64,000 nucleotides of DNA from Tsuneonella amylolytica (GTDB taxonomy: Bacteria; Pseudomonadota; Alphaproteobacteria; Sphingomonadales; Sphingomonadaceae). The notes beneath the pieces were generated by a model. The model had not been told where the DNA came from. It worked only from the letters and a program-made list of their open reading frames with translations, and ran no database searches. Each line of letters begins with the position of its first letter. Position 1 is the first letter of the stretch. Positions 1-64,000 of the stretch are shown here, in pieces. The stretch lies in contig NZ_CP032570.1 of NCBI RefSeq assembly GCF_003626915.1, forward strand, positions 2,107,001 through 2,171,000. Reading direction: 5' to 3'. A program made the translations under genes and the position numbers.

Positions 1-2
1 AG

Positions 3-416
3 TTCAACGTCGCCCCGGGCGCCGCGGCCACGGCCGTCGTTCCGCCGGGCACGCCGCTCGGCTTCGCGCCGAAGTGGAAGGGGGCGCTGGCAGCCGACTA
101 CCGCGTGCGGACGGGCGGGGCAGTCGACGTCTTCCTGGGCGCCAACGGTAACTACCAGTCGAAGCAGCTGTCGCTCTTCAGCCCCAACGCGGTCCAGCGC
201 CAGCTGGGAACGATCCCGGCCTACGGCCTCGTCAATGCATCGGCCGGTTTCGGCGACGTGGACGACGTCTGGCGGATCACGTTCCAGGTCCGCAACATCT
301 TCGACAAGGCCTACGCCGCGGCGATCGTCAACGGCGGACCGGGCGGCAGCTACCGCTATCAGATCCCGCGCGATGCGGACCGGTACTGGGGCGTGACCGG
401 ACGGGTCAACTTCTAG
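3..416 (+). CDS. TonB-dependent receptor, C-terminal part
   Basis: The gene enters from the left edge, so only the last 137 residues are visible. They show alternating beta-strand composition, a segment ending VRNIFDKAYAA that resembles the conserved C-terminal 'N-L-F-D-K-x-Y' strand of TonB-dependent outer-membrane receptors, and a terminal Phe (GRVNF) as expected for outer-membrane barrel proteins. Such receptors import siderophores, vitamins or sugars using TonB energy; the substrate cannot be told from this fragment. A strong hairpin follows the stop codon. The family call is good; the subfamily is unknown. Confidence 0.85.
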   Translation, partial: FNVAPGAAATAVVPPGTPLGFAPKWKGALAADYRVRTGGAVDVFLGANGNYQSKQLSLFSPNAVQRQLGTIPAYGLVNASAGFGDVDDVWRITFQVRNIFDKAYAAAIVNGGPGGSYRYQIPRDADRYWGVTGRVNF

Positions 417-472
417 CGGCCACCATCGGGGCTTCGGCCCCGGCCCCTCGGGTGCGCAAGAGAGATACGAGT

Positions 473-512
473 ACGGCCGCGGCAGGAGACACCCGCCGCG
501 GCCGTCTCTTCA
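473..512 (+). terminator. Rho-independent terminator after the TonB receptor gene
   Basis: A perfect 11-bp GC-rich stem (473-483 with 495-505) has an 11-nt loop and a pyrimidine-rich tail (ctcttcatt). It lies between the receptor stop and the convergent MFS gene, so it may serve mainly the plus strand. Confidence 0.7.
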
Positions 513-541
513 TTCCGGGCGGCCTTGCCGGGCCATTGGCG

Positions 542-1816
542 TCAGGTGGGCGCGGTCTCATCTTCCGCCACGATCCGCGGAACCAGCAGGTGGATCCACG
601 CCAGGGCGGCGAGATAGGCGAAGGCGGCGAACCAGAACAGCGGGGCATAGCCGACCCCGCTGGTGAGGAGCTGGCCGGTCACTTCCTGGATGCCGAAGCC
701 GGCTATGTTGCCCGCGATCGCGCCGATCGCCATTACCGTCGCCACCCGCCGGGCAGGGATCGCGTCGGCCGCGAAGCCGAAGATGTTGGTCGAGAACCCC
801 TGGTGCGCGAACAGGCCGAGCCCGATGATCGCCGCGGCGGTCCAGGCGCTCGACACAGTGAGTGCGAGCGGAATGGGCAGGATGACGAGCGCGTAGAGCA
901 GCATGCCGGTCTTGCGCGCGGCGTTCACCGAACGCCCCTTCCCGAGCAGAAAGCCGAACAGGCGGCCCGCCGTCAACGCGCCGAGAGCGGCAAGCGAGAA
1001 GGCGAGCGCGGTCGGCCCCACGAGTTCCCCCTGGTCGAGGTCGAAGACTTTGTTGAACAGGTCGGGCAGCCAGAAAGTGAAGAACCACCAGAACATGTCG
1101 GTGATGGCCTTGGCACCGGCGATGGCCCATGTCTTGCGGTCCGACAAAGCCTCGCCGTAGGTGGAACCGCGCGCCGGGGCTTCGGCCGATACGCGGGGCA
1201 GGGGACGCAGGCGGTGGGTGCCCGCGATCCAGAAGGCCAGCCATACGAAGCCGAGCAGGCCGGTGACGACGAAGGCGGTCTTCCAGCCGAACGCCAGCGC
1301 GAAAGGCACGACCGTGAGCGGGGCGATGATGTTGCCGAGGTTGGGCGCGGTATTGACGATGCCCACGCCCATCGTGCGCCGCTTCAGCGGCAGGTATTCG
1401 GCCGCCGCCTTGACCGCCGCGGGCGTGTTGACCGATTCGAATGCGACCAGCGCCACGCGCGCGGACACGAACTGGGTCACCGTCTGCGCCACCGCGTGCG
1501 CCATCCCGGCGACCGACCACAGCGCCACCGCCGCGCCGTAAGCGAGCTTCACCCCGAAGCGGTCGATGACCCAGCCCACGAACAGCAGCGCGGCCGCGGC
1601 CGCAAGCTGGCTGGCGGAGGCGAAGTGCGCGAACTCGGCATCTCCCCAGCCGTACTCGGCCGAGATCGTCGGCTTGAGGAGCGAGAGGACCTGCCGGTCG
1701 ACGTAGTTGATGATCGTGCCGAAAAACAGGAGGGCGATCAGCCAGTTGCGCAGGCGTTCCTGCCCCGCACCATCCGCGCCGTCATTTGCGCCGTTGTCAG
1801 CGACCGTGTCGGCCAT
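542..1816 (-). CDS. MFS transporter, anion:cation symporter-like
   Basis: A 424-residue integral membrane protein of major facilitator length (about 12 helices). The first helix has the ACS-family signature region IINYVDRQVLSLLKPTI, seen in hexuronate, galactonate and phthalate carriers; the cytosolic loop RLPLKRRTMGVGIVNTA after helix 4 fits the same family. It probably takes up an organic acid by proton symport. The ATG at 1816 was chosen because the N-terminal residues before the first helix then have the usual length, and further extension adds only arginine/proline-rich sequence. It diverges from the YeiH-like gene with 74 nt between starts. The substrate is unknown. Confidence 0.85.
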   Translation of the reverse strand: MADTVADNGANDGADGAGQERLRNWLIALLFFGTIINYVDRQVLSLLKPTISAEYGWGDAEFAHFASASQLAAAAALLFVGWVIDRFGVKLAYGAAVALWSVAGMAHAVAQTVTQFVSARVALVAFESVNTPAAVKAAAEYLPLKRRTMGVGIVNTAPNLGNIIAPLTVVPFALAFGWKTAFVVTGLLGFVWLAFWIAGTHRLRPLPRVSAEAPARGSTYGEALSDRKTWAIAGAKAITDMFWWFFTFWLPDLFNKVFDLDQGELVGPTALAFSLAALGALTAGRLFGFLLGKGRSVNAARKTGMLLYALVILPIPLALTVSSAWTAAAIIGLGLFAHQGFSTNIFGFAADAIPARRVATVMAIGAIAGNIAGFGIQEVTGQLLTSGVGYAPLFWFAAFAYLAALAWIHLLVPRIVAEDETAPT

Positions 1817-1890
1817 GTCGTTCTCTCCCCGATCCCGAACCGTTGTCAGGCTTGCACGATACCGGCTACGTTGCCTAAAGAAAGCACAAT

Positions 1891-3021
1891 ATGACACCGT
1901 CGGACAGAACGCCCCTGAATGCCGCCGATCGCGGGGACGCGGTCGAGCAGGCGTTCCGCGGCGATCTGTACGGAGAACAGTATCTCGCGTCAGAGCTGGC
2001 CCGCTCGGAGCGGGCGGTCCGGCGCCCGGCTGAACCGATCGTCCGGTATCTTCCCGGCCTCGGCGTGGTTGGCGTGGCGGCGGGGGCATCGGCCTGGCTT
2101 GCCGAACATTACGGCTTTCCCATCATCCTCCTCGGTCTGCTCGTCGGGCTCGCGCTCAACTTCGTGGCGCAGGAACGCAAGGTGCACCCCGGTCTCGAGC
2201 TGCTGTCGCAGTCGGGACTGCGCTGGGGGATCGTGATGCTGGGGTTTCAGGTCACGCTCGCCCAGATCGCGCAGCTCGGGATCTGGCCGTTCGTGGCGCT
2301 CGTCGGGATCATGGGCGCGACTTTCGTGGCCGGTCTCGGCGGGGCCGCGATGGCGGGCCAGTCGCGCTATGCCGGCATCCTGGCGGGCGGGGCGACGGCG
2401 ATCTGCGGTGCGAGCGCGGCGCTGGCGCTCTACGGCATCATCGGGCGCGACCGCCTGAGCCAGGCGCAGTTCGCGCTGACGCTCGTCGGTGTGAGCCTCG
2501 CAAGTGCGCTCGCCATGTCGCTCTACCCGGCGCTGGCGGGAGAACTCGGCCTGAGCGACCGGCAGGCGGGCTTCCTGATCGGCGCGTCCATCCACGACGT
2601 CGCGCAGGCGATCGGCGGCGGTTTCACCTATTCCGACGCGGCTGGCGCGGAAGCCACCATCATCAAGCTGTCGCGCGTGGCGCTACTCGGTCCGGCCATG
2701 ATCCTCGTCGCGCTGTGGGTCGGGCGGCCTTCCGAAGGCGAGACCCGCCCGGCGTGGCGCAGGGCCGCGTTGCCGTGGTTCATCGTCGGCTTCGTCGTGC
2801 TGGTTCTCGTGAACAGCACGGGCGCGGTGCCCACGGCGGTGCGCGAGGCCACGATGGCGGGTTCGAAGGCTCTGCTGCTGTTCGCGGTCATCGCCACCGC
2901 GATGCGGTCCGACATGTCGCTCATGATGAAGCTCGGCTGGCGGGCACTGGCACCGATCGCCGCGGCGACGGTCGCCAGTTTCGCCTGCGCGCTCGCCGCG
3001 GTTTGGCTGGGCGCCGCCTGA
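1891..3021 (+). CDS. YeiH/UPF0324 family membrane protein (putative sulfate exporter)
   Basis: A 376-residue polytopic membrane protein. Conserved UPF0324 features visible are LLSQSGLRWGIVMLGFQ, the glycine-rich GGATAICGASAALAL helix and SIHDVAQAIGGGF, which make the family assignment firm. Members have about ten helices and are annotated as putative sulfate (or taurine/sulfonate-derived sulfite) exporters on limited evidence. A cytosolic extension of about 50 residues precedes the first helix. It stands alone on the plus strand, 81 nt before the quinol oxidase operon; a shared transcript is possible but not shown. Confidence 0.85.
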   Translation: MTPSDRTPLNAADRGDAVEQAFRGDLYGEQYLASELARSERAVRRPAEPIVRYLPGLGVVGVAAGASAWLAEHYGFPIILLGLLVGLALNFVAQERKVHPGLELLSQSGLRWGIVMLGFQVTLAQIAQLGIWPFVALVGIMGATFVAGLGGAAMAGQSRYAGILAGGATAICGASAALALYGIIGRDRLSQAQFALTLVGVSLASALAMSLYPALAGELGLSDRQAGFLIGASIHDVAQAIGGGFTYSDAAGAEATIIKLSRVALLGPAMILVALWVGRPSEGETRPAWRRAALPWFIVGFVVLVLVNSTGAVPTAVREATMAGSKALLLFAVIATAMRSDMSLMMKLGWRALAPIAAATVASFACALAAVWLGAA

Positions 3022-3102
3022 AATCGCAGCAGTCGGCGACTTTGGCTTGACGAGTTGGCCGCTCGGGCGAACGAGGGGCCGCCACAACGGGCGGGGAGGG
3101 CA

Positions 3103-4071
3103 ATGCGCATCACGGCGTCTTTTCGCAGCGCTTCGGTGATGCGCATTCTCGCGGTCACAGGCGTGCTGGCCTGCTGCGCGCTTCCCTTAGGTGCGATGGC
3201 GCAAGTCACCGCAAGTTTCCTGCAGCCAATGGGGCCGGTGGCGGAGGAACAGGCCAACCATCTCCTCCGGGTCGTGGGTATCACCATGATCGTGATCCTG
3301 CCGGTCCTCGTCGGCGTTCCGCTGATCCTTTGGCGCTATCGCTATGCCGCGCCCAAGGGCGACTACGCCCCGCGGTGGGAGTTTTCGAAACCGCTCGAGT
3401 TCGTGCTGTGGGGCGTGCCGGTCCTGGTGGTCGCTATGCTGGCAGTGTGGCTGTGGCATTCGACGGCGAAACTCGATCCCTACCGCGCAAACGGCGCCGA
3501 TCCGCTCCGTGTGCAGGCGGTCGGCCTCGATTGGAAATGGGTCTTCATCTACCCCGATCTGGGCATCGCCACGGTCGACGAACTGGCCGTGCCGGTCGGC
3601 CGCCCGGTCCGCCTGACGCTGACCACCGATACCGTCATGCAGAGCCTGCTGATCGCGCCGCTGACCGGCCAGGTCTATGCGATGCCGGGGATGACCACCC
3701 GGCTCGACTTTTCCGCTACCCGCCCGGGCACGGCAGAGGGCGAGAACACGCAGTTCAACGGCACCGGGTTCGGCCGCCAGAAGTTCGCCGTTCGGGCGCT
3801 CGCCCCGCAAGACTTCGCCCGTTGGAGCGCGCAGGAAAAGACCGGTCCCGCGCTCGACGAGGCGACCTACGCCCTGCTGCGCCGCCGCTCGGTGCTGGTC
3901 GATGCGCGGCAGGACCTGGGGCTGGAGCGGGCCGGCGGTCCGCTGATGATGGCGCTCGCCCGGCCCGACGCGTTCGATGCGATCGTCGCCAAATACCATG
4001 CGGGCGGCAGCGCGTCGGCGACTTGGGGCGGCATCGGTCTGCCGGCCCGTACGACCGGGAAGCATCCGTGA
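3103..4071 (+). CDS. cyoA: Cytochrome bo-type ubiquinol oxidase subunit II
   Basis: 322 residues: an N-terminal signal (about 1-33), two transmembrane helices (about 56-77 and 97-118) and a periplasmic cupredoxin domain. The domain lacks the Cys and His ligands of a CuA centre, which separates quinol oxidases from cytochrome c oxidases. VLACC near residues 21-25 could be a lipobox, as CyoA is a lipoprotein in enterobacteria, but cleavage after AMA is also possible. The ATG at 3103 is preceded by a purine-rich GGGGAGGG. It is first in cyoABCD and overlaps cyoB by 4 nt. It helps pass electrons from ubiquinol to oxygen in the inner membrane. Confidence 0.93.
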   Translation: MRITASFRSASVMRILAVTGVLACCALPLGAMAQVTASFLQPMGPVAEEQANHLLRVVGITMIVILPVLVGVPLILWRYRYAAPKGDYAPRWEFSKPLEFVLWGVPVLVVAMLAVWLWHSTAKLDPYRANGADPLRVQAVGLDWKWVFIYPDLGIATVDELAVPVGRPVRLTLTTDTVMQSLLIAPLTGQVYAMPGMTTRLDFSATRPGTAEGENTQFNGTGFGRQKFAVRALAPQDFARWSAQEKTGPALDEATYALLRRRSVLVDARQDLGLERAGGPLMMALARPDAFDAIVAKYHAGGSASATWGGIGLPARTTGKHP

Positions 4072-6173
4072 GCCGTCCCGTCGGTCCGGTCTTCGGCAAG
4101 CTCGACTGGTCGGTAACCCCGTACACCGATCTGCTGCAGACGGTGAACAGCAGCACGATCGTGGGCGCCGGCGCCGCGAGCGTGCTGGTGCTCGGCGCGA
4201 TCGCGGCGGTCGCGGTGCTGACGTGGAAGGGGTGGTGGGGTCCGCTCTACCGCGACTGTCTGACCTCGCCCGACGCGAAGAAGATCGGCATCATGTACAT
4301 CGTCCTCGGCCTCGTGATGATGGCGCGCGGGATCATCGAGGGCGCGGTGATGCGCGCGCACCAGGCGACGGCGATGGGCACGCTGGACCAGCCCGAAACC
4401 GGACTCGTTTCGCCCGATCACTTCGCCCAGCTGTTCAGCACGCACGGCACGATTATGATCTTCTTCGTGGCGATGCCGCTGCTGATCGGGCTCATCAACT
4501 TCGTGCTGCCGCAGCAGCTGGGCGCGCGCGACATGGCCTTTCCCGTGCTCAACCAGGTCAGCCTCGGCCTCACCGCGGCGGGGGCGGGGCTCGTCATGAT
4601 CTCGCTCCTGATCGGCAAGTTCGGCACCGGCGGGTGGACGATGTACCCGCCCTATACCGGCAAGGTCTTCAGCCCGGGGGAAGGGGTGGACTACTGGCTG
4701 TGGGCCATCCTGATCTCGGGGGTGGGATCGACGCTCACGGGCATGAATTTCGCCGTCACGATCTTCAAGAAACGCGCGCCGGGCATGCATTTCATGCGGA
4801 TGCCGCTGTTCTGCTGGACCAGCCTGTGCGTCGCCATCATGCTGATCTACGCCATGCCGGCGCTGACCGTGTCGAGCAGCATGCTGGCGCTGGACCGCTA
4901 TGCCGGGTTCCATTTCTTCACGAACGACGCCGGCGGCAACATGATGAACTACGCCAACGTGTTCTGGATGTTCGGCCACCCGGAGGTCTATATCCTGATC
5001 CTCCCCGCGTTCGGCGTGTTCTCCGAGATCAGCTCCACGTTCTCGGGCAAGAAGCTCTACGGATACACCTCGCTGGTGATCGCCAGCATGAGCATCGCGG
5101 TCATCAGTTTCACGGTGTGGCTGCACCACTTCTTCACGATGGGGCAGAGCGCGGGCATCAACATCGCGTTCGGTATCGCGACGATGCTGATCGGCATCCC
5201 CACGGGCGTGAAGATCTACGACTGGATGGCGACGATGTGGCGCGGCCGGGTGCGGATGACCGCCCCGATCGTTTACATGACCGGCTTCTTCCTGCTGTTC
5301 GTGATCGGCGGCATGTCGGGCATCATCCTCGCCAACCCGTCGATCGACTATCAGGTGCACAATTCCACGTTCCTGGTGGCGCACTTCCACAACGTGATCA
5401 TTCCGGGCGTGCTCTACGGGATGCTGGCGGGCATCCATTACTGGTTTCCCAAGGCGTTCGGCTATCGCCTCGACGAGACGTGGGGGCGCCGCACGGCCCT
5501 GCTGTTCGTGGCGGGTTTCGTGTTCGCCTTCCTGCCGCTCTACGTCATGGGCCTGATGGGCCTGCCGCGCCGATCGCCGACGTTCCAGGACCCGGCATTC
5601 CTCCCGTGGATGTACGCCGCCGGGCTCGGCGCGCTGCTGATGCTGGCCGCATTGGCGAGCCTTGTGTGGACCTTCCTCGTCAGCTGGCGCAACCGCGAGG
5701 CGCTGTCGGTGCCGGGCGGCGATCCATGGAACGGCGCGACGCTGGAATGGTCGTCGCCCGCGCCAGTCCCCGAATGGACGTATCCGTGCATCCCGCAGGT
5801 TACCGACCGCGACGACTGGGGCGAGCGCAAGCGCGCGGGCGATCCGTGGCGCGCGCCCGATCGCTACGTCGATATCGAAATGCCCGCCGACACCCCGCAC
5901 GGGCTGCTGATCGCGGCCGCGGCCTTCGCCCTGGGCTTCGCGATGGTGTGGTACATCTGGTGGCTCGCGATCGCGGCGTTCCTGGCGATCCCCGCGCTGC
6001 TGATTTGGCGCGGCATGCGGGTGATCGAGCCCCGGATCGTGTCCGCCGCCGACGTGGAGGACGAGGACCGGCGGTTCCGCGAGTTCGTGGCCCGGACCGC
6101 GCCGATCACGCGCGCCGAGGAAAGCACCCCGCGCAACCGCGGCGTGCCCGACTGCACGGAGTTCGCGGGATGA
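4068..6173 (+). CDS. cyoB: Cytochrome bo-type ubiquinol oxidase subunit I
   Basis: 701 residues starting with GTG in a GTGA overlap with cyoA. This is the catalytic, proton-pumping haem-copper subunit. Visible residues are the low-spin haem ligands H126 and H442, CuB ligands H305, H354 and H355, the cross-linked Tyr309 in GHPEVY, high-spin haem ligand H440, K383 of the K-channel and D156 of the D-channel. The quinol-site residues of E. coli CyoB map to R87, E91 (Asp in E. coli), H118 and Q121, which supports quinol rather than cytochrome c as donor. It is about 40 residues longer than the E. coli protein, partly in the hydrophilic C-terminal tail. Confidence 0.96.
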   Translation: MSRPVGPVFGKLDWSVTPYTDLLQTVNSSTIVGAGAASVLVLGAIAAVAVLTWKGWWGPLYRDCLTSPDAKKIGIMYIVLGLVMMARGIIEGAVMRAHQATAMGTLDQPETGLVSPDHFAQLFSTHGTIMIFFVAMPLLIGLINFVLPQQLGARDMAFPVLNQVSLGLTAAGAGLVMISLLIGKFGTGGWTMYPPYTGKVFSPGEGVDYWLWAILISGVGSTLTGMNFAVTIFKKRAPGMHFMRMPLFCWTSLCVAIMLIYAMPALTVSSSMLALDRYAGFHFFTNDAGGNMMNYANVFWMFGHPEVYILILPAFGVFSEISSTFSGKKLYGYTSLVIASMSIAVISFTVWLHHFFTMGQSAGINIAFGIATMLIGIPTGVKIYDWMATMWRGRVRMTAPIVYMTGFFLLFVIGGMSGIILANPSIDYQVHNSTFLVAHFHNVIIPGVLYGMLAGIHYWFPKAFGYRLDETWGRRTALLFVAGFVFAFLPLYVMGLMGLPRRSPTFQDPAFLPWMYAAGLGALLMLAALASLVWTFLVSWRNREALSVPGGDPWNGATLEWSSPAPVPEWTYPCIPQVTDRDDWGERKRAGDPWRAPDRYVDIEMPADTPHGLLIAAAAFALGFAMVWYIWWLAIAAFLAIPALLIWRGMRVIEPRIVSAADVEDEDRRFREFVARTAPITRAEESTPRNRGVPDCTEFAG

Positions 6174-6796
6174 GCGATCAGGGTCTCTATCCCGGCCTCA
6201 ACCTCGGCGAAGGCCACGGCGAGGCGCACGACGAGGCCGAGACGACCGTCTTCGGTTTCTGGGTCTTCGTGATGAGCGATCTCGTCATCTTCGGGATCCT
6301 GTTCGCCAGCTACGCATCGTACCTCGATCCGGTCGGCCTTGCCGGCGGACCCGGCCCGCAAGACCTGTTCGACATCAGGAGCGTCGCCATCCAGACCGCG
6401 CTCCTGCTGCTGGGCGGCACGGCCTATGCCGGCGTGTCGCTCGCGGTGAAATACGAGCATGGCCGGGACCGGGTGCTGGCGTTCCTGGCGCTGTGTGCGC
6501 TGCTCGGCGGTGCGTTCCTGTTCTTCGAGGTCCGGGATTTTGCCACGCAGGCGGGCAAGGGCGGTGTACCGCAAGCAAGCGGCTGGCTGAGCGCCTACTG
6601 GGCACTCGTGGGGCTTCACGGCATCCATGTCTTCGCCGGTATCGTGTGGATCGGCGCGATGGCCGCCCAGGTCCTGAAGCGCGGGCTCGACGACGCGGTG
6701 AAGGTCCGCCTTTCGATGCTCGGCGTGTTCTGGCACTTCCTCGACCTCATCTGGGTCGGCATCTTCTCGCTCGTTTTCCTGGTGCCCCTCGCATGA
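6170..6796 (+). CDS. cyoC: Cytochrome bo-type ubiquinol oxidase subunit III
   Basis: 208 residues with about five transmembrane helices. The N-terminal region TTVFGFWVFVMSDLVIF and the late SMLGVFWHFLDLIWVGIF are typical of subunit III. The ATG overlaps the cyoB stop by 4 nt (ATGA), so the two are translationally coupled. Subunit III stabilises subunit I in the inner membrane and has no redox centres. Confidence 0.95.
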   Translation: MSDQGLYPGLNLGEGHGEAHDEAETTVFGFWVFVMSDLVIFGILFASYASYLDPVGLAGGPGPQDLFDIRSVAIQTALLLLGGTAYAGVSLAVKYEHGRDRVLAFLALCALLGGAFLFFEVRDFATQAGKGGVPQASGWLSAYWALVGLHGIHVFAGIVWIGAMAAQVLKRGLDDAVKVRLSMLGVFWHFLDLIWVGIFSLVFLVPLA

Positions 6797-7176
6797 CCGA
6801 AGCCAACACCGACATGGTCGATGCCGACGAGCAGGCGGGCAAGGAACTGCGCAAGTACGCCGCCGGCTTCGTCGCCAGCGCGGCGCTGACAGCGGGCGCC
6901 TTTGCCGCGGCAGTGTCGAACCTGACCACCGCGTGGAAAGTCGGCCTGATCTGTGCGGCGGCGGTGCTGCAGATCGCCGCGCACATGCTCGACTTCCTCC
7001 ACCTCAGTTTCTCAGGGAAGCAATCGCGCGAAGATCTGCTGCTGGTGCTGTTCTCGATCAGCCTGCTCGCCATCATGGCCGGGGGCACATGGTACATCAT
7101 GGCCGACCTCGGCGGACGGATGCACGAGATGACGGGGGAGGGCCACCGTACCCAGGCGGTTGCCTCCCCCGGGTAG
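6793..7176 (+). CDS. cyoD: Cytochrome bo-type ubiquinol oxidase subunit IV
   Basis: 127 residues with three predicted helices, containing QIAAHMLDFLHLSF, a recognisable part of the CyoD signature, and then a short polar tail. It overlaps cyoC by 4 nt and ends the operon. Subunit IV assists assembly of the CuB site. No cyoE (haem O synthase) follows, so that gene must lie elsewhere. The next gene is convergent, starting 7 nt away, with no obvious terminator between. Confidence 0.93.
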   Translation: MTEANTDMVDADEQAGKELRKYAAGFVASAALTAGAFAAAVSNLTTAWKVGLICAAAVLQIAAHMLDFLHLSFSGKQSREDLLLVLFSISLLAIMAGGTWYIMADLGGRMHEMTGEGHRTQAVASPG

Positions 7177-7183
7177 CGAGAGT

Positions 7184-9487
7184 TCAGGTCGCTTCGATCC
7201 GCACGGGGATGGATTTGGACGCGGGCGTCTTCGACAATTCGTCGTGGTGCGTGATGGGCACCAGCACGTTGCATTCGGGGTAGTAGCCCGCGATCGTGCC
7301 GCGCGGCAGCTTGTAGGCAACCAGCTTCAGCCCGCCGAGGTGTCGCTCCACATTGTCCGCGTCGTAATCGGTGACGAGACGCACCGTGTCTCCGTCCGAC
7401 AGGCCGGCTTCGGCGATGTCCTCGGGGTTCATCAGCACCACGTCGCGCGTGCCCTCGATCCCGCGAAAGCGGTCGGAATAGCCGTAGACGGTGGTGTTGA
7501 ACTGGTCGTTGGAGCGCAGTGTTATCAGGCGATAGCGGCCCGGCTTGTCCGCGAACCCCAATGATGTCAGCTGCGGCGGGGTGGTGATGACGGCCTTGCC
7601 GCTATCGGTCTTCCAGATCCGTTCGGCGGCGGGGTTGCCGCGCCAGAATCCGCCGGCGTCGAACATTCGCCTATTAAAGTCCTTGAAATCGTCGGGATAC
7701 GTCGCCTCGATGAGATCGCGCACAAGCGCGTAATTGCCGGTCCATTCGTCCCATTTCATCCTGGGGTTGGGATCGAGCGCCGCCTTGGCAATCCCGGCGA
7801 CGATCGCGAGCTCGCTCTTGAGCTGGTCCGACGCGGGCGAGCGGTGGCCGATCGACCCGTTGATCATGGAAAAGCTGTCCTCGCTCGTGACCGCCTGGTT
7901 GCCGGTGGCCTGCTCGTCCGTTTCCGAGCGGCCGAGGCAGGGCAGGATGTAGGTCGCCTTCGCCGGATGGAGGTGGCTGCGGTTGAGCTTGGTCGACACC
8001 ATGACGACGAGGTCCTGCGCGGCCCAGCCTTCCTCCATCCGCTTCTGGTCGGGCACCGCGCGCACGAGGTTGCCGCCGAGCGACACGAACCCGCGCACCT
8101 TGCCCGCGATGAGGCCCTGTACCGCATCGACGATGTGCATCCCGTCCGTCGTGGGCGGGTCGAAGTCGAACAGCTCTTTCAGCTTATCGAGCGGGACGAG
8201 ATGCGCCTTTTCCGCAATGCCCACCGTGCGCTGGCCCTGCACGTTGGAATGGCCGCGCACCGGGCAACATCCGGTGCCGGGCCGGCCGATATTGCCCTTC
8301 AGCAGCAACAGGTTGACCATCATCGCGATGTTGAGCGCGCCGTGCGTGTGCTGGGTGAAGCCCATGCCGTAGACGCCGATGGTCTTGTCGGCGTCGATAT
8401 AGACCTGCGCCGCCCGCCGCAGGGCCGCTTCGGTCAGGCCACTGGCCGCCTCGATGTCGGACCACTGCGCGTCGCGGCAGCAGGCGATGAAGCTGTCGAA
8501 CCCGGTCGTGTGCTGTTCGATGAACGCGTGGTCGATGACCTCGGCCTCGCCGGCCGCCTTCGCCGCGTCGTCGGCCTCGACCACGACCTTGCACAGGCCC
8601 AGGATCGCCGCGACGTCGCCGCCCGCCTTCAACTGGTGGTACTGATCGGATATGATCGTCTCCTTGCCCGTCATCATCGCCAGCGGATTCTGCGGGTCGA
8701 CGAACGAGACGAGGCCCTGCTCGATCACCGGATTGAAGGTGACGATCTTTCCTCCGCGGTCCTTCAGGTCCTTGAGGTTGTGGAGGAAACGCGGCGAATT
8801 GGTGCCGGGGTTCTGGCCGAAGTAGAAATAGCAATCGGTCTGCGCGAGATCGTCGAACGTCACCGTGCCTACCGGCGATCCGATGACCTTGGTGAGGCCG
8901 ACCGAGGTCGTCTCGTGACACATGTTGCTGCTCTGCGGCAGGTTGTTGTTGCCGTAGGCGCGAGCGAGCAGGGCATAGAGATAGCTCGCCTCCAGCCCCG
9001 CATGGCCCGAGGCGTAGAAGACCACGTCCTCGCGCGGCAACTCGCGCAGCGTCGCGCCGATTTCGGCGAGCGCGGCATCCCATTCGATCGGCAGATAGCG
9101 GTCAGAAGACGCATCGTACTTCATCGGGTGGGTGAGGCGGCCGGACTTCTCGAGTTCATGGTCCGACCAGCTGCGCAGTTCGCGCACCGTATGGCCGCTG
9201 GCGGCGAAGAAGCCCGGGGTGCAGCGGTCCTTCGTCAGTTCCCACATCGTCGCCTTGGCGCCGTTTTCGCAGAATTCGAAGGCGGAGTAGTTCGCCGGTT
9301 TGGGCCAGGCGCACGACATGCACATGACGCCCTTGGGCTTGTTCAACCGACGCAGGCTGTCGAGCGCGCCGGGCGATGCCCAGGTCTCGCCGTAGATGCT
9401 GGCGATGCCCTTCATCGAGCCCCATCCGCCCGCGGGACCGGGGGAGTGCGGAAGGTCGCCGTTCGTCTTGGTCTTGTCGCCCGCCAT
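7184..9487 (-). CDS. FdhF/YdeP-type molybdopterin oxidoreductase
   Basis: A 767-residue molybdopterin enzyme of the length of E. coli YdeP (about 760). A Cys-x2-Cys-x13-Cys arrangement (C56, C59, C73) lies near the N-terminus, followed by molybdopterin-binding segments such as GMGFTQHTHGALNIA, RPGTGCCPVRGHSNVQG and a C-terminal molydopterin dinucleotide-binding domain (NDQFNTTVYGYSDRFRG). YdeP-like proteins are formate-dehydrogenase relatives whose true substrate is uncertain; in E. coli YdeP is linked to acid resistance. The ATG at 9487 has GGAGA 8 nt upstream and is preferred to a TTG at 9523. It diverges from a mobA-fdhD fusion gene, whose products would supply bis-MGD and sulfurate the cofactor. 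Confidence 0.9.
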   Translation of the reverse strand: MAGDKTKTNGDLPHSPGPAGGWGSMKGIASIYGETWASPGALDSLRRLNKPKGVMCMSCAWPKPANYSAFEFCENGAKATMWELTKDRCTPGFFAASGHTVRELRSWSDHELEKSGRLTHPMKYDASSDRYLPIEWDAALAEIGATLRELPREDVVFYASGHAGLEASYLYALLARAYGNNNLPQSSNMCHETTSVGLTKVIGSPVGTVTFDDLAQTDCYFYFGQNPGTNSPRFLHNLKDLKDRGGKIVTFNPVIEQGLVSFVDPQNPLAMMTGKETIISDQYHQLKAGGDVAAILGLCKVVVEADDAAKAAGEAEVIDHAFIEQHTTGFDSFIACCRDAQWSDIEAASGLTEAALRRAAQVYIDADKTIGVYGMGFTQHTHGALNIAMMVNLLLLKGNIGRPGTGCCPVRGHSNVQGQRTVGIAEKAHLVPLDKLKELFDFDPPTTDGMHIVDAVQGLIAGKVRGFVSLGGNLVRAVPDQKRMEEGWAAQDLVVMVSTKLNRSHLHPAKATYILPCLGRSETDEQATGNQAVTSEDSFSMINGSIGHRSPASDQLKSELAIVAGIAKAALDPNPRMKWDEWTGNYALVRDLIEATYPDDFKDFNRRMFDAGGFWRGNPAAERIWKTDSGKAVITTPPQLTSLGFADKPGRYRLITLRSNDQFNTTVYGYSDRFRGIEGTRDVVLMNPEDIAEAGLSDGDTVRLVTDYDADNVERHLGGLKLVAYKLPRGTIAGYYPECNVLVPITHHDELSKTPASKSIPVRIEAT

Positions 9488-9649
9488 CCGCTGTCTCCAC
9501 GTCGTCGTTATGCATTGGTACAACGCAGCTTAGCGCGATGCGTTCTCTCCTGCCCGAAGGGTATGGGTCCGATGGCCGCTTGGAAAGTCCTCGCCGATGT
9601 CTAAACGCCATTTCATGACGCATTCCGACACCTTGATCCCCGATCGGAC

Positions 9650-11014
9650 ATGACCGCGGGGGTGCGACGCATCCTTGGGGCCGCGCTCGCCGGCGGGCGG
9701 AGCAGCCGGTTCGGCAGCGACAAGGCGGTCGCCTTGTGGCGGGGCAGAAGCTTGCTGGATCACACGCTGGAGGCGCTGCGGACGACGTGCGCCGACGTCG
9801 TGGTCTGCGGGCCCGACGCCGACCGTCGCTGTGCACTCGCGCTGACCGATCGCCCCGCTGACGGGTTGGGGCCGCTGGGTGGCCTGTGCGCCGCGCTCGT
9901 CCATGCGCGCGATCACGGCTTCGACTCGGTGCTTACCGCGCCGGTCGACAGCCATCCGGTGCCGGACGGTCTTGCCGGCCTGCTCGGCGGCGAGCTGCCG
10001 GCAGTTGTGGACGGACACTGGTTGTTCGGGCTCTGGCCCGCGGCGCTCGCCGACGATCTCGAACAGCATCTTCTCGCGGGCCATCGTTCGGTCCGCTCGT
10101 GGCTGAAAGCGAGCGATGCGCGTGTCGTCCCGCTCCCCGGACCGCCGCCGGTCAACGTGAACACGCCCGCTGCCCTCGCGGCGCTGGAGACGGGGGCAGC
10201 CCTAGGCGCAGGCGGCGAGACCCACTCCTTGCGCGAATTGCGGTTCGCGGACGGAGTGATCGAGGACCGCGCGAGGGTCGTCCCGGTCGAGGCGCCGGTG
10301 GGGATCGAGTTCAACGGCATCGGCTATGCCGTGATGATGGCGACCCCGGTCGACCTGGAGGATTTCGTCGTCGGCTTCTCGATCGGCGAGGGGCTGGCGG
10401 ACAGAGGCGAGATCGACGCCGTCGATATCCTGCCGCTGGACGGGGGCTGGCTCGCTCGCGCCAACCTTCCGGCGCGGAGCCTGCCGCGGGTGCTGGAGCG
10501 GGCACGCAGCCGGGTTTCGGAAAGCGGATGCGGCATTTGCGGCATCGAATCGATCGCCGCCGCGCTCGCGCCGCTGGAGCCCGTTTCCGCCCCGCCTCGC
10601 GCGGATGCGGCCGCGGTGTACCGGGGCTTACGCACGTTGTCGGATCGCCAGCCGCTTGGGCGGGCAACCGGGGCAGCCCATGCGGCGGCCTTCTGCAGCC
10701 CGGACGGCGAAATCCTTTGCGTGCGCGAGGACGTGGGCCGCCACAACGCACTCGACAAGCTGATCGGCGCACTGGCGCGCGAGGGCCTGGACCATACGGA
10801 CGGTTTCGTCCTCCTGTCGGCGCGGTGCAGCCAGGAACTCGTCGAGAAGACGGTGCGGGCAGGTATCCCGATGCTGGCGACGATCAGCGCGCCTTCGAGC
10901 CTCGCCATAGGGCGTGCGCGCGAAGGGCGGCTGACGCTGCTCGCGCTGGCCCGCGACGACAGCGCGCTCGTCGTGAACGATCCCTGCGGCCTGTTCGCTC
11001 CGGCGCGAGGGTGA
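9650..11014 (+). CDS. MobA-FdhD fusion: Moco guanylyltransferase plus formate dehydrogenase sulfurtransferase
   Basis: One uninterrupted 454-residue reading frame. Residues 1 to about 185 are MobA-like: LAGGRSSRFGSDKA is the GTP-binding signature, with TAPVDSHP and NVNTP later in the fold. Residues about 190-454 are FdhD-like: NGIGYAVMMATPVDLEDFVVGF, the GCGICG (Cys-x2-Cys) sulfur-carrying motif near residues 290-295, and VREDVGRHNALDKLIG. MobA attaches GMP to molybdopterin; FdhD carries sulfur from IscS to the bis-MGD cofactor of formate dehydrogenases. Fusing both steps beside a divergent FdhF/YdeP-like gene makes a dedicated maturation factor for that enzyme likely. The fusion is seen; its partner is inferred. 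Confidence 0.93.
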   Translation: MTAGVRRILGAALAGGRSSRFGSDKAVALWRGRSLLDHTLEALRTTCADVVVCGPDADRRCALALTDRPADGLGPLGGLCAALVHARDHGFDSVLTAPVDSHPVPDGLAGLLGGELPAVVDGHWLFGLWPAALADDLEQHLLAGHRSVRSWLKASDARVVPLPGPPPVNVNTPAALAALETGAALGAGGETHSLRELRFADGVIEDRARVVPVEAPVGIEFNGIGYAVMMATPVDLEDFVVGFSIGEGLADRGEIDAVDILPLDGGWLARANLPARSLPRVLERARSRVSESGCGICGIESIAAALAPLEPVSAPPRADAAAVYRGLRTLSDRQPLGRATGAAHAAAFCSPDGEILCVREDVGRHNALDKLIGALAREGLDHTDGFVLLSARCSQELVEKTVRAGIPMLATISAPSSLAIGRAREGRLTLLALARDDSALVVNDPCGLFAPARG

Positions 11015-11017
11015 ACG

Positions 11018-11791
11018 CTATCCGCGCGCGACGCTGGTTAGCGGCTCGCTGTCGACGGGATACCCGGCATCGGACGGGATACGCAGCCAGGTCTCCCCGC
11101 CGCGATCTTCCATCCAGGGCGTGATCGTGCGCACCGGGATGGCTTCGGCCTGCGCGCGCGCTTCGGCGTAGGATGCGAAGCCGGCGAGGCGTTCGAGATT
11201 GCGGCGGGTGGGGAAGATCAGCGCGAGCTCTCCGCGGTCGGCCGCTTCGAGCGCCCCCGCGGCGGTCGTCCAGAACAGGTGCGTGGTCTCGGTATCGTCG
11301 ATCTCGAGTTCGACCGCTCCGGTGCCGAGATCGGCGAGGTAGAACCGCGTGTCGAAGATGCGCGGGATGCGCTCGTTGCGTGGGTTCCACCGCGCGAAGG
11401 GCACGATCCGGTCGAGTTCCAGCGTCCAGCCCATCGCCTCGAGGACCGGTGCGAGTGCGCCGCTTTCGAGCAGGAGTTCGCGCGCGCGGCGTACCTCGTC
11501 GGCGGTCGGCTGCTGGGCGATGCCAACGGCAAGGCCGGTTTCCTCCAGAGCCTCGCGCACCGCAGCGATGCGATGGGCGGTCTCGTCCTCGTCGTCGCTG
11601 CCGAGGCGCGCCGCGAGGTCGCGGTCGGCATTGTCGAGCCGTCCGCCGGGAAACACCGCCATGCCGCCGGCAAAGGTCATCGCCTTGGCACGCACGGTCA
11701 TCAGGATTTCGGGCGGGCCGCCGTCGGCGGCGTTGCGGAACACGACGACGGTGGCCGCTGGGATCGAGGTGCGCTGTTCGGTTTCGCTCAT
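11018..11791 (-). CDS. Nudix hydrolase, NUDT19/CoA-pyrophosphatase-like
   Basis: 257 residues. FPGGRL begins a Nudix box that is interrupted by about 20 extra residues before AAVREALEETGLAVG; this enlarged box resembles the NUDT19/RP2p type of CoA diphosphatases more than classical MutT. Nudix enzymes hydrolyse nucleoside diphosphate derivatives with a divalent metal bound by the REALEE glutamates. The ATG at 11791 was preferred to a TTG three codons upstream. It is convergent with mobA-fdhD (3 nt between stops). Its substrate is not established. Confidence 0.88.
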   Translation of the reverse strand: MSETEQRTSIPAATVVVFRNAADGGPPEILMTVRAKAMTFAGGMAVFPGGRLDNADRDLAARLGSDDEDETAHRIAAVREALEETGLAVGIAQQPTADEVRRARELLLESGALAPVLEAMGWTLELDRIVPFARWNPRNERIPRIFDTRFYLADLGTGAVELEIDDTETTHLFWTTAAGALEAADRGELALIFPTRRNLERLAGFASYAEARAQAEAIPVRTITPWMEDRGGETWLRIPSDAGYPVDSEPLTSVARG

Positions 11792-11930
11792 TGCCGGCAA
11801 CCCTGCGCCTGCGCCGGTTGCTTGCCAAGACCGAAATGCGCGGGCGGCGTGTCGGAATTTCTTACAAAGCAGGTGTGTGCTAAGCCGCCCTTAACCATCG
11901 TGCCCGCGCAATTCGGCGCTTTTGCTAAAC

Positions 11931-11946
11931 TGGCACGCGGGTTGCA
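11931..11946 (+). promoter_or_regulatory. Sigma-54 (-24/-12) promoter
   Basis: TGGCAC at 11931-11936 and TTGCA at 11942-11946 are separated by the 5 nt required between the GG and GC elements, matching the RpoN consensus without mismatch. Predicted start of transcription is about 11957. No protein gene follows on this strand; the downstream DNA holds two hairpins. The core is nearly identical to that of the psp promoter at 22778-22792. No convincing enhancer sites were recognised upstream by eye. Confidence 0.72.
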
Positions 11947-11956
11947 CAGTGTGAGG

Positions 11957-12074
11957 TACCCAAACGGTCTTCCAAACGAGGCGGGACGTCAGTCTCCCAA
12001 GGTCCTGCCTCCCCGACCCAAGCGAACCCCAACGAAAAACCCGTCCGGCCTACCCAGCCGGACGGGTTTCTTGC
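11957..12074 (+). ncRNA. Candidate sigma-54-dependent small RNA
   Basis: From the predicted start (about 11957) the RNA would have an unstructured A/C-rich leader, a hairpin with a 9-bp stem including one G-U pair (11978-11986 with 12003-12011) and a 16-nt loop containing CTCCC, an A/C-rich single-stranded linker, and a perfect 13-bp terminator hairpin (12037-12049 with 12057-12069) with tail TTTCTTGCTT. Length would be about 115 nt. A pyrimidine CUCCC loop could pair with Shine-Dalgarno sequences, as in several alphaproteobacterial sRNAs. There is no start codon with a ribosome-binding site in it. The promoter and structure are seen; transcription and function are inferred. Confidence 0.55.
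12035..12071. terminator. Bidirectional Rho-independent terminator
   Basis: A perfect 13-bp stem (12037-12049 with 12057-12069) and 7-nt loop. Read on the minus strand, 24 nt after the grxD stop, it is followed by TTTTTCGTT and so ends the leuC-to-grxD run; read on the plus strand it is followed by TTTCTTGCTT and would end the candidate sRNA. Confidence 0.85.
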
Positions 12075-12092
12075 TTGTCGGTCGACGCCGGG

Positions 12093-12422
12093 TCAGCCAG
12101 CCTTGGCGACGTTCTTCTCGTCCATCAGGGTCTGCAGTTCGCCGGCCTCGTACATCTCCATCATGATGTCGCTGCCGCCCACGAACTCGCCCTTGACGTA
12201 GAGCTGGGGGATCGTCGGCCAGTCGCTGAAGGCCTTGATGCCCTGGCGCACTTCCATGTCCTGCAGCACGTCGACGCTTTCGTAGCCGACGCCGCAATGA
12301 TCGAGGATCGCCACCGCTCGGCTCGAAAAGCCGCATTGCGGGAAGAGCGGGGTGCCCTTCATGAAGAGGACGACGTCGTTCTGGCTGACGATGTCGGTGA
12401 GGCGCTGGTTCACGTCGGACAT
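12093..12422 (-). CDS. grxD: Monothiol glutaredoxin Grx4 family
   Basis: 109 residues with the single-cysteine CGFS active-site motif ([11 protein letters not shown]), the [17 protein letters not shown] glutathione-binding stretch and the usual family length. Such proteins bind a [2Fe-2S] cluster as dimers or with BolA and hand it to target apoproteins or sense iron. A bolA-like gene lies 37 nt upstream on the same strand, the classical Grx4/BolA pair. A strong terminator follows. Confidence 0.96.
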
Positions 12423-12459
12423 GGCCGAATTCCCGTAAGTTGAAGCGTTTGTGCGCTGG

Positions 12460-12693
12460 TCAGTTGGGCACGGCGGTCGTCAGTTGCAAGGCGTGGAGCT
12501 CGCCCCCCATCCGCTCGCCCAGCGCCTCGTAAACGAGCTTGTGCTGCTGGACCCGGCTCTGGCCAGCAAACTGCGGGGCGACGACATGCGCCGCCCAGTG
12601 GTCGTTGTCGCCGGCAAGATCGCGCATCTCCACGACCGCGCCGGGAAGCGCGCCTTCGATGAGCGCGACGATATCGGCTGCGGCCATCGGCAT
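12460..12693 (-). CDS. BolA/IbaG family protein
   Basis: 77 residues of the small class II KH-like BolA fold. [26 protein letters not shown] contains the conserved C-terminal helix and the His that serves as cluster ligand in Grx-BolA heterodimers. Two in-frame ATGs (12693 and 12687) are equally possible starts. It sits between the DUF1476 gene and grxD on the minus strand and probably forms the iron-sulfur complex with GrxD. The short length favours the IbaG/YrbA subgroup. Confidence 0.92.
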
Positions 12694-12697
12694 CCGC

Positions 12698-13021
12698 TCA
12701 GCTCTCGCTCATCAGCTGGCGGCGCGCCTCGACGGTCTTTTCCTCGAGCGCGGTGCGGACTGCCGCTTCGTCGCAGTCGCAGCCCGCCTGCGTGAGGTCG
12801 CCCAGCACCTTGCGGATCACGTCCTCGTCGCCCGCTTCCTCGAAATCGGCCTGGACCACCGCCTTGGCGTAGGCGTCGGTTTCCTCGGCGGTGAGGCCCA
12901 TCTTCTCGGCGGCCCAGTGGCCGAGCAGCCGGTTGCGGCGCGCGGCGACGCGGAACGCGGTGTTCTCGTCCATCGCGAACTTGGCTTCCTCGCCGCGGCG
13001 GCGATCGTCGAAATCGGTCAT
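12698..13021 (-). CDS. DUF1476 protein, F1-ATPase inhibitor zeta subunit family
   Basis: 107 residues, starting FDDRRRGEEAKFA, the conserved beginning of DUF1476. This family includes the Paracoccus zeta subunit, an alphaproteobacterial inhibitor whose N-terminal segment blocks ATP hydrolysis by F1FO-ATP synthase. A four-helix body follows (NRLLGHWAAEKMG onward). It is 4 nt upstream of bolA. Being an alphaproteobacterial family, it also helps place the organism. The function rests on homology to Paracoccus. Confidence 0.9.
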   Translation of the reverse strand: MTDFDDRRRGEEAKFAMDENTAFRVAARRNRLLGHWAAEKMGLTAEETDAYAKAVVQADFEEAGDEDVIRKVLGDLTQAGCDCDEAAVRTALEEKTVEARRQLMSES

Positions 13022-13076
13022 TGCGTCCTCTCAGAACTGTGTGTCGCCGCGCCATACGGTGCGGCGCAACGCGGCG

Positions 13077-14075
13077 CTAGTCCATCATGACGACGAGCTT
13101 GCCCACCGCCTGCCGGTTTTCAAGCTTCGCGATCGCCTCGCCCCCGCGTTCGAGGGGGTAGGTCTCGGAGATCAGCGGGTCGATCTTGCCCGCCTTCAAA
13201 AGGTCGAACAGTTCGGCTGCTTGCGCGCGAAACTTCTCCGGCTCGCGCGCGGTGAAGGCACCCCAGAACACGCCGCAGATGTCGCAGCTCTTGAGCAGGG
13301 TCAGGTTGAGCGGCATCTTCGCGATGCCTGCGGGGAAGCCGACCACGAGGAACCTGCCCTCCCACGCGATCGAGCGGAGCGCAGGTTCGGAGTATTGCCC
13401 TCCGACGATGTCGTAAACGATGTTCGCGCCGTCGGGTCCGCAGGCCGCCTTGAACTTGTTGGCGAGTTCCTTGCTCTCGTCCTTGGACATTTCGCCCTTG
13501 GGATAGATCACGACCTCGTCGGCGCCGGCTTTGCGCGCGACCTCGCCCTTTTCCTCGCTCGAGACGGCGGCGATCACTCTCGCGCCGAACGCCTTGCCCA
13601 GTTCGACCGCCGAGAGGCCCACGCCGCCCGCCGCGCCGAGCACGAGCATCACGTCGCCTTCCTTGATGTGTCCGCGATCCTTGAGCCCGTGGATCGTGGT
13701 GCCGTAGGTCATCATCAACGACGCGGCCTTTTCCAGCGGCACGCCATCGGGGACGGGGAACATGCGCTTGGCATCAACCGCGACCTTTTCGACCAGGCCC
13801 CCGCTGCCGATGCCGCCGAACACATGGTCGCCGGCCTTGAATTGGGTCACGCCTTCGCCGACCGATTCGACCACGCCGGCGATCTCGCCGCCCGGGGCGA
13901 AGGGGCGGGGCGGCTTGAACTGGTACATGTCCTTGATGATGAGCGCGTCGGGATAATTGATCGCGCAGGCCTTCACCGCGACGACGATCTGGCCCGGCCC
14001 GGCGACGGGATCGTCGATCTCGTCGAGGGTCAGCGTTTCGGGTCCGCCGGTGGCGTGGCTGCGTAAGGCTTTCAT
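13077..14075 (-). CDS. NADPH:quinone oxidoreductase family protein (zinc-independent MDR)
   Basis: 332 residues of the medium-chain dehydrogenase/reductase fold. The N-terminal catalytic domain contains [20 protein letters not shown] and [12 protein letters not shown]; the Rossmann domain shows [21 protein letters not shown], the NADPH-binding AxxGxxG pattern of quinone reductases. Zinc-ligand residues are absent. It reduces quinones or related enones in the cytosol. The ATG at 14075 overlaps leuD by 4 nt, so translation is coupled. The exact substrate is not shown. Confidence 0.92.
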
Positions 14076-14674
14076 GCGGCTCTCTCCGTTCCATGGGCCA
14101 GCCAGGGCATGTCGCGCGCCTGCCGGCTTTCGTATGTGGTTATCGCCTCGTCGCGCGCGAGCGTGAGGCCTACCTCGTCGAGCCCTTCCAGCAGGCATTG
14201 CTTGCGGAACGGGTCGATCTCGAAGGTGAAGCGATCCTGATAAGGGGTGGTAACGACCTGGTTTTCGAGGTCGATCGCGATCGGCTGGTCCTTCGCCACG
14301 ACCAGCAGGCGGTCGATCTGATCCTGCGGCAACGCCACGGCAAGGATGCCATTCTTGAACGCGTTGCCCGAAAAAATGTCGGAAAAGCTGGGCGCGACGA
14401 CCGCGCGGATGCCAAGGTCGAGCAGGGCCCAGGCGGCGTGTTCGCGGCTCGATCCGCACCCGAAGTTGTCGCCCGCAATCAGGATTGGCGCATCGGAATA
14501 GGCGGGATCGTCGAACACGTTGCCCGGCTCCGCGCGGACAGTCTCGAACGCGCCCTTGCCGAGCCCTTCACGCGTGACCGTCTTCAGCCAGTGCGCGGGA
14601 ATGATGACGTCGGTATCGACGTTCTTCGCGCCGTAGGGAATGGCGGGCCCTTCCACCTGGCGAACCGGCTGCAT
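14072..14674 (-). CDS. leuD: 3-isopropylmalate dehydratase small subunit
   Basis: 200 residues, the usual LeuD length. [16 protein letters not shown] and [17 protein letters not shown] are the swivel-domain signatures. With LeuC it isomerises 2-isopropylmalate to 3-isopropylmalate in leucine synthesis. Unusually, three unrelated genes separate it from leuC on the same strand. It overlaps the small membrane-protein gene upstream by 1 nt (TGATG) and the quinone reductase gene downstream by 4 nt. Confidence 0.96.
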
Positions 14675-14835
14675 CAGTCGGTTTCCGGCGGTTCGCCCGA
14701 AGGGATCGAAGGCAGTTGCCGGGGTTTCTTGCGCTCGTCCTTGCGTTTGCTCGCATAAAGCAAAGCGGCGGCGATCGCGGCGGACCCGATGGCGGCACCC
14801 GCGGCCACGGCCTTCCCGGTGAGCTTGCTAGTCAT
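14674..14835 (-). CDS. Small single-helix membrane protein, 53 aa
   Basis: A 53-residue frame beginning [10 protein letters not shown], with one alanine-rich hydrophobic helix at about residues 9-27 followed by a basic stretch ([10 protein letters not shown]) and a polar tail. Its stop overlaps the leuD start (TGATG), so it is likely translated with leuD. The positive cluster after the helix suggests the C-terminus stays in the cytosol. I do not recognise a family; the evidence is good codon structure and tight coupling. Confidence 0.65.
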
Positions 14836-14874
14836 GCACCATCCATGCGGACGCCCGCTCGGCCGCGCAAGGGG

Positions 14875-15369
14875 TCACGCGAGGAAATCGGCTAGCCGCG
14901 CCCAAAGCGCCTCTTTGCGCGGCAACGGCATCGCGGCGTAAGCTGGGGAGGACGAGGGCAGGTCGATCAGCGCGAGCCCGGTGCCTTCGAGCTGGGGCCT
15001 GCCGATAAGGCCCGCCTTGCGACCGTTGAAAGCAACCGCTTGCAAGGCGGGCAAGCGGGCGAGGAGGTCCTGCAACGGCGCATGCTCGGCGTCGCGTATC
15101 GCTGTGTCGAGGCTGCCGTTCCGCCGCGCCGAGGCGACCGTGTCCCACAATGCGATGCCCGCTGCCTGCAATGCGGCAAGGCGGTCGGGGTAGTCGAGCG
15201 AGACGAGATCGCGGCCGATCGCGCGGCCAACCAGGTGCCAGAAGCGGTTCTGCGGATGGGCGTAGTACCGTCCCGCGGCCAGCGACGCCTCGCCGGGCAG
15301 GCTGCCGAGGATCAATACGCGGGCGCGCGCGTCCGCGACGGGCGCGAAAGCTGCCTTGCGCGCGCCTAT
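14875..15369 (-). CDS. DNA-deoxyinosine glycosylase, uracil-DNA glycosylase superfamily
   Basis: About 164 residues. LILGSLPGEASLAAGRYYAHPQNRFW is the conserved opening of hypoxanthine/deoxyinosine DNA glycosylases (UDG superfamily family 6) and DLPSSSPAYA is the C-terminal motif loop. It would remove deaminated adenine (hypoxanthine) from DNA. The start is a problem: no ATG, GTG or TTG lies in frame between the conserved N-terminus and far inside the upstream gene. An ATA at 15369, overlapping the upstream TAG with GAGG before it, gives the expected length; the first TTG (15315) would remove part of the active-site strand. Confidence 0.85.
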   Translation of the reverse strand: MGARKAAFAPVADARARVLILGSLPGEASLAAGRYYAHPQNRFWHLVGRAIGRDLVSLDYPDRLAALQAAGIALWDTVASARRNGSLDTAIRDAEHAPLQDLLARLPALQAVAFNGRKAGLIGRPQLEGTGLALIDLPSSSPAYAAMPLPRKEALWARLADFLA

Positions 15370-16187
15370 TTCGCGGCCTCGGGAAAGGCGGGCAGCAGGG
15401 CCACATCGGCGGGTTCGTGCTGGATGATCACTTTCGCGCCGACGTTTTTCGCCATCTTCTTGAAACGGTCGAACGAGGCAAGCGTGTCGGCGCGGTCGGT
15501 GTTGAAGGTCGGCACGCCCTCGCGCTCGTAATTCGCGGTAAAGTGGGCAAGATCGCCGGTGAGCATGACAGGACCCATTCCGGCCAGCCGGACCAGCAGC
15601 GCGTGGTGGCCGGGGGTATGCCCCGGCATCGCCAGGATGACGACGCTGCGGTCGCCGAACACGTCCTTGTCGCCGGTGAACGTCTCCATCTTCGCGCCGC
15701 CGGAAATCCACGGCGCGAACATCTTCGGATCGGAGTTGCCGAGCGGCGGGTCGTGGGTGATCGCGTCCCAGTCCGCCTTGCCGATCAGCAACGTCGAGAC
15801 GGGAAACTCCTTCGCCTGCCCGACGTGGTCGTAGTGGTAGTGGCTGACGCCGACGAACTCGATGTCCGCGGGCTTCAGGCCCATCTGCTCGAGCTGGCTG
15901 ACGAGCGTGCGGTCGAGAATGAAGCCGCCGTCGGGATCGCCGCTGGTGGCCGGATCGATGCCGGTGTCCCACAGCAGCGTGCGGCTGCCGTGGCGGATCA
16001 GGTAGCACGATCCGACGAGCGCCTTCTTCTCGTTGGCCGCCGCGCCCGTGTCGTCGAACGCGTTCAGCGGCCACGCCTCGGTCGCGCGGCCGCAATCGAG
16101 CCGAGTGAGCGATACGGCGGCGGGTGCGTCCTGCGCGGCGGCGGGGGCGGCGAGCAGAGCGAGGGCAAGTGTCAGGGGGCGAAGCAT
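15366..16187 (-). CDS. Secreted MBL-fold metallo-hydrolase, lactonase-like
   Basis: 273 residues with a clear signal peptide (LTLALALLAAPAAAQ), so it is exported. Zinc ligands are visible in SHYHYDHVG (HxHxDH), GHTPGHH and TGDLAH, and a final His in IIQHEPAD. The layout resembles N-acyl-homoserine-lactone lactonases and related metallo-beta-lactamase-fold hydrolases, so quorum quenching is possible but unproven. The ATG at 16187 has GAGAGGAA upstream. It follows leuC by 46 nt and overlaps the glycosylase frame by 4 nt. Confidence 0.88.
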   Translation of the reverse strand: MLRPLTLALALLAAPAAAQDAPAAVSLTRLDCGRATEAWPLNAFDDTGAAANEKKALVGSCYLIRHGSRTLLWDTGIDPATSGDPDGGFILDRTLVSQLEQMGLKPADIEFVGVSHYHYDHVGQAKEFPVSTLLIGKADWDAITHDPPLGNSDPKMFAPWISGGAKMETFTGDKDVFGDRSVVILAMPGHTPGHHALLVRLAGMGPVMLTGDLAHFTANYEREGVPTFNTDRADTLASFDRFKKMAKNVGAKVIIQHEPADVALLPAFPEAAK

Positions 16188-16233
16188 TGCGGTTCCTCTC
16201 GGCGCCGATTGTGCGCCGCGGTTCGGCACGCGG

Positions 16234-17664
16234 TCAAGCCAGCTTGCGGACATCCGTCAGCCTGCCCGTGACCGCCGCGGCCGCGGCCATCGCCGGGCTG
16301 ACGAGGTGGGTGCGCGCACCGGGGCCCTGCCGACCCACGAAGTTGCGGTTGGAGGTGGAAGCGCAGCGTTCTCCCGGCGGGACCTTGTCGGGGTTCATCG
16401 CGAGGCACGCCGAACAGCCCGGCTCGCGCCATTCGAGGCCCGCCTCCGTGAAGACCCTGTCCAGACCCTCGGCCTCGGCCTGCCGCTTCACGAGGCCCGA
16501 CCCCGGGACGACGATGGCCCATTTGACGCCCGGCGCCTTGCTCCGCCCGCGCAGCACCTGCGCCGCCGCGCGCAGGTCTTCGATGCGGCTGTTGGTGCAG
16601 CTGCCGATGAAGACGTTCTCGATCGCGATGTCGGCAAGGGCCTGGCCGGGCTCGAGGCCCATGTAGGCGAGGCTCTTGCGCGCCGCGTCCTGCTTGGCGG
16701 GGTCGGGAAAGGCGGCGGGATCGGGTACCGTGCCGCCGATGGGGGCGACGTCCTCGGGGCTGGTGCCCCAGGTCACGGTGGGCTCGATGGCGCTGGCATC
16801 GATGGTGATCGAGGCGTCGAACCGGGCGCCCGAATCGGAATGCAGCATGCGCCACCACGCGACCGCGCGGTCCCAATCGGCTCCTCGCGGGGCGTAGGGG
16901 CGTCCGCGCAGGTAATTAAACACGGTGTCGTCGGGGGCGATCAGTCCCGCGCGCGCACCGGCCTCGATGCTCATGTTGCAGACCGTCAGCCGGCCCTCGA
17001 CGCTCATGGCCTCGAACACCGGGCCGCGGTATTCGATGACATGGCCGGTGCCGCCGGCGGTGCCGAGCCGGCCGACGATGTGGAGGATGAGGTCCTTGGC
17101 CGTCACGCCGGGGCCGAGCGCGCCCTCGACTCGCACTTCCATCGTCCTCGACCGCGTCAGCAGCAGGGTCTGCGTAGCAAGGACGTGCTCGACCTCGCTG
17201 GTGCCGATCCCGAACGCGAGTGCGCCGACGCCGCCGTGCGCGGCGGTGTGGCTGTCGCCGCATACGATCGTGGCGCCGGGCAGCGAGAACCCCTGCTCGG
17301 GCCCCACGACGTGGACGATGCCCTGCGCCGCGTCGGTCGCGCCGATATATTCGATGCCGAAAGCCGGCGCATTGCGCTCGAGAGCGGCGAGCTGGGCGGC
17401 GCTTTCCGGGTCGGCGATCGGCAGGCGCGCGCCGCTTGCGTCGAGCCGGGCCGTGGTCGGCAGGTTGTGGTCCGGTACGGCGAGCGTCAGGTCCGGCCGG
17501 CGCACGGTACGCCCGGATACGCGCAGCGCCTCGAACGCCTGCGGGCTGGTCACCTCATGAACCAGATGCCGGTCGATATAGAGGAGGGCGGTACCGTCGC
17601 CTCGCGTCTCGACTACGTGGGCGTCCCAGATCTTTTCGTAGAGGGTGCGGGGGCGGCTGGCCAT
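16234..17664 (-). CDS. leuC: 3-isopropylmalate dehydratase large subunit
   Basis: 476 residues, full family length. Cluster cysteines appear in IGSCTNSR and [11 protein letters not shown], giving the three ligands of the aconitase-type [4Fe-4S] centre; [22 protein letters not shown] is also diagnostic. It works with LeuD in leucine biosynthesis. It opens the minus-strand run that includes leuD, and diverges from the thioesterase gene across 122 nt. Confidence 0.97.
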
Positions 17665-17786
17665 GGACCGGGGCTAGGACCGGGCCCGATGCGGGGCAAA
17701 GAGGGAAATCTTTGGGCCGCCCCGCCGGCAGGTTTCAGCGGGAGAAAGTCATGGAAAGGTAACGCGTTTCGCCTATATTGACATTC

Positions 17787-18185
17787 ATGTCAGCAACCCC
17801 CTTCGCCCATCCGATTCGCATCGTGCCCGAAGACATCGACTTTATGGGCCACGTGAACAATGCGCGCTACCTGGGCTGGGTGCAGGACGCCGTCCTTGCC
17901 CACTGGCAGAAACTCGCGCCGCCGCACGCGGTGGCCGAACGACTGTGGGTCGCGCTCAAGCACGAGATCACCTACCGCCGCCCCGCCTTCCTCGACGACG
18001 AGGTAATCGCCAGCACCGTGCTGGAAAAGGTGCACGGCGCACGCGCGTTTTACAGCACGATCATCCGCCGCGGCGAGGAAGTGCTCGCCGAAGTGCAGAG
18101 CGCATGGTGCTGCGTCGATGCGCAGAGCCTTCGCCCCGCCCGCATCGGCGAGGAAATCGCGCGGTTCTTTTTCCCCGCCGACTGA
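17787..18185 (+). CDS. Acyl-CoA thioesterase, hot-dog fold
   Basis: 132 residues. VPEDIDFMGHVNNARYLGWVQDAVLAHW is the typical 4-hydroxybenzoyl-CoA thioesterase/YbgC start, with an Asp and the HVNNxxY motif forming the catalytic helix. It would hydrolyse an acyl-CoA to free acid and CoA; chain preference is not predictable. The ATG at 17787 is favoured over a TTG 9 nt upstream. crtZ follows after 15 nt in the same direction. Confidence 0.9.
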   Translation: MSATPFAHPIRIVPEDIDFMGHVNNARYLGWVQDAVLAHWQKLAPPHAVAERLWVALKHEITYRRPAFLDDEVIASTVLEKVHGARAFYSTIIRRGEEVLAEVQSAWCCVDAQSLRPARIGEEIARFFFPAD

Positions 18186-18200
18186 CCTATATTCCGGTCG

Positions 18201-18719
18201 ATGGACTGGCTCATTCCCACCCTCATCGTGATCGCTTCCGTGCTTGGCATGGAACTCGTCGCGTGGGCGAGCCACAAGTACGTGATGCACGGGTTCGGCT
18301 GGGGCTGGCACCGCGATCACCACGAACCCCACGACAACGCGCTCGAAAAGAACGACCTCTACGCCATCGTCGGCGCGGCGATGAGCATCTCGATGTTCGC
18401 GGTCGGCAGCAAGCTCGTGATGGGCGACCGCGCGTGGTGGCCGGGCACGTGGATCGGTCTCGGCATCCTGATCTACGGCGTAATTTACACCGCGGTGCAC
18501 GATGGCCTCGTCCACCAGCGATGGTTTCGGTGGGTGCCTAAGCGCGGCTATGCCAAGCGTCTGGTGCAAGCCCATAAACTGCACCACGCTACCGTCGGCA
18601 AGGACGGCGGGGTCAGTTTCGGTTTCGTCTTCGCGCAGGATCCCGCGAAGCTGAAGGCCGAACTGAAGCGCCAGCGCGAGGCGGGGATCGCCGTCGTGCG
18701 CGAGAGTGTGGGGGCCTGA
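18201..18719 (+). CDS. crtZ: Beta-carotene hydroxylase
   Basis: 172 residues, the normal CrtZ length. All four histidine motifs of the fatty-acid-hydroxylase fold are present: HKYVMH, HRDHH, HDGLVH and HKLHH. These bind the di-iron centre that hydroxylates beta-ionone rings at C3, converting beta-carotene to zeaxanthin. The surrounding segments are hydrophobic, consistent with an inner-membrane enzyme. No other crt genes are nearby. A pigmented Sphingomonadales host fits. Confidence 0.95.
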   Translation: MDWLIPTLIVIASVLGMELVAWASHKYVMHGFGWGWHRDHHEPHDNALEKNDLYAIVGAAMSISMFAVGSKLVMGDRAWWPGTWIGLGILIYGVIYTAVHDGLVHQRWFRWVPKRGYAKRLVQAHKLHHATVGKDGGVSFGFVFAQDPAKLKAELKRQREAGIAVVRESVGA

Positions 18720-18729
18720 GCGGTCCGTC

Positions 18730-19077
18730 TTATTCGTTGCGGGTCGCAATCCAGCCGCCCGCGATCACCAGTACCGCGATCGAGACGTAGTACCACGGCG
18801 CCCCCAGCGTATACCACGTGAACACCGTGCCGGCTGCCATCGCGAGGATCGCAAGCACTTTGGCCTTGCGCGAGATGGCGCGGCGTTCGCGCCAATCACG
18901 CACTTGCGGACCCCAATGCGGGTGATCGAGGATCTTCCGTTCCCATTCCGGATTGCTGCGGGCGAAGAAGTAGACCGCCAGCAGCAGGAACGGCACCGTG
19001 GGCATGATCGGCAGGACCGCGCCGACCGCGCCGAGTGCGACGCTCAGCAGACCGAGACCGGCGTACAGCGCCCGCAT
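18730..19077 (-). CDS. YbaN family (DUF454) inner-membrane protein
   Basis: 115 residues with paired N-terminal helices (GLLSVALGAVGAVLPIMPTVPFLLLAVYFF), the DUF454 hallmark PTVPFLLLA, a cytosolic loop ARSNPEWERKILDHPHWGP and a C-terminal hydrophobic hairpin. The family function is unknown. It lies 4 nt downstream of sufE on the minus strand and is convergent with crtZ. Confidence 0.9.
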   Translation of the reverse strand: MRALYAGLGLLSVALGAVGAVLPIMPTVPFLLLAVYFFARSNPEWERKILDHPHWGPQVRDWRERRAISRKAKVLAILAMAAGTVFTWYTLGAPWYYVSIAVLVIAGGWIATRNE

Positions 19078-19081
19078 GCAG

Positions 19082-19489
19082 CTATCCCGCGGCGATCCGC
19101 GCCGCGTGTTCCTGAACGAGCGCGATCATGTTGGGCACGCCCTGGGTGCGGTTGCTGCTGAGCTGATGCTTGAGATCGAAGGGGGCGAGTTCGTCGGCCA
19201 CGTCCATCGCGGCGACTTCATCGGCCGGCCGGTCCTGCACCGCGGCGACGACGAGAGCGACGATTCCCTTGGTGATCGCAGCGTTGCTGTCGGCCAGAAA
19301 ATGAAGGCGCCCGGCATCCCCCGTCGGATAGACCCAGACCGCAGCCGAACAGCCCCGCACGAGAGTGGCATCCGTTTTGAGCGGGGCGGGCATCTCGTCG
19401 AGTTCGCGGCCGAGTTCGATCAACAGGCGATAGCGGTCGTCGGCGTCGAGGAACTCGTATTCCTCGGCAATATCTTGAAGGCTGCGCAT
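19082..19489 (-). CDS. SufE family sulfur acceptor
   Basis: 135 residues. LVRGCSAAVWVY contains the conserved acceptor Cys, and LSSNRTQGVPNM is the conserved C-terminal helix. SufE accepts persulfide sulfur from a SufS-type cysteine desulfurase and delivers it to Fe-S cluster assembly. No suf operon is next to it; stand-alone SufE genes are common in Sphingomonadales. Confidence 0.93.
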   Translation of the reverse strand: MRSLQDIAEEYEFLDADDRYRLLIELGRELDEMPAPLKTDATLVRGCSAAVWVYPTGDAGRLHFLADSNAAITKGIVALVVAAVQDRPADEVAAMDVADELAPFDLKHQLSSNRTQGVPNMIALVQEHAARIAAG

Positions 19490-19515
19490 CGAGCGGGCCT
19501 CTAGCGTGCCCCAGG

Positions 19516-19692
19516 CTAGGCCGCCAGTCCGCCCGGGCGGGTGATCGCGTAGTAGATCACGTAGATCCAGCTAAGGACGCCATGGATCGCCGCCCACACA
19601 ATCGACTGATGGAGGTTCCAGCTGATCGCTACCGCGATCGCCGAACCAAGGCCGATGCCGGCTCCCGCAGCGCTGTTCGCGGCGCCGTTCAC
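19516..19692 (-). CDS. Small membrane protein at the end of the psp operon, 58 aa
   Basis: 58 residues beginning with GTG in a GTGA overlap with the preceding PspB-like gene. It is mostly hydrophobic: a glycine/alanine-rich helix and a second helix (VLSWIYVIYYAI) separated by WNLHQSIVW. The last residues (RPGGLAA) are short and polar. Translational coupling makes it the last member of the psp operon. I do not recognise the family; a role in Psp signalling is inferred from position only. Confidence 0.65.
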   Translation of the reverse strand: MNGAANSAAGAGIGLGSAIAVAISWNLHQSIVWAAIHGVLSWIYVIYYAITRPGGLAA

Positions 19693-19955
19693 AGGTCCAC
19701 CCCGCTCGCGATCGCCTCCAGCTTGCGGATGCGTTCCTTGAGGTCGCTGATTTCGATCCGCGCAGCGCCTAGCGCGCTGCCCGTATCGGGGCCATCGTCC
19801 CGCGAGTGGGGCGCGATGCGGCGCAGATCATCAGAGCGGTCAAGCTCGCGCTCCTTGAGAGTAAGCCAGCCCTGCCAGCCGCGCAACATCGCGAAGGCGA
19901 CGATGGCGATGGCGGTCAGCGAAGTGGCCGAGTAGATCAGGTTGTCGCTCAACAT
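19689..19955 (-). CDS. PspB-like single-helix coiled-coil protein (fourth extra copy)
   Basis: 88 residues: one N-terminal helix (about 8-28, TSLTAIAIVAFAMLRGW), a charged linker and a C-terminal coiled coil ISDLKERIRKLEAIASG. This resembles the PspB C-terminal pattern RERIxxLExI. It is the shortest of four such proteins after pspC and has lost the 'TD' residues seen after the repeat in its siblings. It overlaps the next small gene by 4 nt. Likely an inner-membrane Psp partner; no direct functional evidence. Confidence 0.75.
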   Translation of the reverse strand: MLSDNLIYSATSLTAIAIVAFAMLRGWQGWLTLKERELDRSDDLRRIAPHSRDDGPDTGSALGAARIEISDLKERIRKLEAIASGVDL

Positions 19956-19985
19956 GACAGAGGTCCTCCCTTGAACCTGTGGGCT

Positions 19986-20273
19986 TCAGGAATCCTGGCG
20001 GTCGCGCAGCGCCTCGATCTCGTCGGAGACCCGGCGGGCTTCGAGTGCCGAGGCGGAGTTCGCATCGGTCGCGATGCGTTCGAGCACCTTGATGCGTTCG
20101 CGCAAATCCTCGAGCTCGCGCTTCTGCGCGGCGTTCTCCGCGGCGAAACGTTCGGGCTGCTGCCGGTCCTGTCCTTGCCGATCGGATTTAGCGAGCGCCT
20201 TGTACCGCTCGGTCATGACCGAGGTAATGCAGCCCACCAGCACGATCAGGAAAATCATGGTCCACAGGCTCAT
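19986..20273 (-). CDS. PspB-like single-helix coiled-coil protein (third extra copy)
   Basis: 95 residues: an N-terminal helix (LWTMIFLIVLVGCITSVM), a glutamine/charge-rich region, then a coiled coil with LRERIKVLERIATD and a final VSDEIEALRD. The LERIxTD…IEALRD arrangement is shared with its two upstream neighbours and recalls PspB. The ATG at 20273 lies in an ATGA overlap with the upstream gene, so translation is coupled. Inferred to act at the inner membrane with PspA/PspC. Confidence 0.8.
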   Translation of the reverse strand: MSLWTMIFLIVLVGCITSVMTERYKALAKSDRQGQDRQQPERFAAENAAQKRELEDLRERIKVLERIATDANSASALEARRVSDEIEALRDRQDS

Positions 20274-20599
20274 TGCATCTTCTCCGACCGGTCGCGCAGG
20301 CGTTCGATGTCCTGCGTCAAATGATAGCCGCTGTCGGTGACGATCCGCTCGACGGTGGCGAGGCGGTCCTTCATCGAGCCGACCTCGGCGCGAAGCTGGG
20401 CGTTCTCCTGCGAGAGCAGCTTGATCCGCTCCTGCGCTTCGCCGTCGGTCTTCGGATAGACCGCCTGGCCCCACGCGCCGTCTAGCGGGTAGCCGTGTTT
20501 GATCCGCATCCAAGTGGTGACGACCCAGCCGAGCATACCGGCAGTGCCGACGATCGCCACGGTGGGGGCGATCATCTCGATAAGAGCGAGCTTTTCCAT
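20270..20599 (-). CDS. PspB-like single-helix coiled-coil protein (second extra copy)
   Basis: 109 residues: a hydrophobic helix at about 8-28 (MIAPTVAIVGTAGMLGWVV), a basic cytosolic boundary (MRIKHGYP), a long coiled coil (QERIKLLSQENAQLRAEV) and the shared motif MKDRLATVERIVTDSGYHLTQDIERLRD-like end. The similarity to the neighbouring frame (LERIVTDKGYD…IEALRD) shows these two are paralogues. It overlaps its neighbours by 1 and 4 nt. Probable psp operon membrane component. Confidence 0.82.
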   Translation of the reverse strand: MEKLALIEMIAPTVAIVGTAGMLGWVVTTWMRIKHGYPLDGAWGQAVYPKTDGEAQERIKLLSQENAQLRAEVGSMKDRLATVERIVTDSGYHLTQDIERLRDRSEKMQ

Positions 20600-20910
20600 C
20601 AGACTCGCTCCTTCCTGAGGGTATCGATCGACACGCCGCTGTCCGCTTCGTCCACCCGCCGCTGGTCGCGCAGCGCCTCGATCTGGGTCGCGACGTCGTA
20701 TCCCTTGTCGGTCACGATGCGTTCGAGCACGCGGACGCGGTCCTCGAGCGACTGGACCTTGCTGGAATACTGGGCGGCCTTCTCGGCGGTCGCCTCGGCG
20801 GTGGTGTTGACCTGCATCGCGGCGATCTTCTGCTGGTGCCGGGTCCAGATCGCGAAGATCGGGATCATCAGCGCGATGATCGGGATGAAGAGGGCGATCG
20901 TGCCTTCCAT
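20599..20910 (-). CDS. PspB-like single-helix coiled-coil protein (first extra copy)
   Basis: 103 residues: an N-terminal membrane helix (GTIALFIPIIALMIPIFAIW), a basic start to the cytosolic part (TRHQQKIAAM), then a coiled coil with EDRVRVLERIVTDKGYDV and IEALRD. Architecture matches PspB (one helix then RERIxxLExI…), but it is longer and separated from pspC by 24 nt. With three similar downstream genes it forms a tandem paralogue set. Likely inner-membrane, with the coiled coil facing PspA. Confidence 0.82.
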   Translation of the reverse strand: MEGTIALFIPIIALMIPIFAIWTRHQQKIAAMQVNTTAEATAEKAAQYSSKVQSLEDRVRVLERIVTDKGYDVATQIEALRDQRRVDEADSGVSIDTLRKERV

Positions 20911-20934
20911 GATAATGCTCCCCCTTGTCTGACC

Positions 20935-21312
20935 TCAGCGCAGCCGTTCGATCTCGGCGTTCAGGCGCGGATTGCTGGTGACGTAGTAGGTCTCGACCTC
21001 GGCCAGCCGGCGATCGATCTCGCGGAACTTGCCGCGGATCTCGCGCGCGGTGCGCTTGGGGCTCTGGCGGACGCGCTGCCAGTACTTGCTCTCCTCCTGG
21101 TCGACGTAGAGGTGCGCCGGCTTCTTGTTAAGCAGCAGCCCGGCAATGAAGTAGACCGGCAGGATGAGGCCCATGCCCGCCAGCAGCAGGATGATGAAGC
21201 CGAGCCGGACCCACAGGGCGTTGACCCCGGTGTAGTCGGCGATCCCGGCGCAGACACCCATCAGCTTGGCGTTCTGCTTGTCGCGGTAGAGCGTGGTGCG
21301 GGGGCTGTTCAT
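20935..21312 (-). CDS. pspC: Phage shock protein C
   Basis: 125 residues. LYRDKQNAKLMGVCAGIADYTGVNALWVR is the PspC domain signature, followed by a hydrophobic segment (LGFIILLLAGMGLILPVYFIAGLLL) and a charged C-terminal coiled coil. PspC is the membrane sensor that, with PspB, recruits PspA away from PspF on inner-membrane stress. The start overlaps the pspB stop by 4 nt. Confidence 0.95.
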   Translation of the reverse strand: MNSPRTTLYRDKQNAKLMGVCAGIADYTGVNALWVRLGFIILLLAGMGLILPVYFIAGLLLNKKPAHLYVDQEESKYWQRVRQSPKRTAREIRGKFREIDRRLAEVETYYVTSNPRLNAEIERLR

Positions 21313-21605
21313 TGCTTCACTCCCTTCTTCTCGGCGATCAGGCGGTCGAGTTCGCGCAGCGCGTCGTTGTCCTCGTCGCTGTCGTGGACCAGGCGGGCGG
21401 GGCGGAAGCCCGGGTCGTCGGTGGAAACCAGCCGTTCGACCGTATCCATCCGCGCGTCGAGACGCTTGGCGAGATGGTAGAGTTCGTCGAGCAGGCTCTC
21501 ATCGTCGGTGGTGATCGTCGAGGCAGTCTTCCACTTGGTGATGTAGTGCAGGATCACCCATGGCAGCGCCACGCAGATGATCAGTGCGATGATAACCTCT
21601 TCCAC
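21309..21605 (-). CDS. pspB: Phage shock protein B
   Basis: 98 residues: one N-terminal helix (VIIALIICVALPWVILHYI), then KWKTAS and a cytosolic helix LAKRLDARMDTVERLVSTDDPGFR that matches the PspB C-terminal domain (compare RERIQALESILDAEHPNW in E. coli). It is about 25 residues longer than E. coli PspB at the C-terminus. It begins 4 nt after the pspA stop. It acts with PspC to relay membrane stress to PspA. Confidence 0.94.
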   Translation of the reverse strand: MEEVIIALIICVALPWVILHYITKWKTASTITTDDESLLDELYHLAKRLDARMDTVERLVSTDDPGFRPARLVHDSDEDNDALRELDRLIAEKKGVKQ

Positions 21606-21608
21606 CGG

Positions 21609-22577
21609 TCAGTTCCCTTCCGTCTTGTGCGTGTCGCCGGACTGGTCGTCCGCGGCATCGTCCATTCCCATTGCGCGCTTCATCTGCGCCAGTTCGTCGT
21701 CGATCTGGTCCTTGCCCGCGAGCGCGGCGATCTCGTCCGACAGGCTCGGCTTGCCGGTGCCGTCGGCGATGCTCAGCGCGTCGGCGCGACCTTCGGCGTA
21801 GTCCACCCGGCGCTCGAGCTGGTCGAACCGGGCGAGCGCTTCGTCGGCGCGTTCGTTGGTCATCAGGCTGCGCAGTTTGACGCGGTTCTCCGCGCTTTCC
21901 AGTCGGGCCGCGATGGCCGTCTGGCGGCTGCGGGCTTCGCGCAGGCGGACCTGCAGCTTCTCGATGTCCTGTTCATAGGCGCGCAGTGCGTCGTCGAGGA
22001 CGGCGATCTCCTCCTTGAGCTGGTCGGCCATGTCGCCGGCCTTCTTCTTTTCGACGAGCGCCGCGCGGGCGAGGTCCTCGCGGTCCTTGCTGAGCGCCAG
22101 CTGCGCCTTTTCCGACCAGTCCGACTGCAGCCGTTCGAGCTTCACCGTATGGCGATGCATCTCCTTCTGGTCGGCGATGGTGCGCGCCGCGCTCGCGCGG
22201 ACCTCGACCAGCGTCTCCTCCATCTCGAGGATGATCATGCGGATCATCTTCGACGGGTCGTCCGCCTTGTCGAGCATGTCGTTGAAGTTCGCCGCGATGA
22301 TGTCCCGCGTGCGGCTGAAGATACCCATGAATGCGACTCCATAGTTGGCGATGTCGCGCGCTTCGCGCGGCGACTGCGTGGGGGTGGGGCTGCGGCGAAG
22401 GCGATCGATCTCCTCGTCCAGCCGGCTCTGACGAGCGAAGGGCTGAGCCTGAGAAACATGAGGACGGGCCGGAGCGTCTGCACGGGGGGTCTGGGACCCG
22501 TGCCGGGGGGGGACGTCGCGCTCCGGCCCTAGGGGGTCGTTCCCGAGCCGGTCATCGGTGTAAGGGGGCTTGTTCAC
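21609..22577 (-). CDS. pspA: Phage shock protein A, with possible 83-aa N-terminal extension
   Basis: The conserved PspA/IM30 protein starts MGIFSRTRDIIAANFNDMLDKADDP at 22328 (239 residues, with GGAG upstream) and is an all-helical coiled coil, including the amphipathic N-terminal helix that binds membranes. The same frame is open upstream to a GTG at 22577 that carries GGAGG at the right distance and overlaps the stop of the preceding gene (GTGA), giving 322 residues. The extra 83 residues are proline- and charge-rich with no helix. PspA coats stressed inner membrane and inhibits PspF. Either start, or both, may be used; the long form would bury the amphipathic helix. Confidence 0.93.
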   Translation of the reverse strand: MNKPPYTDDRLGNDPLGPERDVPPRHGSQTPRADAPARPHVSQAQPFARQSRLDEEIDRLRRSPTPTQSPREARDIANYGVAFMGIFSRTRDIIAANFNDMLDKADDPSKMIRMIILEMEETLVEVRASAARTIADQKEMHRHTVKLERLQSDWSEKAQLALSKDREDLARAALVEKKKAGDMADQLKEEIAVLDDALRAYEQDIEKLQVRLREARSRQTAIAARLESAENRVKLRSLMTNERADEALARFDQLERRVDYAEGRADALSIADGTGKPSLSDEIAALAGKDQIDDELAQMKRAMGMDDAADDQSGDTHKTEGN

Positions 22578-22726
22578 GAGACCTCCTTCGCCGTCACCAC
22601 GCCGTCGAAGGCGTAGGCGGGGGTCGCCTGCACTTGCGAGCTGAGGGCGACGAACAGCGCCATCGCGGCGACGCTCGCTGCGGCGGCCTGGCCGAGGCGG
22701 GTCTCGAGAAAGCGGCGATCGAACAT
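22574..22726 (-). CDS. Small membrane or secreted protein opening the psp operon, 50 aa
   Basis: 50 residues from an ATG at 22726 with GGAG 9 nt upstream; start MFDRRFLETRLGQAAAA, one hydrophobic segment (about 13-31) ending SSQVQATPAYA, then a short tail DGVVTAKEVS. It might be a single-helix membrane protein or a secreted peptide cleaved after AYA. It is the first gene after the sigma-54 promoter (leader about 40 nt) and overlaps the long pspA start by 4 nt. I do not recognise the family. Confidence 0.65.
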   Translation of the reverse strand: MFDRRFLETRLGQAAAASVAAMALFVALSSQVQATPAYAFDGVVTAKEVS

Positions 22727-22777
22727 TGTGGTCTCCTGTCCATTCCTGCCCGCCGGAACGGGCTTGTTCACCTATCA

Positions 22778-22792
22778 GCAAGCCGCGTGCCA
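22778..22792 (-). promoter_or_regulatory. Sigma-54 promoter of the psp operon
   Basis: On the minus strand TGGCAC (22792-22787), a 5-nt spacer and TTGC (22781-22778) match the RpoN -24/-12 consensus exactly. Predicted transcription start is about 22766, some 40 nt before the first ATG. The divergent pspF gene encodes the expected enhancer-binding activator. Upstream, around 22868-22880, TTTTCGCTATTTG might be part of a PspF site, but this is weak. Confidence 0.85.
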
Positions 22793-22882
22793 ATTCGAAT
22801 TTACGGGTGCATCCGGGTTTTCGACGAACAACATTGTGGTGCCCCTTGCCGAGGTTCGGGACTTTTCGCTATTTGTTGGGCC

Positions 22883-23917
22883 ATGGAGCGGGAAAGCCAG
22901 TTCATCGGGCAGTCGGATGCCTTTCTCGACGCGGTCGACCGCGCGAGCCAGGCCGCGCCGATGACACGCCCAGTACTGGTGATCGGGGAGCGCGGAACGG
23001 GCAAGGAACTGATTGCCGAACGCCTCCACCGCCTGTCGGCCCGGTGGGGCGAGCCGCTGGTCACGATGAACTGCGCGGCGCTACCCGAAACGCTGATCGA
23101 GGCCGAGCTGTTCGGGCACGAGGCGGGGGCCTTCACCGGCGCCACGCGGGCGCGGGCGGGCCGGTTCGAGGAAGCCGACAGGGGCACGCTGTTCCTCGAC
23201 GAACTGGCGACCCTCTCCATGCAAGCGCAGGAAAGGCTGCTGCGCGCGGTCGAATACGGCGAGGTCACCCGCATCGGCTCCAACCGTCCGATCCGGGTCG
23301 ACGTGCGGATCGTGGCCGCGACCAACGAGGACCTGCCGCAGCTCGCCGACACCGGTCGCTTTCGCGCGGACCTGCTCGATCGGCTCAGCTTCGAGGTCAT
23401 CACCTTGCCCCCGCTGCGCGTGCGCGAGGGCGATGTGCAGGTGCTCGCCGAATTCTTCGGCCGCCGCATGGCGAGCGAGCTGCGATGGGACGCCTGGCCC
23501 GGCTTTGCCGACCACGTGCGCCAGCAGCTCGAGGATCACCTGTGGCCCGGCAACGTGCGCGAATTGCGCAACGTGGTCGAACGGGCGGTCTATCGCTGGG
23601 GCGATTTCGAGAACCCGGTCGGGCACGTCGTCTTCGATCCGTTCGACAGCCCGTGGAAGCCCGCCGCCTCTCCCCGGCGCAAGGATCCGGCGGAAGCCGG
23701 CACCGCGGCCGCTCCGTCGGCGTCGCCTGCCGCGGCCGACTACGATTCGATCGCCGACCTGCGCGCGGCGGTCGATGCGCACGAGCGGGCGATCGTCGAA
23801 CATGCCCTCGGTCGCAATCGCTGGAACCAGCGCCAGACCGCCAAGGCACTGGGCCTCAGCTACGACCAGCTGCGCCACTGTATCAAGAAGCACGGACTGG
23901 CCGAAGGCGCTGACTAG
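22883..23917 (+). CDS. pspF: PspF, sigma-54 enhancer-binding activator of psp
   Basis: 344 residues with the AAA+ domain at the very N-terminus and no receiver or PAS domain, as in PspF. Walker A is GERGTGKE (35-42), the sigma-54 contact loop is GAFTGA (82-87), Walker B is GTLFLDE (101-107), and the C-terminus carries a Fis-type helix-turn-helix (NRWNQRQTAKALGLSYDQLRH). A proline/alanine-rich linker precedes the HTH. It drives open-complex formation at the divergent psp promoter and is held inactive by PspA until membrane stress. The start-to-promoter distance is about 90 nt. Confidence 0.94.
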   Translation: MERESQFIGQSDAFLDAVDRASQAAPMTRPVLVIGERGTGKELIAERLHRLSARWGEPLVTMNCAALPETLIEAELFGHEAGAFTGATRARAGRFEEADRGTLFLDELATLSMQAQERLLRAVEYGEVTRIGSNRPIRVDVRIVAATNEDLPQLADTGRFRADLLDRLSFEVITLPPLRVREGDVQVLAEFFGRRMASELRWDAWPGFADHVRQQLEDHLWPGNVRELRNVVERAVYRWGDFENPVGHVVFDPFDSPWKPAASPRRKDPAEAGTAAAPSASPAAADYDSIADLRAAVDAHERAIVEHALGRNRWNQRQTAKALGLSYDQLRHCIKKHGLAEGAD

Positions 23918-24041
23918 ACGGCTTGCTTTTGGCGGCACTCGCGCCTATCTGGCCATCCATCCCGACATCGCGAGATCAAGGGGCTGGCGCCTTCGGGGGC
24001 CGGCACCGGACCGCTTTGCCGAACGAATACCGGAGAATTGC

Positions 24042-24599
24042 TTGGCCGACATCGCCCGCCTGACCGAACTGATCGAACCCGAAGCCGCCGCGCTCGGGCT
24101 CGAGCTCGTGCGGGTGAAGATGATGCCGTCCGAAGCCGGCGACGGCGGCGAGGCGCTGCAGGTCATGGCCGAGGATCCGGCGACCGGACAGCTCATCATC
24201 GACCAGTGCGCTGCGCTCAGCCGCCGCATCAGCGATGCGATGGATGCAGCCGAGGAAGCCGGCGAGGAACTGATCGCGGGCGCCTACCACCTCGAGGTCA
24301 GCAGCCCCGGCATCGATCGTCCGCTGACGCGCGCGAAGGATTTCGCGAACTGGGCCGGGCACGAGGCGCGCATCGTCATGGACAAGAGCCATGACGGCCA
24401 GCGCGTGCTGAAGGGCGAGCTCCAGGGTATCGACGGGAACGACGTGACCATCGCCGATCGCAAGGCGGGCGAAGTCGTCGTTCCGCGCGACCGGATCCAT
24501 TCGGCGCAGCTCGTCCTCACCGACGCGCTCATCGCCGCCACCAAACCGCTCGACACCGCTGGTGCCGAGGAAGAATCTTTCGAGACAGAGGAAGAGTAA
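24042..24599 (+). CDS. rimP: Ribosome maturation factor RimP
   Basis: 185 residues. AAALGLELVRVKM, YHLEVSSPGIDRPLTRAKDF and the C-terminal SH3-like domain are standard RimP features. It assists 30S subunit maturation. The start is TTG at 24042 with GGAG 7 nt upstream; no ATG or GTG gives a full N-terminus. nusA begins 6 nt after the stop, as in most bacteria. An acidic tail (EEESFETEEE) ends the protein. Confidence 0.95.
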   Translation: MADIARLTELIEPEAAALGLELVRVKMMPSEAGDGGEALQVMAEDPATGQLIIDQCAALSRRISDAMDAAEEAGEELIAGAYHLEVSSPGIDRPLTRAKDFANWAGHEARIVMDKSHDGQRVLKGELQGIDGNDVTIADRKAGEVVVPRDRIHSAQLVLTDALIAATKPLDTAGAEEESFETEEE

Positions 24600-24605
24600 G
24601 ACCCC

Positions 24606-26273
24606 ATGGCCAGTTCGATTTCCGCCAACAAGGCCGAGCTGCTCGCGATCGCGAACTCGGTCGCTTCGGAAAAGATGATCGACAAGGCGATCGTCATCGA
24701 AGCGATGGAAGAGGCGATCCAGAAGGCGGCGCGCGCCCGCTACGGCAACGAGAACGACATCCGGGCCAAGCTCGACCCGATGACCGGCGACCTGCGCCTG
24801 TGGCGCGTCGTGGAAGTGGTCGAGGAGGTCGACGACTACTTCAAGCAGGTTAACCTGGAACAGGCCGCCAAGCTCGACAAGGATGCCAAGGTCGGCGACT
24901 ACATCGTCGATCCGCTGCCGCCGGTCGATCTCGGCCGCATCGACGCCCAGAGCGCGAAGCAGGTGATCTTCCAGAAGGTCCGCGATGCCGAGCGCGAGCG
25001 CCAGTTCAACGAGTTCCAGGATCGTGCAGGCGAAGTCATCACCGGCGTGATCAAGTCGGTCGAATTCGGCCACGTGATCGTCAACCTCGGCCGGGCCGAG
25101 GGCGTCATCCGCCGCGACCAGCAGATCCCGCGCGAGGCCGCCCGTCCGGGCGACCGTGTCCGCGCGCTGATCACCAAGGTGGAGCGCAACAATCGCGGCC
25201 CGCAGATCTTCCTCAGCCGCGCGCACCCCGACTTCATGAAGAAGCTGTTCGCGCAGGAAGTGCCCGAGATCTACGACGGCATAATCACCATCCAGGCCGC
25301 CGCCCGCGACCCGGGCAGCCGCGCGAAGATCGGCGTCATCAGCCGCGACAGCAGTATCGATCCCGTCGGCGCGTGCGTCGGCATGAAGGGCAGCCGCGTG
25401 CAGGCGGTGGTGCAGGAACTGCAGGGCGAGAAGATCGACATCATCCCCTGGTCAGAGGACACCGCGACGTTCGTCGTCAACGCGCTGCAGCCGGCGACGG
25501 TCGCGCGCGTCGTGCTCGACGAGGATGAGAACCGCATCGAAGTCGTCGTGCCTGACGATCAGCTCAGCCTCGCGATCGGTCGCCGCGGCCAGAACGTGCG
25601 CCTGGCGAGCCAGCTCACCGGCCACCAGATCGACATCATGACCGAGGAAGAAGCCTCGGAGAAGCGTTCCAAGGAGTTCGCCGAGCGCTCGAAGATGTTC
25701 GAGGAAGAACTCGACGTCGATGAAACGCTTTCGCAGTTGCTCGTTGCCGAAGGCTTCGCCGAGCTTGAGGAAGTTGCCTATGTCGAACTGGCCGAATTGG
25801 CCGGCATCGAGGGCTTCGACGATGAGCTCGCCGAGGAACTTCAGAGCCGCGCGACCGAGGCGCTGGAGCGCCGCGACGCCGGCTACCGTTCCGAACGCAC
25901 CGAACTGGGTGTCGAGGATGCGCTGGCCGAGCTGCCGCACCTCAACGAGCAGATGCTGGTCACGCTGGGCAAGGCCGGGATCAAGACCCTCGACGACCTT
26001 GCCGATCTCGCGACCGACGAACTCATCGCCAAGAAGCGCGAGGCGCCCCGGCGCCGACAGTCCGCTCCGACCGACGGTCCGCGGCTGCGCGCCGACATCG
26101 TCAAGGCCCGTCCCGAGGACAAGGGCGGAGTGCTCGGCGAGTACGGCCTGACCGAAGAGCAGGGCAACGAGATCATCATGGCCGCTCGCGCCCACTGGTT
26201 CGAGGACGAGGAGCCGGCAACCGCCGGCGAATCCGCATCCGAGGAGGCCGCGCATGCGGACTCCGAACAATGA
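24606..26273 (+). CDS. nusA: Transcription termination/antitermination factor NusA
   Basis: 555 residues. Domains in order: RNA-polymerase-binding N-terminal domain (about 1-130), S1 (about 140-205, GEVITGVIKSVEFGHVIVNLG), two KH domains (about 205-345, with GACVGMKGSRVQAVVQEL and SLAIGRRGQNVRLASQLTG) and C-terminal helix-hairpin-helix acidic repeats (about 360-480) typical of Proteobacteria. It modulates pausing, termination and antitermination. An additional acidic tail is present. It overlaps the YlxR-like gene by 20 nt. Confidence 0.97.
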   Translation: MASSISANKAELLAIANSVASEKMIDKAIVIEAMEEAIQKAARARYGNENDIRAKLDPMTGDLRLWRVVEVVEEVDDYFKQVNLEQAAKLDKDAKVGDYIVDPLPPVDLGRIDAQSAKQVIFQKVRDAERERQFNEFQDRAGEVITGVIKSVEFGHVIVNLGRAEGVIRRDQQIPREAARPGDRVRALITKVERNNRGPQIFLSRAHPDFMKKLFAQEVPEIYDGIITIQAAARDPGSRAKIGVISRDSSIDPVGACVGMKGSRVQAVVQELQGEKIDIIPWSEDTATFVVNALQPATVARVVLDEDENRIEVVVPDDQLSLAIGRRGQNVRLASQLTGHQIDIMTEEEASEKRSKEFAERSKMFEEELDVDETLSQLLVAEGFAELEEVAYVELAELAGIEGFDDELAEELQSRATEALERRDAGYRSERTELGVEDALAELPHLNEQMLVTLGKAGIKTLDDLADLATDELIAKKREAPRRRQSAPTDGPRLRADIVKARPEDKGGVLGEYGLTEEQGNEIIMAARAHWFEDEEPATAGESASEEAAHADSEQ

Positions 26274-27012
26274 GCGCCTAGGCTCCGACATCGCTGAAGC
26301 AGGGTCCCCGGAAAGCAGCACTTTCCGGGATGCCCAGGCGCCGGCTCTCCGCAAGGCGGAACCGGAGCGCAAGTGCATCCTCTCCGGGGCGCATGGACCG
26401 CGCGCGCACCTCCTCCGCCTGGCCATCGCGCCGGACGGAACGGTGCTGCCCGACGTGCATGCCAAGGCGCCCGGCCGCGGCGCGTGGCTCGGCGTCTCGC
26501 GCGCCGAACTCGAGACCGCGATGGAGAAGGGCAGGCTCAAGGGCGCCCTCGCCCGCGCGTTCAAGGGCGCGGCGCTGACCGTACCGGACGACCTGCCGGA
26601 CCGCATCGAAGACGGCCTCACCCGCGCGTTCCTCGACCGGCTGGGACTCGAAATGCGGGCCGGACACCTCATATTGGGTAGCGACCGGATTGCCGAGCAT
26701 GCCCGCGGCGGGGCGGTCAACCTGCTGCTCCACGCCCGCGACTCGAGCGCGGACGGCAATCGCAAGCTCGACCAGGCCTGGCGGGTCGGGCGCGACGCGG
26801 AAGGCAGCGGCGAGACCGGCACCGTGTTGCCACTGGACCGGGCGGCTTTGTCTGTGGCAATGGGCCGCGACAACGTCGTCCATATGGCGCTGGCCGACCC
26901 CAAGGCCGCCGCGCGAGTATCCCTCGCGCTATCGCGCCTGATGCATTTCCTTGGGCCGCAAGACGCGGCCGACACTGGCGCCGGAAGCGATTCCGGCGCG
27001 ACGGACGACTGA
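26254..27012 (+). CDS. YlxR/DUF448 plus L7Ae-like RNA-binding protein
   Basis: 252 residues. After about 40 variable residues comes the YlxR fold (ERKCILSGAHGPRAHLLRLAI, GRGAWLGVSR), then an alpha/beta domain resembling ribosomal L7Ae/YlxQ (GHLILGSDRIAEHARGGAVNLLLHARD). The two-domain form is common in alphaproteobacteria between nusA and infB, where it is annotated DUF448 domain protein. An RNA-binding role in translation or RNase P modulation is plausible. The start lies inside the end of nusA. Confidence 0.9.
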   Translation: MRTPNNERLGSDIAEAGSPESSTFRDAQAPALRKAEPERKCILSGAHGPRAHLLRLAIAPDGTVLPDVHAKAPGRGAWLGVSRAELETAMEKGRLKGALARAFKGAALTVPDDLPDRIEDGLTRAFLDRLGLEMRAGHLILGSDRIAEHARGGAVNLLLHARDSSADGNRKLDQAWRVGRDAEGSGETGTVLPLDRAALSVAMGRDNVVHMALADPKAAARVSLALSRLMHFLGPQDAADTGAGSDSGATDD

Positions 27013-27034
27013 TCGAAGGACGAAGACGAGTTAT

Positions 27035-29593
27035 ATGAGCGATAGCAACGACACCCCGCGCGAACGCAAGCCGCTTGGCCTCAAGCGGTCGGTCGACGGC
27101 GGCGAGGTCAAGCAGACCTTCAGCCACGGCCGCACCAACAAGGTGGTGGTCGAGGTCAAGCAGCGCCGCGTCCTTCGCAAGCCCGGCGAGGCGGCAGCCC
27201 CGCCGCCGCCGCCCCCGCCGCCCCCGCCTCCGCCGCCGCCGCCCCCTCCGGCAGCCACACCCGCGCCCGCCGCGAAGAAGAAGCCCTCGCCCGCCGGCGA
27301 AACCCCGCAGGAGCGGGTCGCCCGCCTGCAGCGCGAGGCCGAGGAAGCGCGTCTCGCGACTCTCGCCCAGCAGACCGAGCGCGAGGCCGCCGAACGCGCG
27401 GCCGCGATCGAAGCCGAACAGCGCGCCCGCGAAGCCAATCGCGAGGCCGAGGAAGCCGCCGCTAAGAAGGCTGCGGAAGACGCCAAGGCTCCGCCTGCAA
27501 CCGAAGCGCCCGCCGAACCGGCTGCGACTGCCGAAGCGCCAGCATCGGCCCTTGCTGCCGACGGAGCCGCCGGCGGCGAAAGCGCGCCCGCTCCGCGCCG
27601 GTTCACCCCGGTCGCCCGCCCCGAGCCCAAACGGCCCGAGGTCAAGAAGAAGGACGACAAGCGCGGCGCGCCGGCCGATACGGCCGACCGCGGCGGCGAC
27701 AAGCGCCGTTCGGGCAAGTTGACCGTCACCAAGGCGCTGAACGAGGACGAAGGCCGCCGCGCCCGCAGCCTCGCCGCGCTCAAGCGTGCCCGCGAAAAGG
27801 AACGCCGTCTCCACGGCGGCCCTGCGCAGAAGCGCGAGAAGCAGGTCCGCGACGTCGTGGTGCCCGAGGCAATCACCGTCCAGGAACTGGCCAACCGCAT
27901 GGCCGAAAAGGGCGCCGACCTCGTGAAGGCGCTGTTCAACATGGGCATGATGGTCACCGTCAACCAGACGATCGACCAGGACACTGCCGAACTGCTGGTC
28001 GAGGAATTCGGCCACAACATCGAACGCGTGTCGGAAAGCGATGTCGACATCGTCTCGGCCGAGGATCAGGACCCCGAGGAGACGTTGAAGGCACGCCCGC
28101 CTGTGGTCACGATCATGGGCCACGTCGATCATGGCAAGACCAGCCTGCTCGACGCGCTGCGCGGCACCGACGTGGTGCGGGGCGAGGCCGGCGGCATCAC
28201 CCAGCATATCGGCGCCTACCAGATCCAGACCAAGGGCGGCGACAAGGTCACCTTCCTCGACACGCCGGGCCACGCCGCCTTTACGGAGATGCGGGCGCGC
28301 GGTGCGAACGTCACCGACATCGTGATCCTGGTGGTCGCGGGCGACGACGGGATCATGCCGCAGACGATCGAGGCCATCAATCACACCAAGGCGGCCGGCG
28401 TGCCGATGATCGTGGCGATCACGAAGGCCGACCGCGAGGAATACAACCCGCAGAAGATCCGCGAGCGCCTGCTCGAGCACGAAGTCATCGTCGAAGCGAT
28501 GAGCGGCGACGTGCAGGACGTGGAAGTCAGCGCCAAGACCAAGGCCGGGCTCGACGAACTGGTCGAGAAGATCCTGCTCCAGGCAGAACTGCTCGAACTG
28601 AAGGCGCGGCCGGACCGCGATGCCGAGGCGACCGTCGTCGAAGCGCAGCTCGACAAGGGCCGCGGCCCCGTGGCGACCGTTCTGGTCACCCGCGGTACGC
28701 TGAAGCGCGGCGACACCTTCGTAGTCGGCACCCAGAGCGGCCGCGTCCGTGCGCTGGTCGACGACAAGGGCAAGCAGGTGAAGGAAGCCGGACCCTCGTT
28801 CCCGGTCGAGGTTCTCGGCCTCGGCGGGGTGCCGATGGCGGGCGACCAGCTGACCGTGGTGGAGAACGAACAGCGCGCCCGCGAAGTCGCGAGCTACCGT
28901 CAGGAAAAAGCGACCGAGAAGCGCACCGCGCTGGCCCCGACGAACTTCGACACGATGTTCGCCGGACTCCAGTCGAACGTGGTCGAATTCCCGGTGCTGG
29001 TGAAGGCCGACGTGCAGGGTTCGGTCGAGGCGATCGTCTCGGCGCTGCACAACCTGTCGAACGACGACATCAAGGTCCGCGTGCTGCACGCCGGTGTGGG
29101 CGCGATCACCGAAAGCGATGTCCAGCTGGCGGCGGCGAGCAAGGCGCCCATCATCGGCTTCAACGTGCGCCCGAACCCGAAGGCGCGCGACCTCGTGAAG
29201 CGCGACAACGTCGAGATGAAGTACTTTGACGTGATCTATCACCTGACCGAGGAAATCTCGAAGGAGATGATCGGCGAACTGGGCCCGCTCAAGGTCGAGA
29301 ACGTCATGGGCCGTGCGCAGGTCAAGGAGGTCTTCAAGAGCGGCAAGCGCGACAAGGCCGCCGGCCTGCTCGTCGAGGAGGGCGTCATCCGCAAGGGCCT
29401 CCATGCCCGTCTCACGCGCGACGACGTCATCGTCTCGGCGACGACCATCGCGTCGTTGCGGCGCTTCAAGGACGACGTGGACGAGGTCCGCGCGGGTCTC
29501 GAATGCGGCGTCGTGCTGGCCGACACCAACGACATCCGGGCGGGCGACCAGCTCGAGGTGTTCGAGGTCGAGGAGCGCGAGCGCACGCTGTAA
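27035..29593 (+). CDS. infB: Translation initiation factor IF-2
   Basis: 852 residues. A long N-terminal region (about 1-275) includes an IF2-associated segment, an uninterrupted proline run near residues 54-70 and alanine/glutamate-rich coiled coil. The G domain has GHVDHGKTS (about 361-369), DTPGHAAF and TKAD; domains II-IV follow (RGARVTD…, [23 protein letters not shown]). IF-2 brings initiator tRNA to the 30S subunit. The ATG at 27035 was chosen because IF-2 proteins of this order begin with a similar short MSD-type start. The long proline run is likely slow to translate and EF-P dependent. Confidence 0.97.
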
Positions 29594-29596
29594 GCG

Positions 29597-30148
29597 ATGG
29601 CTCGCTACCTAGCGCTCCTCGGTTCGATCAACGTCGGCGGCAACCGGCTGTCGATGGCGGATTTGCGCGACGCTCTCGAGCGCGAGGAGTTCGAGGGCGT
29701 CGAGACGGTGGTGGCGAGCGGCAACGTGCTGTTCGACCACGAAGACCGCCCGGCGGAAGGCCTGGCCGAAAAGATCGCGTGGATCGTCGCCGACCGGTTC
29801 GACATCCGGTCGGCCGTCGTCGTGCTCGACCGGGCGGCGCTCGCGGCGGCGATCGCGGAGAATCCATTTTCCGGGGTGGGGGAGGACAAGTTCGTCCACA
29901 CGCACTTCCTCACCTGCCAGCCGACTGAGGCGCAGTTCGCCGCGTTGATGGCCGACCATGCCGGCCGGGGCGGCGAGAAACTCGCGTCCGGCACGCGCGC
30001 GCTCCATATCGACTTCGGCGACGGCGTCGCGGGCAGCAAACTGACCGGCGCATTCATGGACAAGCGGCTCGGCTGCAGCGGCACCGCGCGCAACATGCGT
30101 TCGCTGAGGCGCATTCTTGCCAAGATGGAGGGCGCCGATGGCGCGTAA
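29597..30148 (+). CDS. DUF1697 domain protein
   Basis: 183 residues. The start [26 protein letters not shown] and middle [13 protein letters not shown] are the DUF1697 hallmark (usually annotated as a protein of unknown function; GINVGG-type opening). Also visible is the conserved C-terminal [18 protein letters not shown]. It is cytosolic. It begins 3 nt after infB and overlaps rbfA by 11 nt, a position that is not usual in the nusA-infB cluster. Function unknown. Confidence 0.88.
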
Positions 30149-30539
30149 CGCATCCACCCCCGAACAGCAGTCGGTCCGCGTCCTCAAGGTGGGCGAGCGG
30201 GTGCGGCATATCCTGTCCGAATTGCTCGCGCGGGGCGAGGTCCACGATGACGTGCTGACCGCCCACAGCGTGTCGGTGACCGAGGTGCGGATGACGCCGG
30301 ACCTGCGCAACGCGAATGCCTACGTGAAGCCTCTGCTGGGTGAGGACGAGGACATCGTGCTGAAGGCGCTGCGGACGAACACCGCGTTCTTCCAGCGCGA
30401 AGTGGCCAAACGCCTCGGGCTCAAGTTCGCGCCGAAGCTCCGGTTCAAGCCGGACGAGAGCTTCGACGAGGCCGAGCGGATCGAGCGACTGCTCAACGAT
30501 CCCAAGGTCGTCCGCGATCTCGAGCCCGACGACGACTGA
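30138..30539 (+). CDS. rbfA: 30S ribosome-binding factor A
   Basis: 133 residues. [45 protein letters not shown] and the KH-like core are standard Rbf[24 protein letters not shown] is the conserved end. It binds the 30S subunit during maturation and cold adaptation. The ATG at 30138 is inside the DUF1697 gene. The next gene, tdk, overlaps by 1 nt (TGATG). Confidence 0.95.
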
Positions 30540-31114
30540 TGGCCAAGCTCTATTTCTACTATGCCAGCATGAACGCCGGCAAATCGTCCACGTTGCTGCA
30601 GGCGGATTTCAACTACCGCGAACGGGGCATGCGCACGATGCTGTGGACCGCGCAGCTCGACACACGCAGCGAGGGGATGGTGCGCAGCCGCATCGGCCTG
30701 GAAGCGGACGCGCACCTCTACGATCCCGCTACCGACTTGTGGGCGGAAGTGACGACGCGCGATCCCGTCCCCGACTGCGTGCTGGTGGACGAAGCGCAAT
30801 TCCTTACGAGGGACCAGGCCTGGCAACTCGCGCGGTTGGCCGACGAGGCGGGCATTCCCGTCGTCTGCTACGGCCTGCGCACGGACTTCCGGGGCGAACT
30901 ATTCCCGGGCTCGGCGGCGCTGCTGGGCATCGCCGACAAGCTCGTCGAACTGAAGGGCGTGTGCCACTGCGGCCGCAAGGCGACGATGAACCTGCGCGTC
31001 GATGCGGGCGGCGGGGCGGTGCACGAAGGCGAGCAGACCGAGGTCGGCGGCAACGACCGGTATGTAGCGTTGTGTCGCAAGCACTTCAGCGAAGCGCTCG
31101 GCAGCCCTACATAA
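30539..31114 (+). CDS. tdk: Thymidine kinase
   Basis: 191 residues. The P-loop is ASMNAGKSS (residues 9-17); [11 protein letters not shown] is the Walker B/lasso region, [14 protein letters not shown] is the conserved thymidine-site segment, and the cysteines of CHCGRKA and ALCRKH form the zinc site of class II kinases. It phosphorylates thymidine in the salvage pathway. It overlaps rbfA by 1 nt, so it is co-transcribed with translation genes, an uncommon association. Confidence 0.96.
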
Positions 31115-31119
31115 CCCCC

Positions 31120-31839
31120 ATGTCCGATACCCTCCTGTTCGCGGCGATCCTGATCCCGTGCCTGATCGTCGCCATCGTGTTTCACGAGGTCGCGCACGGC
31201 TGGGCCGCGCTCGCGCTCGGCGATCCGACCGCGAAGGAGCAGCGGCGGCTGAGCTTCAACCCCATTCGCCATGTCGATCCAGTCGGGACATTGCTGGTCC
31301 CCGGCGCGCTGGCGCTGTTCGGCGGACCCATCTTCGGTTGGGCCAAGCCGGTGCCGGTGAACTTCAACCGGCTCGACAACCCGCGCACCGGCATGATGCT
31401 GGTCGGCGCGGCGGGGCCGGGAATGAACTTTCTGCTGGCGACGATCGCCGCGGTCGCGCTGGGCCTGACGCTGACGGCGGGATCGACGCTCGGGCTCACG
31501 GACAACGGGTTGCCGACGATCTTCGCGGCCGACGGATCGACATCGATGTTGGGCACCGGTCTCATCGTGTTCATTCTCATCAACACGTTCCTCGGCCTGT
31601 TCAACCTGCTGCCCATCCCGCCGTTCGACGGCAGCCATATCGTCGAGGGGCTGCTGCCCCGCAGCCTCGCGGCGCAGTACGCGAAGCTGCGCAATCTCGG
31701 GATGCTGTTGTTCATCGCGCTGATCGCCGCGACGTGGGCCTTTCCCGATGCGAACCTGATCGGGCGCGTCGTCGGTCCCCCGGTGGACTGGGCGCTCGAC
31801 CAGTTCCTCTCGCTCGCCGCCGCGGTGGCCGGCGCGTGA
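31120..31839 (+). CDS. Site-2 protease family (M50) membrane metalloprotease
   Basis: 239 residues, polytopic. HEVAH (22-26) gives two zinc ligands and NLLPIPPFDGSH gives the third, Asp, in the standard M50 order; there is no PDZ domain, so this is the short YwhC/SpoIVFB-like type rather than RseP. It cleaves within or near the membrane; the substrate is unknown. It starts 5 nt after tdk and overlaps truB by 4 nt (GTGA). Confidence 0.92.
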   Translation: MSDTLLFAAILIPCLIVAIVFHEVAHGWAALALGDPTAKEQRRLSFNPIRHVDPVGTLLVPGALALFGGPIFGWAKPVPVNFNRLDNPRTGMMLVGAAGPGMNFLLATIAAVALGLTLTAGSTLGLTDNGLPTIFAADGSTSMLGTGLIVFILINTFLGLFNLLPIPPFDGSHIVEGLLPRSLAAQYAKLRNLGMLLFIALIAATWAFPDANLIGRVVGPPVDWALDQFLSLAAAVAGA

Positions 31840-32861
31840 GCGCCACAGGAAGGCTGGTGAACGGCTGGCTGATCCTCGACAAGCCGCGCGGGCTCGGCTC
31901 GACCCAGGCGGTCGCGGCGGTGAAACGCAACTTGCGCGAGGCGGGTTTCGGCCCGAAGTCGAAAGACATGCCGAAGATCGGCCACGGCGGCACGCTCGAT
32001 CCGTTGGCCGAAGGGGTGCTGCCGATCGCGCTCGGCGAAGCGACCAAGCTCGCCGGACGCATGCTGGACGCCAGCAAGGTCTACGAATTCACGATCGCAT
32101 TCGGGGAGGAAACCGACACGCTCGACACCGAGGGCGCCGTGATCGCCCGGTCGGACAAGCGGCCTTCGATCGCCGCCCTGCAGGCTGTGCTGCCCCTGTT
32201 CACGGGCGAGATTGACCAGGTGCCGCCCGCCTATTCCGCGCTCAAGATCGACGGGAAACGCGCCTACGACCTCGCCCGGTCGGGGCAGGACGTGGAGCTT
32301 GCGACCCGCCGCGTCACGATCCATTCGCTCACCAGCGGGCTGCAGCCGCGCGACGAGGCGCTCTATTCGACGTTCGCCACCACCGCGACCCGCCCCGATC
32401 CCGAGATCGGCTTCGTCCCGCTCGAACTCGCCGACAGCGTGACGCTGACCGCGCATGTCTCGAAAGGCACGTACATCCGCTCCCTTGCACGGGACATCGC
32501 ACGCGCGCTTGGAACGGTGGGGCACGTGACCTATCTGCGGCGGACGAAGGCAGGCCCGTTCCACGAGGATCAGGCGATTTCGCTGGACTTGCTGAACGAA
32601 ATCGGCAAGGGCGCGCGCCTTGAAGATCACCTTCTGCCGCTCGAGGCAGGGCTGGACGGTATCCCGGCCCACGAACTCGACCCGGAAAGCGCGCAGGCGG
32701 CCCGACAGGGCCGGATCGTTTCCGGACATGCCCTCCCGACCGGGCTCTTCCTCGGCACATCCGGTGGCATACCGGTGGCCCTGATGGAATCCGACGGACA
32801 GGCGGCGAAAGTCGTCCGGGGCTTCAACCTCCCCGATACCGCGAAAGACGAAAACACATGA
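31836..32861 (+). CDS. truB: tRNA pseudouridine(55) synthase
   Basis: 341 residues. [11 protein letters not shown] and [21 protein letters not shown] contain the catalytic Asp; [16 protein letters not shown]-type segment (here [16 protein letters not shown]) and the [14 protein letters not shown] motif II/III follow. It makes pseudouridine 55 in the T-loop of tRNAs. The start is GTG in a GTGA overlap with the protease gene and its stop overlaps rpsO by 4 nt. Confidence 0.96.
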
Positions 32862-33127
32862 CCGTTACTGCCGAAAAGAAGCAGGAAATCATCAAGGACA
32901 ACGCGCAAGGCACCGGCGATACCGGTTCGCCGGAAGTGCAGGTCGCGATCCTCACCGAGCGTATTCGCAACCTCACCGAGCATTTCAAGGATCACCACAA
33001 GGACAACCACTCGCGCCGCGGCCTCCTGATGATGGTCAACAAGCGCCGCAGCCTCCTCGCGTACCTCAAGAAGAAGGACGTGGAGCGGTACAATGCGCTG
33101 ATCGCGAAGCTCGGGCTTCGCAAGTAA
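32858..33127 (+). CDS. rpsO: 30S ribosomal protein S15
   Basis: 89 residues, exact S15 length. [25 protein letters not shown] and [27 protein letters not shown] are the family core. It is translationally coupled to truB (ATGA) and followed by a hairpin terminator and then pnp, the classical rpsO-pnp order. Confidence 0.97.
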
Positions 33128-33139
33128 CCAGTTTCTCGG

Positions 33140-33167
33140 AGGGGCGGCTTCGGTCGCCCCTTCGTTT
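33140..33167 (+). terminator. Rho-independent terminator after rpsO
   Basis: A 7-bp stem (33140-33146 with 33155-33161) closed by GCTTCGGT, followed by TCGTTTAT. It lies 12 nt after the rpsO stop and probably attenuates read-through into pnp. Confidence 0.8.
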
Positions 33168-33289
33168 ATCCGGCCAGTCGCATCCGGCAGCTGGCCCTGG
33201 GGCGCGAATAGCCCCGCACCGGACCGGGACGGAATCCCCGGCAGCAAACCCCGCCGATGCAATAGGGCTGGCGGGCCGAAGGAAAACAC

Positions 33290-35593
33290 ATGTTCGACAC
33301 CAAGACCGTAAGCATGGAGTGGGGCGGAAAGACCCTCACCCTGGAAACCGGGCGCATCGCGCGCCAGGCTGATGGCGCCGTTCTGGCGACCTATGGCGAA
33401 ACCGTGGTGCTGTGCGCCGTGACCGCCGCCAAGACCGTGAAGGAGGGGCAGGACTTCTTCCCCCTGACCGTTCACTACCAGGAAAAGTTCTTCGCCGCCG
33501 GGCGCATCCCGGGCGGCTTCTTCAAGCGTGAACGCGGCGCGACCGAAAAGGAAACGCTGGTTTCCCGTCTCATCGACCGTCCGGTCCGCCCGCTGTTCCC
33601 CGAGGGTTTCTACAACGAAATCAACGTCATTGCCCAGGTGCTGAGCTATGACGGCGAGGTCGAGCCCGACATCCTCGCGATGATCGCGGCATCCGCTGCG
33701 CTTACCATTTCGGGCGTGCCCTTCATGGGCCCGATCGGCGCCGCGCGCGTCGGTTACGAGGATGGCGAATACATCCTCAACCCGCGTCAGGACCGTGCCG
33801 CCGACGGTGCGCTCGACCTCGTCGTCGCCGCCACCGGCAACGCCGTCATGATGGTCGAATCGGAAGCCAAGGAACTTGCCGAAGAGGTCATGCTGGGCGC
33901 AGTGTTGTTCGCCCACGACGAGATCAAGAAGGTCGTCGGCCTCATCACCGATCTCGCCGAGCAAGCTGCCCGCGACCCGTGGGAACTGGCCAAGGTCGAA
34001 GACAAGGCCGGCGTGCTCGAAGAACTGCGCGGCGTCATCGGTGAAGACCTGGCTGCCGCCTACAAGCTGACCAACAAGGCCGAACGGCAGAACGCGATCA
34101 ACGCCGCCCGCACCAAGGCCCGCGAGCATTTCGCCGACCTCGAAGCCAGCGACCCGGCCGGCTACATGGGCCGCCTGAAGCTAGTGAAGAAGCTGGAAAG
34201 CGACATCGTGCGCAAGGCCATCCTCAAGGACGGCACGCGTATCGACGGCCGCAAGACGGACCAGGTCCGCCCGATCGTGTCGGAAGTGCACATCCTTCCC
34301 CGTGCACACGGTTCGGCGCTGTTCACCCGCGGTGAAACGCAGTCGATCTGCACCGCCACGCTGGGAACGAAGGACAGCGAGCAGATGATCGACGGGCTGG
34401 AGGGTCTCTCCTACTCGAACTTCATGCTGCACTATAATTTCCCGCCGTATTCGGTGGGCGAGGTCGGACGCTTCGGCGCGCCGAGCCGCCGCGACACCGG
34501 GCACGGCAAGCTTGCCTGGCGTGCGCTCCGCGCGGTGCTGCCTTCGAAGGAGGACTTCCCCTACACGATCCGCGTGGTGTCTGACATCACCGAGTCCAAC
34601 GGTTCGTCCTCGATGGCGACGGTTTGCGGGGGATCGCTGGCTCTCATGGATGCCGGCGTGCCGATCACTCGGCCGGTCAGCGGCATCGCGATGGGCCTGA
34701 TCCTCGAAGGCGAGGAGTTCACCGTGCTTAGCGACATCCTCGGCGACGAGGATCACCTTGGCGACATGGACTTCAAGGTTGCCGGTACCTCCGAAGGCAT
34801 CACCACGATGCAGATGGACATCAAGGTCGCCGGCATCACACGCGAGATCTTCGAATCAGCCCTCAACCAGGCCAAGGGCGGCCGTGCCCACATCCTGAAC
34901 GAGATGCAGAAGGCGCTGGGCGAAGCCCGCACCGAACTGTCGGCCCACGCCCCGCGCATCGAGACCATGCAGATCGACAAGTCGAAGATCCGCGACGTGA
35001 TCGGCACCGGCGGCAAGGTGATCCGCGAGATCGTCGCCGAGACCGGCGCCAAGGTCGACATCGACGACGAAGGCCTGATCAAGATCTCCTCGTCCGACCT
35101 CAGCCAGATCGAAGCGGCCCGCAAGTGGATCGCGGGCATCGTGGAAGAGGCCGAAGTCGGCAAGATCTACGACGGCAAGGTCGTCAACATCGTCGATTTC
35201 GGTGCGTTCGTGAACTTCATGGGCGGCAAGGACGGTCTCGTCCACGTCAGCGAAATGAAGAACGAACGGGTCGAGAAACCGACCGACGTCGTGTCGGAAG
35301 GCCAGGAAGTGAAGGTCAAGGTCCTCGAGATCGATCAGCGTGGCAAGGTCCGCCTGTCGATGCGCGTGGTCGACCAGGAAACCGGCGAGGAGCTGGAGGA
35401 CACCCGTCCCCCCCGCGAACCGCGCCAGGATCGCGGTGACCGCGGCGGCGACCGTCGCGGACCCCGCGGTGGCGGCGATCGTGGTGGCCGTGGCGGCGAC
35501 CGCGGTGGACGCGATCGGGGTCCGCGTCGCGACCGCGAGGACCGCGGACCGCGTGAAGGCGGGGATCACATTCCCGACTTCCTGAAGGACTGA
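33290..35593 (+). CDS. pnp: Polynucleotide phosphorylase
   Basis: 767 residues. Two RNase PH domains (about 1-225 and 325-545; [17 protein letters not shown], and [28 protein letters not shown]), a helical insert, KH (about 565-625, [12 protein letters not shown]) and S1 (about 635-703, [24 protein letters not shown]). It degrades RNA 3'-5' with phosphate as part of the degradosome. The last 50 residues are an arginine/glycine/aspartate-rich tail ([13 protein letters not shown]…), longer than in enterobacteria and possibly RNA- or partner-binding. A terminator follows. Confidence 0.97.
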
Positions 35594-35622
35594 TCCTCCA
35601 CTAGAGGATTGAAAAACCGAGC

Positions 35623-35661
35623 AAGGCCGCGTGGACTGCTAGGGTTCGCGCGGCCTTTCTT
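35623..35661 (+). terminator. Rho-independent terminator after pnp
   Basis: A 9-bp stem AAGGCCGCG/CGCGGCCTT (35623-35631 with 35649-35657) followed by TCTT. It lies 30 nt after the pnp stop. Confidence 0.85.
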
Positions 35662-35706
35662 GTGAAAGGCCCGGGTCGCGGCCGGGATCGACGGAGGTCT
35701 TGGATC

Positions 35707-36756
35707 ATGAGTGGTGACAATACCGGCCATGTGCCGTTCCTTTCGCGTCTGCCGCTCGAACAGGATCGCCCCTGGATCGGCTACGGCGTGGCGCTGGCGC
35801 TCGCCGTGCTGGCGTGGTGGGTGCGCTGGGAGATCGGCGAGGGGCTGCCGCCCGGCTTCCCCTACCTGACCTTCTTTCCGGCCGTCATCGTCTCGGCGTT
35901 CTTCTTCGGTCTGCGGCCCGGGATCGTCTGCGCCGTGCTGTCGGGCCTCGCCGCGTGGTACTTCTTCATCCCGCCTGTCGACAGCTTTGCCCTCAGCTTC
36001 AATTCGGCGCTGGCGCTGGCGTTCTACGTCTTCATCGTCACCGTCGACATCGCGCTCGTCCACTGGATGCAGAACGCGAACTGCGACCTGCTGATCGAGC
36101 GCCGCCGCACGCTCGACCTCGTCGACACGCGCGAGATGCTGTTCCGCGAGTTGCAGCACCGGGTCGGCAACAACCTGCAGATGGTGTCCTCCCTGATCGC
36201 TCTCCAGAAACGCCAACTGACCGACGACGCGGCGAAGGCCGCACTCGACGAGGCGAGCCGCCGTCTGGGCCTCGTCGGGCGCATCCATCGCCAGCTCTAC
36301 GATCCGGCCGGGGCGCAGCTTAGCCTGGCGGCGTATATCGACCAGATCTCCCGCGACGTAATCGCCGCGTCCGGGCGCGATAACCTGAGCTACGAATTCG
36401 TGAAGGAAAGCGACCCCGCGCTGCCCGCCGACAAGGCGATCCCCACCGCGCTGGTGGTGGCCGAAGCGTTGAACAACGCCATCGAGCACGGCTTCGGCGC
36501 GGGCGAGAAGGGGCACGTGATCGTCACCGTGGCGCCGTCGGACGCGGGCGTATCGGTGACCATCGCCGATGACGGGAAAGGCCTTCCCGACGGGTTCGAT
36601 CTCGAGACGTCCGACAGCCTCGGCCTGCGGATCGCGCGCACGCTCACCCAGTCGCTCGGCGGCCGTTTCACCATGGCGGCGGCGCCGGTCGGGCGGGGCG
36701 CGATCGCCCGGCTCGAAATCGCACTCGCGCAGCCCGATCCACCGGTGCTCGGCTGA
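35707..36756 (+). CDS. Membrane sensor histidine kinase, DUF4118-HisKA_2 type
   Basis: 349 residues. An N-terminal DUF4118-like membrane sensor has about four helices (residues 25-125, with the FFPAVIVSAFFFGLRPGIVCAVLSG pattern); then FRELQHRVGNNLQMVSSLIALQKRQ with the phosphorylated His (HisKA_2 type, as in EsxG/PhyK-like general stress kinases) and a HATPase domain (EALNNAIEHGF, DDGKGLPDGFD). DUF4118 kinases often sense K+ or other ions. There is no response regulator beside it. It overlaps the next gene by 1 nt. Confidence 0.9.
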   Translation: MSGDNTGHVPFLSRLPLEQDRPWIGYGVALALAVLAWWVRWEIGEGLPPGFPYLTFFPAVIVSAFFFGLRPGIVCAVLSGLAAWYFFIPPVDSFALSFNSALALAFYVFIVTVDIALVHWMQNANCDLLIERRRTLDLVDTREMLFRELQHRVGNNLQMVSSLIALQKRQLTDDAAKAALDEASRRLGLVGRIHRQLYDPAGAQLSLAAYIDQISRDVIAASGRDNLSYEFVKESDPALPADKAIPTALVVAEALNNAIEHGFGAGEKGHVIVTVAPSDAGVSVTIADDGKGLPDGFDLETSDSLGLRIARTLTQSLGGRFTMAAAPVGRGAIARLEIALAQPDPPVLG

Positions 36757-37436
36757 TGCTCCCCCGCGAAACGATCGCCGTCGCGCAGATCCCGGGCGGC
36801 GACACGCTGACGCTGGTGAAGCACGGCGGCGATCACGTCGTCATGCTGGGACGAGACGAGCTGATGGGAACGCGCATGCGCTTTTCCGAAGAGCAGTTGG
36901 CCGAACTCACCATCGCGGAACTCGGCAAGCAGGATCCGCGCGTGCTGATCGGGGGGTACGGCATGGGGTTCACCCTGCGCGCCGCGCTCGCGAAGCTGGG
37001 GCCCGGCGGTCGGGTGACCGTGGCCGAGATCGTGCCCGAAATCCTCGACTGGGCGAAAGGCCCGCTTGCGCATCTTACCGGCGACACTTTGTCCGACCCA
37101 CGTGCGCGCGTGGAGCTGTGCGACGTCGCGGCTCTGATCGACGATGCACTCGATGGCACCGTCGCCCCGTGGGATGCGATCCTGCTCGATGTCGACAACG
37201 GGCCCGACGGGATCGTGCGCACCGGTAATGAACGGCTCTACACTCGCACCGGTCTCGCGCGCGCCCGCGATGCGCTGGCCCCCGGCGGCGTGCTGGCGGT
37301 CTGGTCCGCCGGGCCCGATCCGAAGTTCTTCCGGCGCCTGAACGATGCCGATCTGGAAGTCGAAGAGCGGACCGTGCGTGCGCGGCCCAACAACAAGGGG
37401 CCGCGCCACACGATCTGGTTCGCCCGAAAAGCTTAG
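36756..37436 (+). CDS. Spermidine-synthase-like methyltransferase-fold protein
   Basis: 226 residues. The Rossmann-like fold is visible in VLIGGYGMGFTLRAAL and VTVAEIVPEILDWAKG, with ILLDVDNGPDGIVR later. This is the short spermidine-synthase-like family found in many Proteobacteria; aminopropyl-transfer has not been shown for it and key decarboxy-SAM residues are only partly conserved. It overlaps the kinase gene by 1 nt and the convergent DUF1993 gene by 4 nt. Confidence 0.85.
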   Translation: MLPRETIAVAQIPGGDTLTLVKHGGDHVVMLGRDELMGTRMRFSEEQLAELTIAELGKQDPRVLIGGYGMGFTLRAALAKLGPGGRVTVAEIVPEILDWAKGPLAHLTGDTLSDPRARVELCDVAALIDDALDGTVAPWDAILLDVDNGPDGIVRTGNERLYTRTGLARARDALAPGGVLAVWSAGPDPKFFRRLNDADLEVEERTVRARPNNKGPRHTIWFARKA

Positions 37437-37972
37437 CCCGCAGCGCCCGCCTGCTGGAACATCGGGCCAGCAGGGTTGCCCATGTAGTCGCGCTTGCCCA
37501 GCGGCACGCCCTTCATGCGCAGGATGGCGTAGAACGTGGTCGCGTGGAACTGGAAGTTGGGCATGTTGAACCCCAGCAGGAACCGCTCGCCGGGCAGGGT
37601 GAAGCGGGTTTGCCCCCCGAGCACGAAGTCGATCGGGCGATCCGCCAGCGCGTCGATCTCCTCTGGCGTGGCGGCCTCCATGCGGTCGGCCGCGGCGGCG
37701 ACCATCGCGCGCATCGCGTCCCAGCTGTCGGGCACATCCGAGAAATCGGGCGTGAACGCGCCGGCGGCCAGCTGGTCGAGCGCGTAACCGCTGTGCATCC
37801 AGCAGGCGCGGATATGCCAGGGCAGCGGCCACATCGTGTCGGCCAGCCGCGCCTCGAGCAGGTCGATCCCCTCGGCTTCGGCAAATTCCTCGCCCTTGTC
37901 GATCAGCCCGGGCAGCGCGCCAAGAAGCTGGCGGGCGGTGGGCACGAATGCGGCGTAGAGATCGAAGGCCAT
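37433..37972 (-). CDS. DUF1993 domain protein
   Basis: 179 residues, helical, with the DinB-like pattern of DUF1993: FVPTARQLLGALPGLIDKGEEFA, LADTMWPLPWHIRA, and the LPGERFLLGFNMPNFQFHATTFYAILR C-terminal signature. The family function is unknown; a metal-binding four-helix bundle is predicted by analogy to DinB. A terminator for gcrA lies just upstream, so it has its own promoter or read-through. Confidence 0.9.
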   Translation of the reverse strand: MAFDLYAAFVPTARQLLGALPGLIDKGEEFAEAEGIDLLEARLADTMWPLPWHIRACWMHSGYALDQLAAGAFTPDFSDVPDSWDAMRAMVAAAADRMEAATPEEIDALADRPIDFVLGGQTRFTLPGERFLLGFNMPNFQFHATTFYAILRMKGVPLGKRDYMGNPAGPMFQQAGAAG

Positions 37973-37993
37973 CTGTGGTTCTCCCGAATACGA

Positions 37994-38027
37994 AAGGGCC
38001 CGGCAGTCTGGCGACGGCCGGGCCCTT
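37994..38027 (-). terminator. Rho-independent terminator after gcrA
   Basis: An 11-bp stem AAGGGCCCGGC/GCCGGGCCCTT (37994-38004 with 38017-38027) begins 9 nt after the gcrA stop; on the minus strand the tail is TTTCGT. Confidence 0.8.
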
Positions 38028-38035
38028 GCTAGCTC

Positions 38036-38749
38036 TCAGCGGACCCGCGGACCGCCGAACGGCAGCGGCGGGGGCGGGCGGCGGACACCGCGCGGCAGCT
38101 GCGCCTGATAGGCGCGACCGCAATGCTCGACGCAATAGGGGAAGCCCGGGTTCACCGGCGTCCCGCAGAAATGGAAATCGGGCTCGCCCGGATGCCCCAT
38201 CGGCCAGCGGCAGACCTTTTCGGTGAGGTCGAGCAGGCCTGTCTTGTCGGCGATCTCCGGGCTGGGTTTGGCCGGAACGAGACGGCGGGGCGGGGCGGGC
38301 GGGATCGGCGCCTGCTGGTCGCCGGGACCCTGTCGGAGGAACCCGCCGGGTCCGACCGAAACGATCTTGGGAAGGTCGGGCGCGGGGTTCGGGATCGGCT
38401 GACTGGGCGACGCGGACTGCGCCGCGCCGGCGGCGGGAGCCGGAGCGGCGCCGCGCGGTTCGGCGGCTACGGGACGCGGAGCGGGAGTGGGGACTGGCGA
38501 CGGAGCAGGCGCCGCCTTCTTGACGGCAGGGCGCGGGGCAGGGGCCGGTGCGGCTGCCGCCTTCTTCGCGGCAGGCTTCTCCTCGTTGGCCTTCACCGGG
38601 CTGGGCCGCGACTTGAGGCCGAGGCGGTGCGCCTTGCCGATCACCGCATTGCGGCTGACGCCGCCCAGTTCGTCGGCGATCTGGCTTGCGGTCGAGCCGC
38701 CTTCCCACATCTTCTTCAGGGTCGCGATGCGTTCGTCTGTCCAGCTCAT
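38036..38749 (-). CDS. gcrA: Cell-cycle regulator GcrA
   Basis: 237 residues. The N-terminal DNA-binding domain MSWTDERIATLKKMWEGGSTASQIADELGGVSRNAVIGKAHRLGL is nearly identical to Caulobacter GcrA, and the C-terminal domain has conserved cysteines (KVCRWPMGHP, FCGTPVNPGFPYC, CGRAYQ). The linker (about 45-175) is unusually long and rich in Ala, Pro and Lys. GcrA is a sigma-70 cofactor that binds methylated GANTC sites and activates cell-cycle promoters together with CcrM methylation. It is divergent from the ABC permease gene. Confidence 0.95.
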   Translation of the reverse strand: MSWTDERIATLKKMWEGGSTASQIADELGGVSRNAVIGKAHRLGLKSRPSPVKANEEKPAAKKAAAAPAPAPRPAVKKAAPAPSPVPTPAPRPVAAEPRGAAPAPAAGAAQSASPSQPIPNPAPDLPKIVSVGPGGFLRQGPGDQQAPIPPAPPRRLVPAKPSPEIADKTGLLDLTEKVCRWPMGHPGEPDFHFCGTPVNPGFPYCVEHCGRAYQAQLPRGVRRPPPPLPFGGPRVR

Positions 38750-38820
38750 CGGGGGCGTTCGTGTCCTGTCGTCTTGCGCGCGGCTTGTATCCTGAGGCAC
38801 CAGCCCCTAGTCGCCGCTCG

Positions 38821-39699
38821 ATGGCCGATCAAGCGCAGTCCCGCCCCCTCGATGCAACAGCCGCGCCGGCGTTTCCGCCCCGCGGTGTCCCGATCATCGA
38901 GGGTGTGAACTGGATCGGCCTGTGGGCGCTCTATATGAAGGGCGTGCGCCGGTTTCTCAAGGTGCAGACCCAGACTGTCTGGGCCCCGGCGGTCACGACG
39001 CTGCTGTTTCTCGTCATTTTCACCGTCGCATTGGGCGGATCGTCGGGAAGGGCGGGCCGCGAGGTGCTCGGCGTCCCGTTCGCTACCTTCGTCGCGCCGG
39101 GTCTGATCGTAATGGGCATGATGCAGAATGCGTTCGCCGATTCGGTATTCAGTTTCCTGTCGGGCAAGATTCAGGGCACCATCGTCGACCTGCTCATGCC
39201 ACCGCTGTCGACCGGCGAACTGATGGCGGGCATCGTGGGCGCGGCGGTCACGCGCTCGGTCATGGTCGGCGGCGCACTCACGGTCGCCATGGCGTTCTAT
39301 CCCGGGGTCAGCCTGCACATGGCGCATCCCTGGGCGGTCGTATGGTTCGGGCTGATGGGGGCGACGATGCTCGCGCTGCTCGGTCTGATGACCTCGATCT
39401 GGGCAGAGAAATTCGATCACGCAGCGGCCGTGACCAACTTCGTCGTCGCACCGCTCAGCCTGCTGTCGGGCACGTTCTACGTGATCGACAACCTTGCGCC
39501 GCACTTCCAGTGGATCAGCCGCGCGAACCCGTTCTTCTACGTAATCAGCGGGTTCCGCTTCGGATTTTTGGGACGCAGCGATATCGGCGACACCAACCAG
39601 GCCGTGATCTGGAGCGCGATCGGCCTCGGCGCGTTCGTGCTGGCGCTCGGCATCGCGGCCTACGCGCTGCTCAAGTCGGGCTGGAAACTGAAGAGCTGA
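38821..39699 (+). CDS. ABC-2 type transporter permease
   Basis: 292 residues with six helices. LGVPFATFVAPGLIVMGMMQNAFADSVFSF and FVVAPLSLLSGTFYVIDNLAPHFQWISRANPFFYVISGFRFGFLG are typical of ABC-2 exporters of the drug/lipid or polysaccharide type. About 30 polar residues precede the first amphipathic helix. No ATP-binding gene is adjacent, so the partner must be encoded elsewhere. It is convergent with hspQ. Confidence 0.88.
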   Translation: MADQAQSRPLDATAAPAFPPRGVPIIEGVNWIGLWALYMKGVRRFLKVQTQTVWAPAVTTLLFLVIFTVALGGSSGRAGREVLGVPFATFVAPGLIVMGMMQNAFADSVFSFLSGKIQGTIVDLLMPPLSTGELMAGIVGAAVTRSVMVGGALTVAMAFYPGVSLHMAHPWAVVWFGLMGATMLALLGLMTSIWAEKFDHAAAVTNFVVAPLSLLSGTFYVIDNLAPHFQWISRANPFFYVISGFRFGFLGRSDIGDTNQAVIWSAIGLGAFVLALGIAAYALLKSGWKLKS

Positions 39700-39708
39700 C
39701 GCCCGGCT

Positions 39709-40089
39709 TCAGTGCGTCAGGCCGCGGCGCAGCTTGTAGCGGCCGTCGGCGAAATCCTCGAACAGGTCGTTTACCTGCGGGTGGTCGACCGGGCCATTGT
39801 CGGCATCGGGCAGCAGGTTCTGCTGGCTGACATACGCGACGTAGGACGAATCGCCGTTTTCCGCGAGCAGATGGTAGAACGGCTGATCCTTGCGCGGGCG
39901 GACCGCCTTGGGAATAGCCTCGTACCACTCCTCGCTGTTGGCGAAGACCGGATCGACGTCGAACACCACGCCGCGGAAATCGAACATCTTGTGACGCACG
40001 ACCGAGCCCACCGAAAACCGTGCATCGGCGCGTGCGGGCACTTCGATCGTGCGGCCTGCCTGGGGCGAAAAGAACTGCGAACGGTCCAT
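39709..40089 (-). CDS. hspQ: Heat-shock protein HspQ
   Basis: 126 residues. ARFSVGSVVRHKMFDFRGVVFDVDPVF and QPFYHLLAENGDSSYVAYVSQQNL match HspQ, a hemimethylated-DNA-binding-like beta fold that acts as an activator of Lon protease. The ATG at 40089 gives family length; longer starts add basic unrelated residues. It is convergent with the ABC permease gene and followed upstream by tRNA-Ser. Confidence 0.92.
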   Translation of the reverse strand: MDRSQFFSPQAGRTIEVPARADARFSVGSVVRHKMFDFRGVVFDVDPVFANSEEWYEAIPKAVRPRKDQPFYHLLAENGDSSYVAYVSQQNLLPDADNGPVDHPQVNDLFEDFADGRYKLRRGLTH

Positions 40090-40240
40090 GTCTACAGCCG
40101 AATATAGGCGTGTGCAGGTGCGAAACAAGCACGGGGCCGACGGCCATCCACCGAGAGGTCTTGGCAAGCCCGCGCGGCTCGGCTAGGCGGCGCGCTCGCT
40201 TCGACCGGGCCCTCGCGGGCAGCAAGCGCAACGACCTCGC

Positions 40241-40331
<91 letters not shown>

Positions 40332-40380
40332 TCACCGCCAGCATCAGTCTACGCTGAGAGGGTCTTCGCGCGACGCTGCC

Positions 40381-40501
40381 GAACAGGGGGCTTTGCGCGT
40401 CAGACTGGACATTCCCCGTCATTCGCCAGAACAGGGTAATTGATCGCCCGGAACAGGGAGCCTATTCGCCGGTAACAGGCTAATAGATCGCGATAACAGG
40501 G
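40381..40501. repeat. Array of five degenerate repeats spaced about 22 bp
   Basis: AACAGG occurs at 40382, 40430, 40452, 40474 and 40495; the last four are 22, 22 and 21 bp apart, two helical turns. Each sits in a unit resembling A-T-(T)-C-G-C-C-n-GAACAGGG-T-A-A-T, with decay in flanks. The array lies between the tRNA 3' end and the recombinase remnant, overlapping its last codons. Such phased sites fit binding of a recombinase or transposase at an element end. It is not a CRISPR: units adjoin directly without spacers. Confidence 0.7.
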
Positions 40502-40746
40502 TAGCTCCAGGTGCGCGGCCAACCGAATGCTTCGCGCCGCCTCAACCAATCAAGCGGAACCTCGCTGCCAGGGAAAGCTTCGAGGTTCAGAGCGGGCGGC
40601 TGGCGGCCCGCGAGGATGTCGCGCTGGAGGTCGGGGCCGAGAAACGCGAGCCGCAGGATCTGGCGCTCGTATGGAACGCGGGGTGCTTCATCGAGCAGCA
40701 GCAGTCCGTTGCGATCGCGCCGAATGAACCGATGTGCCTTGCGCAC
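40480..40746 (-). pseudogene. C-terminal remnant of a serine recombinase
   Basis: About 88 residues open to the stop at 40480. QILRLAFLGPDLQRDILAGRQPPALNLEAF…VPLDWLRRREAFGW matches the C-terminal end of long serine recombinases (resolvase/invertase type, usually 'LxRLAFLAPDIxEAILxGRQP…LPLDW'). The catalytic Ser domain, zinc ribbon and most of the protein are missing; the frame upstream continues about 25 residues but shows no catalytic motif. So this is a decayed fragment of a mobile element beside tRNA-Ser and the repeat array. The family call is from the visible motif only. Confidence 0.75.
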
Positions 40747-40833
40747 CGCTGCAACGAAAGCCCGCGGGAACTGTGGCTTCGCTAGAACTCGGCATTCGCT
40801 TGTATGCGTGCAATCCCTTGGGCAGGCAGATCG

Positions 40834-41220
40834 TCATGCAGCCGCCTCCCGCTCGCGATGGAATTGTACACCGAGTTGCAGGCTCTCGGCGATGCGGCCG
40901 GCTTTCTTCTGAAAGGCACTAGCCGTTTCTGGGCCGAGGACTTCCTCTGTCACTTCGTTCCACAGCGCGAGCCAGCGATGGAAGTTCGCCGAGGACATGT
41001 GTTCAGCATGGCGCAGGTGCGCGGCCATCGGCTGGCCCTTGTACCGTCCGCTCGTCAACATGACCGATGACCAGAACGCTTCCAGCTCGCCGAGATGATG
41101 CGGCCAATCGCCGATTGCGCCGTTGAAGATCGGGCCAAGCACGTCGTCGGCCCTGACGCGAGCGTAAAACCGAGGGACAAGCCTCGCGATGTCTTCCTCG
41201 CTCACCAGCGGATCGATCAC
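40834..41220 (-). CDS. Group III truncated haemoglobin
   Basis: 128 residues of the 2-on-2 globin fold. FYARVRADDVLGPIF, FWSSVMLTSGRYKGQPMAAHLRH and FHRWLALWNEV carry the haem contacts: the proximal His lies in MAAHLRH-AEHM and distal residues near FYARV. Group III globins are often placed with NO or oxygen metabolism genes. It follows the receiver gene by 1 nt and ends the minus-strand transcript from the alternative oxidase promoter. Ligand and role here are inferred. Confidence 0.9.
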   Translation of the reverse strand: MIDPLVSEEDIARLVPRFYARVRADDVLGPIFNGAIGDWPHHLGELEAFWSSVMLTSGRYKGQPMAAHLRHAEHMSSANFHRWLALWNEVTEEVLGPETASAFQKKAGRIAESLQLGVQFHREREAAA

Positions 41221-41221
41221 G

Positions 41222-41563
41222 TCAGGCGGCTTTTCGCAGATGCAGCGCTTCGGCGATGGCGCGGCTCAGTTCGTCACCCAGAAGCGGCTTTTCGATCAGC
41301 GCGGCACCGGCTGCGGCGGCACGCGCACGGAAGGCGGTGTTGGGATTAGTGACAAGGATTATCGCCGGTGTAGCGGTTCCCCTGGCGCGTAGTTCGAGCA
41401 GGGCGGCCACACCGTCCTGCCGGTAGCCCTGATCGATGACCAGTGCGGCAGCGGCGCGATTGTCTCCCGTTGCCGACACCTGGAAGCCCTCGACGGAAAG
41501 CGCGAACTGGAGCGAGGAAAGGACCGCCGGGTCACTCACCAGCAATGCGATGGAGCCGGTCAT
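41222..41563 (-). CDS. Receiver-domain (response regulator-like) protein
   Basis: 113 residues, a receiver fold only. SIALLVSDPAVLSSL opens the first strand, ALVIDQGYRQDGVAALLELR holds a likely phosphoacceptor Asp, ILVTNP is strand 4 and LIEKPLL has the conserved Lys. There is no output domain. The acidic pair near strand 1 is reduced to one Asp, so phosphorylation may be weak. Between the alternative oxidase and globin genes; may act in the FixL network or as a phosphate sink. Confidence 0.75.
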   Translation of the reverse strand: MTGSIALLVSDPAVLSSLQFALSVEGFQVSATGDNRAAAALVIDQGYRQDGVAALLELRARGTATPAIILVTNPNTAFRARAAAAGAALIEKPLLGDELSRAIAEALHLRKAA

Positions 41564-41589
41564 GTCCTGTCCTCTCTCCCCCACCCTTC

Positions 41590-42279
41590 TCAAGCCGCAT
41601 TCTTCCAGTTGGGTTCGAGCACCACGTGGGGCGGGCACTCGGCAATCTTGCCGACCGGCAGTCCCGCCAATTCATTCGCGAAGCCGTGGTTGACGTCGCG
41701 GTGGTGGGCCTCGTCGGCGCGGACCACGAGAACCACATCGCGCAGCGTCGCGCTGTCGGGGAGGCCCCAGTAGCTCTTCGCAATTGCCGGCGCCGGCACG
41801 TTCTCGCTGCGTCCCTCGTCGATCTCGGCGAGGTAGTGCGTGTAGCTGATCACCGCTTCTTCCTCGAAGTAACCGACCACCCGGTGCGCGGTCTTGCTGC
41901 TGACCAGGTAAAGCGCAAAGAAGAACAGGTAGAACACCCACTGCACGCCGATGATGACCGCGCGCTCGAACAGCGTGGGCTTGGAGACCTCGATGAACGT
42001 CATCAAGTGCATCCGCTCGTTTTCGGCCTCGTCCATCAGGGTCTTGATCCAGCCCTTGTCGTCGCACATCCGACGCAGCGCGCTCAGGTGGTTGATCGTC
42101 GCGCCGACCATTCCGGGAACGGCGGCGACGGTCTCCAACACCACCGCGCGATGGCCGTAGCGCTCGGCGAAGAAGGTGTCGGCGGTCCAGCGCAGGACCT
42201 TGGTGAAGCCGTAGGCGACCCGGTCCGAAATCCCCTTGGGGTTGTGGTGGACGCTGAGATCGATGAACGGTGCGGTCAT
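41590..42279 (-). CDS. Cyanide-insensitive alternative oxidase (AOX)
   Basis: 229 residues. The di-iron ligands map to E49, E88, H91, E139, E190 and H193 with the same spacing as trypanosomal AOX; motifs ENERMHL, FEEEAV and RADEAHH are visible. Two amphipathic/hydrophobic helices (about 108-125) sit on one leaflet of the inner membrane. It oxidises ubiquinol and reduces oxygen to water without proton pumping, and resists cyanide and NO. Bacterial AOX is known from a few alphaproteobacteria. The ATG at 42279 begins 137 nt from the divergent fixL start. It is the first gene of AOX-receiver-globin. Confidence 0.94.
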
Positions 42280-42361
42280 TGGAACTTCTCCATTGGCGGC
42301 GCTATTGCTCTCAAGCGCCGTTGATGGAGCTGATCTAGGCCGCCGAAGGAGTCCGCGGAAT

Positions 42362-42407
42362 TTGGATGATGTACCTACCGCGCCGTCCCTAAGGGCCTTA
42401 CCGGAGG
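42362..42407. promoter_or_regulatory. Island promoter element, copy A
   Basis: A 46-bp sequence matching copy B (45032-45077) at 35 positions without gaps. It begins TTGGATG, has TACCGC in the middle, CCCTA and CTT near the end and finishes CCGGAGG, which in this copy is also the Shine-Dalgarno of fixL. TGGATG and CCTACC form an imperfect inverted pair that would suit a LuxR/FixJ-type helix-turn-helix. It sits in the divergent AOX/fixL region, so it may drive both sides. The conservation is seen; the regulator is inferred. Confidence 0.6.
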
Positions 42408-42415
42408 TCGGCCGC

Positions 42416-43906
42416 GTGGCCTTCGCAAGCCGCTTCCTGCCGCGTCTGTCGGTACTCGTGGCGCTCACGGTGGCGTTACTTGCGATAGCCGCCGGCGCGG
42501 CTGTGCGGCTCGTGTTCGACGAAGAGCTCGGCGCGCGTGCGACGTTTCTGTTCCTGATTCCCGGGGTTGTGATGGCCAGCGCCTTGTCCGGCCTGCGCGC
42601 TGGGGCGTTGGCGGCGCTGGTCGGGGCGGGTGTCGGCATATGGTGCGACACGCGCGGCGGGCTCGAATCGGGCAGCGTGATCGCGGCCGCGGCCTATGTA
42701 GCAATCGCTCTCGCCATCGCACTTGGCGGCGAGTGGTTTCAGCGCGCACGGATCGAAACCGAGGGGGCAGCCGCGAGCCTCGCCCGTAGCGAGGCGCACT
42801 GGCGCTCGATCCTCGACACCGTCCCTGACGCAATCGTGGTCATCGATGAGCAGGGCTTGATCCGCGATTTCAGCCCCGCAGCCGAGCGGATGTTCGGCTG
42901 GATGGCCGAGGAAGTCACTGGCCGCAATATCAGCAAGCTGATGCCGGATCCTTATCGTACTGCGCATGACGGCTATCTCCAGCGTTATTATCGTACCGGA
43001 GAGAGGCGCATCATCGGCAAGGGCCGTGTCGTGGTGGGTGAGCGCAAGGACGGCTCGACTTTTCCGCTCGAACTCGCGGTGGGCGAGATGCAGGCCGAGG
43101 GGCAACGCTATTTCACCGGCTTCATCCGCGACCTCACAGAGCGGCAGCAGGCGGAGGCGCGGCTGCAGGAACTGCAGAACGAACTGGTGCACGTCTCGCG
43201 CCTGACCGCGCTCGGCGAGATGGCCTCGGCCTTGGCCCACGAACTGAACCAGCCACTCTCGGCCATTGCCAACTATCTCAAGGGCAGCCGCATGCTGCTT
43301 GCCCGCGACGAAGTGCCGCACGAACGGGTTGCCGACGCGGTCGAGCGTGCCGCCGCCGAGGCGCTGCGGGCGGGCGAGATCATCCGGCGGCTGCGCGATT
43401 TCGTCGCGCGCGGGGAAAGCGAGCGGAAGGTCGAGAGCTTGCCCAAGCTGGTCGAGGAAGCCAGCGCGCTCGCGCTGGTGGGCGCCAAAGAGCACGGGAT
43501 TCGCGTGCATTATGTTTTCAGCCGCGACATCGACCTGGTGCTGGCTGACAAGGTCCAGATCCAACAAGTCGTGCTCAACCTGGTGCGGAATGCGGTCGAC
43601 GCCATGGCCGATGGCGGACTGTCGCGCCGCGAACTGGTGGTCGCGATCGAGCCGGCGGAGGAGGAGATGGCCTGTGTCCGTGTGACCGACACCGGGCCAG
43701 GGATCGAGCCCGAGGTCGCCGAGCGATTGTTCCAGCCCTTCATAACCACCAAGCGCACCGGTATGGGCGTCGGCCTGTCGATCTGCCGCACGATTGTGGA
43801 GGCGCATGGCGGGCGCATCTGGGGACGGCCACGAGAAGGTGGCGGAGCGGAATTCGGCTTCACCCTCGAAGCCGTCGGCAAGGAGGAACTGTACGATGGC
43901 GAGTAA
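42416..43906 (+). CDS. fixL: Oxygen-sensing PAS-haem histidine kinase FixL
   Basis: 496 residues. Membrane helices lie at about 12-110, a PAS domain at about 125-240, a HisKA with His275 (ALAHELNQP) and a HATPase C-terminus. The haem-PAS residues of Bradyrhizobium FixL are present: H184 (His200, the iron ligand, in AHDGY), R190 (Arg206) and R204 (Arg220, the oxygen-sensing Arg), so it probably binds haem. The GTG at 42416 has GGAGG 8 nt upstream. fixJ overlaps its end by 11 nt. It would phosphorylate FixJ when oxygen is low. Confidence 0.93.
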
Positions 43907-44519
43907 TGCCGGTGAGGGAATCGTCTACGTCATCGACGACGACGAAAGCGCGCGCGACAGTCTCGAATTCCTGCTCGACGTGGCCGGAGTGCGGGTGCGC
44001 TCGTTTACATCGGCCGAAGCGTTCCTCAAAGCTGCGCCGGCGCTCGCGGGTGCCTGCGTGGTCACCGACGTGCGCATGCCCGGGATGAGCGGCATCGAAC
44101 TGGCGGAAGAAATGAAGCGGCGCCAGGCGGGCGCGCCCGTGATCGTGATCACCGGACACGCCGATGTGCCGCTGGCGATCCAGGCGATGAAAGCGGGCGT
44201 CGCCGACTTCATCGAGAAGCCGTTCGACGATCAGGTCATGCTCACTGCGATTAACAACGCGCTGGCGCAGCAGGCAGGAAACGACGGCGCGGCGGCTGAA
44301 CGCCAGCAGGTTCTGGACCGTATCGCTACCCTCAGTCCCCGCGAGCGAGAGGTGATGGACGGCCTGGTCGCGGGCAAGGCCAACAAGATGATCGCCTTCG
44401 ATCTCGATATCAGCGCACGCACCGTCGAGGTCTATCGCGCCAACTTGATGATGAAGATGCAGGCGAGGACTCTGTCGGACCTCGTGCGGATGGCGACGAT
44501 CGTCTCCGTCTCGCGCTGA
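43896..44519 (+). CDS. fixJ: Response regulator FixJ
   Basis: 207 residues: a receiver ([29 protein letters not shown] with the phosphoacceptor Asp, IEKPF with the Lys) and a LuxR-type HTH ([40 protein letters not shown]). It overlaps fixL by 11 nt; AGGAGGAA precedes its ATG. As the only DNA-binding protein in the island it is the natural candidate to bind copies A and B. No fixK lies nearby. Confidence 0.94.
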
Positions 44520-44522
44520 CCG

Positions 44523-44954
44523 TCAGGCGACAATCGCGCTTATGATCGCAATCGCCACCCCGAAGAAGCCGAGGAGCACCGGGAGCACGAGCACTTGTCC
44601 GGCGACGGAGCGGGTGTCCATCGGGCCGGTCCACGTGTTGAGCTTACCGCCCGTGCGGCCGAAAACGCCCACACGGCGATCGTCGACATTCGCCAGCACA
44701 CGCGCGGTCCCGAAGAACATGGCAACATAAAAGGCGCTGATGGCCACCGCGAACTCAGCTCGACCCTCGCCAGCGGTTGCGCCGAGCAAGCCGCCGAGAA
44801 ACGTGCCGTACCCGCCGAGCATCACCGACCACATCCAGCGAGGAAGCTCGAAATCCGAATGCTCCGGCAACGCCGGTGCCGGGGAAGCGAGTTGCGCGAG
44901 TTCCTCGGCAGTGACGATGCGCGTTTCTGCCGCGAAGTCTTGATTATGGCGCAT
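44523..44954 (-). CDS. Predicted inner-membrane protein, 143 aa
   Basis: 143 residues: a soluble N-terminal 40, then hydrophobic segments near 43-62 (WMWSVMLGGYGTFLGGLLGA), 70-92 (FAVAISAFYVAMFFGTARVL) and 122-142 (VLVLPVLLGFFGVAIAIISAIV), with a basic loop between (NVDDRRVGVFGRTGGK). I do not recognise the family. It is divergent from the PAS kinase gene across the region containing copy B, so it is probably under the same control as the alternative oxidase. Confidence 0.75.
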   Translation of the reverse strand: MRHNQDFAAETRIVTAEELAQLASPAPALPEHSDFELPRWMWSVMLGGYGTFLGGLLGATAGEGRAEFAVAISAFYVAMFFGTARVLANVDDRRVGVFGRTGGKLNTWTGPMDTRSVAGQVLVLPVLLGFFGVAIAIISAIVA

Positions 44955-45292
44955 AGCGGTCCCTTTCGGTGCTGATCAGCTCGACTGCTGATCGGTGCGC
45001 CAGTTGTACCGGGGGCGGGGAACCGAGAAACTTGGATGTTGTCCTTACCGCCTCTCCCCTAGGTGACTTCCCGGAGGCTGACGGGGAGCCGACTTCGCCG
45101 ATCGGACGCCCCGCAGCACGCTGTTCGCTAACGGCCCAAAGCACGACTGTCCTCACGCGAGCGCCAATCTTGAATGTATCTACCAGCTTAACACTTATTG
45201 GTCCGTCCCGTGGAGCGAATTTCATCGTCTTGAACAAGGACCCGTTTCGCGCCACATCCCTGCCCCCATCGATCGGATGACAGGGGCTCGGT
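44955..45292. promoter_or_regulatory. Divergent intergenic region with element copy B (45032-45077)
   Basis: 338 nt without a credible gene. Copy B of the 46-bp island element lies at 45032-45077, 78 nt from the membrane-protein start and about 216 nt from the kinase start. Unlike copy A, its GGAGG is not followed by a start codon. The remainder is lower in G+C than the flanks and I see no other repeat or terminator in it. Open frames crossing it on both strands have no recognisable content. Confidence 0.55.
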
Positions 45293-46804
45293 TTGGACAT
45301 TGATTTTTCTGAACTGATGAATGCCTCGCCCAATCCCTATGTGGTGATGGACAAGGATCTTCGCCTGGTATGGATGAACCGCGCATACCTGGTTGCAACG
45401 ATGCGCGAACGAGACGAACTCGTTGGCCAGAAGATGTTCGATGCTTTCCCGAGCGAACCCGGCACGGACAGTTTTCGCTTGTTGAATGACTCCCTGGAGC
45501 GTGTCCTACGGACTCAGGAGGCCGATGAAATTGCTCTGATCCGGTATGACATTCCGGCGTCGGACGGCTCGATGGAAACGCGCTTCTGGAGTGCGACCCA
45601 CACACCCCTTTTGAACAGGAACGGTGAGCTGGCATATATCCTCCAGCACACTGTTGACGTGACGGAGTTGCAGGGCCTCAGGCGATTGCGGGATGAAGCC
45701 GATCTCGTCCGGCGCGCCGAGAAGGTCCAGTCGACGAATGACAGCTTGGTACGCGAGAGCCATCGGCTTCACGCCTTTTTCGACCAGGCTCCGGGTTTCG
45801 TAGCTGTACTCGGGGGGCCGGATCATGTGTTCCAGATGGCGAACGCCGCATATCATCGTCTGGTCGGGCGGGATGATCTGGTCGGTATGAAAGTCGCCGA
45901 CGCGCTTCCCGAGGTCGTTGGTCAGGGGTTCGTGGATATCCTGGACCAGGTTTATCGCAGCGGCGATCCCTATTTGGCAGAGCGAGAGCCCGTGAGTTTG
46001 AACGTCGGCATAGGCGAGAACGAAACCACTCGGCTGCTGACCTTCGTTTTCCAGCCTATCCAGAGTGGAATGGGGAATGTGTCGGGCATCATCGTTCAAG
46101 GCCACGATGTTACCGAAGAGGTCGCGTTTGAAGAGCGACAAGTCCTTCTCATCAACGAGCTTCAGCACCGCGTCAAAAACACGATCTCGGTGGTTCAAGC
46201 GCTTGCCAAGCAATCATTCCGTTCGGTTCCGGAAAGTAAGAAGGCTCTGGGAGTGTTCTCCGGCAGACTTTCCGCCCTTTCCACCGCCCACGACCTGTTG
46301 ACCAGCAGGAACTGGGGTCCGGCCTCGATATCGGCGCTGTTGAGATCGACCCTTTCTGCCGCCGTGGGGGAGGCGGTCGGTCGCATCGATCTGGATGGTC
46401 CGGACCACTTTCTCGAGCCGGAGACTGCGCTGGGTTTGACGATGTTGATCCATGAACTGGCCACCAACGCGCTCAAACACGGTTCGCTTTCCGCTGAGGC
46501 CGGCCAAGTGCTGCTCAGCTGGCATATCGATTATCGAGATGATACCGACACGGTGCAGCTCGACTGGACGGAAAGCGGAGGGCCTGTCGTGTCGGAACCC
46601 CGCCAAAAGGGATTTGGCAGTCGTCTGATCGAACGAGGCCTCGGTGGGGGAGGATCAGGGCCGCAGATTAGCTTCGAACCAGAAGGTTTCGCATATTCGA
46701 TCGACTTCGCGATTGCGAAGAACCCGCAAGGCGCCAGTTTGGGGCGAACATTCGCGCGTTTCAAGCATGTCGGAACGGCGTCTGGCGACAGCTTCGAGCA
46801 ATAG
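45293..46804 (+). CDS. Soluble PAS-PAS histidine kinase, HisKA_2/HWE type
   Basis: 503 residues with two PAS domains (about 5-130 and 155-280; MNASPNPYVVMDKDLRLVWMNRAYL and FFDQAPGFVAVLGGPDHVFQMANAAY) and no membrane helix. The kinase core has INELQHRVKNTISVVQALAKQSF, and the HATPase region MLIHELATNALKHGSLS, characteristic of the HWE/HisKA_2 class. The start is TTG at 45293. No regulator is adjacent. The codon usage appears more A/T-rich than neighbours, consistent with acquisition. Ligand unknown. Confidence 0.88.
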   Translation: MDIDFSELMNASPNPYVVMDKDLRLVWMNRAYLVATMRERDELVGQKMFDAFPSEPGTDSFRLLNDSLERVLRTQEADEIALIRYDIPASDGSMETRFWSATHTPLLNRNGELAYILQHTVDVTELQGLRRLRDEADLVRRAEKVQSTNDSLVRESHRLHAFFDQAPGFVAVLGGPDHVFQMANAAYHRLVGRDDLVGMKVADALPEVVGQGFVDILDQVYRSGDPYLAEREPVSLNVGIGENETTRLLTFVFQPIQSGMGNVSGIIVQGHDVTEEVAFEERQVLLINELQHRVKNTISVVQALAKQSFRSVPESKKALGVFSGRLSALSTAHDLLTSRNWGPASISALLRSTLSAAVGEAVGRIDLDGPDHFLEPETALGLTMLIHELATNALKHGSLSAEAGQVLLSWHIDYRDDTDTVQLDWTESGGPVVSEPRQKGFGSRLIERGLGGGGSGPQISFEPEGFAYSIDFAIAKNPQGASLGRTFARFKHVGTASGDSFEQ

Positions 46805-47037
46805 CTCGGGATGGCGGCATCAGGCATGGTGGCCGCGGGTTTGCAGCCTAATCGCTATGCTAATCAATCCGGTAGCGAGAGGTTGGACGAATAGACGTCG
46901 ATCGATGTGATGGCCGAAGGTCCGCTTCAGCGAAGACGAGTTGCACTCCGACTGACAGCACCGCCACAGGCCGGCCTTGCCCGAGCTCCGAAAGGAAGCA
47001 GGCGGCAAGAGCGGACCGGAGTTAACGGGGGCGCGCG

Positions 47038-47580
47038 GTGAGCGGCATTATCCTTTTCAACAAGCCCTACGGCGTGCTGTCGCAGTTTACCGATGAGCGG
47101 CAGGGTGCGCCGCGCCCCACGCTCGCCCGCTACATCGGTGCGCCGGATTTCTACCCGGCCGGTCGGCTCGACTTCGACAGCGAGGGTCTGCTGGTGCTGT
47201 GCGACGACGGGCGGATGCAGGCGCGCATCGCCGACCCGCGGTACAAGCTGGCCAAGACGTATCTCGCGCAGGTCGAAGGCGAGCCCGACGAAGCGGCGTT
47301 GGAGGCGCTCCGGCGCGGGGTCCGGCTAAGAGACGGCATTACGCGGCCCGCCAGGGCCGAGCGGATCGCCGACCCGATGCTCTGGCCGCGCGACCCGCCG
47401 ATCCGGGTCCGCAAGGCCATTCCCGATTGCTGGGTGCGACTGACCATTGCCGAAGGGCGCAACCGGCAGGTGCGGCGGATGACCGCGGCGGTCGGCCACC
47501 CCACGCTGCGGCTCGTGCGCTGGTCGGTCGGGGAGTGGGCGCTGGACGACTTGCAGCCGGGCGAATGGCGCTGGGCGTGA
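47038..47580 (+). CDS. 23S rRNA pseudouridine synthase RluE-like
   Basis: 180 residues starting with [39 protein letters not shown] (catalytic Asp in [11 protein letters not shown]) and [24 protein letters not shown] are the RsuA/RluE core; there is no S4 domain, which favours RluE (23S U2457). The preceding 230 nt (46805-47037) contain no gene I can support. It marks the right-hand return to core genes. Confidence 0.93.
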
Positions 47581-47584
47581 TCGC

Positions 47585-48748
47585 CTAATCTTCGTCCGCG
47601 GGAGCAATACACCCGCGATCGGCAAGGTCGATTACCAGACGCATCACGTCCGCGTCGGCCAGCGCATCGGCCGCAAGCGCGAAGTTCCGGCCGGCGCAGA
47701 TATGCTGCGCGAGGGATGCCGCCGCGCCGCTGCACGCGAACGAGGCACCGTCGACGAAGAGGATCACGGCGTCCGATGCTTCGCGAACGAACGAGAAGCG
47801 GCTGGCCGGATTGCGCTCGAAGCGGACCGTGCCAGCTGCGTGCGCCAATTCTCCCAGATCATCGGCGGACAATGGCTCTTCCGGCGACCAGTCGATCCGT
47901 TCGTCCTTCGGTTCGGTGACGTGGCGGCCGAACCACGCGACGAAGGCCTGTTGGTCGCCCAAGGCGCCCAGCACGAGGTCGCGCGCCCGTGCCAGCGCGT
48001 CGGGCGTGATCTCGCCCGGATTGGCGGCGGGGCAGAGACCGGGGTCGGCGTAGCGATCGTCCTCGTCCAGCGTGTCCAGCACGTGATCCGCCCATGCCGA
48101 GACGAGATCGCCGCGTGAGGGAGCGCGAAAGCCGACCGAATAGGTGATGCAATCGTCGCCGACCGCGATGCCGTCGTGCGCGAAGCCGGGGGGGACGTAG
48201 AGAATGTCGCCGGGCTCCAGCACCCATTCGTCGGTCGCCTCGAACCCGGCCAGCAGGCGCAGGCCGTCGTGCGGCAGAAGCGGGCTGGCCTCGTCGCACT
48301 TCGGCCCGACGCGCCAGCGCCGGCGGCCCAGCCCCTGGATCAGGAAGACGTCGTACTGGTCGAAATGCGGGCCGACCCCGCCGCCGTCGGCGGCGTAGCT
48401 CACCATGACGTCGTCGATCCGCCAGTCGGGGACGAAGCGGAACGGCTCGATCAAGTTCGCAACCTCGGGCACGTGATGATCGACTGCCTGCACCAGCAAC
48501 GTCCAGGGGCTGTCGCCGAGCTCGCCGAAGCGACCGGGCGCGAACGGGCCGCTTTCCAGTTGCCATTCCTGCGGACCGGTATGCCGCACGATCCGCGAAT
48601 CGACCTCCGGCTCGCAGGCCAAACCCGCCAGTTCGTCGGGCGCGAGCGGATTGGTCCAGTCGTCGAACGCCCGCCGGATCAGCAGCGGTCGCTTCTGCCA
48701 GTGATCGCGCAGGAACGCGGCGGCATCGAAATCGCGCAAGGACGGCAT
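47585..48748 (-). CDS. JmjC/cupin ribosomal oxygenase, RoxA/YcfD-like
   Basis: 387 residues. The N-terminus FLRDHWQKRPLLIRRA and the metal-binding GPHFDQYDVFLIQG (HxD) with a distal His in PPGFAHDG form the double-stranded beta-helix; a C-terminal helical dimerisation and winged-helix region follows. YcfD hydroxylates Arg81 of ribosomal protein L16 using iron and 2-oxoglutarate. It overlaps the next small gene by 1 nt and is convergent with the RluE-like gene, both ribosome-modifying enzymes. Confidence 0.92.
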   Translation of the reverse strand: MPSLRDFDAAAFLRDHWQKRPLLIRRAFDDWTNPLAPDELAGLACEPEVDSRIVRHTGPQEWQLESGPFAPGRFGELGDSPWTLLVQAVDHHVPEVANLIEPFRFVPDWRIDDVMVSYAADGGGVGPHFDQYDVFLIQGLGRRRWRVGPKCDEASPLLPHDGLRLLAGFEATDEWVLEPGDILYVPPGFAHDGIAVGDDCITYSVGFRAPSRGDLVSAWADHVLDTLDEDDRYADPGLCPAANPGEITPDALARARDLVLGALGDQQAFVAWFGRHVTEPKDERIDWSPEEPLSADDLGELAHAAGTVRFERNPASRFSFVREASDAVILFVDGASFACSGAAASLAQHICAGRNFALAADALADADVMRLVIDLADRGCIAPADED

Positions 48749-49017
48749 CAGGTGCCGGGCGCTTCGTCGGCGCGCGCCATCAGGTCCATGAAATCGCGCG
48801 CCGCGTCGCGGTCGGCCGGGTCGGGAAAGGCGACCTCGAGATCGGGTGCCTCGCCGAACATGTAGAGGATCGACCATAGCGCGAAGCGCTGACCGCGGTC
48901 GCGCGACAGGCCGAGATCGACAAGCATCTTCTCCACCCCGGCGGCGCGGGCGCTTTCGCCCACCTCGTCGAGGGAGCGGCTGCCGAAATAGCGATAGAGG
49001 ACGTCGTCGAGGTTCAT
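48748..49017 (-). CDS. Hypothetical helical protein, 89 aa
   Basis: 89 residues beginning MNLDDVLYRYFGSRSLDEVG, acidic and mostly helical, ending with a MDLMARADEAPGT tail. No transmembrane segment, signal or metal motif is visible, and I do not recognise the family. Its TGA overlaps the ATG of the oxygenase gene (TGATG), so they are likely co-expressed. It lies 31 nt downstream of the HerA-like ATPase gene. Confidence 0.7.
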   Translation of the reverse strand: MNLDDVLYRYFGSRSLDEVGESARAAGVEKMLVDLGLSRDRGQRFALWSILYMFGEAPDLEVAFPDPADRDAARDFMDLMARADEAPGT

Positions 49018-49048
49018 CGCCCCCGCGATACCAGAAATCGGGCGGCGG

Positions 49049-50506
49049 TCACGCCATCGCGGTGGCGACGTCGAGGCGCGGGATCGCGATCGAGCGGCGT
49101 CCGGAAAAATCGGTCCGCACCACGACCAGGTCGCTGCGTTCGAGATGGTCGAGCATGCGCCGCGCGCGGCCGACCGAGCGGGTGCCGTAAAGCACCGCCA
49201 GCGCCTCGTCGTCGGGGCAGGGCTCGCCCGCGATGGCAGCCTTGCCGATGGCGAGGAACGGGGCGACGAGATCGTCGGGGATGGTGTCGGCCAGACCGAG
49301 CAGTTCCGCGTCCTTTTCCTCGGGTTCGCCGGGGTCGAGACCCGCCAGAGCGGTCGAGAACGCCCGCCGGAAGCGCGCTGCATCGAGCCCGTGGTTCTTC
49401 AGCCCGCGCATCCGGCACCGGACGGTGAAATCCTGGAACAGTGCCGCGCCCGGCTGGAAGGTGCAGCCGTCCTCGTCCGCCATGTCCGACATCACCGACC
49501 GCACGATCGCCGCGGCGTCCTCTTCCGAAGGTTCCGGCAGGGCCGGGGCCGCGCTCGGCATGTCCTGCCGCGCGATGGTCGCCTGGAGCGATGCGGCGGC
49601 GACGGGCGGGGGGGAGGCCGGTTCCCACAGGCTCGCCTGCGCCGGCGGCTCTTCCGGCGGGGCATGAAGGATGGCGGCCATGTCGTCGCCGGTCGCCGCG
49701 GGCGGCGGGGTGAGGCCGGCGACGGTGGACTTGGCGCGCGTCTGCACGCTGCCGATCCTGACCGCGACCGACCTTCGGCTGATCGCGGGGCCGAGACCGA
49801 GGAAATGGCCGCGCTCGAGGTCGCGGATCTGTTCGGCCTGTCGCCTCTCCATGCCGAGGAGATCGGCTGCGCGGACCATGTCGATGTCGAGAAAAGTGCG
49901 GCCCATCAGGAAATTGGAAGCCTCGGCGGCCACGTTCTTCGCCAGCTTCGCGAGGCGCTGGGTCGCGATCACCCCGGCAAGACCCCGCTTGCGGCCCCGG
50001 CACATGAGGTTCGTCATCGCGGCAAGCGAGGCACGGCGGGCATCGTCGCTGACTTCGCCCGAGGCGGACGGCGCGAACAGTTGCGCCTCGTCCACGATGA
50101 CCAGTGCCGGGTACCAGTGGTTGTCGGGCGCATCGAACAATGCCGACAGGAACTGCGCCGCGCAGCGCATCTGGTTGTCGATCTCCAGCCCGTCGAGCGC
50201 GAGGACGACACTGGCGCGGTGTTCGCGGACCCGTGCGGCGAGGCGCACAATTTCGGCTTCGGAATAGGCGGCTCCGTCGATCACCACGTGGCCGAATTCA
50301 TCGGCCAGGCTGACGAAATCGCCTTCCGGATCGATGACGACCTGCTGGACGATCGCCGCGCTCTTTTCGAGCAGGCGGCGCAGGAGGTGCGACTTGCCCG
50401 ATCCGCTGTTGCCCTGCACCAGCAGGCGCGTGGCGAGCAGTTCCTCCACGTCGAGCAGGACGGGAGCCCCGCCGGGGTCCTCCCCCAGATCGATCCGATT
50501 CTTCAC
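49049..50506 (-). CDS. HerA-like ATP-binding protein (DUF87)
   Basis: 485 residues. Walker A is GNSGSGKSH near residue 32, Walker B is ALVIVDEAQLF, and GRKRGLAGVIATQRLAKLAKNVAAEASNFLMGR matches the HerA/FtsK-superfamily sensor region. A proline/alanine-rich linker (about 260-320) leads to a C-terminal helical domain with a winged-helix look. HerA-type ATPases act in DNA resection or conjugative pumping; there is no nurA-like nuclease beside this one, so function is open. Heads the minus-strand group of the oxygenase gene. Confidence 0.85.
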   Translation of the reverse strand: MKNRIDLGEDPGGAPVLLDVEELLATRLLVQGNSGSGKSHLLRRLLEKSAAIVQQVVIDPEGDFVSLADEFGHVVIDGAAYSEAEIVRLAARVREHRASVVLALDGLEIDNQMRCAAQFLSALFDAPDNHWYPALVIVDEAQLFAPSASGEVSDDARRASLAAMTNLMCRGRKRGLAGVIATQRLAKLAKNVAAEASNFLMGRTFLDIDMVRAADLLGMERRQAEQIRDLERGHFLGLGPAISRRSVAVRIGSVQTRAKSTVAGLTPPPAATGDDMAAILHAPPEEPPAQASLWEPASPPPVAAASLQATIARQDMPSAAPALPEPSEEDAAAIVRSVMSDMADEDGCTFQPGAALFQDFTVRCRMRGLKNHGLDAARFRRAFSTALAGLDPGEPEEKDAELLGLADTIPDDLVAPFLAIGKAAIAGEPCPDDEALAVLYGTRSVGRARRMLDHLERSDLVVVRTDFSGRRSIAIPRLDVATAMA

Positions 50507-50633
50507 GCCGCCTTCGTAGCAAGGCTGTCGCTGTGCTCACGCCGGCACAGGGGGTTTTCCGCAGGTTTGGTCGCGGCGCTCGCGAGCGGCTTTGCGGTTG
50601 CGTCGCACAGGCCATGCTCCGATAGGCGGCGGC

Positions 50634-51464
50634 ATGGTGGTGGACGAGGATCATGCGGCGCTGGCCGCCGCGGCGGCGGGCGGGGCGGCGCTGTGCACGA
50701 TCGTAGGGATCGAGGGCAGTTTTTCTCGCCGGGTCGGGGCGCAACTGGCCGTCAGCCCGGGGGGCGAAGTCGTCGGCAGCCTGTCGGACGGTTGCCTCGA
50801 GGAGCAGGTCGCCCGCGATTGCCTAGAATGCGCCGGGCCCGAAGTGCGGCGCTATGGCCGGGGATCGCCGCTGATCGATTTTAGGCTGCCCTGCGGCGGC
50901 GGGCTCGACATATTGCTCGACCCTTCACCCGATCGTGCGGCGTGCGAGCAGGCGATGGATGCACTTGCCGACCGCCGTCTTGCCGCCTTGCCGTTGCCGG
51001 CGGTTGCGGGCGAGCGTGCAGCACGGTCCTACATCCCGCGCCTCAAGATCAGGGCATTCGGGGAAGGGCCGGAACTGGCCAGTCTCGCGAAAGTGGCGGA
51101 CGCGGCGGGTCTCGCGATCGAGGCGCACGACAAGGGCGATCTCGTGCTCGGCCAGCCTGCGGGGCGCGAGCCGGCTGATATGTGGACCGCCGTCGTCCTG
51201 CTGTTCCACGACCACGAATGGGAACTCGCGCTGCTCGAAGAAGCGCTGGCGAGCGATGCGTTCTACATCGGCGCGCAGGGCGGCCGCCAGGCCCGCGACG
51301 CCCGGCTGGTCGAACTGGCGGCGCGCGGAGCGAGCGGCGAAGCGCTCGCGCGCATCCGCAGCCCCATCGGCGTTCCGGCGGGCAGCCGCACGCCGCAGAC
51401 CCTGGCGCTGTCGGCCCTGGCGGAGATCACCCATGCCTACGAACGGCTGCGCCCTGATTTCTGA
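50634..51464 (+). CDS. XdhC/PaoD-type molybdenum cofactor insertion chaperone
   Basis: 276 residues. The start LCTIVGIEGSFSRRVGAQLAVSPGGEVVGSLSDGCLEEQVA is the XdhC/CoxI signature, followed by a Rossmann-like C-terminal domain (YIPRLKIRAFGEGPELASL). XdhC/PaoD proteins bind the molybdenum cofactor, protect its sulfurated form and insert it into xanthine-dehydrogenase-family enzymes. It overlaps the cytidylyltransferase gene by 32 nt and is convergent with paoABC, its likely client. Confidence 0.92.
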   Translation: MVVDEDHAALAAAAAGGAALCTIVGIEGSFSRRVGAQLAVSPGGEVVGSLSDGCLEEQVARDCLECAGPEVRRYGRGSPLIDFRLPCGGGLDILLDPSPDRAACEQAMDALADRRLAALPLPAVAGERAARSYIPRLKIRAFGEGPELASLAKVADAAGLAIEAHDKGDLVLGQPAGREPADMWTAVVLLFHDHEWELALLEEALASDAFYIGAQGGRQARDARLVELAARGASGEALARIRSPIGVPAGSRTPQTLALSALAEITHAYERLRPDF

Positions 51465-52053
51465 CCGGCGCGGGACGGCGTTCGCGCTGCTGGCCGCAGG
51501 GCGGGGTGCGCGCTTCGGGCCGGGCAAGCTGACTGCGGACCTTGCCGGAAAGCCGCTCTGGCGCCGCTCGGTCGATGCCGCGTTCGAAGCGAGTATCGAT
51601 GCCATCGTGGTCGTCACCAACGATGCCGCGATCGCGGCAATGTGCGCGGCCGAGGGCTGGCAGGCCGTCGCCAATCCCGATGCCGCATCGGGTATCGCGT
51701 CCTCGGTCCAGGTCGCGGCGAGGGCGACCGACGAATTCGATCGCACGATCGTCGCGCTGGCGGACATGCCCTTCGTCGAACCGGCCCATATCGCCGCGCT
51801 GGTCGCTGCGGGTGGCACCGCCTTCACTTGCCTGCCCGGCGGTCGCCCCGGTGTGCCCGCCGCGTTCGACCGGGCGGGCCGGGCACGGCTGGCCGTGCTG
51901 ACCGGCGACCGGGGCGCGGCAGCGCTCGACTGGCCGGACGCGCACTTGATCCAACCGGCGGACCCCGAAAGCCTGCTCGATGTCGATACGCCGGAAGCGC
52001 TCGAGCGCGCGCGGGCCCTTGCGGTCAGGCGATGGCCGGCAGCTTCTCGATAA
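51433..52053 (+). CDS. MocA-type molybdenum cofactor cytidylyltransferase
   Basis: 206 residues. FALLAAGRGARFGPGKLTADLAGKPLW is the nucleotidyltransferase P-loop-like signature and ALADMPFVEPAHIAAL holds the metal-binding Asp; the fold is that of MocA/MobA. MocA makes molybdopterin cytosine dinucleotide, the cofactor form used by PaoC-type enzymes, which fits its position beside XdhC and paoABC. It overlaps paoC (convergent) by 29 nt. Confidence 0.9.
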   Translation: MPTNGCALISDRRGTAFALLAAGRGARFGPGKLTADLAGKPLWRRSVDAAFEASIDAIVVVTNDAAIAAMCAAEGWQAVANPDAASGIASSVQVAARATDEFDRTIVALADMPFVEPAHIAALVAAGGTAFTCLPGGRPGVPAAFDRAGRARLAVLTGDRGAAALDWPDAHLIQPADPESLLDVDTPEALERARALAVRRWPAASR

Positions 52054-54226
52054 GCTTGTCGAGCGTGATCGGATACTCGCGCACCCGCACGCCGGTGGCG
52101 TTGTAGATCGCGTTGGCGACCGCCGCGCCCGGCCCGCAGATGCCGAGCTCGCCGACACCCTTGGCCTTCAGCGGGCTGACCTTGTCGTCCAGCGTGTCGA
52201 GGAACACGACCTCCTGATGCGGGATGTCGGCGTGCACCGGCACTTCGTAGCCCGCAAGGTCGTGGTTGACGAAGAAACCGAAGCGCTTGTCGACCACGAG
52301 GTCTTCCATCAGCGCCGCCCCGGCGGACATCACCATCGCCCCGATGACCTGGCTGCGCGCCGACAGCGGGTTGAGGATGCGCCCCGCGTCGCACACCGCC
52401 AGCATCCGGCGGATACGCGTCTCGCCGGTGTACATGTCCACGCCCACTTCGGCGAAGTGCCCGGCGTACGTGCCGATATCGTAATCCTTCTGGAACGCGC
52501 CGAAGTCCATCTCGCCTTCGGCCGACATCGGGCCGGCTTCGGCCAGCTTCCGTGCGGTGCCGCCGCCCGTCACGCGCCCGTCGGCGAAGGTCGCGGCATC
52601 CGCGTCGAAGCCGAACTTTTCCGCCACCTTGCGGCGCAGTTCCACGCATGCGGCGTAGACGCCCGCGGTCGAGCTCGCCGCGCCCCACTGGCCGCCCGAG
52701 CCCGACGAGACCGGCATCCGCGAATCGCCGAGGTCCACGCGCACCGCGGACAGCGGCACGCCCATGCATTCTGCGGCGGTCTGCGCGATGATGGTATAGC
52801 TGCCCGTGCCGATGTCGGTCATGTCGGTCTCCACCCGGAGGCCGCCGTTCGCATCGAGGCTGACCCGGGCGGCCGACTTGGTGGTCGGTGCGCCGCGATA
52901 GCCGGCGGCGACACCCATGCCGACCAGCCAGCGCCCGTCGCGTACGCTCGCGGGCCTCGCGTTCCGCTTCGACCAGCCGAACCGATCGGCCCCCTGGCGC
53001 AGGCATTCGACGAGATGACGATCGGAAAACCGCTTCGACGGATCGGACGGCTTCGTCTCGGGCTCGTTGCGGATACGCAGTTCGACGGGGTCGATGCCGA
53101 GCTTTTCGGCGAGTCCGTCCATTGCCACCTCGAGCGCCATGTGCCCAGGTGCCTCGCCCGGAGCGCGCATCGCGTTGCCTTCGGGCAGGTCGAGTTCGGC
53201 GATATAGCTGGCGGTGAGGTTGTCCGGGCCGGCGTAGAGCGACCGGGTCTGGGCTGCGCCGTTCTCCGCGCTGCCGCCGGGCAGGTTGCCCGACCAGCAT
53301 TCGTGGCCCATCGCCAGGATGCGCCCGTCGCGATCCGCACCGATCCGCAGGCGCTGGATGGTCGCCGGGCGGTGGGTCGAGTTGTTGAACATCAACGGCC
53401 GCTGCATGGCGATCTTGACCGGTCGCTTCGCCGCCTTCGCCCCGAGCGCCGCCATGACAGCGTCGGCGCGAATGAACAGCTTGCCGCCGAATCCGCCGCC
53501 GACGAACGGCGAATCGAGCCGCACGTTTTCTTTCGGCATGCCCAGGATCTTCGCCAGCGCCCCGCGGCCCCAGTCGATCATCTGGTTGCTGGTCCACACG
53601 GTCAGCTTGTCGCCCTCCCACGCCGCAATGGTCGCGAAGGGCTCCATCATCGCATGCGCCTCGTCGGGCGTGGTGTAGGTCTCGTCGAGCTGGACCGGCG
53701 CGGCGGCGAAGGCCTTGGCGAAATCGCCGTTGCGCTTCACGTCTTCCGGTTCGCTCCAGCCGCGGGCGATCTTGGCACCGTCCTTGCCCTTGGCGAGTTC
53801 GTAGCGTCCGTCCGCCCGGTCGTAGCCGGTGCGGATGAGGCCGGCGGCGGCGCGCGCCTGCTCGAAGGTTTCGGCAACCACGACCGCGATCGCCTGGTGG
53901 TAGTGCGCGATGTCGCGCCCGCCGAACAGCGGCGCGGTGTTGAAGTTGCTGGTGCCCACCGGCTCGTGCTCGGTCGCGGCGACGATCGCGAGGACACCCG
54001 GCGCCTTGCGCGCGGCGGCAAGGTCCATCGAGGCGATGCGCCCCTTGGCGATGGCCGAACCGACGATGTAGCCGTAGGCCTGGCCCGAGACGACGTCGTG
54101 CCGTTCATAGGCATAGGGCGCGGTGCCGGTGACCTTGCGCGGCCCGTCGATGCGGCGGGTGGGCTTGCCGATGACTTTGGGATCGTCGACCAGGGTCTTG
54201 CCGGTGGCGGGGGCTTCGAATTTCAT
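52025..54226 (-). CDS. Aldehyde oxidoreductase molybdenum-binding subunit, PaoC-like
   Basis: 733 residues of the xanthine dehydrogenase family. GKPTRRIDGPRKVTGTAPYA opens the protein, VGGGFGGKLFIRADA is the molybdopterin-contact region, APGEAPGHMALEVAMDGLAEKLG follows and KAKGVGELGICGPG contains the catalytic Glu. With PaoA and PaoB it forms the heterotrimer that oxidises aldehydes, in E. coli periplasmic. It starts 4 nt after the FAD subunit's stop. Substrate specificity is not predictable by reading. Confidence 0.93.
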   Translation of the reverse strand: MKFEAPATGKTLVDDPKVIGKPTRRIDGPRKVTGTAPYAYERHDVVSGQAYGYIVGSAIAKGRIASMDLAAARKAPGVLAIVAATEHEPVGTSNFNTAPLFGGRDIAHYHQAIAVVVAETFEQARAAAGLIRTGYDRADGRYELAKGKDGAKIARGWSEPEDVKRNGDFAKAFAAAPVQLDETYTTPDEAHAMMEPFATIAAWEGDKLTVWTSNQMIDWGRGALAKILGMPKENVRLDSPFVGGGFGGKLFIRADAVMAALGAKAAKRPVKIAMQRPLMFNNSTHRPATIQRLRIGADRDGRILAMGHECWSGNLPGGSAENGAAQTRSLYAGPDNLTASYIAELDLPEGNAMRAPGEAPGHMALEVAMDGLAEKLGIDPVELRIRNEPETKPSDPSKRFSDRHLVECLRQGADRFGWSKRNARPASVRDGRWLVGMGVAAGYRGAPTTKSAARVSLDANGGLRVETDMTDIGTGSYTIIAQTAAECMGVPLSAVRVDLGDSRMPVSSGSGGQWGAASSTAGVYAACVELRRKVAEKFGFDADAATFADGRVTGGGTARKLAEAGPMSAEGEMDFGAFQKDYDIGTYAGHFAEVGVDMYTGETRIRRMLAVCDAGRILNPLSARSQVIGAMVMSAGAALMEDLVVDKRFGFFVNHDLAGYEVPVHADIPHQEVVFLDTLDDKVSPLKAKGVGELGICGPGAAVANAIYNATGVRVREYPITLDKLIEKLPAIA

Positions 54227-54230
54227 CGGA

Positions 54231-55181
54231 TCAGCTCCTCACATCGGCGAGCACGGCGGCCAGCGTGCGTTCGGCGAGCGGTATCTTGAAACGGTTGTCG
54301 TCGCGCGGGGTGGCACCGGCGAACGCCTGCTGCACCACAGCCTTAGCGCCGAGCGGCAGCGCGTCATCGGCCTTGGCGGTGCGCCACGGCCTGGGGGCAA
54401 CCCCGCCGAACGAGACACGGCCGCTACCGTCGGGCTGAATGATCGCCGCCACCGAGACCAGCGCGAAGGCATAGGATGCGCGGTCACGCACCTTGCGGTA
54501 GACGTGGGTACCGCCGACCGGTTTGGGCAGGACGACCGCGGTGACGAGTTCGCCGGGCTTGAGCGCGGTCTCGATCTCGGGCGTGTCGCCCCACAACCGG
54601 TGGAACTCGCTCGCCAAGATTGCGCGAGTCGTGCCGTCGGGCGCGATCGTCTCCACCACGGCGTCGAGCACGGTCATCGCGTTGGCCATGTCGCCGGGGT
54701 AGGTCGCGATGCACTTGTCCGACACGCCGACCACGCCGAGCTGGCGCGAAAAGCCGCCGACGGCCGCGCAGCCGCTGCCGGGCTTGCGCTTGTTGCAGGG
54801 CATGTTGGGGTCGTAGAAATACGGGCAGCGGGTGCGCTGGAGCATGTTGCCCGCGGTCGTCGCCTTGTTGCGGAGCTGGCCGCTGGCCCCCGCCTGAATC
54901 GCGCGGGTCAGCACGGCATAATCGCGCATAATGCGCGGATGGGCGCTGAGCGCGGTGTTTGTGACGAAGGCGCCGATGCGCAGGCCGCCCTCGGTCGTTT
55001 CCTCGATGCTGCCGAGCCCGGCGTCTTGAATGTCGACGAGGTGAGTGGGGGTTTCGATCTCGAGCTTCATGAGATCGAGCAGGTTGGTGCCGCCGGCGAT
55101 GAACTTGGCCCCCGGCCTCGCCGCGACCGCGCGGGCGGCGGCCTGGGGGTTGGCGGCGCGTTCGTAGGTGAAGCTGCGCAT
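54231..55181 (-). CDS. Aldehyde oxidoreductase FAD-binding subunit, PaoB-like
   Basis: 316 residues. [17 protein letters not shown] and [22 protein letters not shown] bind FAD in the CO-dehydrogenase flavoprotein fold. [23 protein letters not shown] contains the extra cysteines that hold a [4Fe-4S] cluster in E. coli PaoB but are absent from ordinary XDH flavin subunits, which supports the Pao type. It starts 3 nt after paoA. Confidence 0.93.
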
Positions 55182-55184
55182 GGT

Positions 55185-55820
55185 TCAGGCCCCCGCCACG
55201 TCGGTGATCGCCGCGACGATGTTTGAATAGGCGCCGCAGCGGCAGATGTTGCCGCTCATGCGCTCGCGGATTTCGCTGTCGCTCGCGCGCATCTTCGCGC
55301 CGAGTTCGCCGGTCACGTGGCTCGGCACGCCGCGCTCTATTTCCTTCAGCATCGCGACCGACGAACAGATCTGCCCCGGCGTGCAATATCCGCACTGGTA
55401 GCCGTCGTGCTCGACGAAGGAGTCCTGCATCGGGTGGAGGCTGCCGGGCGATCCCAGCCCCTCGATCGTGGTCACCTCGTCCCCGGCATGCTGGACGGCG
55501 AGGGAGAGGCAGGAGTTGATCCGGTCCCCGTTCACCATGACGGTGCACGCGCCGCACTGGCCGTGGTCGCAGCCCTTCTTGGTGCCGGTCAGCTGCAGGT
55601 GTTCGCGCAGCGCGTCGAGCAGGGTGGTGCGGGGGTCGAGCGAAAGGGTGCGCTCGCTGCCGTTGACCTTGAGCGTCACCGGCATCCGCGCCGTGGCGCT
55701 GCCCCCAGCGGCGGCGAGGGCCGACTGCGCGCGTGCGGCCGGTGCCGACAGCGCCGCCGCCCCCGCGGCCGAACTGCCGAGGAGAGCCCGCCGAGACAGG
55801 GGCAGGATCGGTTCGCTCAT
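55185..55820 (-). CDS. Aldehyde oxidoreductase iron-sulfur subunit, PaoA-like, Tat-exported
   Basis: 211 residues. A twin-arginine signal, LSRRALLGSSAAG with a hydrophobic stretch ending PAARAQ, indicates Tat export of the folded complex. The two [2Fe-2S] sites follow: plant-type CDHGQCGAC plus a distal Cys (SCLSL), and CGYCTPG with CRCG near the C-terminus. Longer starts add only unrelated residues, so the ATG at 55820 was used. It is the first gene of paoABC, 86 nt after the AraC gene on the same strand. Confidence 0.94.
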   Translation of the reverse strand: MSEPILPLSRRALLGSSAAGAAALSAPAARAQSALAAAGGSATARMPVTLKVNGSERTLSLDPRTTLLDALREHLQLTGTKKGCDHGQCGACTVMVNGDRINSCLSLAVQHAGDEVTTIEGLGSPGSLHPMQDSFVEHDGYQCGYCTPGQICSSVAMLKEIERGVPSHVTGELGAKMRASDSEIRERMSGNICRCGAYSNIVAAITDVAGA

Positions 55821-55906
55821 TTCGAAAACTCCCGTTACGTTCGTTGTCGTGGGGGAGTTTGCGGCGAGGATCAAGGCGAGCGGCGCGAAAACGCGCACCG
55901 GCATGG

Positions 55907-56926
55907 TCAGACCTGGTCCGACTGACGAGACCCTATCGCGCGGAACCAGGCTGACAGCGAGGTCGGACCGGTCGCGCCGGAGGTATCGAAGATCGCCTTC
56001 CCGCTTGGCGCGCCGAGCTCCTTCGGGCTGAACCCGTACCGCTTGCGGAACGCGCGGGCGAAGCTGTCCTCCGAGGCGAAACCGCGCGCGCGGGCAATCG
56101 CCTCGATCCGGCCACTACGGCGCGGAGTAGTGTTGAGATCGTCGAATGCCGCTTCCAGACGCCGGTTGCGGATGAACGTCGCCACCCCGCCGATCCGTTC
56201 GAACTGACGGTAGAGGTTGGAGCGGGATAGACCGAACCTTTCGCACAGATGGTCGGCATCGAGGGACCGCAAACCGAGATTGTCTTCGATGTAGGCGACG
56301 ACCTCGGCGTTGCCGTGGAGCCTCGGGGAGGCGGCGCCGTCCTCCGCGCCCAGATCTTCCAGCACCGCCGACACGGTCGCGACGGTGACCCGCACGATCT
56401 CGGGCGCATCGCTTGCGGCGGCATTCTCGCAGACCGACCACAACGACCGCAGATGTGCGGCGAGCATCCGGCCGGCCGGAGTCTGCGGCGTCAGGACCGT
56501 GCCATGCAGATTGCGGTCGCGCACGTGCGCGGGAAGCAGCCTGCGGGGTACGACGAGATTGAGGTTGGCGAAGCGGGTCGCCCAGGTGTCGAACGTACGG
56601 GCGAGGTCGAAAAGGACGATATCGCCGGGTTCGACGACACACGGGGCGCGGTCGGCGATCCCTTCGAAGCCGCCTTCGAGGTAGAGCTGTACGAGCAGGT
56701 GGTCGATCCCGCTGCGGGCGACGAGGGCGGGGTCGCGAACGAAGCGGTGGGCAACGCTGGCAGACGCGCCAAACAGGACTTCGCCGAGCGAATAGGAACT
56801 GATCGCGGCACGGAACGGTGTTTCGACCGGTTCGACCGCGAACAGCATCGCAGTCGCTTCGCGCCACTGGTCCAGGGCCGCGACGCCGGTGTCTGCCGAG
56901 AGGCCCAGTCTGGGCAGCTTATTCAT
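55907..56926 (-). CDS. AraC-family transcriptional regulator
   Basis: 339 residues. A sensor N-terminal domain (about 1-200, with a cupin-like VVEPGDIVLFDLARTFDTWAT) precedes two HTHs: LDADHLCERFGLSRSNLYRQFERIGG and GFASEDSFARAFRKRYGFSPKELG, the latter being the conserved AraC C-terminus. The ATG at 56926 has GGAGA 10 nt upstream. It is immediately upstream of paoABC on the same strand and could activate it in response to an aldehyde or acid; that is inferred. Confidence 0.92.
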   Translation of the reverse strand: MNKLPRLGLSADTGVAALDQWREATAMLFAVEPVETPFRAAISSYSLGEVLFGASASVAHRFVRDPALVARSGIDHLLVQLYLEGGFEGIADRAPCVVEPGDIVLFDLARTFDTWATRFANLNLVVPRRLLPAHVRDRNLHGTVLTPQTPAGRMLAAHLRSLWSVCENAAASDAPEIVRVTVATVSAVLEDLGAEDGAASPRLHGNAEVVAYIEDNLGLRSLDADHLCERFGLSRSNLYRQFERIGGVATFIRNRRLEAAFDDLNTTPRRSGRIEAIARARGFASEDSFARAFRKRYGFSPKELGAPSGKAIFDTSGATGPTSLSAWFRAIGSRQSDQV

Positions 56927-57290
56927 GCACAAGGTCTCCGTCCCGTGACCGAGTCGAGGGGTTAGGTGGCGACCTTGTTTTTCGGCTGCATGGTCGGACT
57001 GGTGTCCCTGCGCAACCAATTTTTCCGACACAACGTCCCGAAATAGCAGCACGGAATCCCAAGATTGGTTAATAAAATTGACTCTCCGTTAGCCGCGTAA
57101 GATTGGGTTTCTCGGACGAGCGCCGCTGTCGGCGGAATGTTCGGGATTGAAATCGCAAGGTATTTCAAACCGACATCTACGACGAGACGGCCCGCCGGGG
57201 TAGCATACAGAAAGTTAACGGCTGTCGGCATCGTGCCGGTCGCCGATCGAACGACCGCCATCGGATTGCGGTCGACAGGGGATTTACGTC
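56927..57290. promoter_or_regulatory. Divergent region between araC-type gene and pilus operon
   Basis: 364 nt holding no gene I can support. It contains the most A/T-rich stretch of this part of the window, around 57060-57085 (ttggttaataaaattgact), which probably includes one or both divergent promoters. I did not find a match good enough to name -35/-10 pairs, a riboswitch or an inverted repeat. Confidence 0.4.
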
Positions 57291-57917
57291 GTGCGCAAAA
57301 CACGTTTCGCATCGGTGGCAATGGCAGCGGCGCTGGCCGCGGTCGCCTCGTCGGCGGGCGCGGCGTGCGGCCAGTATGTGACCTGCTACGAGAACGACAC
57401 GCTGACGCTGCGCATCCCGGTCACCGCCTCGGTCGGCGGCCGCTGCCAGTTCGCGACCGGCGGCGCCCCGTCGGGTTCGTACACCATCCCAGGCTACATC
57501 GACACGACGACCTGGAGCAACGATTTCCAGTTCACGATCGACTGCAACACTCCTGCCAGGGTGGGCGTCGTTTCGGCGAACGGCGGGCTCAAGACCGGCG
57601 CGGCGATCACCGACGCCGGCTATCTCGGCATCGCGCCCTACGACGTGGCGCTGTTCCTCGACGGCAACACCGCCGACGTCTCCGGTGCCTGCGCCGCGTC
57701 CTCCTTGAGTGCGGCGGCAGGGACCGACTGCGGATTCCGCGGTCCGGCCTCAACGACCCGCGGACTGTTCATGCCCGGTCCGTCGCAGGGCCAGACCGGA
57801 TCGAAGCTTACCGTCAGCGCCCCGGCCTATGCCACGACCCAGGCCGGAGCCACCACCACTCTCGTCAGCGGGTCGTACACCGACACGCTGACCATCACCA
57901 TCGCTGCCGCGCCATGA
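57291..57917 (+). CDS. Secreted spore-coat-U/pilin-like protein 1
   Basis: 208 residues beginning with GTG; signal peptide ends SSAGA. It has five or more cysteines (ACGQYVTCYEN, GRCQF, IDCNT, GACAASS, DCGF), more than its operon siblings, and a beta-rich body ending SGSYTDTLTITIAAAP, the usual final strand of spore-coat-U (SCPU) domain pilins. It leads a chaperone-usher operon. Likely a major or tip subunit exported via the periplasmic chaperone. Confidence 0.75.
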   Translation: MRKTRFASVAMAAALAAVASSAGAACGQYVTCYENDTLTLRIPVTASVGGRCQFATGGAPSGSYTIPGYIDTTTWSNDFQFTIDCNTPARVGVVSANGGLKTGAAITDAGYLGIAPYDVALFLDGNTADVSGACAASSLSAAAGTDCGFRGPASTTRGLFMPGPSQGQTGSKLTVSAPAYATTQAGATTTLVSGSYTDTLTITIAAAP

Positions 57918-57997
57918 TCAGTGCGGCACCCATTCGCGGGGCAGGGATCGTCCCGCACAACACAGGCCATCGGACGGCCACTCTGGAGTACACGAAG

Positions 57998-58573
57998 ATG
58001 AAGAAGCTCGCTCTCGCCGCGCTGGCCGCCTCGGCTGCCATCGCCAGCCCCGCCATGGCGCAGACCGTCAGCGGCACCGTGAACCTCAACGGTACGGTCG
58101 CCCCCAAGTGCCTCGCGGTGAGCGAAGGCGCTGCCGCCACCACGTTCACCCGCAGCGTGAACTTCGCCGAACTGGCCCAGGCCGACGGCACGCTCCGCAC
58201 CGGCCTTGCGGGTGAATTCGACGGCGCCGTCGCCGCGGTCCGCGTCGTGTGCACCACCGCCGCGCCGGTCATCTCGGTCAATGCCGATCCGCTCGCCATC
58301 CAGAACGCTACGGCGCCGACTTCGGGCTACGACAACAGCATCGACTACGATGCCCACGTCGCGCTGACCCTGACCGGCGGCACCACGGCGACCAAGACCA
58401 ACCGCACCGTCGATGCACCGCTGGTTGCCGACCCGGTCGGTGGCCGTCTGGCCGGAAGCGGCAGCAACCTCGTCATCACCGCCGACAACTTCCGCACCAA
58501 TGCCGCCACCGACATTCTCGAAGCCGGCGCCTACAGCGGCCAGATCGCCATCGTCATCGCTCCCGGCGCCTGA
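57998..58573 (+). CDS. Secreted pilin-like protein 2 (SCPU-like)
   Basis: 191 residues, signal peptide ending SPAMA. TVNLNGTVAPKCLAVSEG and a later VVCTTAAPVISVNAD give the two-cysteine pattern of small chaperone-usher pilins; the last strand is AGAYSGQIAIVIAPGA. The G-rich final strand suits donor-strand exchange. 80 nt after pilin 1. Family assignment rests on context and pattern. Confidence 0.72.
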   Translation: MKKLALAALAASAAIASPAMAQTVSGTVNLNGTVAPKCLAVSEGAAATTFTRSVNFAELAQADGTLRTGLAGEFDGAVAAVRVVCTTAAPVISVNADPLAIQNATAPTSGYDNSIDYDAHVALTLTGGTTATKTNRTVDAPLVADPVGGRLAGSGSNLVITADNFRTNAATDILEAGAYSGQIAIVIAPGA

Positions 58574-58599
58574 TCGGCCCGGTTTTCAGGAGCATACCA

Positions 58600-59133
58600 A
58601 TGCGTAACCTCGCACTTCTCGCCCTGCCGATCGCGATGGCCGCCGCGCCCGCGTTCGCGCAGGATGCGACCGGCACCGTCGACATCGACGGCAGCGTCGC
58701 CGGCCGCTGCCTCTTCACCGTGCCGAACGAAACCATCTCGCTGGGCGAAATGGCGCTGGGCGGAGCCGACACCAACGCCGGCAAGCTCGACGCGAGCAAG
58801 GTGAACGGCCGGTCCGCCACGCTAAAGGGCTGGTGCAACAACGCCGCCGCCGGGATGACGGTCAAGGCCTTCGCGCTGGAAAACACGGCCGCCGCGGCGA
58901 CCGGGTTCACCAACCGGGTGGATTTCACCGCCACCGCGACCGCCAACAGCGTGGCGGCGACCGATACGACGACGACCGACCTCGCCGGCGATACGGCCAC
59001 GGTGGGCCTGTTCACCGGCGACGTCGTGGTGGATCTGTCGGACGCCGATGCGGGCAACGCCCTCCTCGTGGCCGGCACCTACAACGGCTCGGTTGAGGTG
59101 ACCCTGTCGCCGATGTTCATGCCGCCGGTCTGA
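58600..59133 (+). CDS. Secreted pilin-like protein 3 (SCPU-like)
   Basis: 177 residues, signal peptide ending PAFAQ. DGSVAGRCLFTVPNE and GWCNNAAAGMTVKAF provide the two cysteines; the end is AGTYNGSVEVTLSPMFMPPV. The body is rich in Thr and Ala. Starts after AGGAG and 27 nt beyond pilin 2's stop. One of seven distinct subunits; low mutual identity suggests different positions in the fibre. Confidence 0.72.
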   Translation: MRNLALLALPIAMAAAPAFAQDATGTVDIDGSVAGRCLFTVPNETISLGEMALGGADTNAGKLDASKVNGRSATLKGWCNNAAAGMTVKAFALENTAAAATGFTNRVDFTATATANSVAATDTTTTDLAGDTATVGLFTGDVVVDLSDADAGNALLVAGTYNGSVEVTLSPMFMPPV

Positions 59134-59161
59134 CGCCGAAAGCCTTCCGGGAGATACCGCC

Positions 59162-59740
59162 ATGCGGACCATGATGTTGCTACCGATCCTCGCCGCCGCC
59201 GCCGGCATGTCGGCACCTGCCCCGGCGCAGGATTCCGACACCGGCGAGGTCGCCGTCAGCGGCAATGTCGTTCCGCTGTGCCTGCTGGGCGCGCCGTCCT
59301 CCGCCACCGTCGACCTTGGCAACATGGTCGCGGTTTCGGGGACGCGCACCGGGCGGATCCGCGCGATCGGCGCGCAGGTGGTCACTCTCCCGGCAAGCTT
59401 CTGCAACTATGCCGGATCGATGCTGACCGTGGACGCGACCGCGCTGGTCGAAACCACGGGCGGCACTGCCGCGGCCCCAGCCAACTTCGCACGGGCGGTC
59501 AACTTCACCGCGACGGCGGGCCAGTGGGGCGGGGGCAGCGCGGCGGCGACGTCGGCGGCAAACGCCAGCGGCAGCGGCTCGACGGCTCGCGGCACCAGCG
59601 CGGTGCAGCCGACGCCGCGCCAGACCGACATCGCCGTGACCCTTTCGGACTTTTCCGTTCCCGGCGATGCGCTGCTGGTCGCGGGCGACTACGCGGGCAT
59701 CGTCAAGGTGACGCTCGGCCCGTCGACCACGGGCAACTGA
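59162..59740 (+). CDS. Secreted pilin-like protein 4 (SCPU-like)
   Basis: 192 residues, signal peptide ending APAQ. SGNVVPLCLLGAPSS and LPASFCNYAGSMLTVDATA hold the cysteine pair. A low-complexity segment (GGGSAAATSAANASGSGST) interrupts the fold near residues 120-140, and the final strand is AGDYAGIVKVTLGPST. Same operon and orientation. Confidence 0.72.
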   Translation: MRTMMLLPILAAAAGMSAPAPAQDSDTGEVAVSGNVVPLCLLGAPSSATVDLGNMVAVSGTRTGRIRAIGAQVVTLPASFCNYAGSMLTVDATALVETTGGTAAAPANFARAVNFTATAGQWGGGSAAATSAANASGSGSTARGTSAVQPTPRQTDIAVTLSDFSVPGDALLVAGDYAGIVKVTLGPSTTGN

Positions 59741-59758
59741 CGCGAAGGATTGCGTATC

Positions 59759-60322
59759 ATGAAGACGGTTTCCGCATCCATCCTGGGCCTTGCCCTGACC
59801 GCCGTACCCGCGGCGGCGCAGGCGCAGAACGCCGGTGCGACCGACACCCGCGACTTCGCGGTGATCGGCAGCGTGCCCACGCTATGTTCCGGCGGCACGC
59901 TGACGGGTGGCGGACAGACGTTCGACCTCGGCGTGCTGGTCAATACCACGACCGGGCTTTTGCGCACCGATCTCTCGGCGAGCGCGCGCACGCTTGTGGG
60001 CTCGTTCTGCACGCAGCGCAGCACGATCAGCATCAATGCCACGCCGATGACTGCGCAGTCCTTCACCGCCACACCGCCCGCCGGCTTCAGCCGTTCGGTC
60101 GATTACACCGCGACCGCATCGGGCTGGACGGCCACGCCAGCAAGCTTCCGCACCTCGGCCGCGTCGAACGCAGCCGCGAGCCAAACCCGCGACACGCCGT
60201 TCACCGGCGATATCGCGGTCTCGGTCGCCGATTTCGCGACGACCGGCGGCAACACCCTGCGGCTTGTCGCGGATACAGTTTACCGCGGCACGATCACCGT
60301 CGTGATCACGGGCGCCAACTGA
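59759..60322 (+). CDS. Secreted pilin-like protein 5 (SCPU-like)
   Basis: 187 residues from the ATG at 59759 (a TTG 9 nt upstream is less likely; GAAGGA precedes). The signal ends AAAQA. IGSVPTLCSGGTLTG and VGSFCTQRSTISINATPM hold the cysteines; the end is ADTVYRGTITVVITGAN. Similar in layout to pilin 4. Confidence 0.72.
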   Translation: MKTVSASILGLALTAVPAAAQAQNAGATDTRDFAVIGSVPTLCSGGTLTGGGQTFDLGVLVNTTTGLLRTDLSASARTLVGSFCTQRSTISINATPMTAQSFTATPPAGFSRSVDYTATASGWTATPASFRTSAASNAAASQTRDTPFTGDIAVSVADFATTGGNTLRLVADTVYRGTITVVITGAN

Positions 60323-60323
60323 G

Positions 60324-60926
60324 ATGATCGCGCGGGCCTGCCTCGTCCTCGCCGTCGCCGCCGCGGGCGCCTTCGCGCCAGGGGCTGCGCAGGCGCAGCA
60401 GTCGATGATGCAGAGCCAGCAGCTGACCGTCGGCGGAAACACGCCGCAGGTCTGCACGCTGGCGCAAGGCGACCTCAGGACCGGGCAGCTCATCAACTTC
60501 CGCGGCACCGACGGCGATACGCTGCGGGTGCTCGAACTCGTCGATCCGCGCACGCTGGCGGCGAAATCCGCCCGCGCAACGGTGATGCTGGGGGCGGTGT
60601 GCAACTTCCCCCACCGGGTGAGGGTGGAGACGCAGGACAACGGGCTATGGCCGATCGAGGGGCCGGTTGCGCCGACCACGCCCGATTTCGCCACTGCGCT
60701 GCCCTACCGCATATCCTTCGACTGGGCCGACCGGACCGGCCGGCTGGAGGCTGACGCGAAAGTGCGCAGCGCCCGCGAAGCCCGGACCGATATCGACAGC
60801 CCCGCCGCCGGCGAGCTGACGCTGACCATCGAGATGGACGCGGGCAGTTCCAACACGCAGATCGGTGCCCCGGTCCTCGCCGGAGCGTACGCCGACACCC
60901 TGCGCATCTATCTGGAGCCGCGCTGA
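60324..60926 (+). CDS. Secreted pilin-like protein 6
   Basis: 200 residues, signal ending AQAQ. TPQVCTLAQGDLRTGQLINFRG and MLGAVCNFPHRVRVETQDNGL contain the cysteines; PYRISFDWADRTGRLEADAKV and a last strand AGAYADTLRIYLEPR follow. Its body pattern (LPYRIxxDWA…) is shared with pilin 7, so these two form a sub-pair that may be adaptor or tip subunits. It begins 1 nt after pilin 5's stop. Confidence 0.74.
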   Translation: MIARACLVLAVAAAGAFAPGAAQAQQSMMQSQQLTVGGNTPQVCTLAQGDLRTGQLINFRGTDGDTLRVLELVDPRTLAAKSARATVMLGAVCNFPHRVRVETQDNGLWPIEGPVAPTTPDFATALPYRISFDWADRTGRLEADAKVRSAREARTDIDSPAAGELTLTIEMDAGSSNTQIGAPVLAGAYADTLRIYLEPR

Positions 60927-61507
60927 TGAACCGCCGTCCGCTCCTTACTATCGCACTCCTCGCGGCAACGGCCGCGCCGCTCTCCGCGCAGGATACCGGC
61001 GCTTCGGCCACCCGCACCCTTCGGTTCGCCGCCATCGCCGCCCCGGCCTGCGTGATCGACGCGGCCACCGCATCGCGCGGGGCGGTCAACGCGGCCTTTA
61101 CGCCCGACGGCAACGGCGGCGGCACGATCGCGATCGCCGAACTGGTCGATCCGCAGACGGCCGAACCAAGGGGCTCCAGCATCGACCTGGCCCTTCCGGT
61201 GCGGTGCAACGCAGCGCACCGGCTCGTCGTCGTCAGCAACCAGGGCGGTCTGCTGCGCGCAGGCGGACAGCAGACCAACCGACTGACGCGCAACGGCTTC
61301 GCCGACCTGCTGCCCTACCGGATCGACGTCGACTGGGCAGGCTCCACCGGCAGCGCTGTCAGCGATACCGGACCGGCGATCGCGGGCGCGCAGACGGCTG
61401 CCAGCGGCGAGCTGCGCCTGCGCGTGGCGACCGATCCCGGCGGCGGCGCACTGGTCGCCGGCCGCTATTCCGACGCGATCACGATCCGGTTCGAGCCGGC
61501 GTCCTGA
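60926..61507 (+). CDS. Secreted pilin-like protein 7
   Basis: 193 residues, signal ending PLSAQ. APACVIDAATASRG and ALPVRCNAAHRLVVVSNQGGLLR give the cysteines; LLPYRIDVDWAGSTG recalls pilin 6 and the end is AGRYSDAITIRFEPAS. It overlaps pilin 6 by 1 nt and is followed by the chaperone gene. Confidence 0.74.
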   Translation: MNRRPLLTIALLAATAAPLSAQDTGASATRTLRFAAIAAPACVIDAATASRGAVNAAFTPDGNGGGTIAIAELVDPQTAEPRGSSIDLALPVRCNAAHRLVVVSNQGGLLRAGGQQTNRLTRNGFADLLPYRIDVDWAGSTGSAVSDTGPAIAGAQTAASGELRLRVATDPGGGALVAGRYSDAITIRFEPAS

Positions 61508-61527
61508 GTATTTTGAGGGTTACGAGA

Positions 61528-62277
61528 ATGACTTCCCGCTTCTTCCGCGCCGCTGCAGCCATGGCCTGCGTCGCCATGCCGCTGGCCCATGCCGACGCGA
61601 TGACCGTGCAGCCGGTGGTGATCGACCTCGAGACCGCCGGACGCGGAATGTCGCAGGTCGTGACCGTCGAGAACACCTTCGCCACCCCGCTGCCCGTCGA
61701 GCTGACGGTCCAGCAGCTGGAACTGACCGACGACGGGGTGAAGCTGACCGGCGTCGATCCGGGCGACCTGCTCGTCTTCCCGCCGCAGGCGCTGATCCAG
61801 CCGGGCCAGACCCAGGCGTTCCGCGTGCAGTACGTGGGCGATCCCGACCTTTCGACGAGCAAGCACTACTACATCACCGTCGCGCAGCTTCCCGTGAAGC
61901 TGCCCGAGGGGCAGAGCGCGATCCAGATCCTCTACAACTTCCAGGTCCTCGTCAGCGTCGGTCCGCAGGGCATGAAGGCAGACCTGGCGGTGACAGGCAG
62001 CACCGTGGACACCGCGAACGCGGGTCATCGCGAACCGCTCGTGACGGTCCATAACAACAGCGCCAAATACGGCTACCTGTCGCAGGGCCGCCTGCGCGTG
62101 GTGGCGAAGGACGCGGCCGGCAAGGAAGTCCTGCGCGAGACAATGACCGGTCCGGAAATCCAGCAGCGGATGGGCTTCGGCCTCGTCGGCGGCAACCAGA
62201 GCCGCAAGGTTCGCCTGCCGGTCGAACTGCCCGCCGAGGCCGGCACCGTCGAAGTCACCTTCGCGCCCGGGGACTGA
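61528..62277 (+). CDS. Periplasmic fimbrial chaperone (PapD-like)
   Basis: 249 residues, signal peptide ending AHADA. Two immunoglobulin-like domains: MTVQPVVIDLETAGRGMSQVVTVENT begins domain 1, with FRVQYVGDPDLSTSKHYYITVAQLPV as the conserved F-G region, and domain 2 follows. It caps pilin subunits in the periplasm by donor-strand complementation and delivers them to the usher. Starts 20 nt after pilin 7 and 2 nt before the usher. Confidence 0.88.
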   Translation: MTSRFFRAAAAMACVAMPLAHADAMTVQPVVIDLETAGRGMSQVVTVENTFATPLPVELTVQQLELTDDGVKLTGVDPGDLLVFPPQALIQPGQTQAFRVQYVGDPDLSTSKHYYITVAQLPVKLPEGQSAIQILYNFQVLVSVGPQGMKADLAVTGSTVDTANAGHREPLVTVHNNSAKYGYLSQGRLRVVAKDAAGKEVLRETMTGPEIQQRMGFGLVGGNQSRKVRLPVELPAEAGTVEVTFAPGD

Positions 62278-62279
62278 CG

Positions 62280-64000
62280 ATGTCCGGGGGGAAGATCGCC
62301 GCTGTCCTGTTGCTCGGCTCGAGCGCGCTGGCCCACAGCCACGCGGCGCTCGCGGCCGAGCAGCCGGAACTGCCGGTCGCCGCCCCGAGCCGCGCCGACG
62401 TGGGCAATCGCACGGGTCGCGACATCGTGCTCACCGTTCCCCTGAAGGACGGGGCGACCTACCTCGGCGACATTCCGCTGACGATCGGCGCCGACCAGCA
62501 GGTCCGCTTCCCCGCCGACCGCGCCTTGCAACTGCTCAGCGAAGTGCTTGCCCCGCAAGTGCTCGACACGCTGCGTGCCAGCATGTTGCCCGGATCGCAG
62601 GTCGGCCTCGCCGACTTCGCGCCGGCCGGCATCGAGGCGACCTACAACCCGCAGACGCTTGAGCTCGTATTCCAAATCCCCGTCGAGCGCCGCGCATCGC
62701 GTTCGCTGGCGGTCACGGCATTCGATCGCGAGCGGCTCGGCGACGTGCTCGCTCCGCTCGACAGCAGCGCCTACCTCAACGTCCGCGGCTCGTTCGATTT
62801 CGTCGAGGAAGGCTTCGACACCGGGTTCGACAACGCGAACCTGCTGCTCGACGGGGCGGTGCGCTTCGGCGACGTCGTCGCGGAAAGCGACGCGATCTGG
62901 AGCCCGGGCGGGTTCGGGCGCGATTTCCAGCGTCTCGGCAGCCGGCTGGTCTACGACGACATCGGCAACCTCGTCCGCTGGAGCGGGGGCGACCTCGAGA
63001 CGACGGCGCGCGGGTTCCAGTCGGCACCCGACATCGCGGGCGTGTCGATATTCCGGTCCTACGGCGTCCTCAACCCACAGCAGATTATCCGCCCGCGCGG
63101 CGACCGCAGCTTCCGGCTCGACCGGGCAGCGACGGTCGAGGTGCTGGTGAACGGACAGCAGGTGCGCCGCCTGCAACTGACGCCCGGCAACTACGACCTG
63201 CGCGATTTCCCGTTCGCGCAAGGGGCCAACGACATCCGTCTCAACATCCTCGACGATACCGGGCGCAGCGAAATCCTGCGCTTCAACGTCTTCCTCGACC
63301 AGACCCAGCTTGCCGCGGGCCTGAGCGAATTCGGTGTCTATGCCGGCGTGCGCGCGCCGCTCGGCCCGTCGGGGCCCCGCTACTCCAACGATCCGGTGGC
63401 CAGCGGATACTACCGCCGCGGCATCAGCGACTACGTGACCCTGGGCGTCAACGCGCAGGCCGACGAGGACGTCCAGATGGCCGGGGCCGAGGCTGTCCTC
63501 GCCTCGTCGCTCGGCACCTTCGGCCTGCAGGGCGCGGTCAGCCATTTCGATCGCGCGGGCGAGGGATACGCGCTGCAGGCGACGTTCCAGCGGCTGATCC
63601 AGCGCGGCAACGGACAGAGCGATTCGCTCAACCTGTTCGCCGAACGCCGCAGCGCCGATTTCGCCCCGGTCAGCATCTTCCTGCCGACCAACCCTTACGA
63701 ATACGAAGTCGGCGGCGGGTACAGCCACGCCTTTTCCGACCGCGTCTACGCGGGCGTGGACGGGCGGTACGGCAAGGGGCGGGGCAACCGGCCCGACGTC
63801 GCCAATTTCCGCGCGACTGCGGGCTGGCGCATCTCGGACCTGGCCACGCTCAACGTCGAAGGTCGCTACGTGAAGGACAGTCTCGGCGAGGAGGTCAGCG
63901 CCTTTGCCTCGCTCAGCGTGCGCCTCGGCCGGTTCTCCACCGCCCGGGCCGAATACGATACCCGCGGCGACCGCGCGCGCCTGTCGTACCAGACGCTGAA
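62280..64000 (+). CDS. Outer-membrane usher protein, N-terminal part
   Basis: At least 573 residues; runs off the right edge. Signal peptide about 1-27 (AALAAEQ). The N-terminal chaperone-binding domain and the start of the beta-barrel are present: FRSYGVLNPQQIIRPRGDRSFRLDRAATVEVLVNGQQVRRLQLTPGNYDLRDFPFAQGANDIRLNILDD is the usher signature. It threads pilin subunits across the outer membrane. It resembles the short ushers of SCPU operons. Stop codon not seen. Confidence 0.9.
   Translation, partial: MSGGKIAAVLLLGSSALAHSHAALAAEQPELPVAAPSRADVGNRTGRDIVLTVPLKDGATYLGDIPLTIGADQQVRFPADRALQLLSEVLAPQVLDTLRASMLPGSQVGLADFAPAGIEATYNPQTLELVFQIPVERRASRSLAVTAFDRERLGDVLAPLDSSAYLNVRGSFDFVEEGFDTGFDNANLLLDGAVRFGDVVAESDAIWSPGGFGRDFQRLGSRLVYDDIGNLVRWSGGDLETTARGFQSAPDIAGVSIFRSYGVLNPQQIIRPRGDRSFRLDRAATVEVLVNGQQVRRLQLTPGNYDLRDFPFAQGANDIRLNILDDTGRSEILRFNVFLDQTQLAAGLSEFGVYAGVRAPLGPSGPRYSNDPVASGYYRRGISDYVTLGVNAQADEDVQMAGAEAVLASSLGTFGLQGAVSHFDRAGEGYALQATFQRLIQRGNGQSDSLNLFAERRSADFAPVSIFLPTNPYEYEVGGGYSHAFSDRVYAGVDGRYGKGRGNRPDVANFRATAGWRISDLATLNVEGRYVKDSLGEEVSAFASLSVRLGRFSTARAEYDTRGDRARLSYQTL

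Follow-up and report, generated by a model that had tools for sequence, protein, structure and literature searches.

A candidate small RNA of Sphingomonadaceae with a conserved sigma-54 promoter and a putative PrsR-type enhancer box

Small RNAs (sRNAs) transcribed from sigma-54 promoters with the help of enhancer-binding proteins include Qrr, GlmY, CrcZ, and NrsZ, which are activated by LuxO, GlrR, CbrB, and NtrC, respectively. In the portions of the published work drawn on here, proteobacterial PEP-CTERM genes are described as preceded by a 17-nt motif that ends in TTTACA and is followed by a sigma-54 site, with a spacer of 62.8 ± 10.6 nt (range, 32 to 92 bp); the motif is attributed to the response regulator PrsR, and the prediction of the PrsK/PrsR pair, made in 2006, rested on protein genes (Haft et al. 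2006, PMC1569441). In Aquincola, the PEP-CTERM gene pepA was reported to need RpoN1, a predicted enhancer upstream of it is mentioned, and a plasmid carrying prsK or prsK-prsR failed to restore the Aquincola mutant (PMC9850573). The consulted sections of a paper on an exopolysaccharide pathway of Sphingomonas contain nothing on RpoN, PrsK, or PEP-CTERM (PMC11340318).

The locus described here lies in the window, i.e., the whole 64-kb stretch of DNA that was analyzed, and its features are collected in Table 1. The first-pass annotation had proposed a structured noncoding RNA starting at 11957 from a consensus sigma-54 promoter with no protein gene behind it, and it had named as checks an Rfam search, covariation of the stem among relatives, and conservation of the -24/-12 element. 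The promoter, TGGCACGCGGGTTGC, was found as proposed and the predicted start fits it; the transcript holds not a single ATG, GTG, or TTG, and the neighboring grxD gene is convergent. With a consensus -24/-12 element and an rpoN gene in the genome (2.79 Mb, one contig), we class the promoter as sigma-54 dependent. Folding of 11957-12071 with RNAfold gave -46.7 kcal/mol (z = -5.36), and none of 200 shuffled sequences folded equally well. The 13-bp terminator hairpin of the earlier reading was reproduced in this fold; hairpin 1 was also there, only in another size, with a 10-bp stem and a 14-nt loop instead of the claimed 9 bp and 16 nt. The 5' GGUC was paired with GACC in the minimum-energy fold. 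The inverted repeat of the terminator could also end grxD transcripts coming from the opposite strand.

Table 1. Positions of the predicted features and of the neighboring genes in the window
Feature	Position	Strand	Basis or remark
Nudix gene, upstream neighbor	11018-11800	-	
17-bp PrsR-type enhancer box, TGTCGG-N5-YTTACA (predicted)	11850-11866	+	Conservation in homologs at fixed spacing
Conserved element TTAACCATCG between box and promoter	11891-11900	+	
Sigma-54 -24/-12 promoter TGGCACGCGGGTTGC	11931-11945	+	Sequence, motif scan
Predicted sRNA, about 115 nt	11957-12071	+	Start inferred from promoter spacing; fold, covariance models
Conserved 5' segment GGUCUUCC, candidate seed 1	11966-11973	+	Homolog alignment, fold
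Hairpin 1	11978-12011	+	Fold, covariation
AGUCUCCC in the loop of hairpin 1, candidate seed 2	11991-11998	+	
Terminator hairpin	12037-12069	+	T-rich tail to 12074
grxD (glutaredoxin), convergent neighbor, outside the unit	12093-12422	-	

Perfect matches to TGGCACGN4TTGC occur twice in the window, against about 0.04 expected from its base composition. The other one, at 22778-22792 on the minus strand, is the psp promoter, which lies between pspF (plus strand) and an opposite-strand 50-amino-acid frame followed by psp genes that we take to be pspA, pspB, and pspC. A looser sigma-54 pattern, allowing up to two mismatches, was not above chance in the window (23 matches versus 28.2 in shuffled sequences), nor was TGGCAN7TGC in the genome (97 versus 123 for the reversed control). 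Since such loose patterns do not exceed their controls in number, the promoter match by itself counts as modest evidence, and what lifts the locus above chance is conservation at a fixed spacing together with covariation of the stem.

No Rfam 15 family reached its gathering score at the locus; the best match was Rhizobiales-2, with 22.3 bits where 40 are needed (E = 0.99). At the DNA level, 12 of 60 genomes, the source genome included, showed matches, and at least one of these (in G016) is not this locus. A covariance model (R1), trained on ten transcripts from which the promoters had been left out, had matches in 103 of the 298 genomes of the same family at an E value of ≤0.001, a figure that overcounts the true members because some of the weak matches are chance terminators. 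A second model (R2), whose training set included loci picked by the box-plus-promoter pattern, gave matches in 98 of 296 genomes when applied to the order, with all those listed belonging to the same family; applied to the class, it matched 6 of 385 genomes, and two of these lie outside the family. The two (L413 and L414, E about 1e-3) were rejected as chance matches, having neither an exact box nor GGCACGN5TGC. When 20 R1 matches were chosen for being weak or PrsR poor, 12 showed both promoter and box, neither with more than one mismatch (in one of these, G126, the box stands at 71), and 7 looked like a terminator only (G140, G143, G060, G035, G283, G151, and G226). The last of the 20, in genome G066 (locus L391), where PrsR is below the cut-off, has kept the hairpin with its GGTCTCC loop and shows neither box nor promoter.

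Among 66 distinct aligned sequences, 18 of the 21 base pairs showed changes on both sides, and 95.8% of the cells were paired, versus 74.2% in shuffled and 42 to 50% in slid sequences; since the alignment behind these pair counts had itself been fitted to the model, they lean toward its structure. GGUCUCC, AGUCUCC, or a near form was found at positions 30 to 80 in 64 of these 66 sequences, and 89% of the bases in such segments were unpaired in single-sequence folds. Both the GUCUCC of the loop, which is mostly unpaired, and the GGUCUUC of the 5' segment are conserved. In some relatives, for example, at Novosphingobium loci, no terminator hairpin was seen by eye right after hairpin 1. A basal helix UUCG/CGAA, present in some species and not uniform, is not claimed. 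Locus L126 has three to four tandem GGTCTTCGATAATT-like units at the 5' end of the sRNA (about 6955 to 7020), downstream of the promoter, and in L124, L150, L110, and L093 a second GTCTCC/GTCTTC stretch was noticed by eye between complementary arms after hairpin 1. The RNA represents a family absent from Rfam and conserved in one bacterial family, which by its named relatives is Sphingomonadaceae. Open-licence PMC papers on this regulon or these bacteria yielded no sRNA at this locus; the RNA family and its link to the exosortase program appear to be new, and an sRNA with a sigma-54 promoter under a two-component activator is already known as such.

We then determined how the DNA upstream of the RNA is conserved. 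The box of the window, TGTCGGAATTTCTTACA, is 17 bp long, ends in CTTACA, and is separated from the promoter by 64 bp; the commonest end among the homologs is TTTACA. Thirty R1 loci were fetched, 7 of them from the ten training genomes, and for 29 the upstream DNA was readable, L088 being situated at the edge of a contig. In all 29, TGGCACGN5TGC was perfect and the box began 80 to 82 bp before the promoter (81 or 82 in 28, 80 in 1), with no mismatch in 24 loci, one in 4, and two in 1. In 20 R2 loci, of which 16 came from G-numbered genomes not read before and one of these 16 (L383) is identical here to a named locus, the promoter was perfect in 19 and the box, at 81 or 82 bp, had at most one mismatch in all 20 (19 perfect). 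Because R1 and R2 do not include the promoter, the conservation of the latter is for the most part independent evidence. A set of 46 distinct anchored sequences was left from 53 loci after the removal of four duplicates, of L088, and of L085 and L091, which have no GTCT in the expected interval. The box was at 81 or 82 in all 46, and the information content amounted to 1.43 to 1.46 bits per position in the box and 1.43 to 1.55 in the promoter, as against 0.45 to 0.72 in the spacer and 0.17 to 0.34 upstream. With covariation at 18 of 21 pairs, a -24/-12 element kept in nearly every strong homolog read, a terminator of its own, and rpoN in the genome, the reading of the locus as a structured noncoding sRNA is strongly supported.

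The spacer holds one more conserved element, TTAACCATCG, and in most relatives TTAA stands five bases upstream of it. A CtrA site, judged by the CtrA consensus, was considered here and dropped, because the window has CTAA-N7-TTAACC and most relatives have TTAA-N5-TTAACC.

In its length, its TTACA end, and its 64-bp spacer, the box agrees with the published PEP-CTERM motif, the comparison being with the motif as described in the text of that paper. We scanned named genomes for the box, N62-67, and the promoter followed by GTCT, the last being a weak filter that favors the sRNA, and obtained at least 120 stretches, of which 80 became loci with 81 sites. The sRNA was found by R2 at the promoter in 64 of the 80 listed loci, which belong to Erythrobacter, Qipengyuania, Novosphingobium, and others, and in all 64 its start was within -7 to +43 bases of the promoter end. 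Another 8 of the 80 (9 sites), including one Rhodocyclales, one betaproteobacterial, and one Acetobacteraceae bin, precede proteins with PEP-CTERM-like tails, 7 of the 9 over a curated cut-off. Five of the 16 sRNA-less loci (three from Sphingomonas, one from Sphingobium SYK-6, and one from a Sphingomonadales bin) have other hairpins, which in three cases contain GGUCUCC or GGUCUUC; the remaining three loci (L096, L132, and L154) were placed in neither group. The box can very probably be equated with the PEP-CTERM enhancer, and it is on this identification that the RNA is assigned, by sequence, to the PEP-CTERM/PrsR regulon; binding by PrsR is suggested by the motif, the gene content, and the co-occurrence described below.

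The source genome has only two perfect boxes, one at this locus and one before epsB2, the leading gene of epsB2-prsK-prsR, and seven more with one mismatch. A consensus -24/-12 site follows two of these nine, namely, the one described here and one at G000:C1:2499589-2499663, and two further boxes have weak -24/-12 look-alikes downstream. At the latter locus (L060, minus strand), a one-mismatch box is followed 60 bp on by TGGCACGGGTTTTGC and then by an 80-amino-acid open frame that contains hydrophobic stretches and matched nothing in Pfam; it is likely a second PrsR target. The perfect box before epsB2 (L212, G000:C1:2700585-2700601, minus strand) is inverted and lies 52 bp before the predicted epsB2 start. 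No sigma-54 site was seen by eye between this box and epsB2; the box perhaps serves the autoregulation of epsB2-prsK-prsR.

Eight PF00158 matches, five of them strong, were found in the genome. The strong ones are an NtrC-type regulator (TIGR01818, 538 bits, the cut-off being 559), PrsR (TIGR02915, 663 bits), PspF (TIGR02974, 469 bits), and two further proteins, one that we take to be NtrX-like and one an unnamed response regulator; neither has an intact GAFTGA loop, so that both may be unable to activate sigma-54. The genes epsB2-prsK-prsR are present (prsK, TIGR02916, 459 bits; epsB2, TIGR03013, 485 bits), as are two exosortase-family matches over the cut-off. Of the 298 same-family genomes, 251 had a PrsR match above the cut-off. 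Against this base rate, all 55 genomes with an sRNA match at an E value of <1e-8 had PrsR at an E value of <1e-195, and overall PrsR was found in 96 of the 103 genomes with an sRNA match versus 155 of the 195 others (Fisher's P = 0.0015, kinship ignored). No sRNA match was obtained in 155 of the 251 PrsR genomes; divergent forms missed by the model may account for part of these. Seven of the 103 match genomes were below the PrsR cut-off, as judged by E-value conversion: two terminator-only ones; G066; G126, which is borderline; G184 (67% complete) and G304 (86%), which have the box, the promoter, and the sRNA; and G103 (97% complete), which has all three as well and is a real exception.

Three other explanations have to be weighed. 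It is extremely improbable that the hairpins are only the terminator or 3' end of grxD and that the promoter match is due to chance, with no regulatory RNA being made. The distal hairpin can indeed terminate grxD transcription, and a crude motif test placed grxD downstream, on the opposite strand, in 91 of 123 box-plus-promoter loci, a number that includes duplicates and loci without the sRNA. However, hairpin 1 is conserved, loop included, and shows covariation, the box and the promoter are conserved at a fixed spacing, and no grxD was detected in five sRNA loci with at least 3 kb of downstream sequence (L097, L103, L142, L158, and L170). An sRNA activated from its sigma-54 promoter by a different enhancer-binding protein, such as PspF, at which the first-pass annotation had hinted, or NtrC, is unlikely as well. 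The genome does encode PspF and an NtrC-type regulator, and the psp promoter, 10.8 kb away, is likewise a perfect sigma-54 site, but no box within one mismatch was found near that promoter (the comparison being by the PrsR-type box only), and the sRNA box matches the PEP-CTERM enhancer and elsewhere precedes PEP-CTERM-like genes. The hint at PspF was thus not supported.

The remaining alternative concerns the mode of action. GGAGACC, the complement of a GGUCUCC loop, was found 2 to 10 nt before ATG at 46 sites in the source genome versus 8 for a reversed-pattern control, and in three relatives at 52 (control, 7; G012), 55 (control, 5; G290), and 16 (control, 13; G253) sites; the DNA was read for 46/46, 51/52, 52/55, and 10/16 of them, respectively. 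When 118 proteins of at least 50 amino acids from these sites were compared by blastp, no convincing conserved mRNA target emerged for this one 7-mer in the four genomes. Two genes with a GGAGACC site were common to three genomes, presumably those of ribosomal protein L5 and a rarA-like protein; the L5 site lies in the preceding gene, and the rarA-like case is a late internal reading. One gene, which we take to be rimP, was common to two relatives only. The search is a weak test, since the loop of the window RNA is AGUCUCCC and not GGUCUCC. At L305 in G012, GGAGACC stands just before the start of a gene that looks like hfq and is absent among the sites of the source genome. That the RNA binds a protein or sponges ribosomes or other RNAs, rather than pairing with specific mRNAs, is conceivable but rather doubtful. 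From genus to genus the GUCUCC and CCUCCCC segments do not vary, yet no conserved mRNA target was found, and tandem 5' copies or a second GTCTCC/GTCTTC hairpin, as in L126, L124, L150, and L110, would be expected of a sponge with several sites. A conserved unpaired pyrimidine loop is, however, the usual form of an mRNA-pairing seed too, and a target search with one 7-mer in four genomes is crude.

The explanation we favor, with a probability of about 0.85, is that of a trans-acting sRNA of Sphingomonadaceae activated by PrsK/PrsR and sigma-54 and pairing with purine-rich ribosome-binding sites. The promoter, the box, the rigid spacing, and the conservation and covariation of the RNA are there in the sequences, and so are rpoN, prsK, prsR, epsB2, and the exosortases; from these we infer transcription, PrsR binding, mRNA pairing, and the direction of regulation. 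When PrsK/PrsR of the PEP-CTERM/exosortase exopolysaccharide program is active, phospho-PrsR would bind the box and activate the -24/-12 promoter 64 bp downstream, and sigma-54 RNA polymerase would transcribe the sRNA. The predicted RNA of about 115 nt carries the pyrimidine-rich sequence GUCU(U/C)C twice, near its 5' end and again in the hairpin 1 loop. Both segments most likely pair with ribosome-binding sites of the GGAGA type, and this pairing would probably lower the translation of proteins unwanted in the exopolysaccharide or surface state. The conserved GUCUCC of the loop agrees with the proposal of the first-pass annotation that an exposed pyrimidine loop could block such sites. The pairing of the 5' GGUC in the fold of the window RNA speaks against the first segment being available. 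A further suggestion, which we put forward tentatively and consider somewhat less than an even bet, is that in much of the family this small RNA, and not only the PEP-CTERM proteins, is a main output of PrsK/PrsR, whose signal would then act largely by posttranscriptional reprogramming; it is prompted by the sRNA box being one of only two among the nine boxes with a consensus -24/-12 site downstream. If the sRNA is indeed under the PrsK/PrsR switch, it would be an easily measured reporter of that system and would link the control of exopolysaccharide and exosortase to RNA regulation in a common aquatic and soil family, for which we found one described sRNA, SuhB, in the literature; annotation would gain a new RNA family.

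With Qrr, GlmY, CrcZ, and NrsZ the locus, as interpreted here, shares the combination of a two-component activator, a sigma-54 promoter, and a small terminated RNA; it differs from them in the activator and the taxa, the sequences having been compared by the Rfam scan. Dv_sRNA2/DVU0679 of Desulfovibrio is, in the relevant part of its description, also an sRNA targeted by a response regulator, but the PEP-CTERM regulator of that organism is DVUA0057, whose targets include PEP-CTERM protein genes (PMC3333781). GsrN of Caulobacter is likewise an alphaproteobacterial sRNA, and its conserved C-rich loop pairs with a G-rich mRNA leader, which makes it, by analogy, an earlier case of a C-rich loop that acts on mRNAs. 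It is set apart, by description, in being sigma-T driven and in having BLAST matches limited to Caulobacteraceae, and in the passages concerned its authors did not find a gsrN-like gene in Erythrobacter litoralis (PMC5869019). SuhB of Sphingopyxis, as far as the consulted part of the report describes it, is an Hfq-dependent sRNA of a related genus, but it is 61 nt long and is linked to carbon catabolite repression, the sequence comparison again being the Rfam scan (PMC6563040). The PEP-CTERM/PrsR regulon, as outlined in the relevant sections of the original paper, has in common with this locus the 17-bp box ending in (T/Y)TTACA, the spacer of about 63 bp, the sigma-54 promoter, and a genome that encodes PrsK/PrsR plus exosortase; the members reported there code for proteins, in most cases PEP-CTERM proteins and in a few cases others, whereas the predicted product here is an RNA (PMC1569441).
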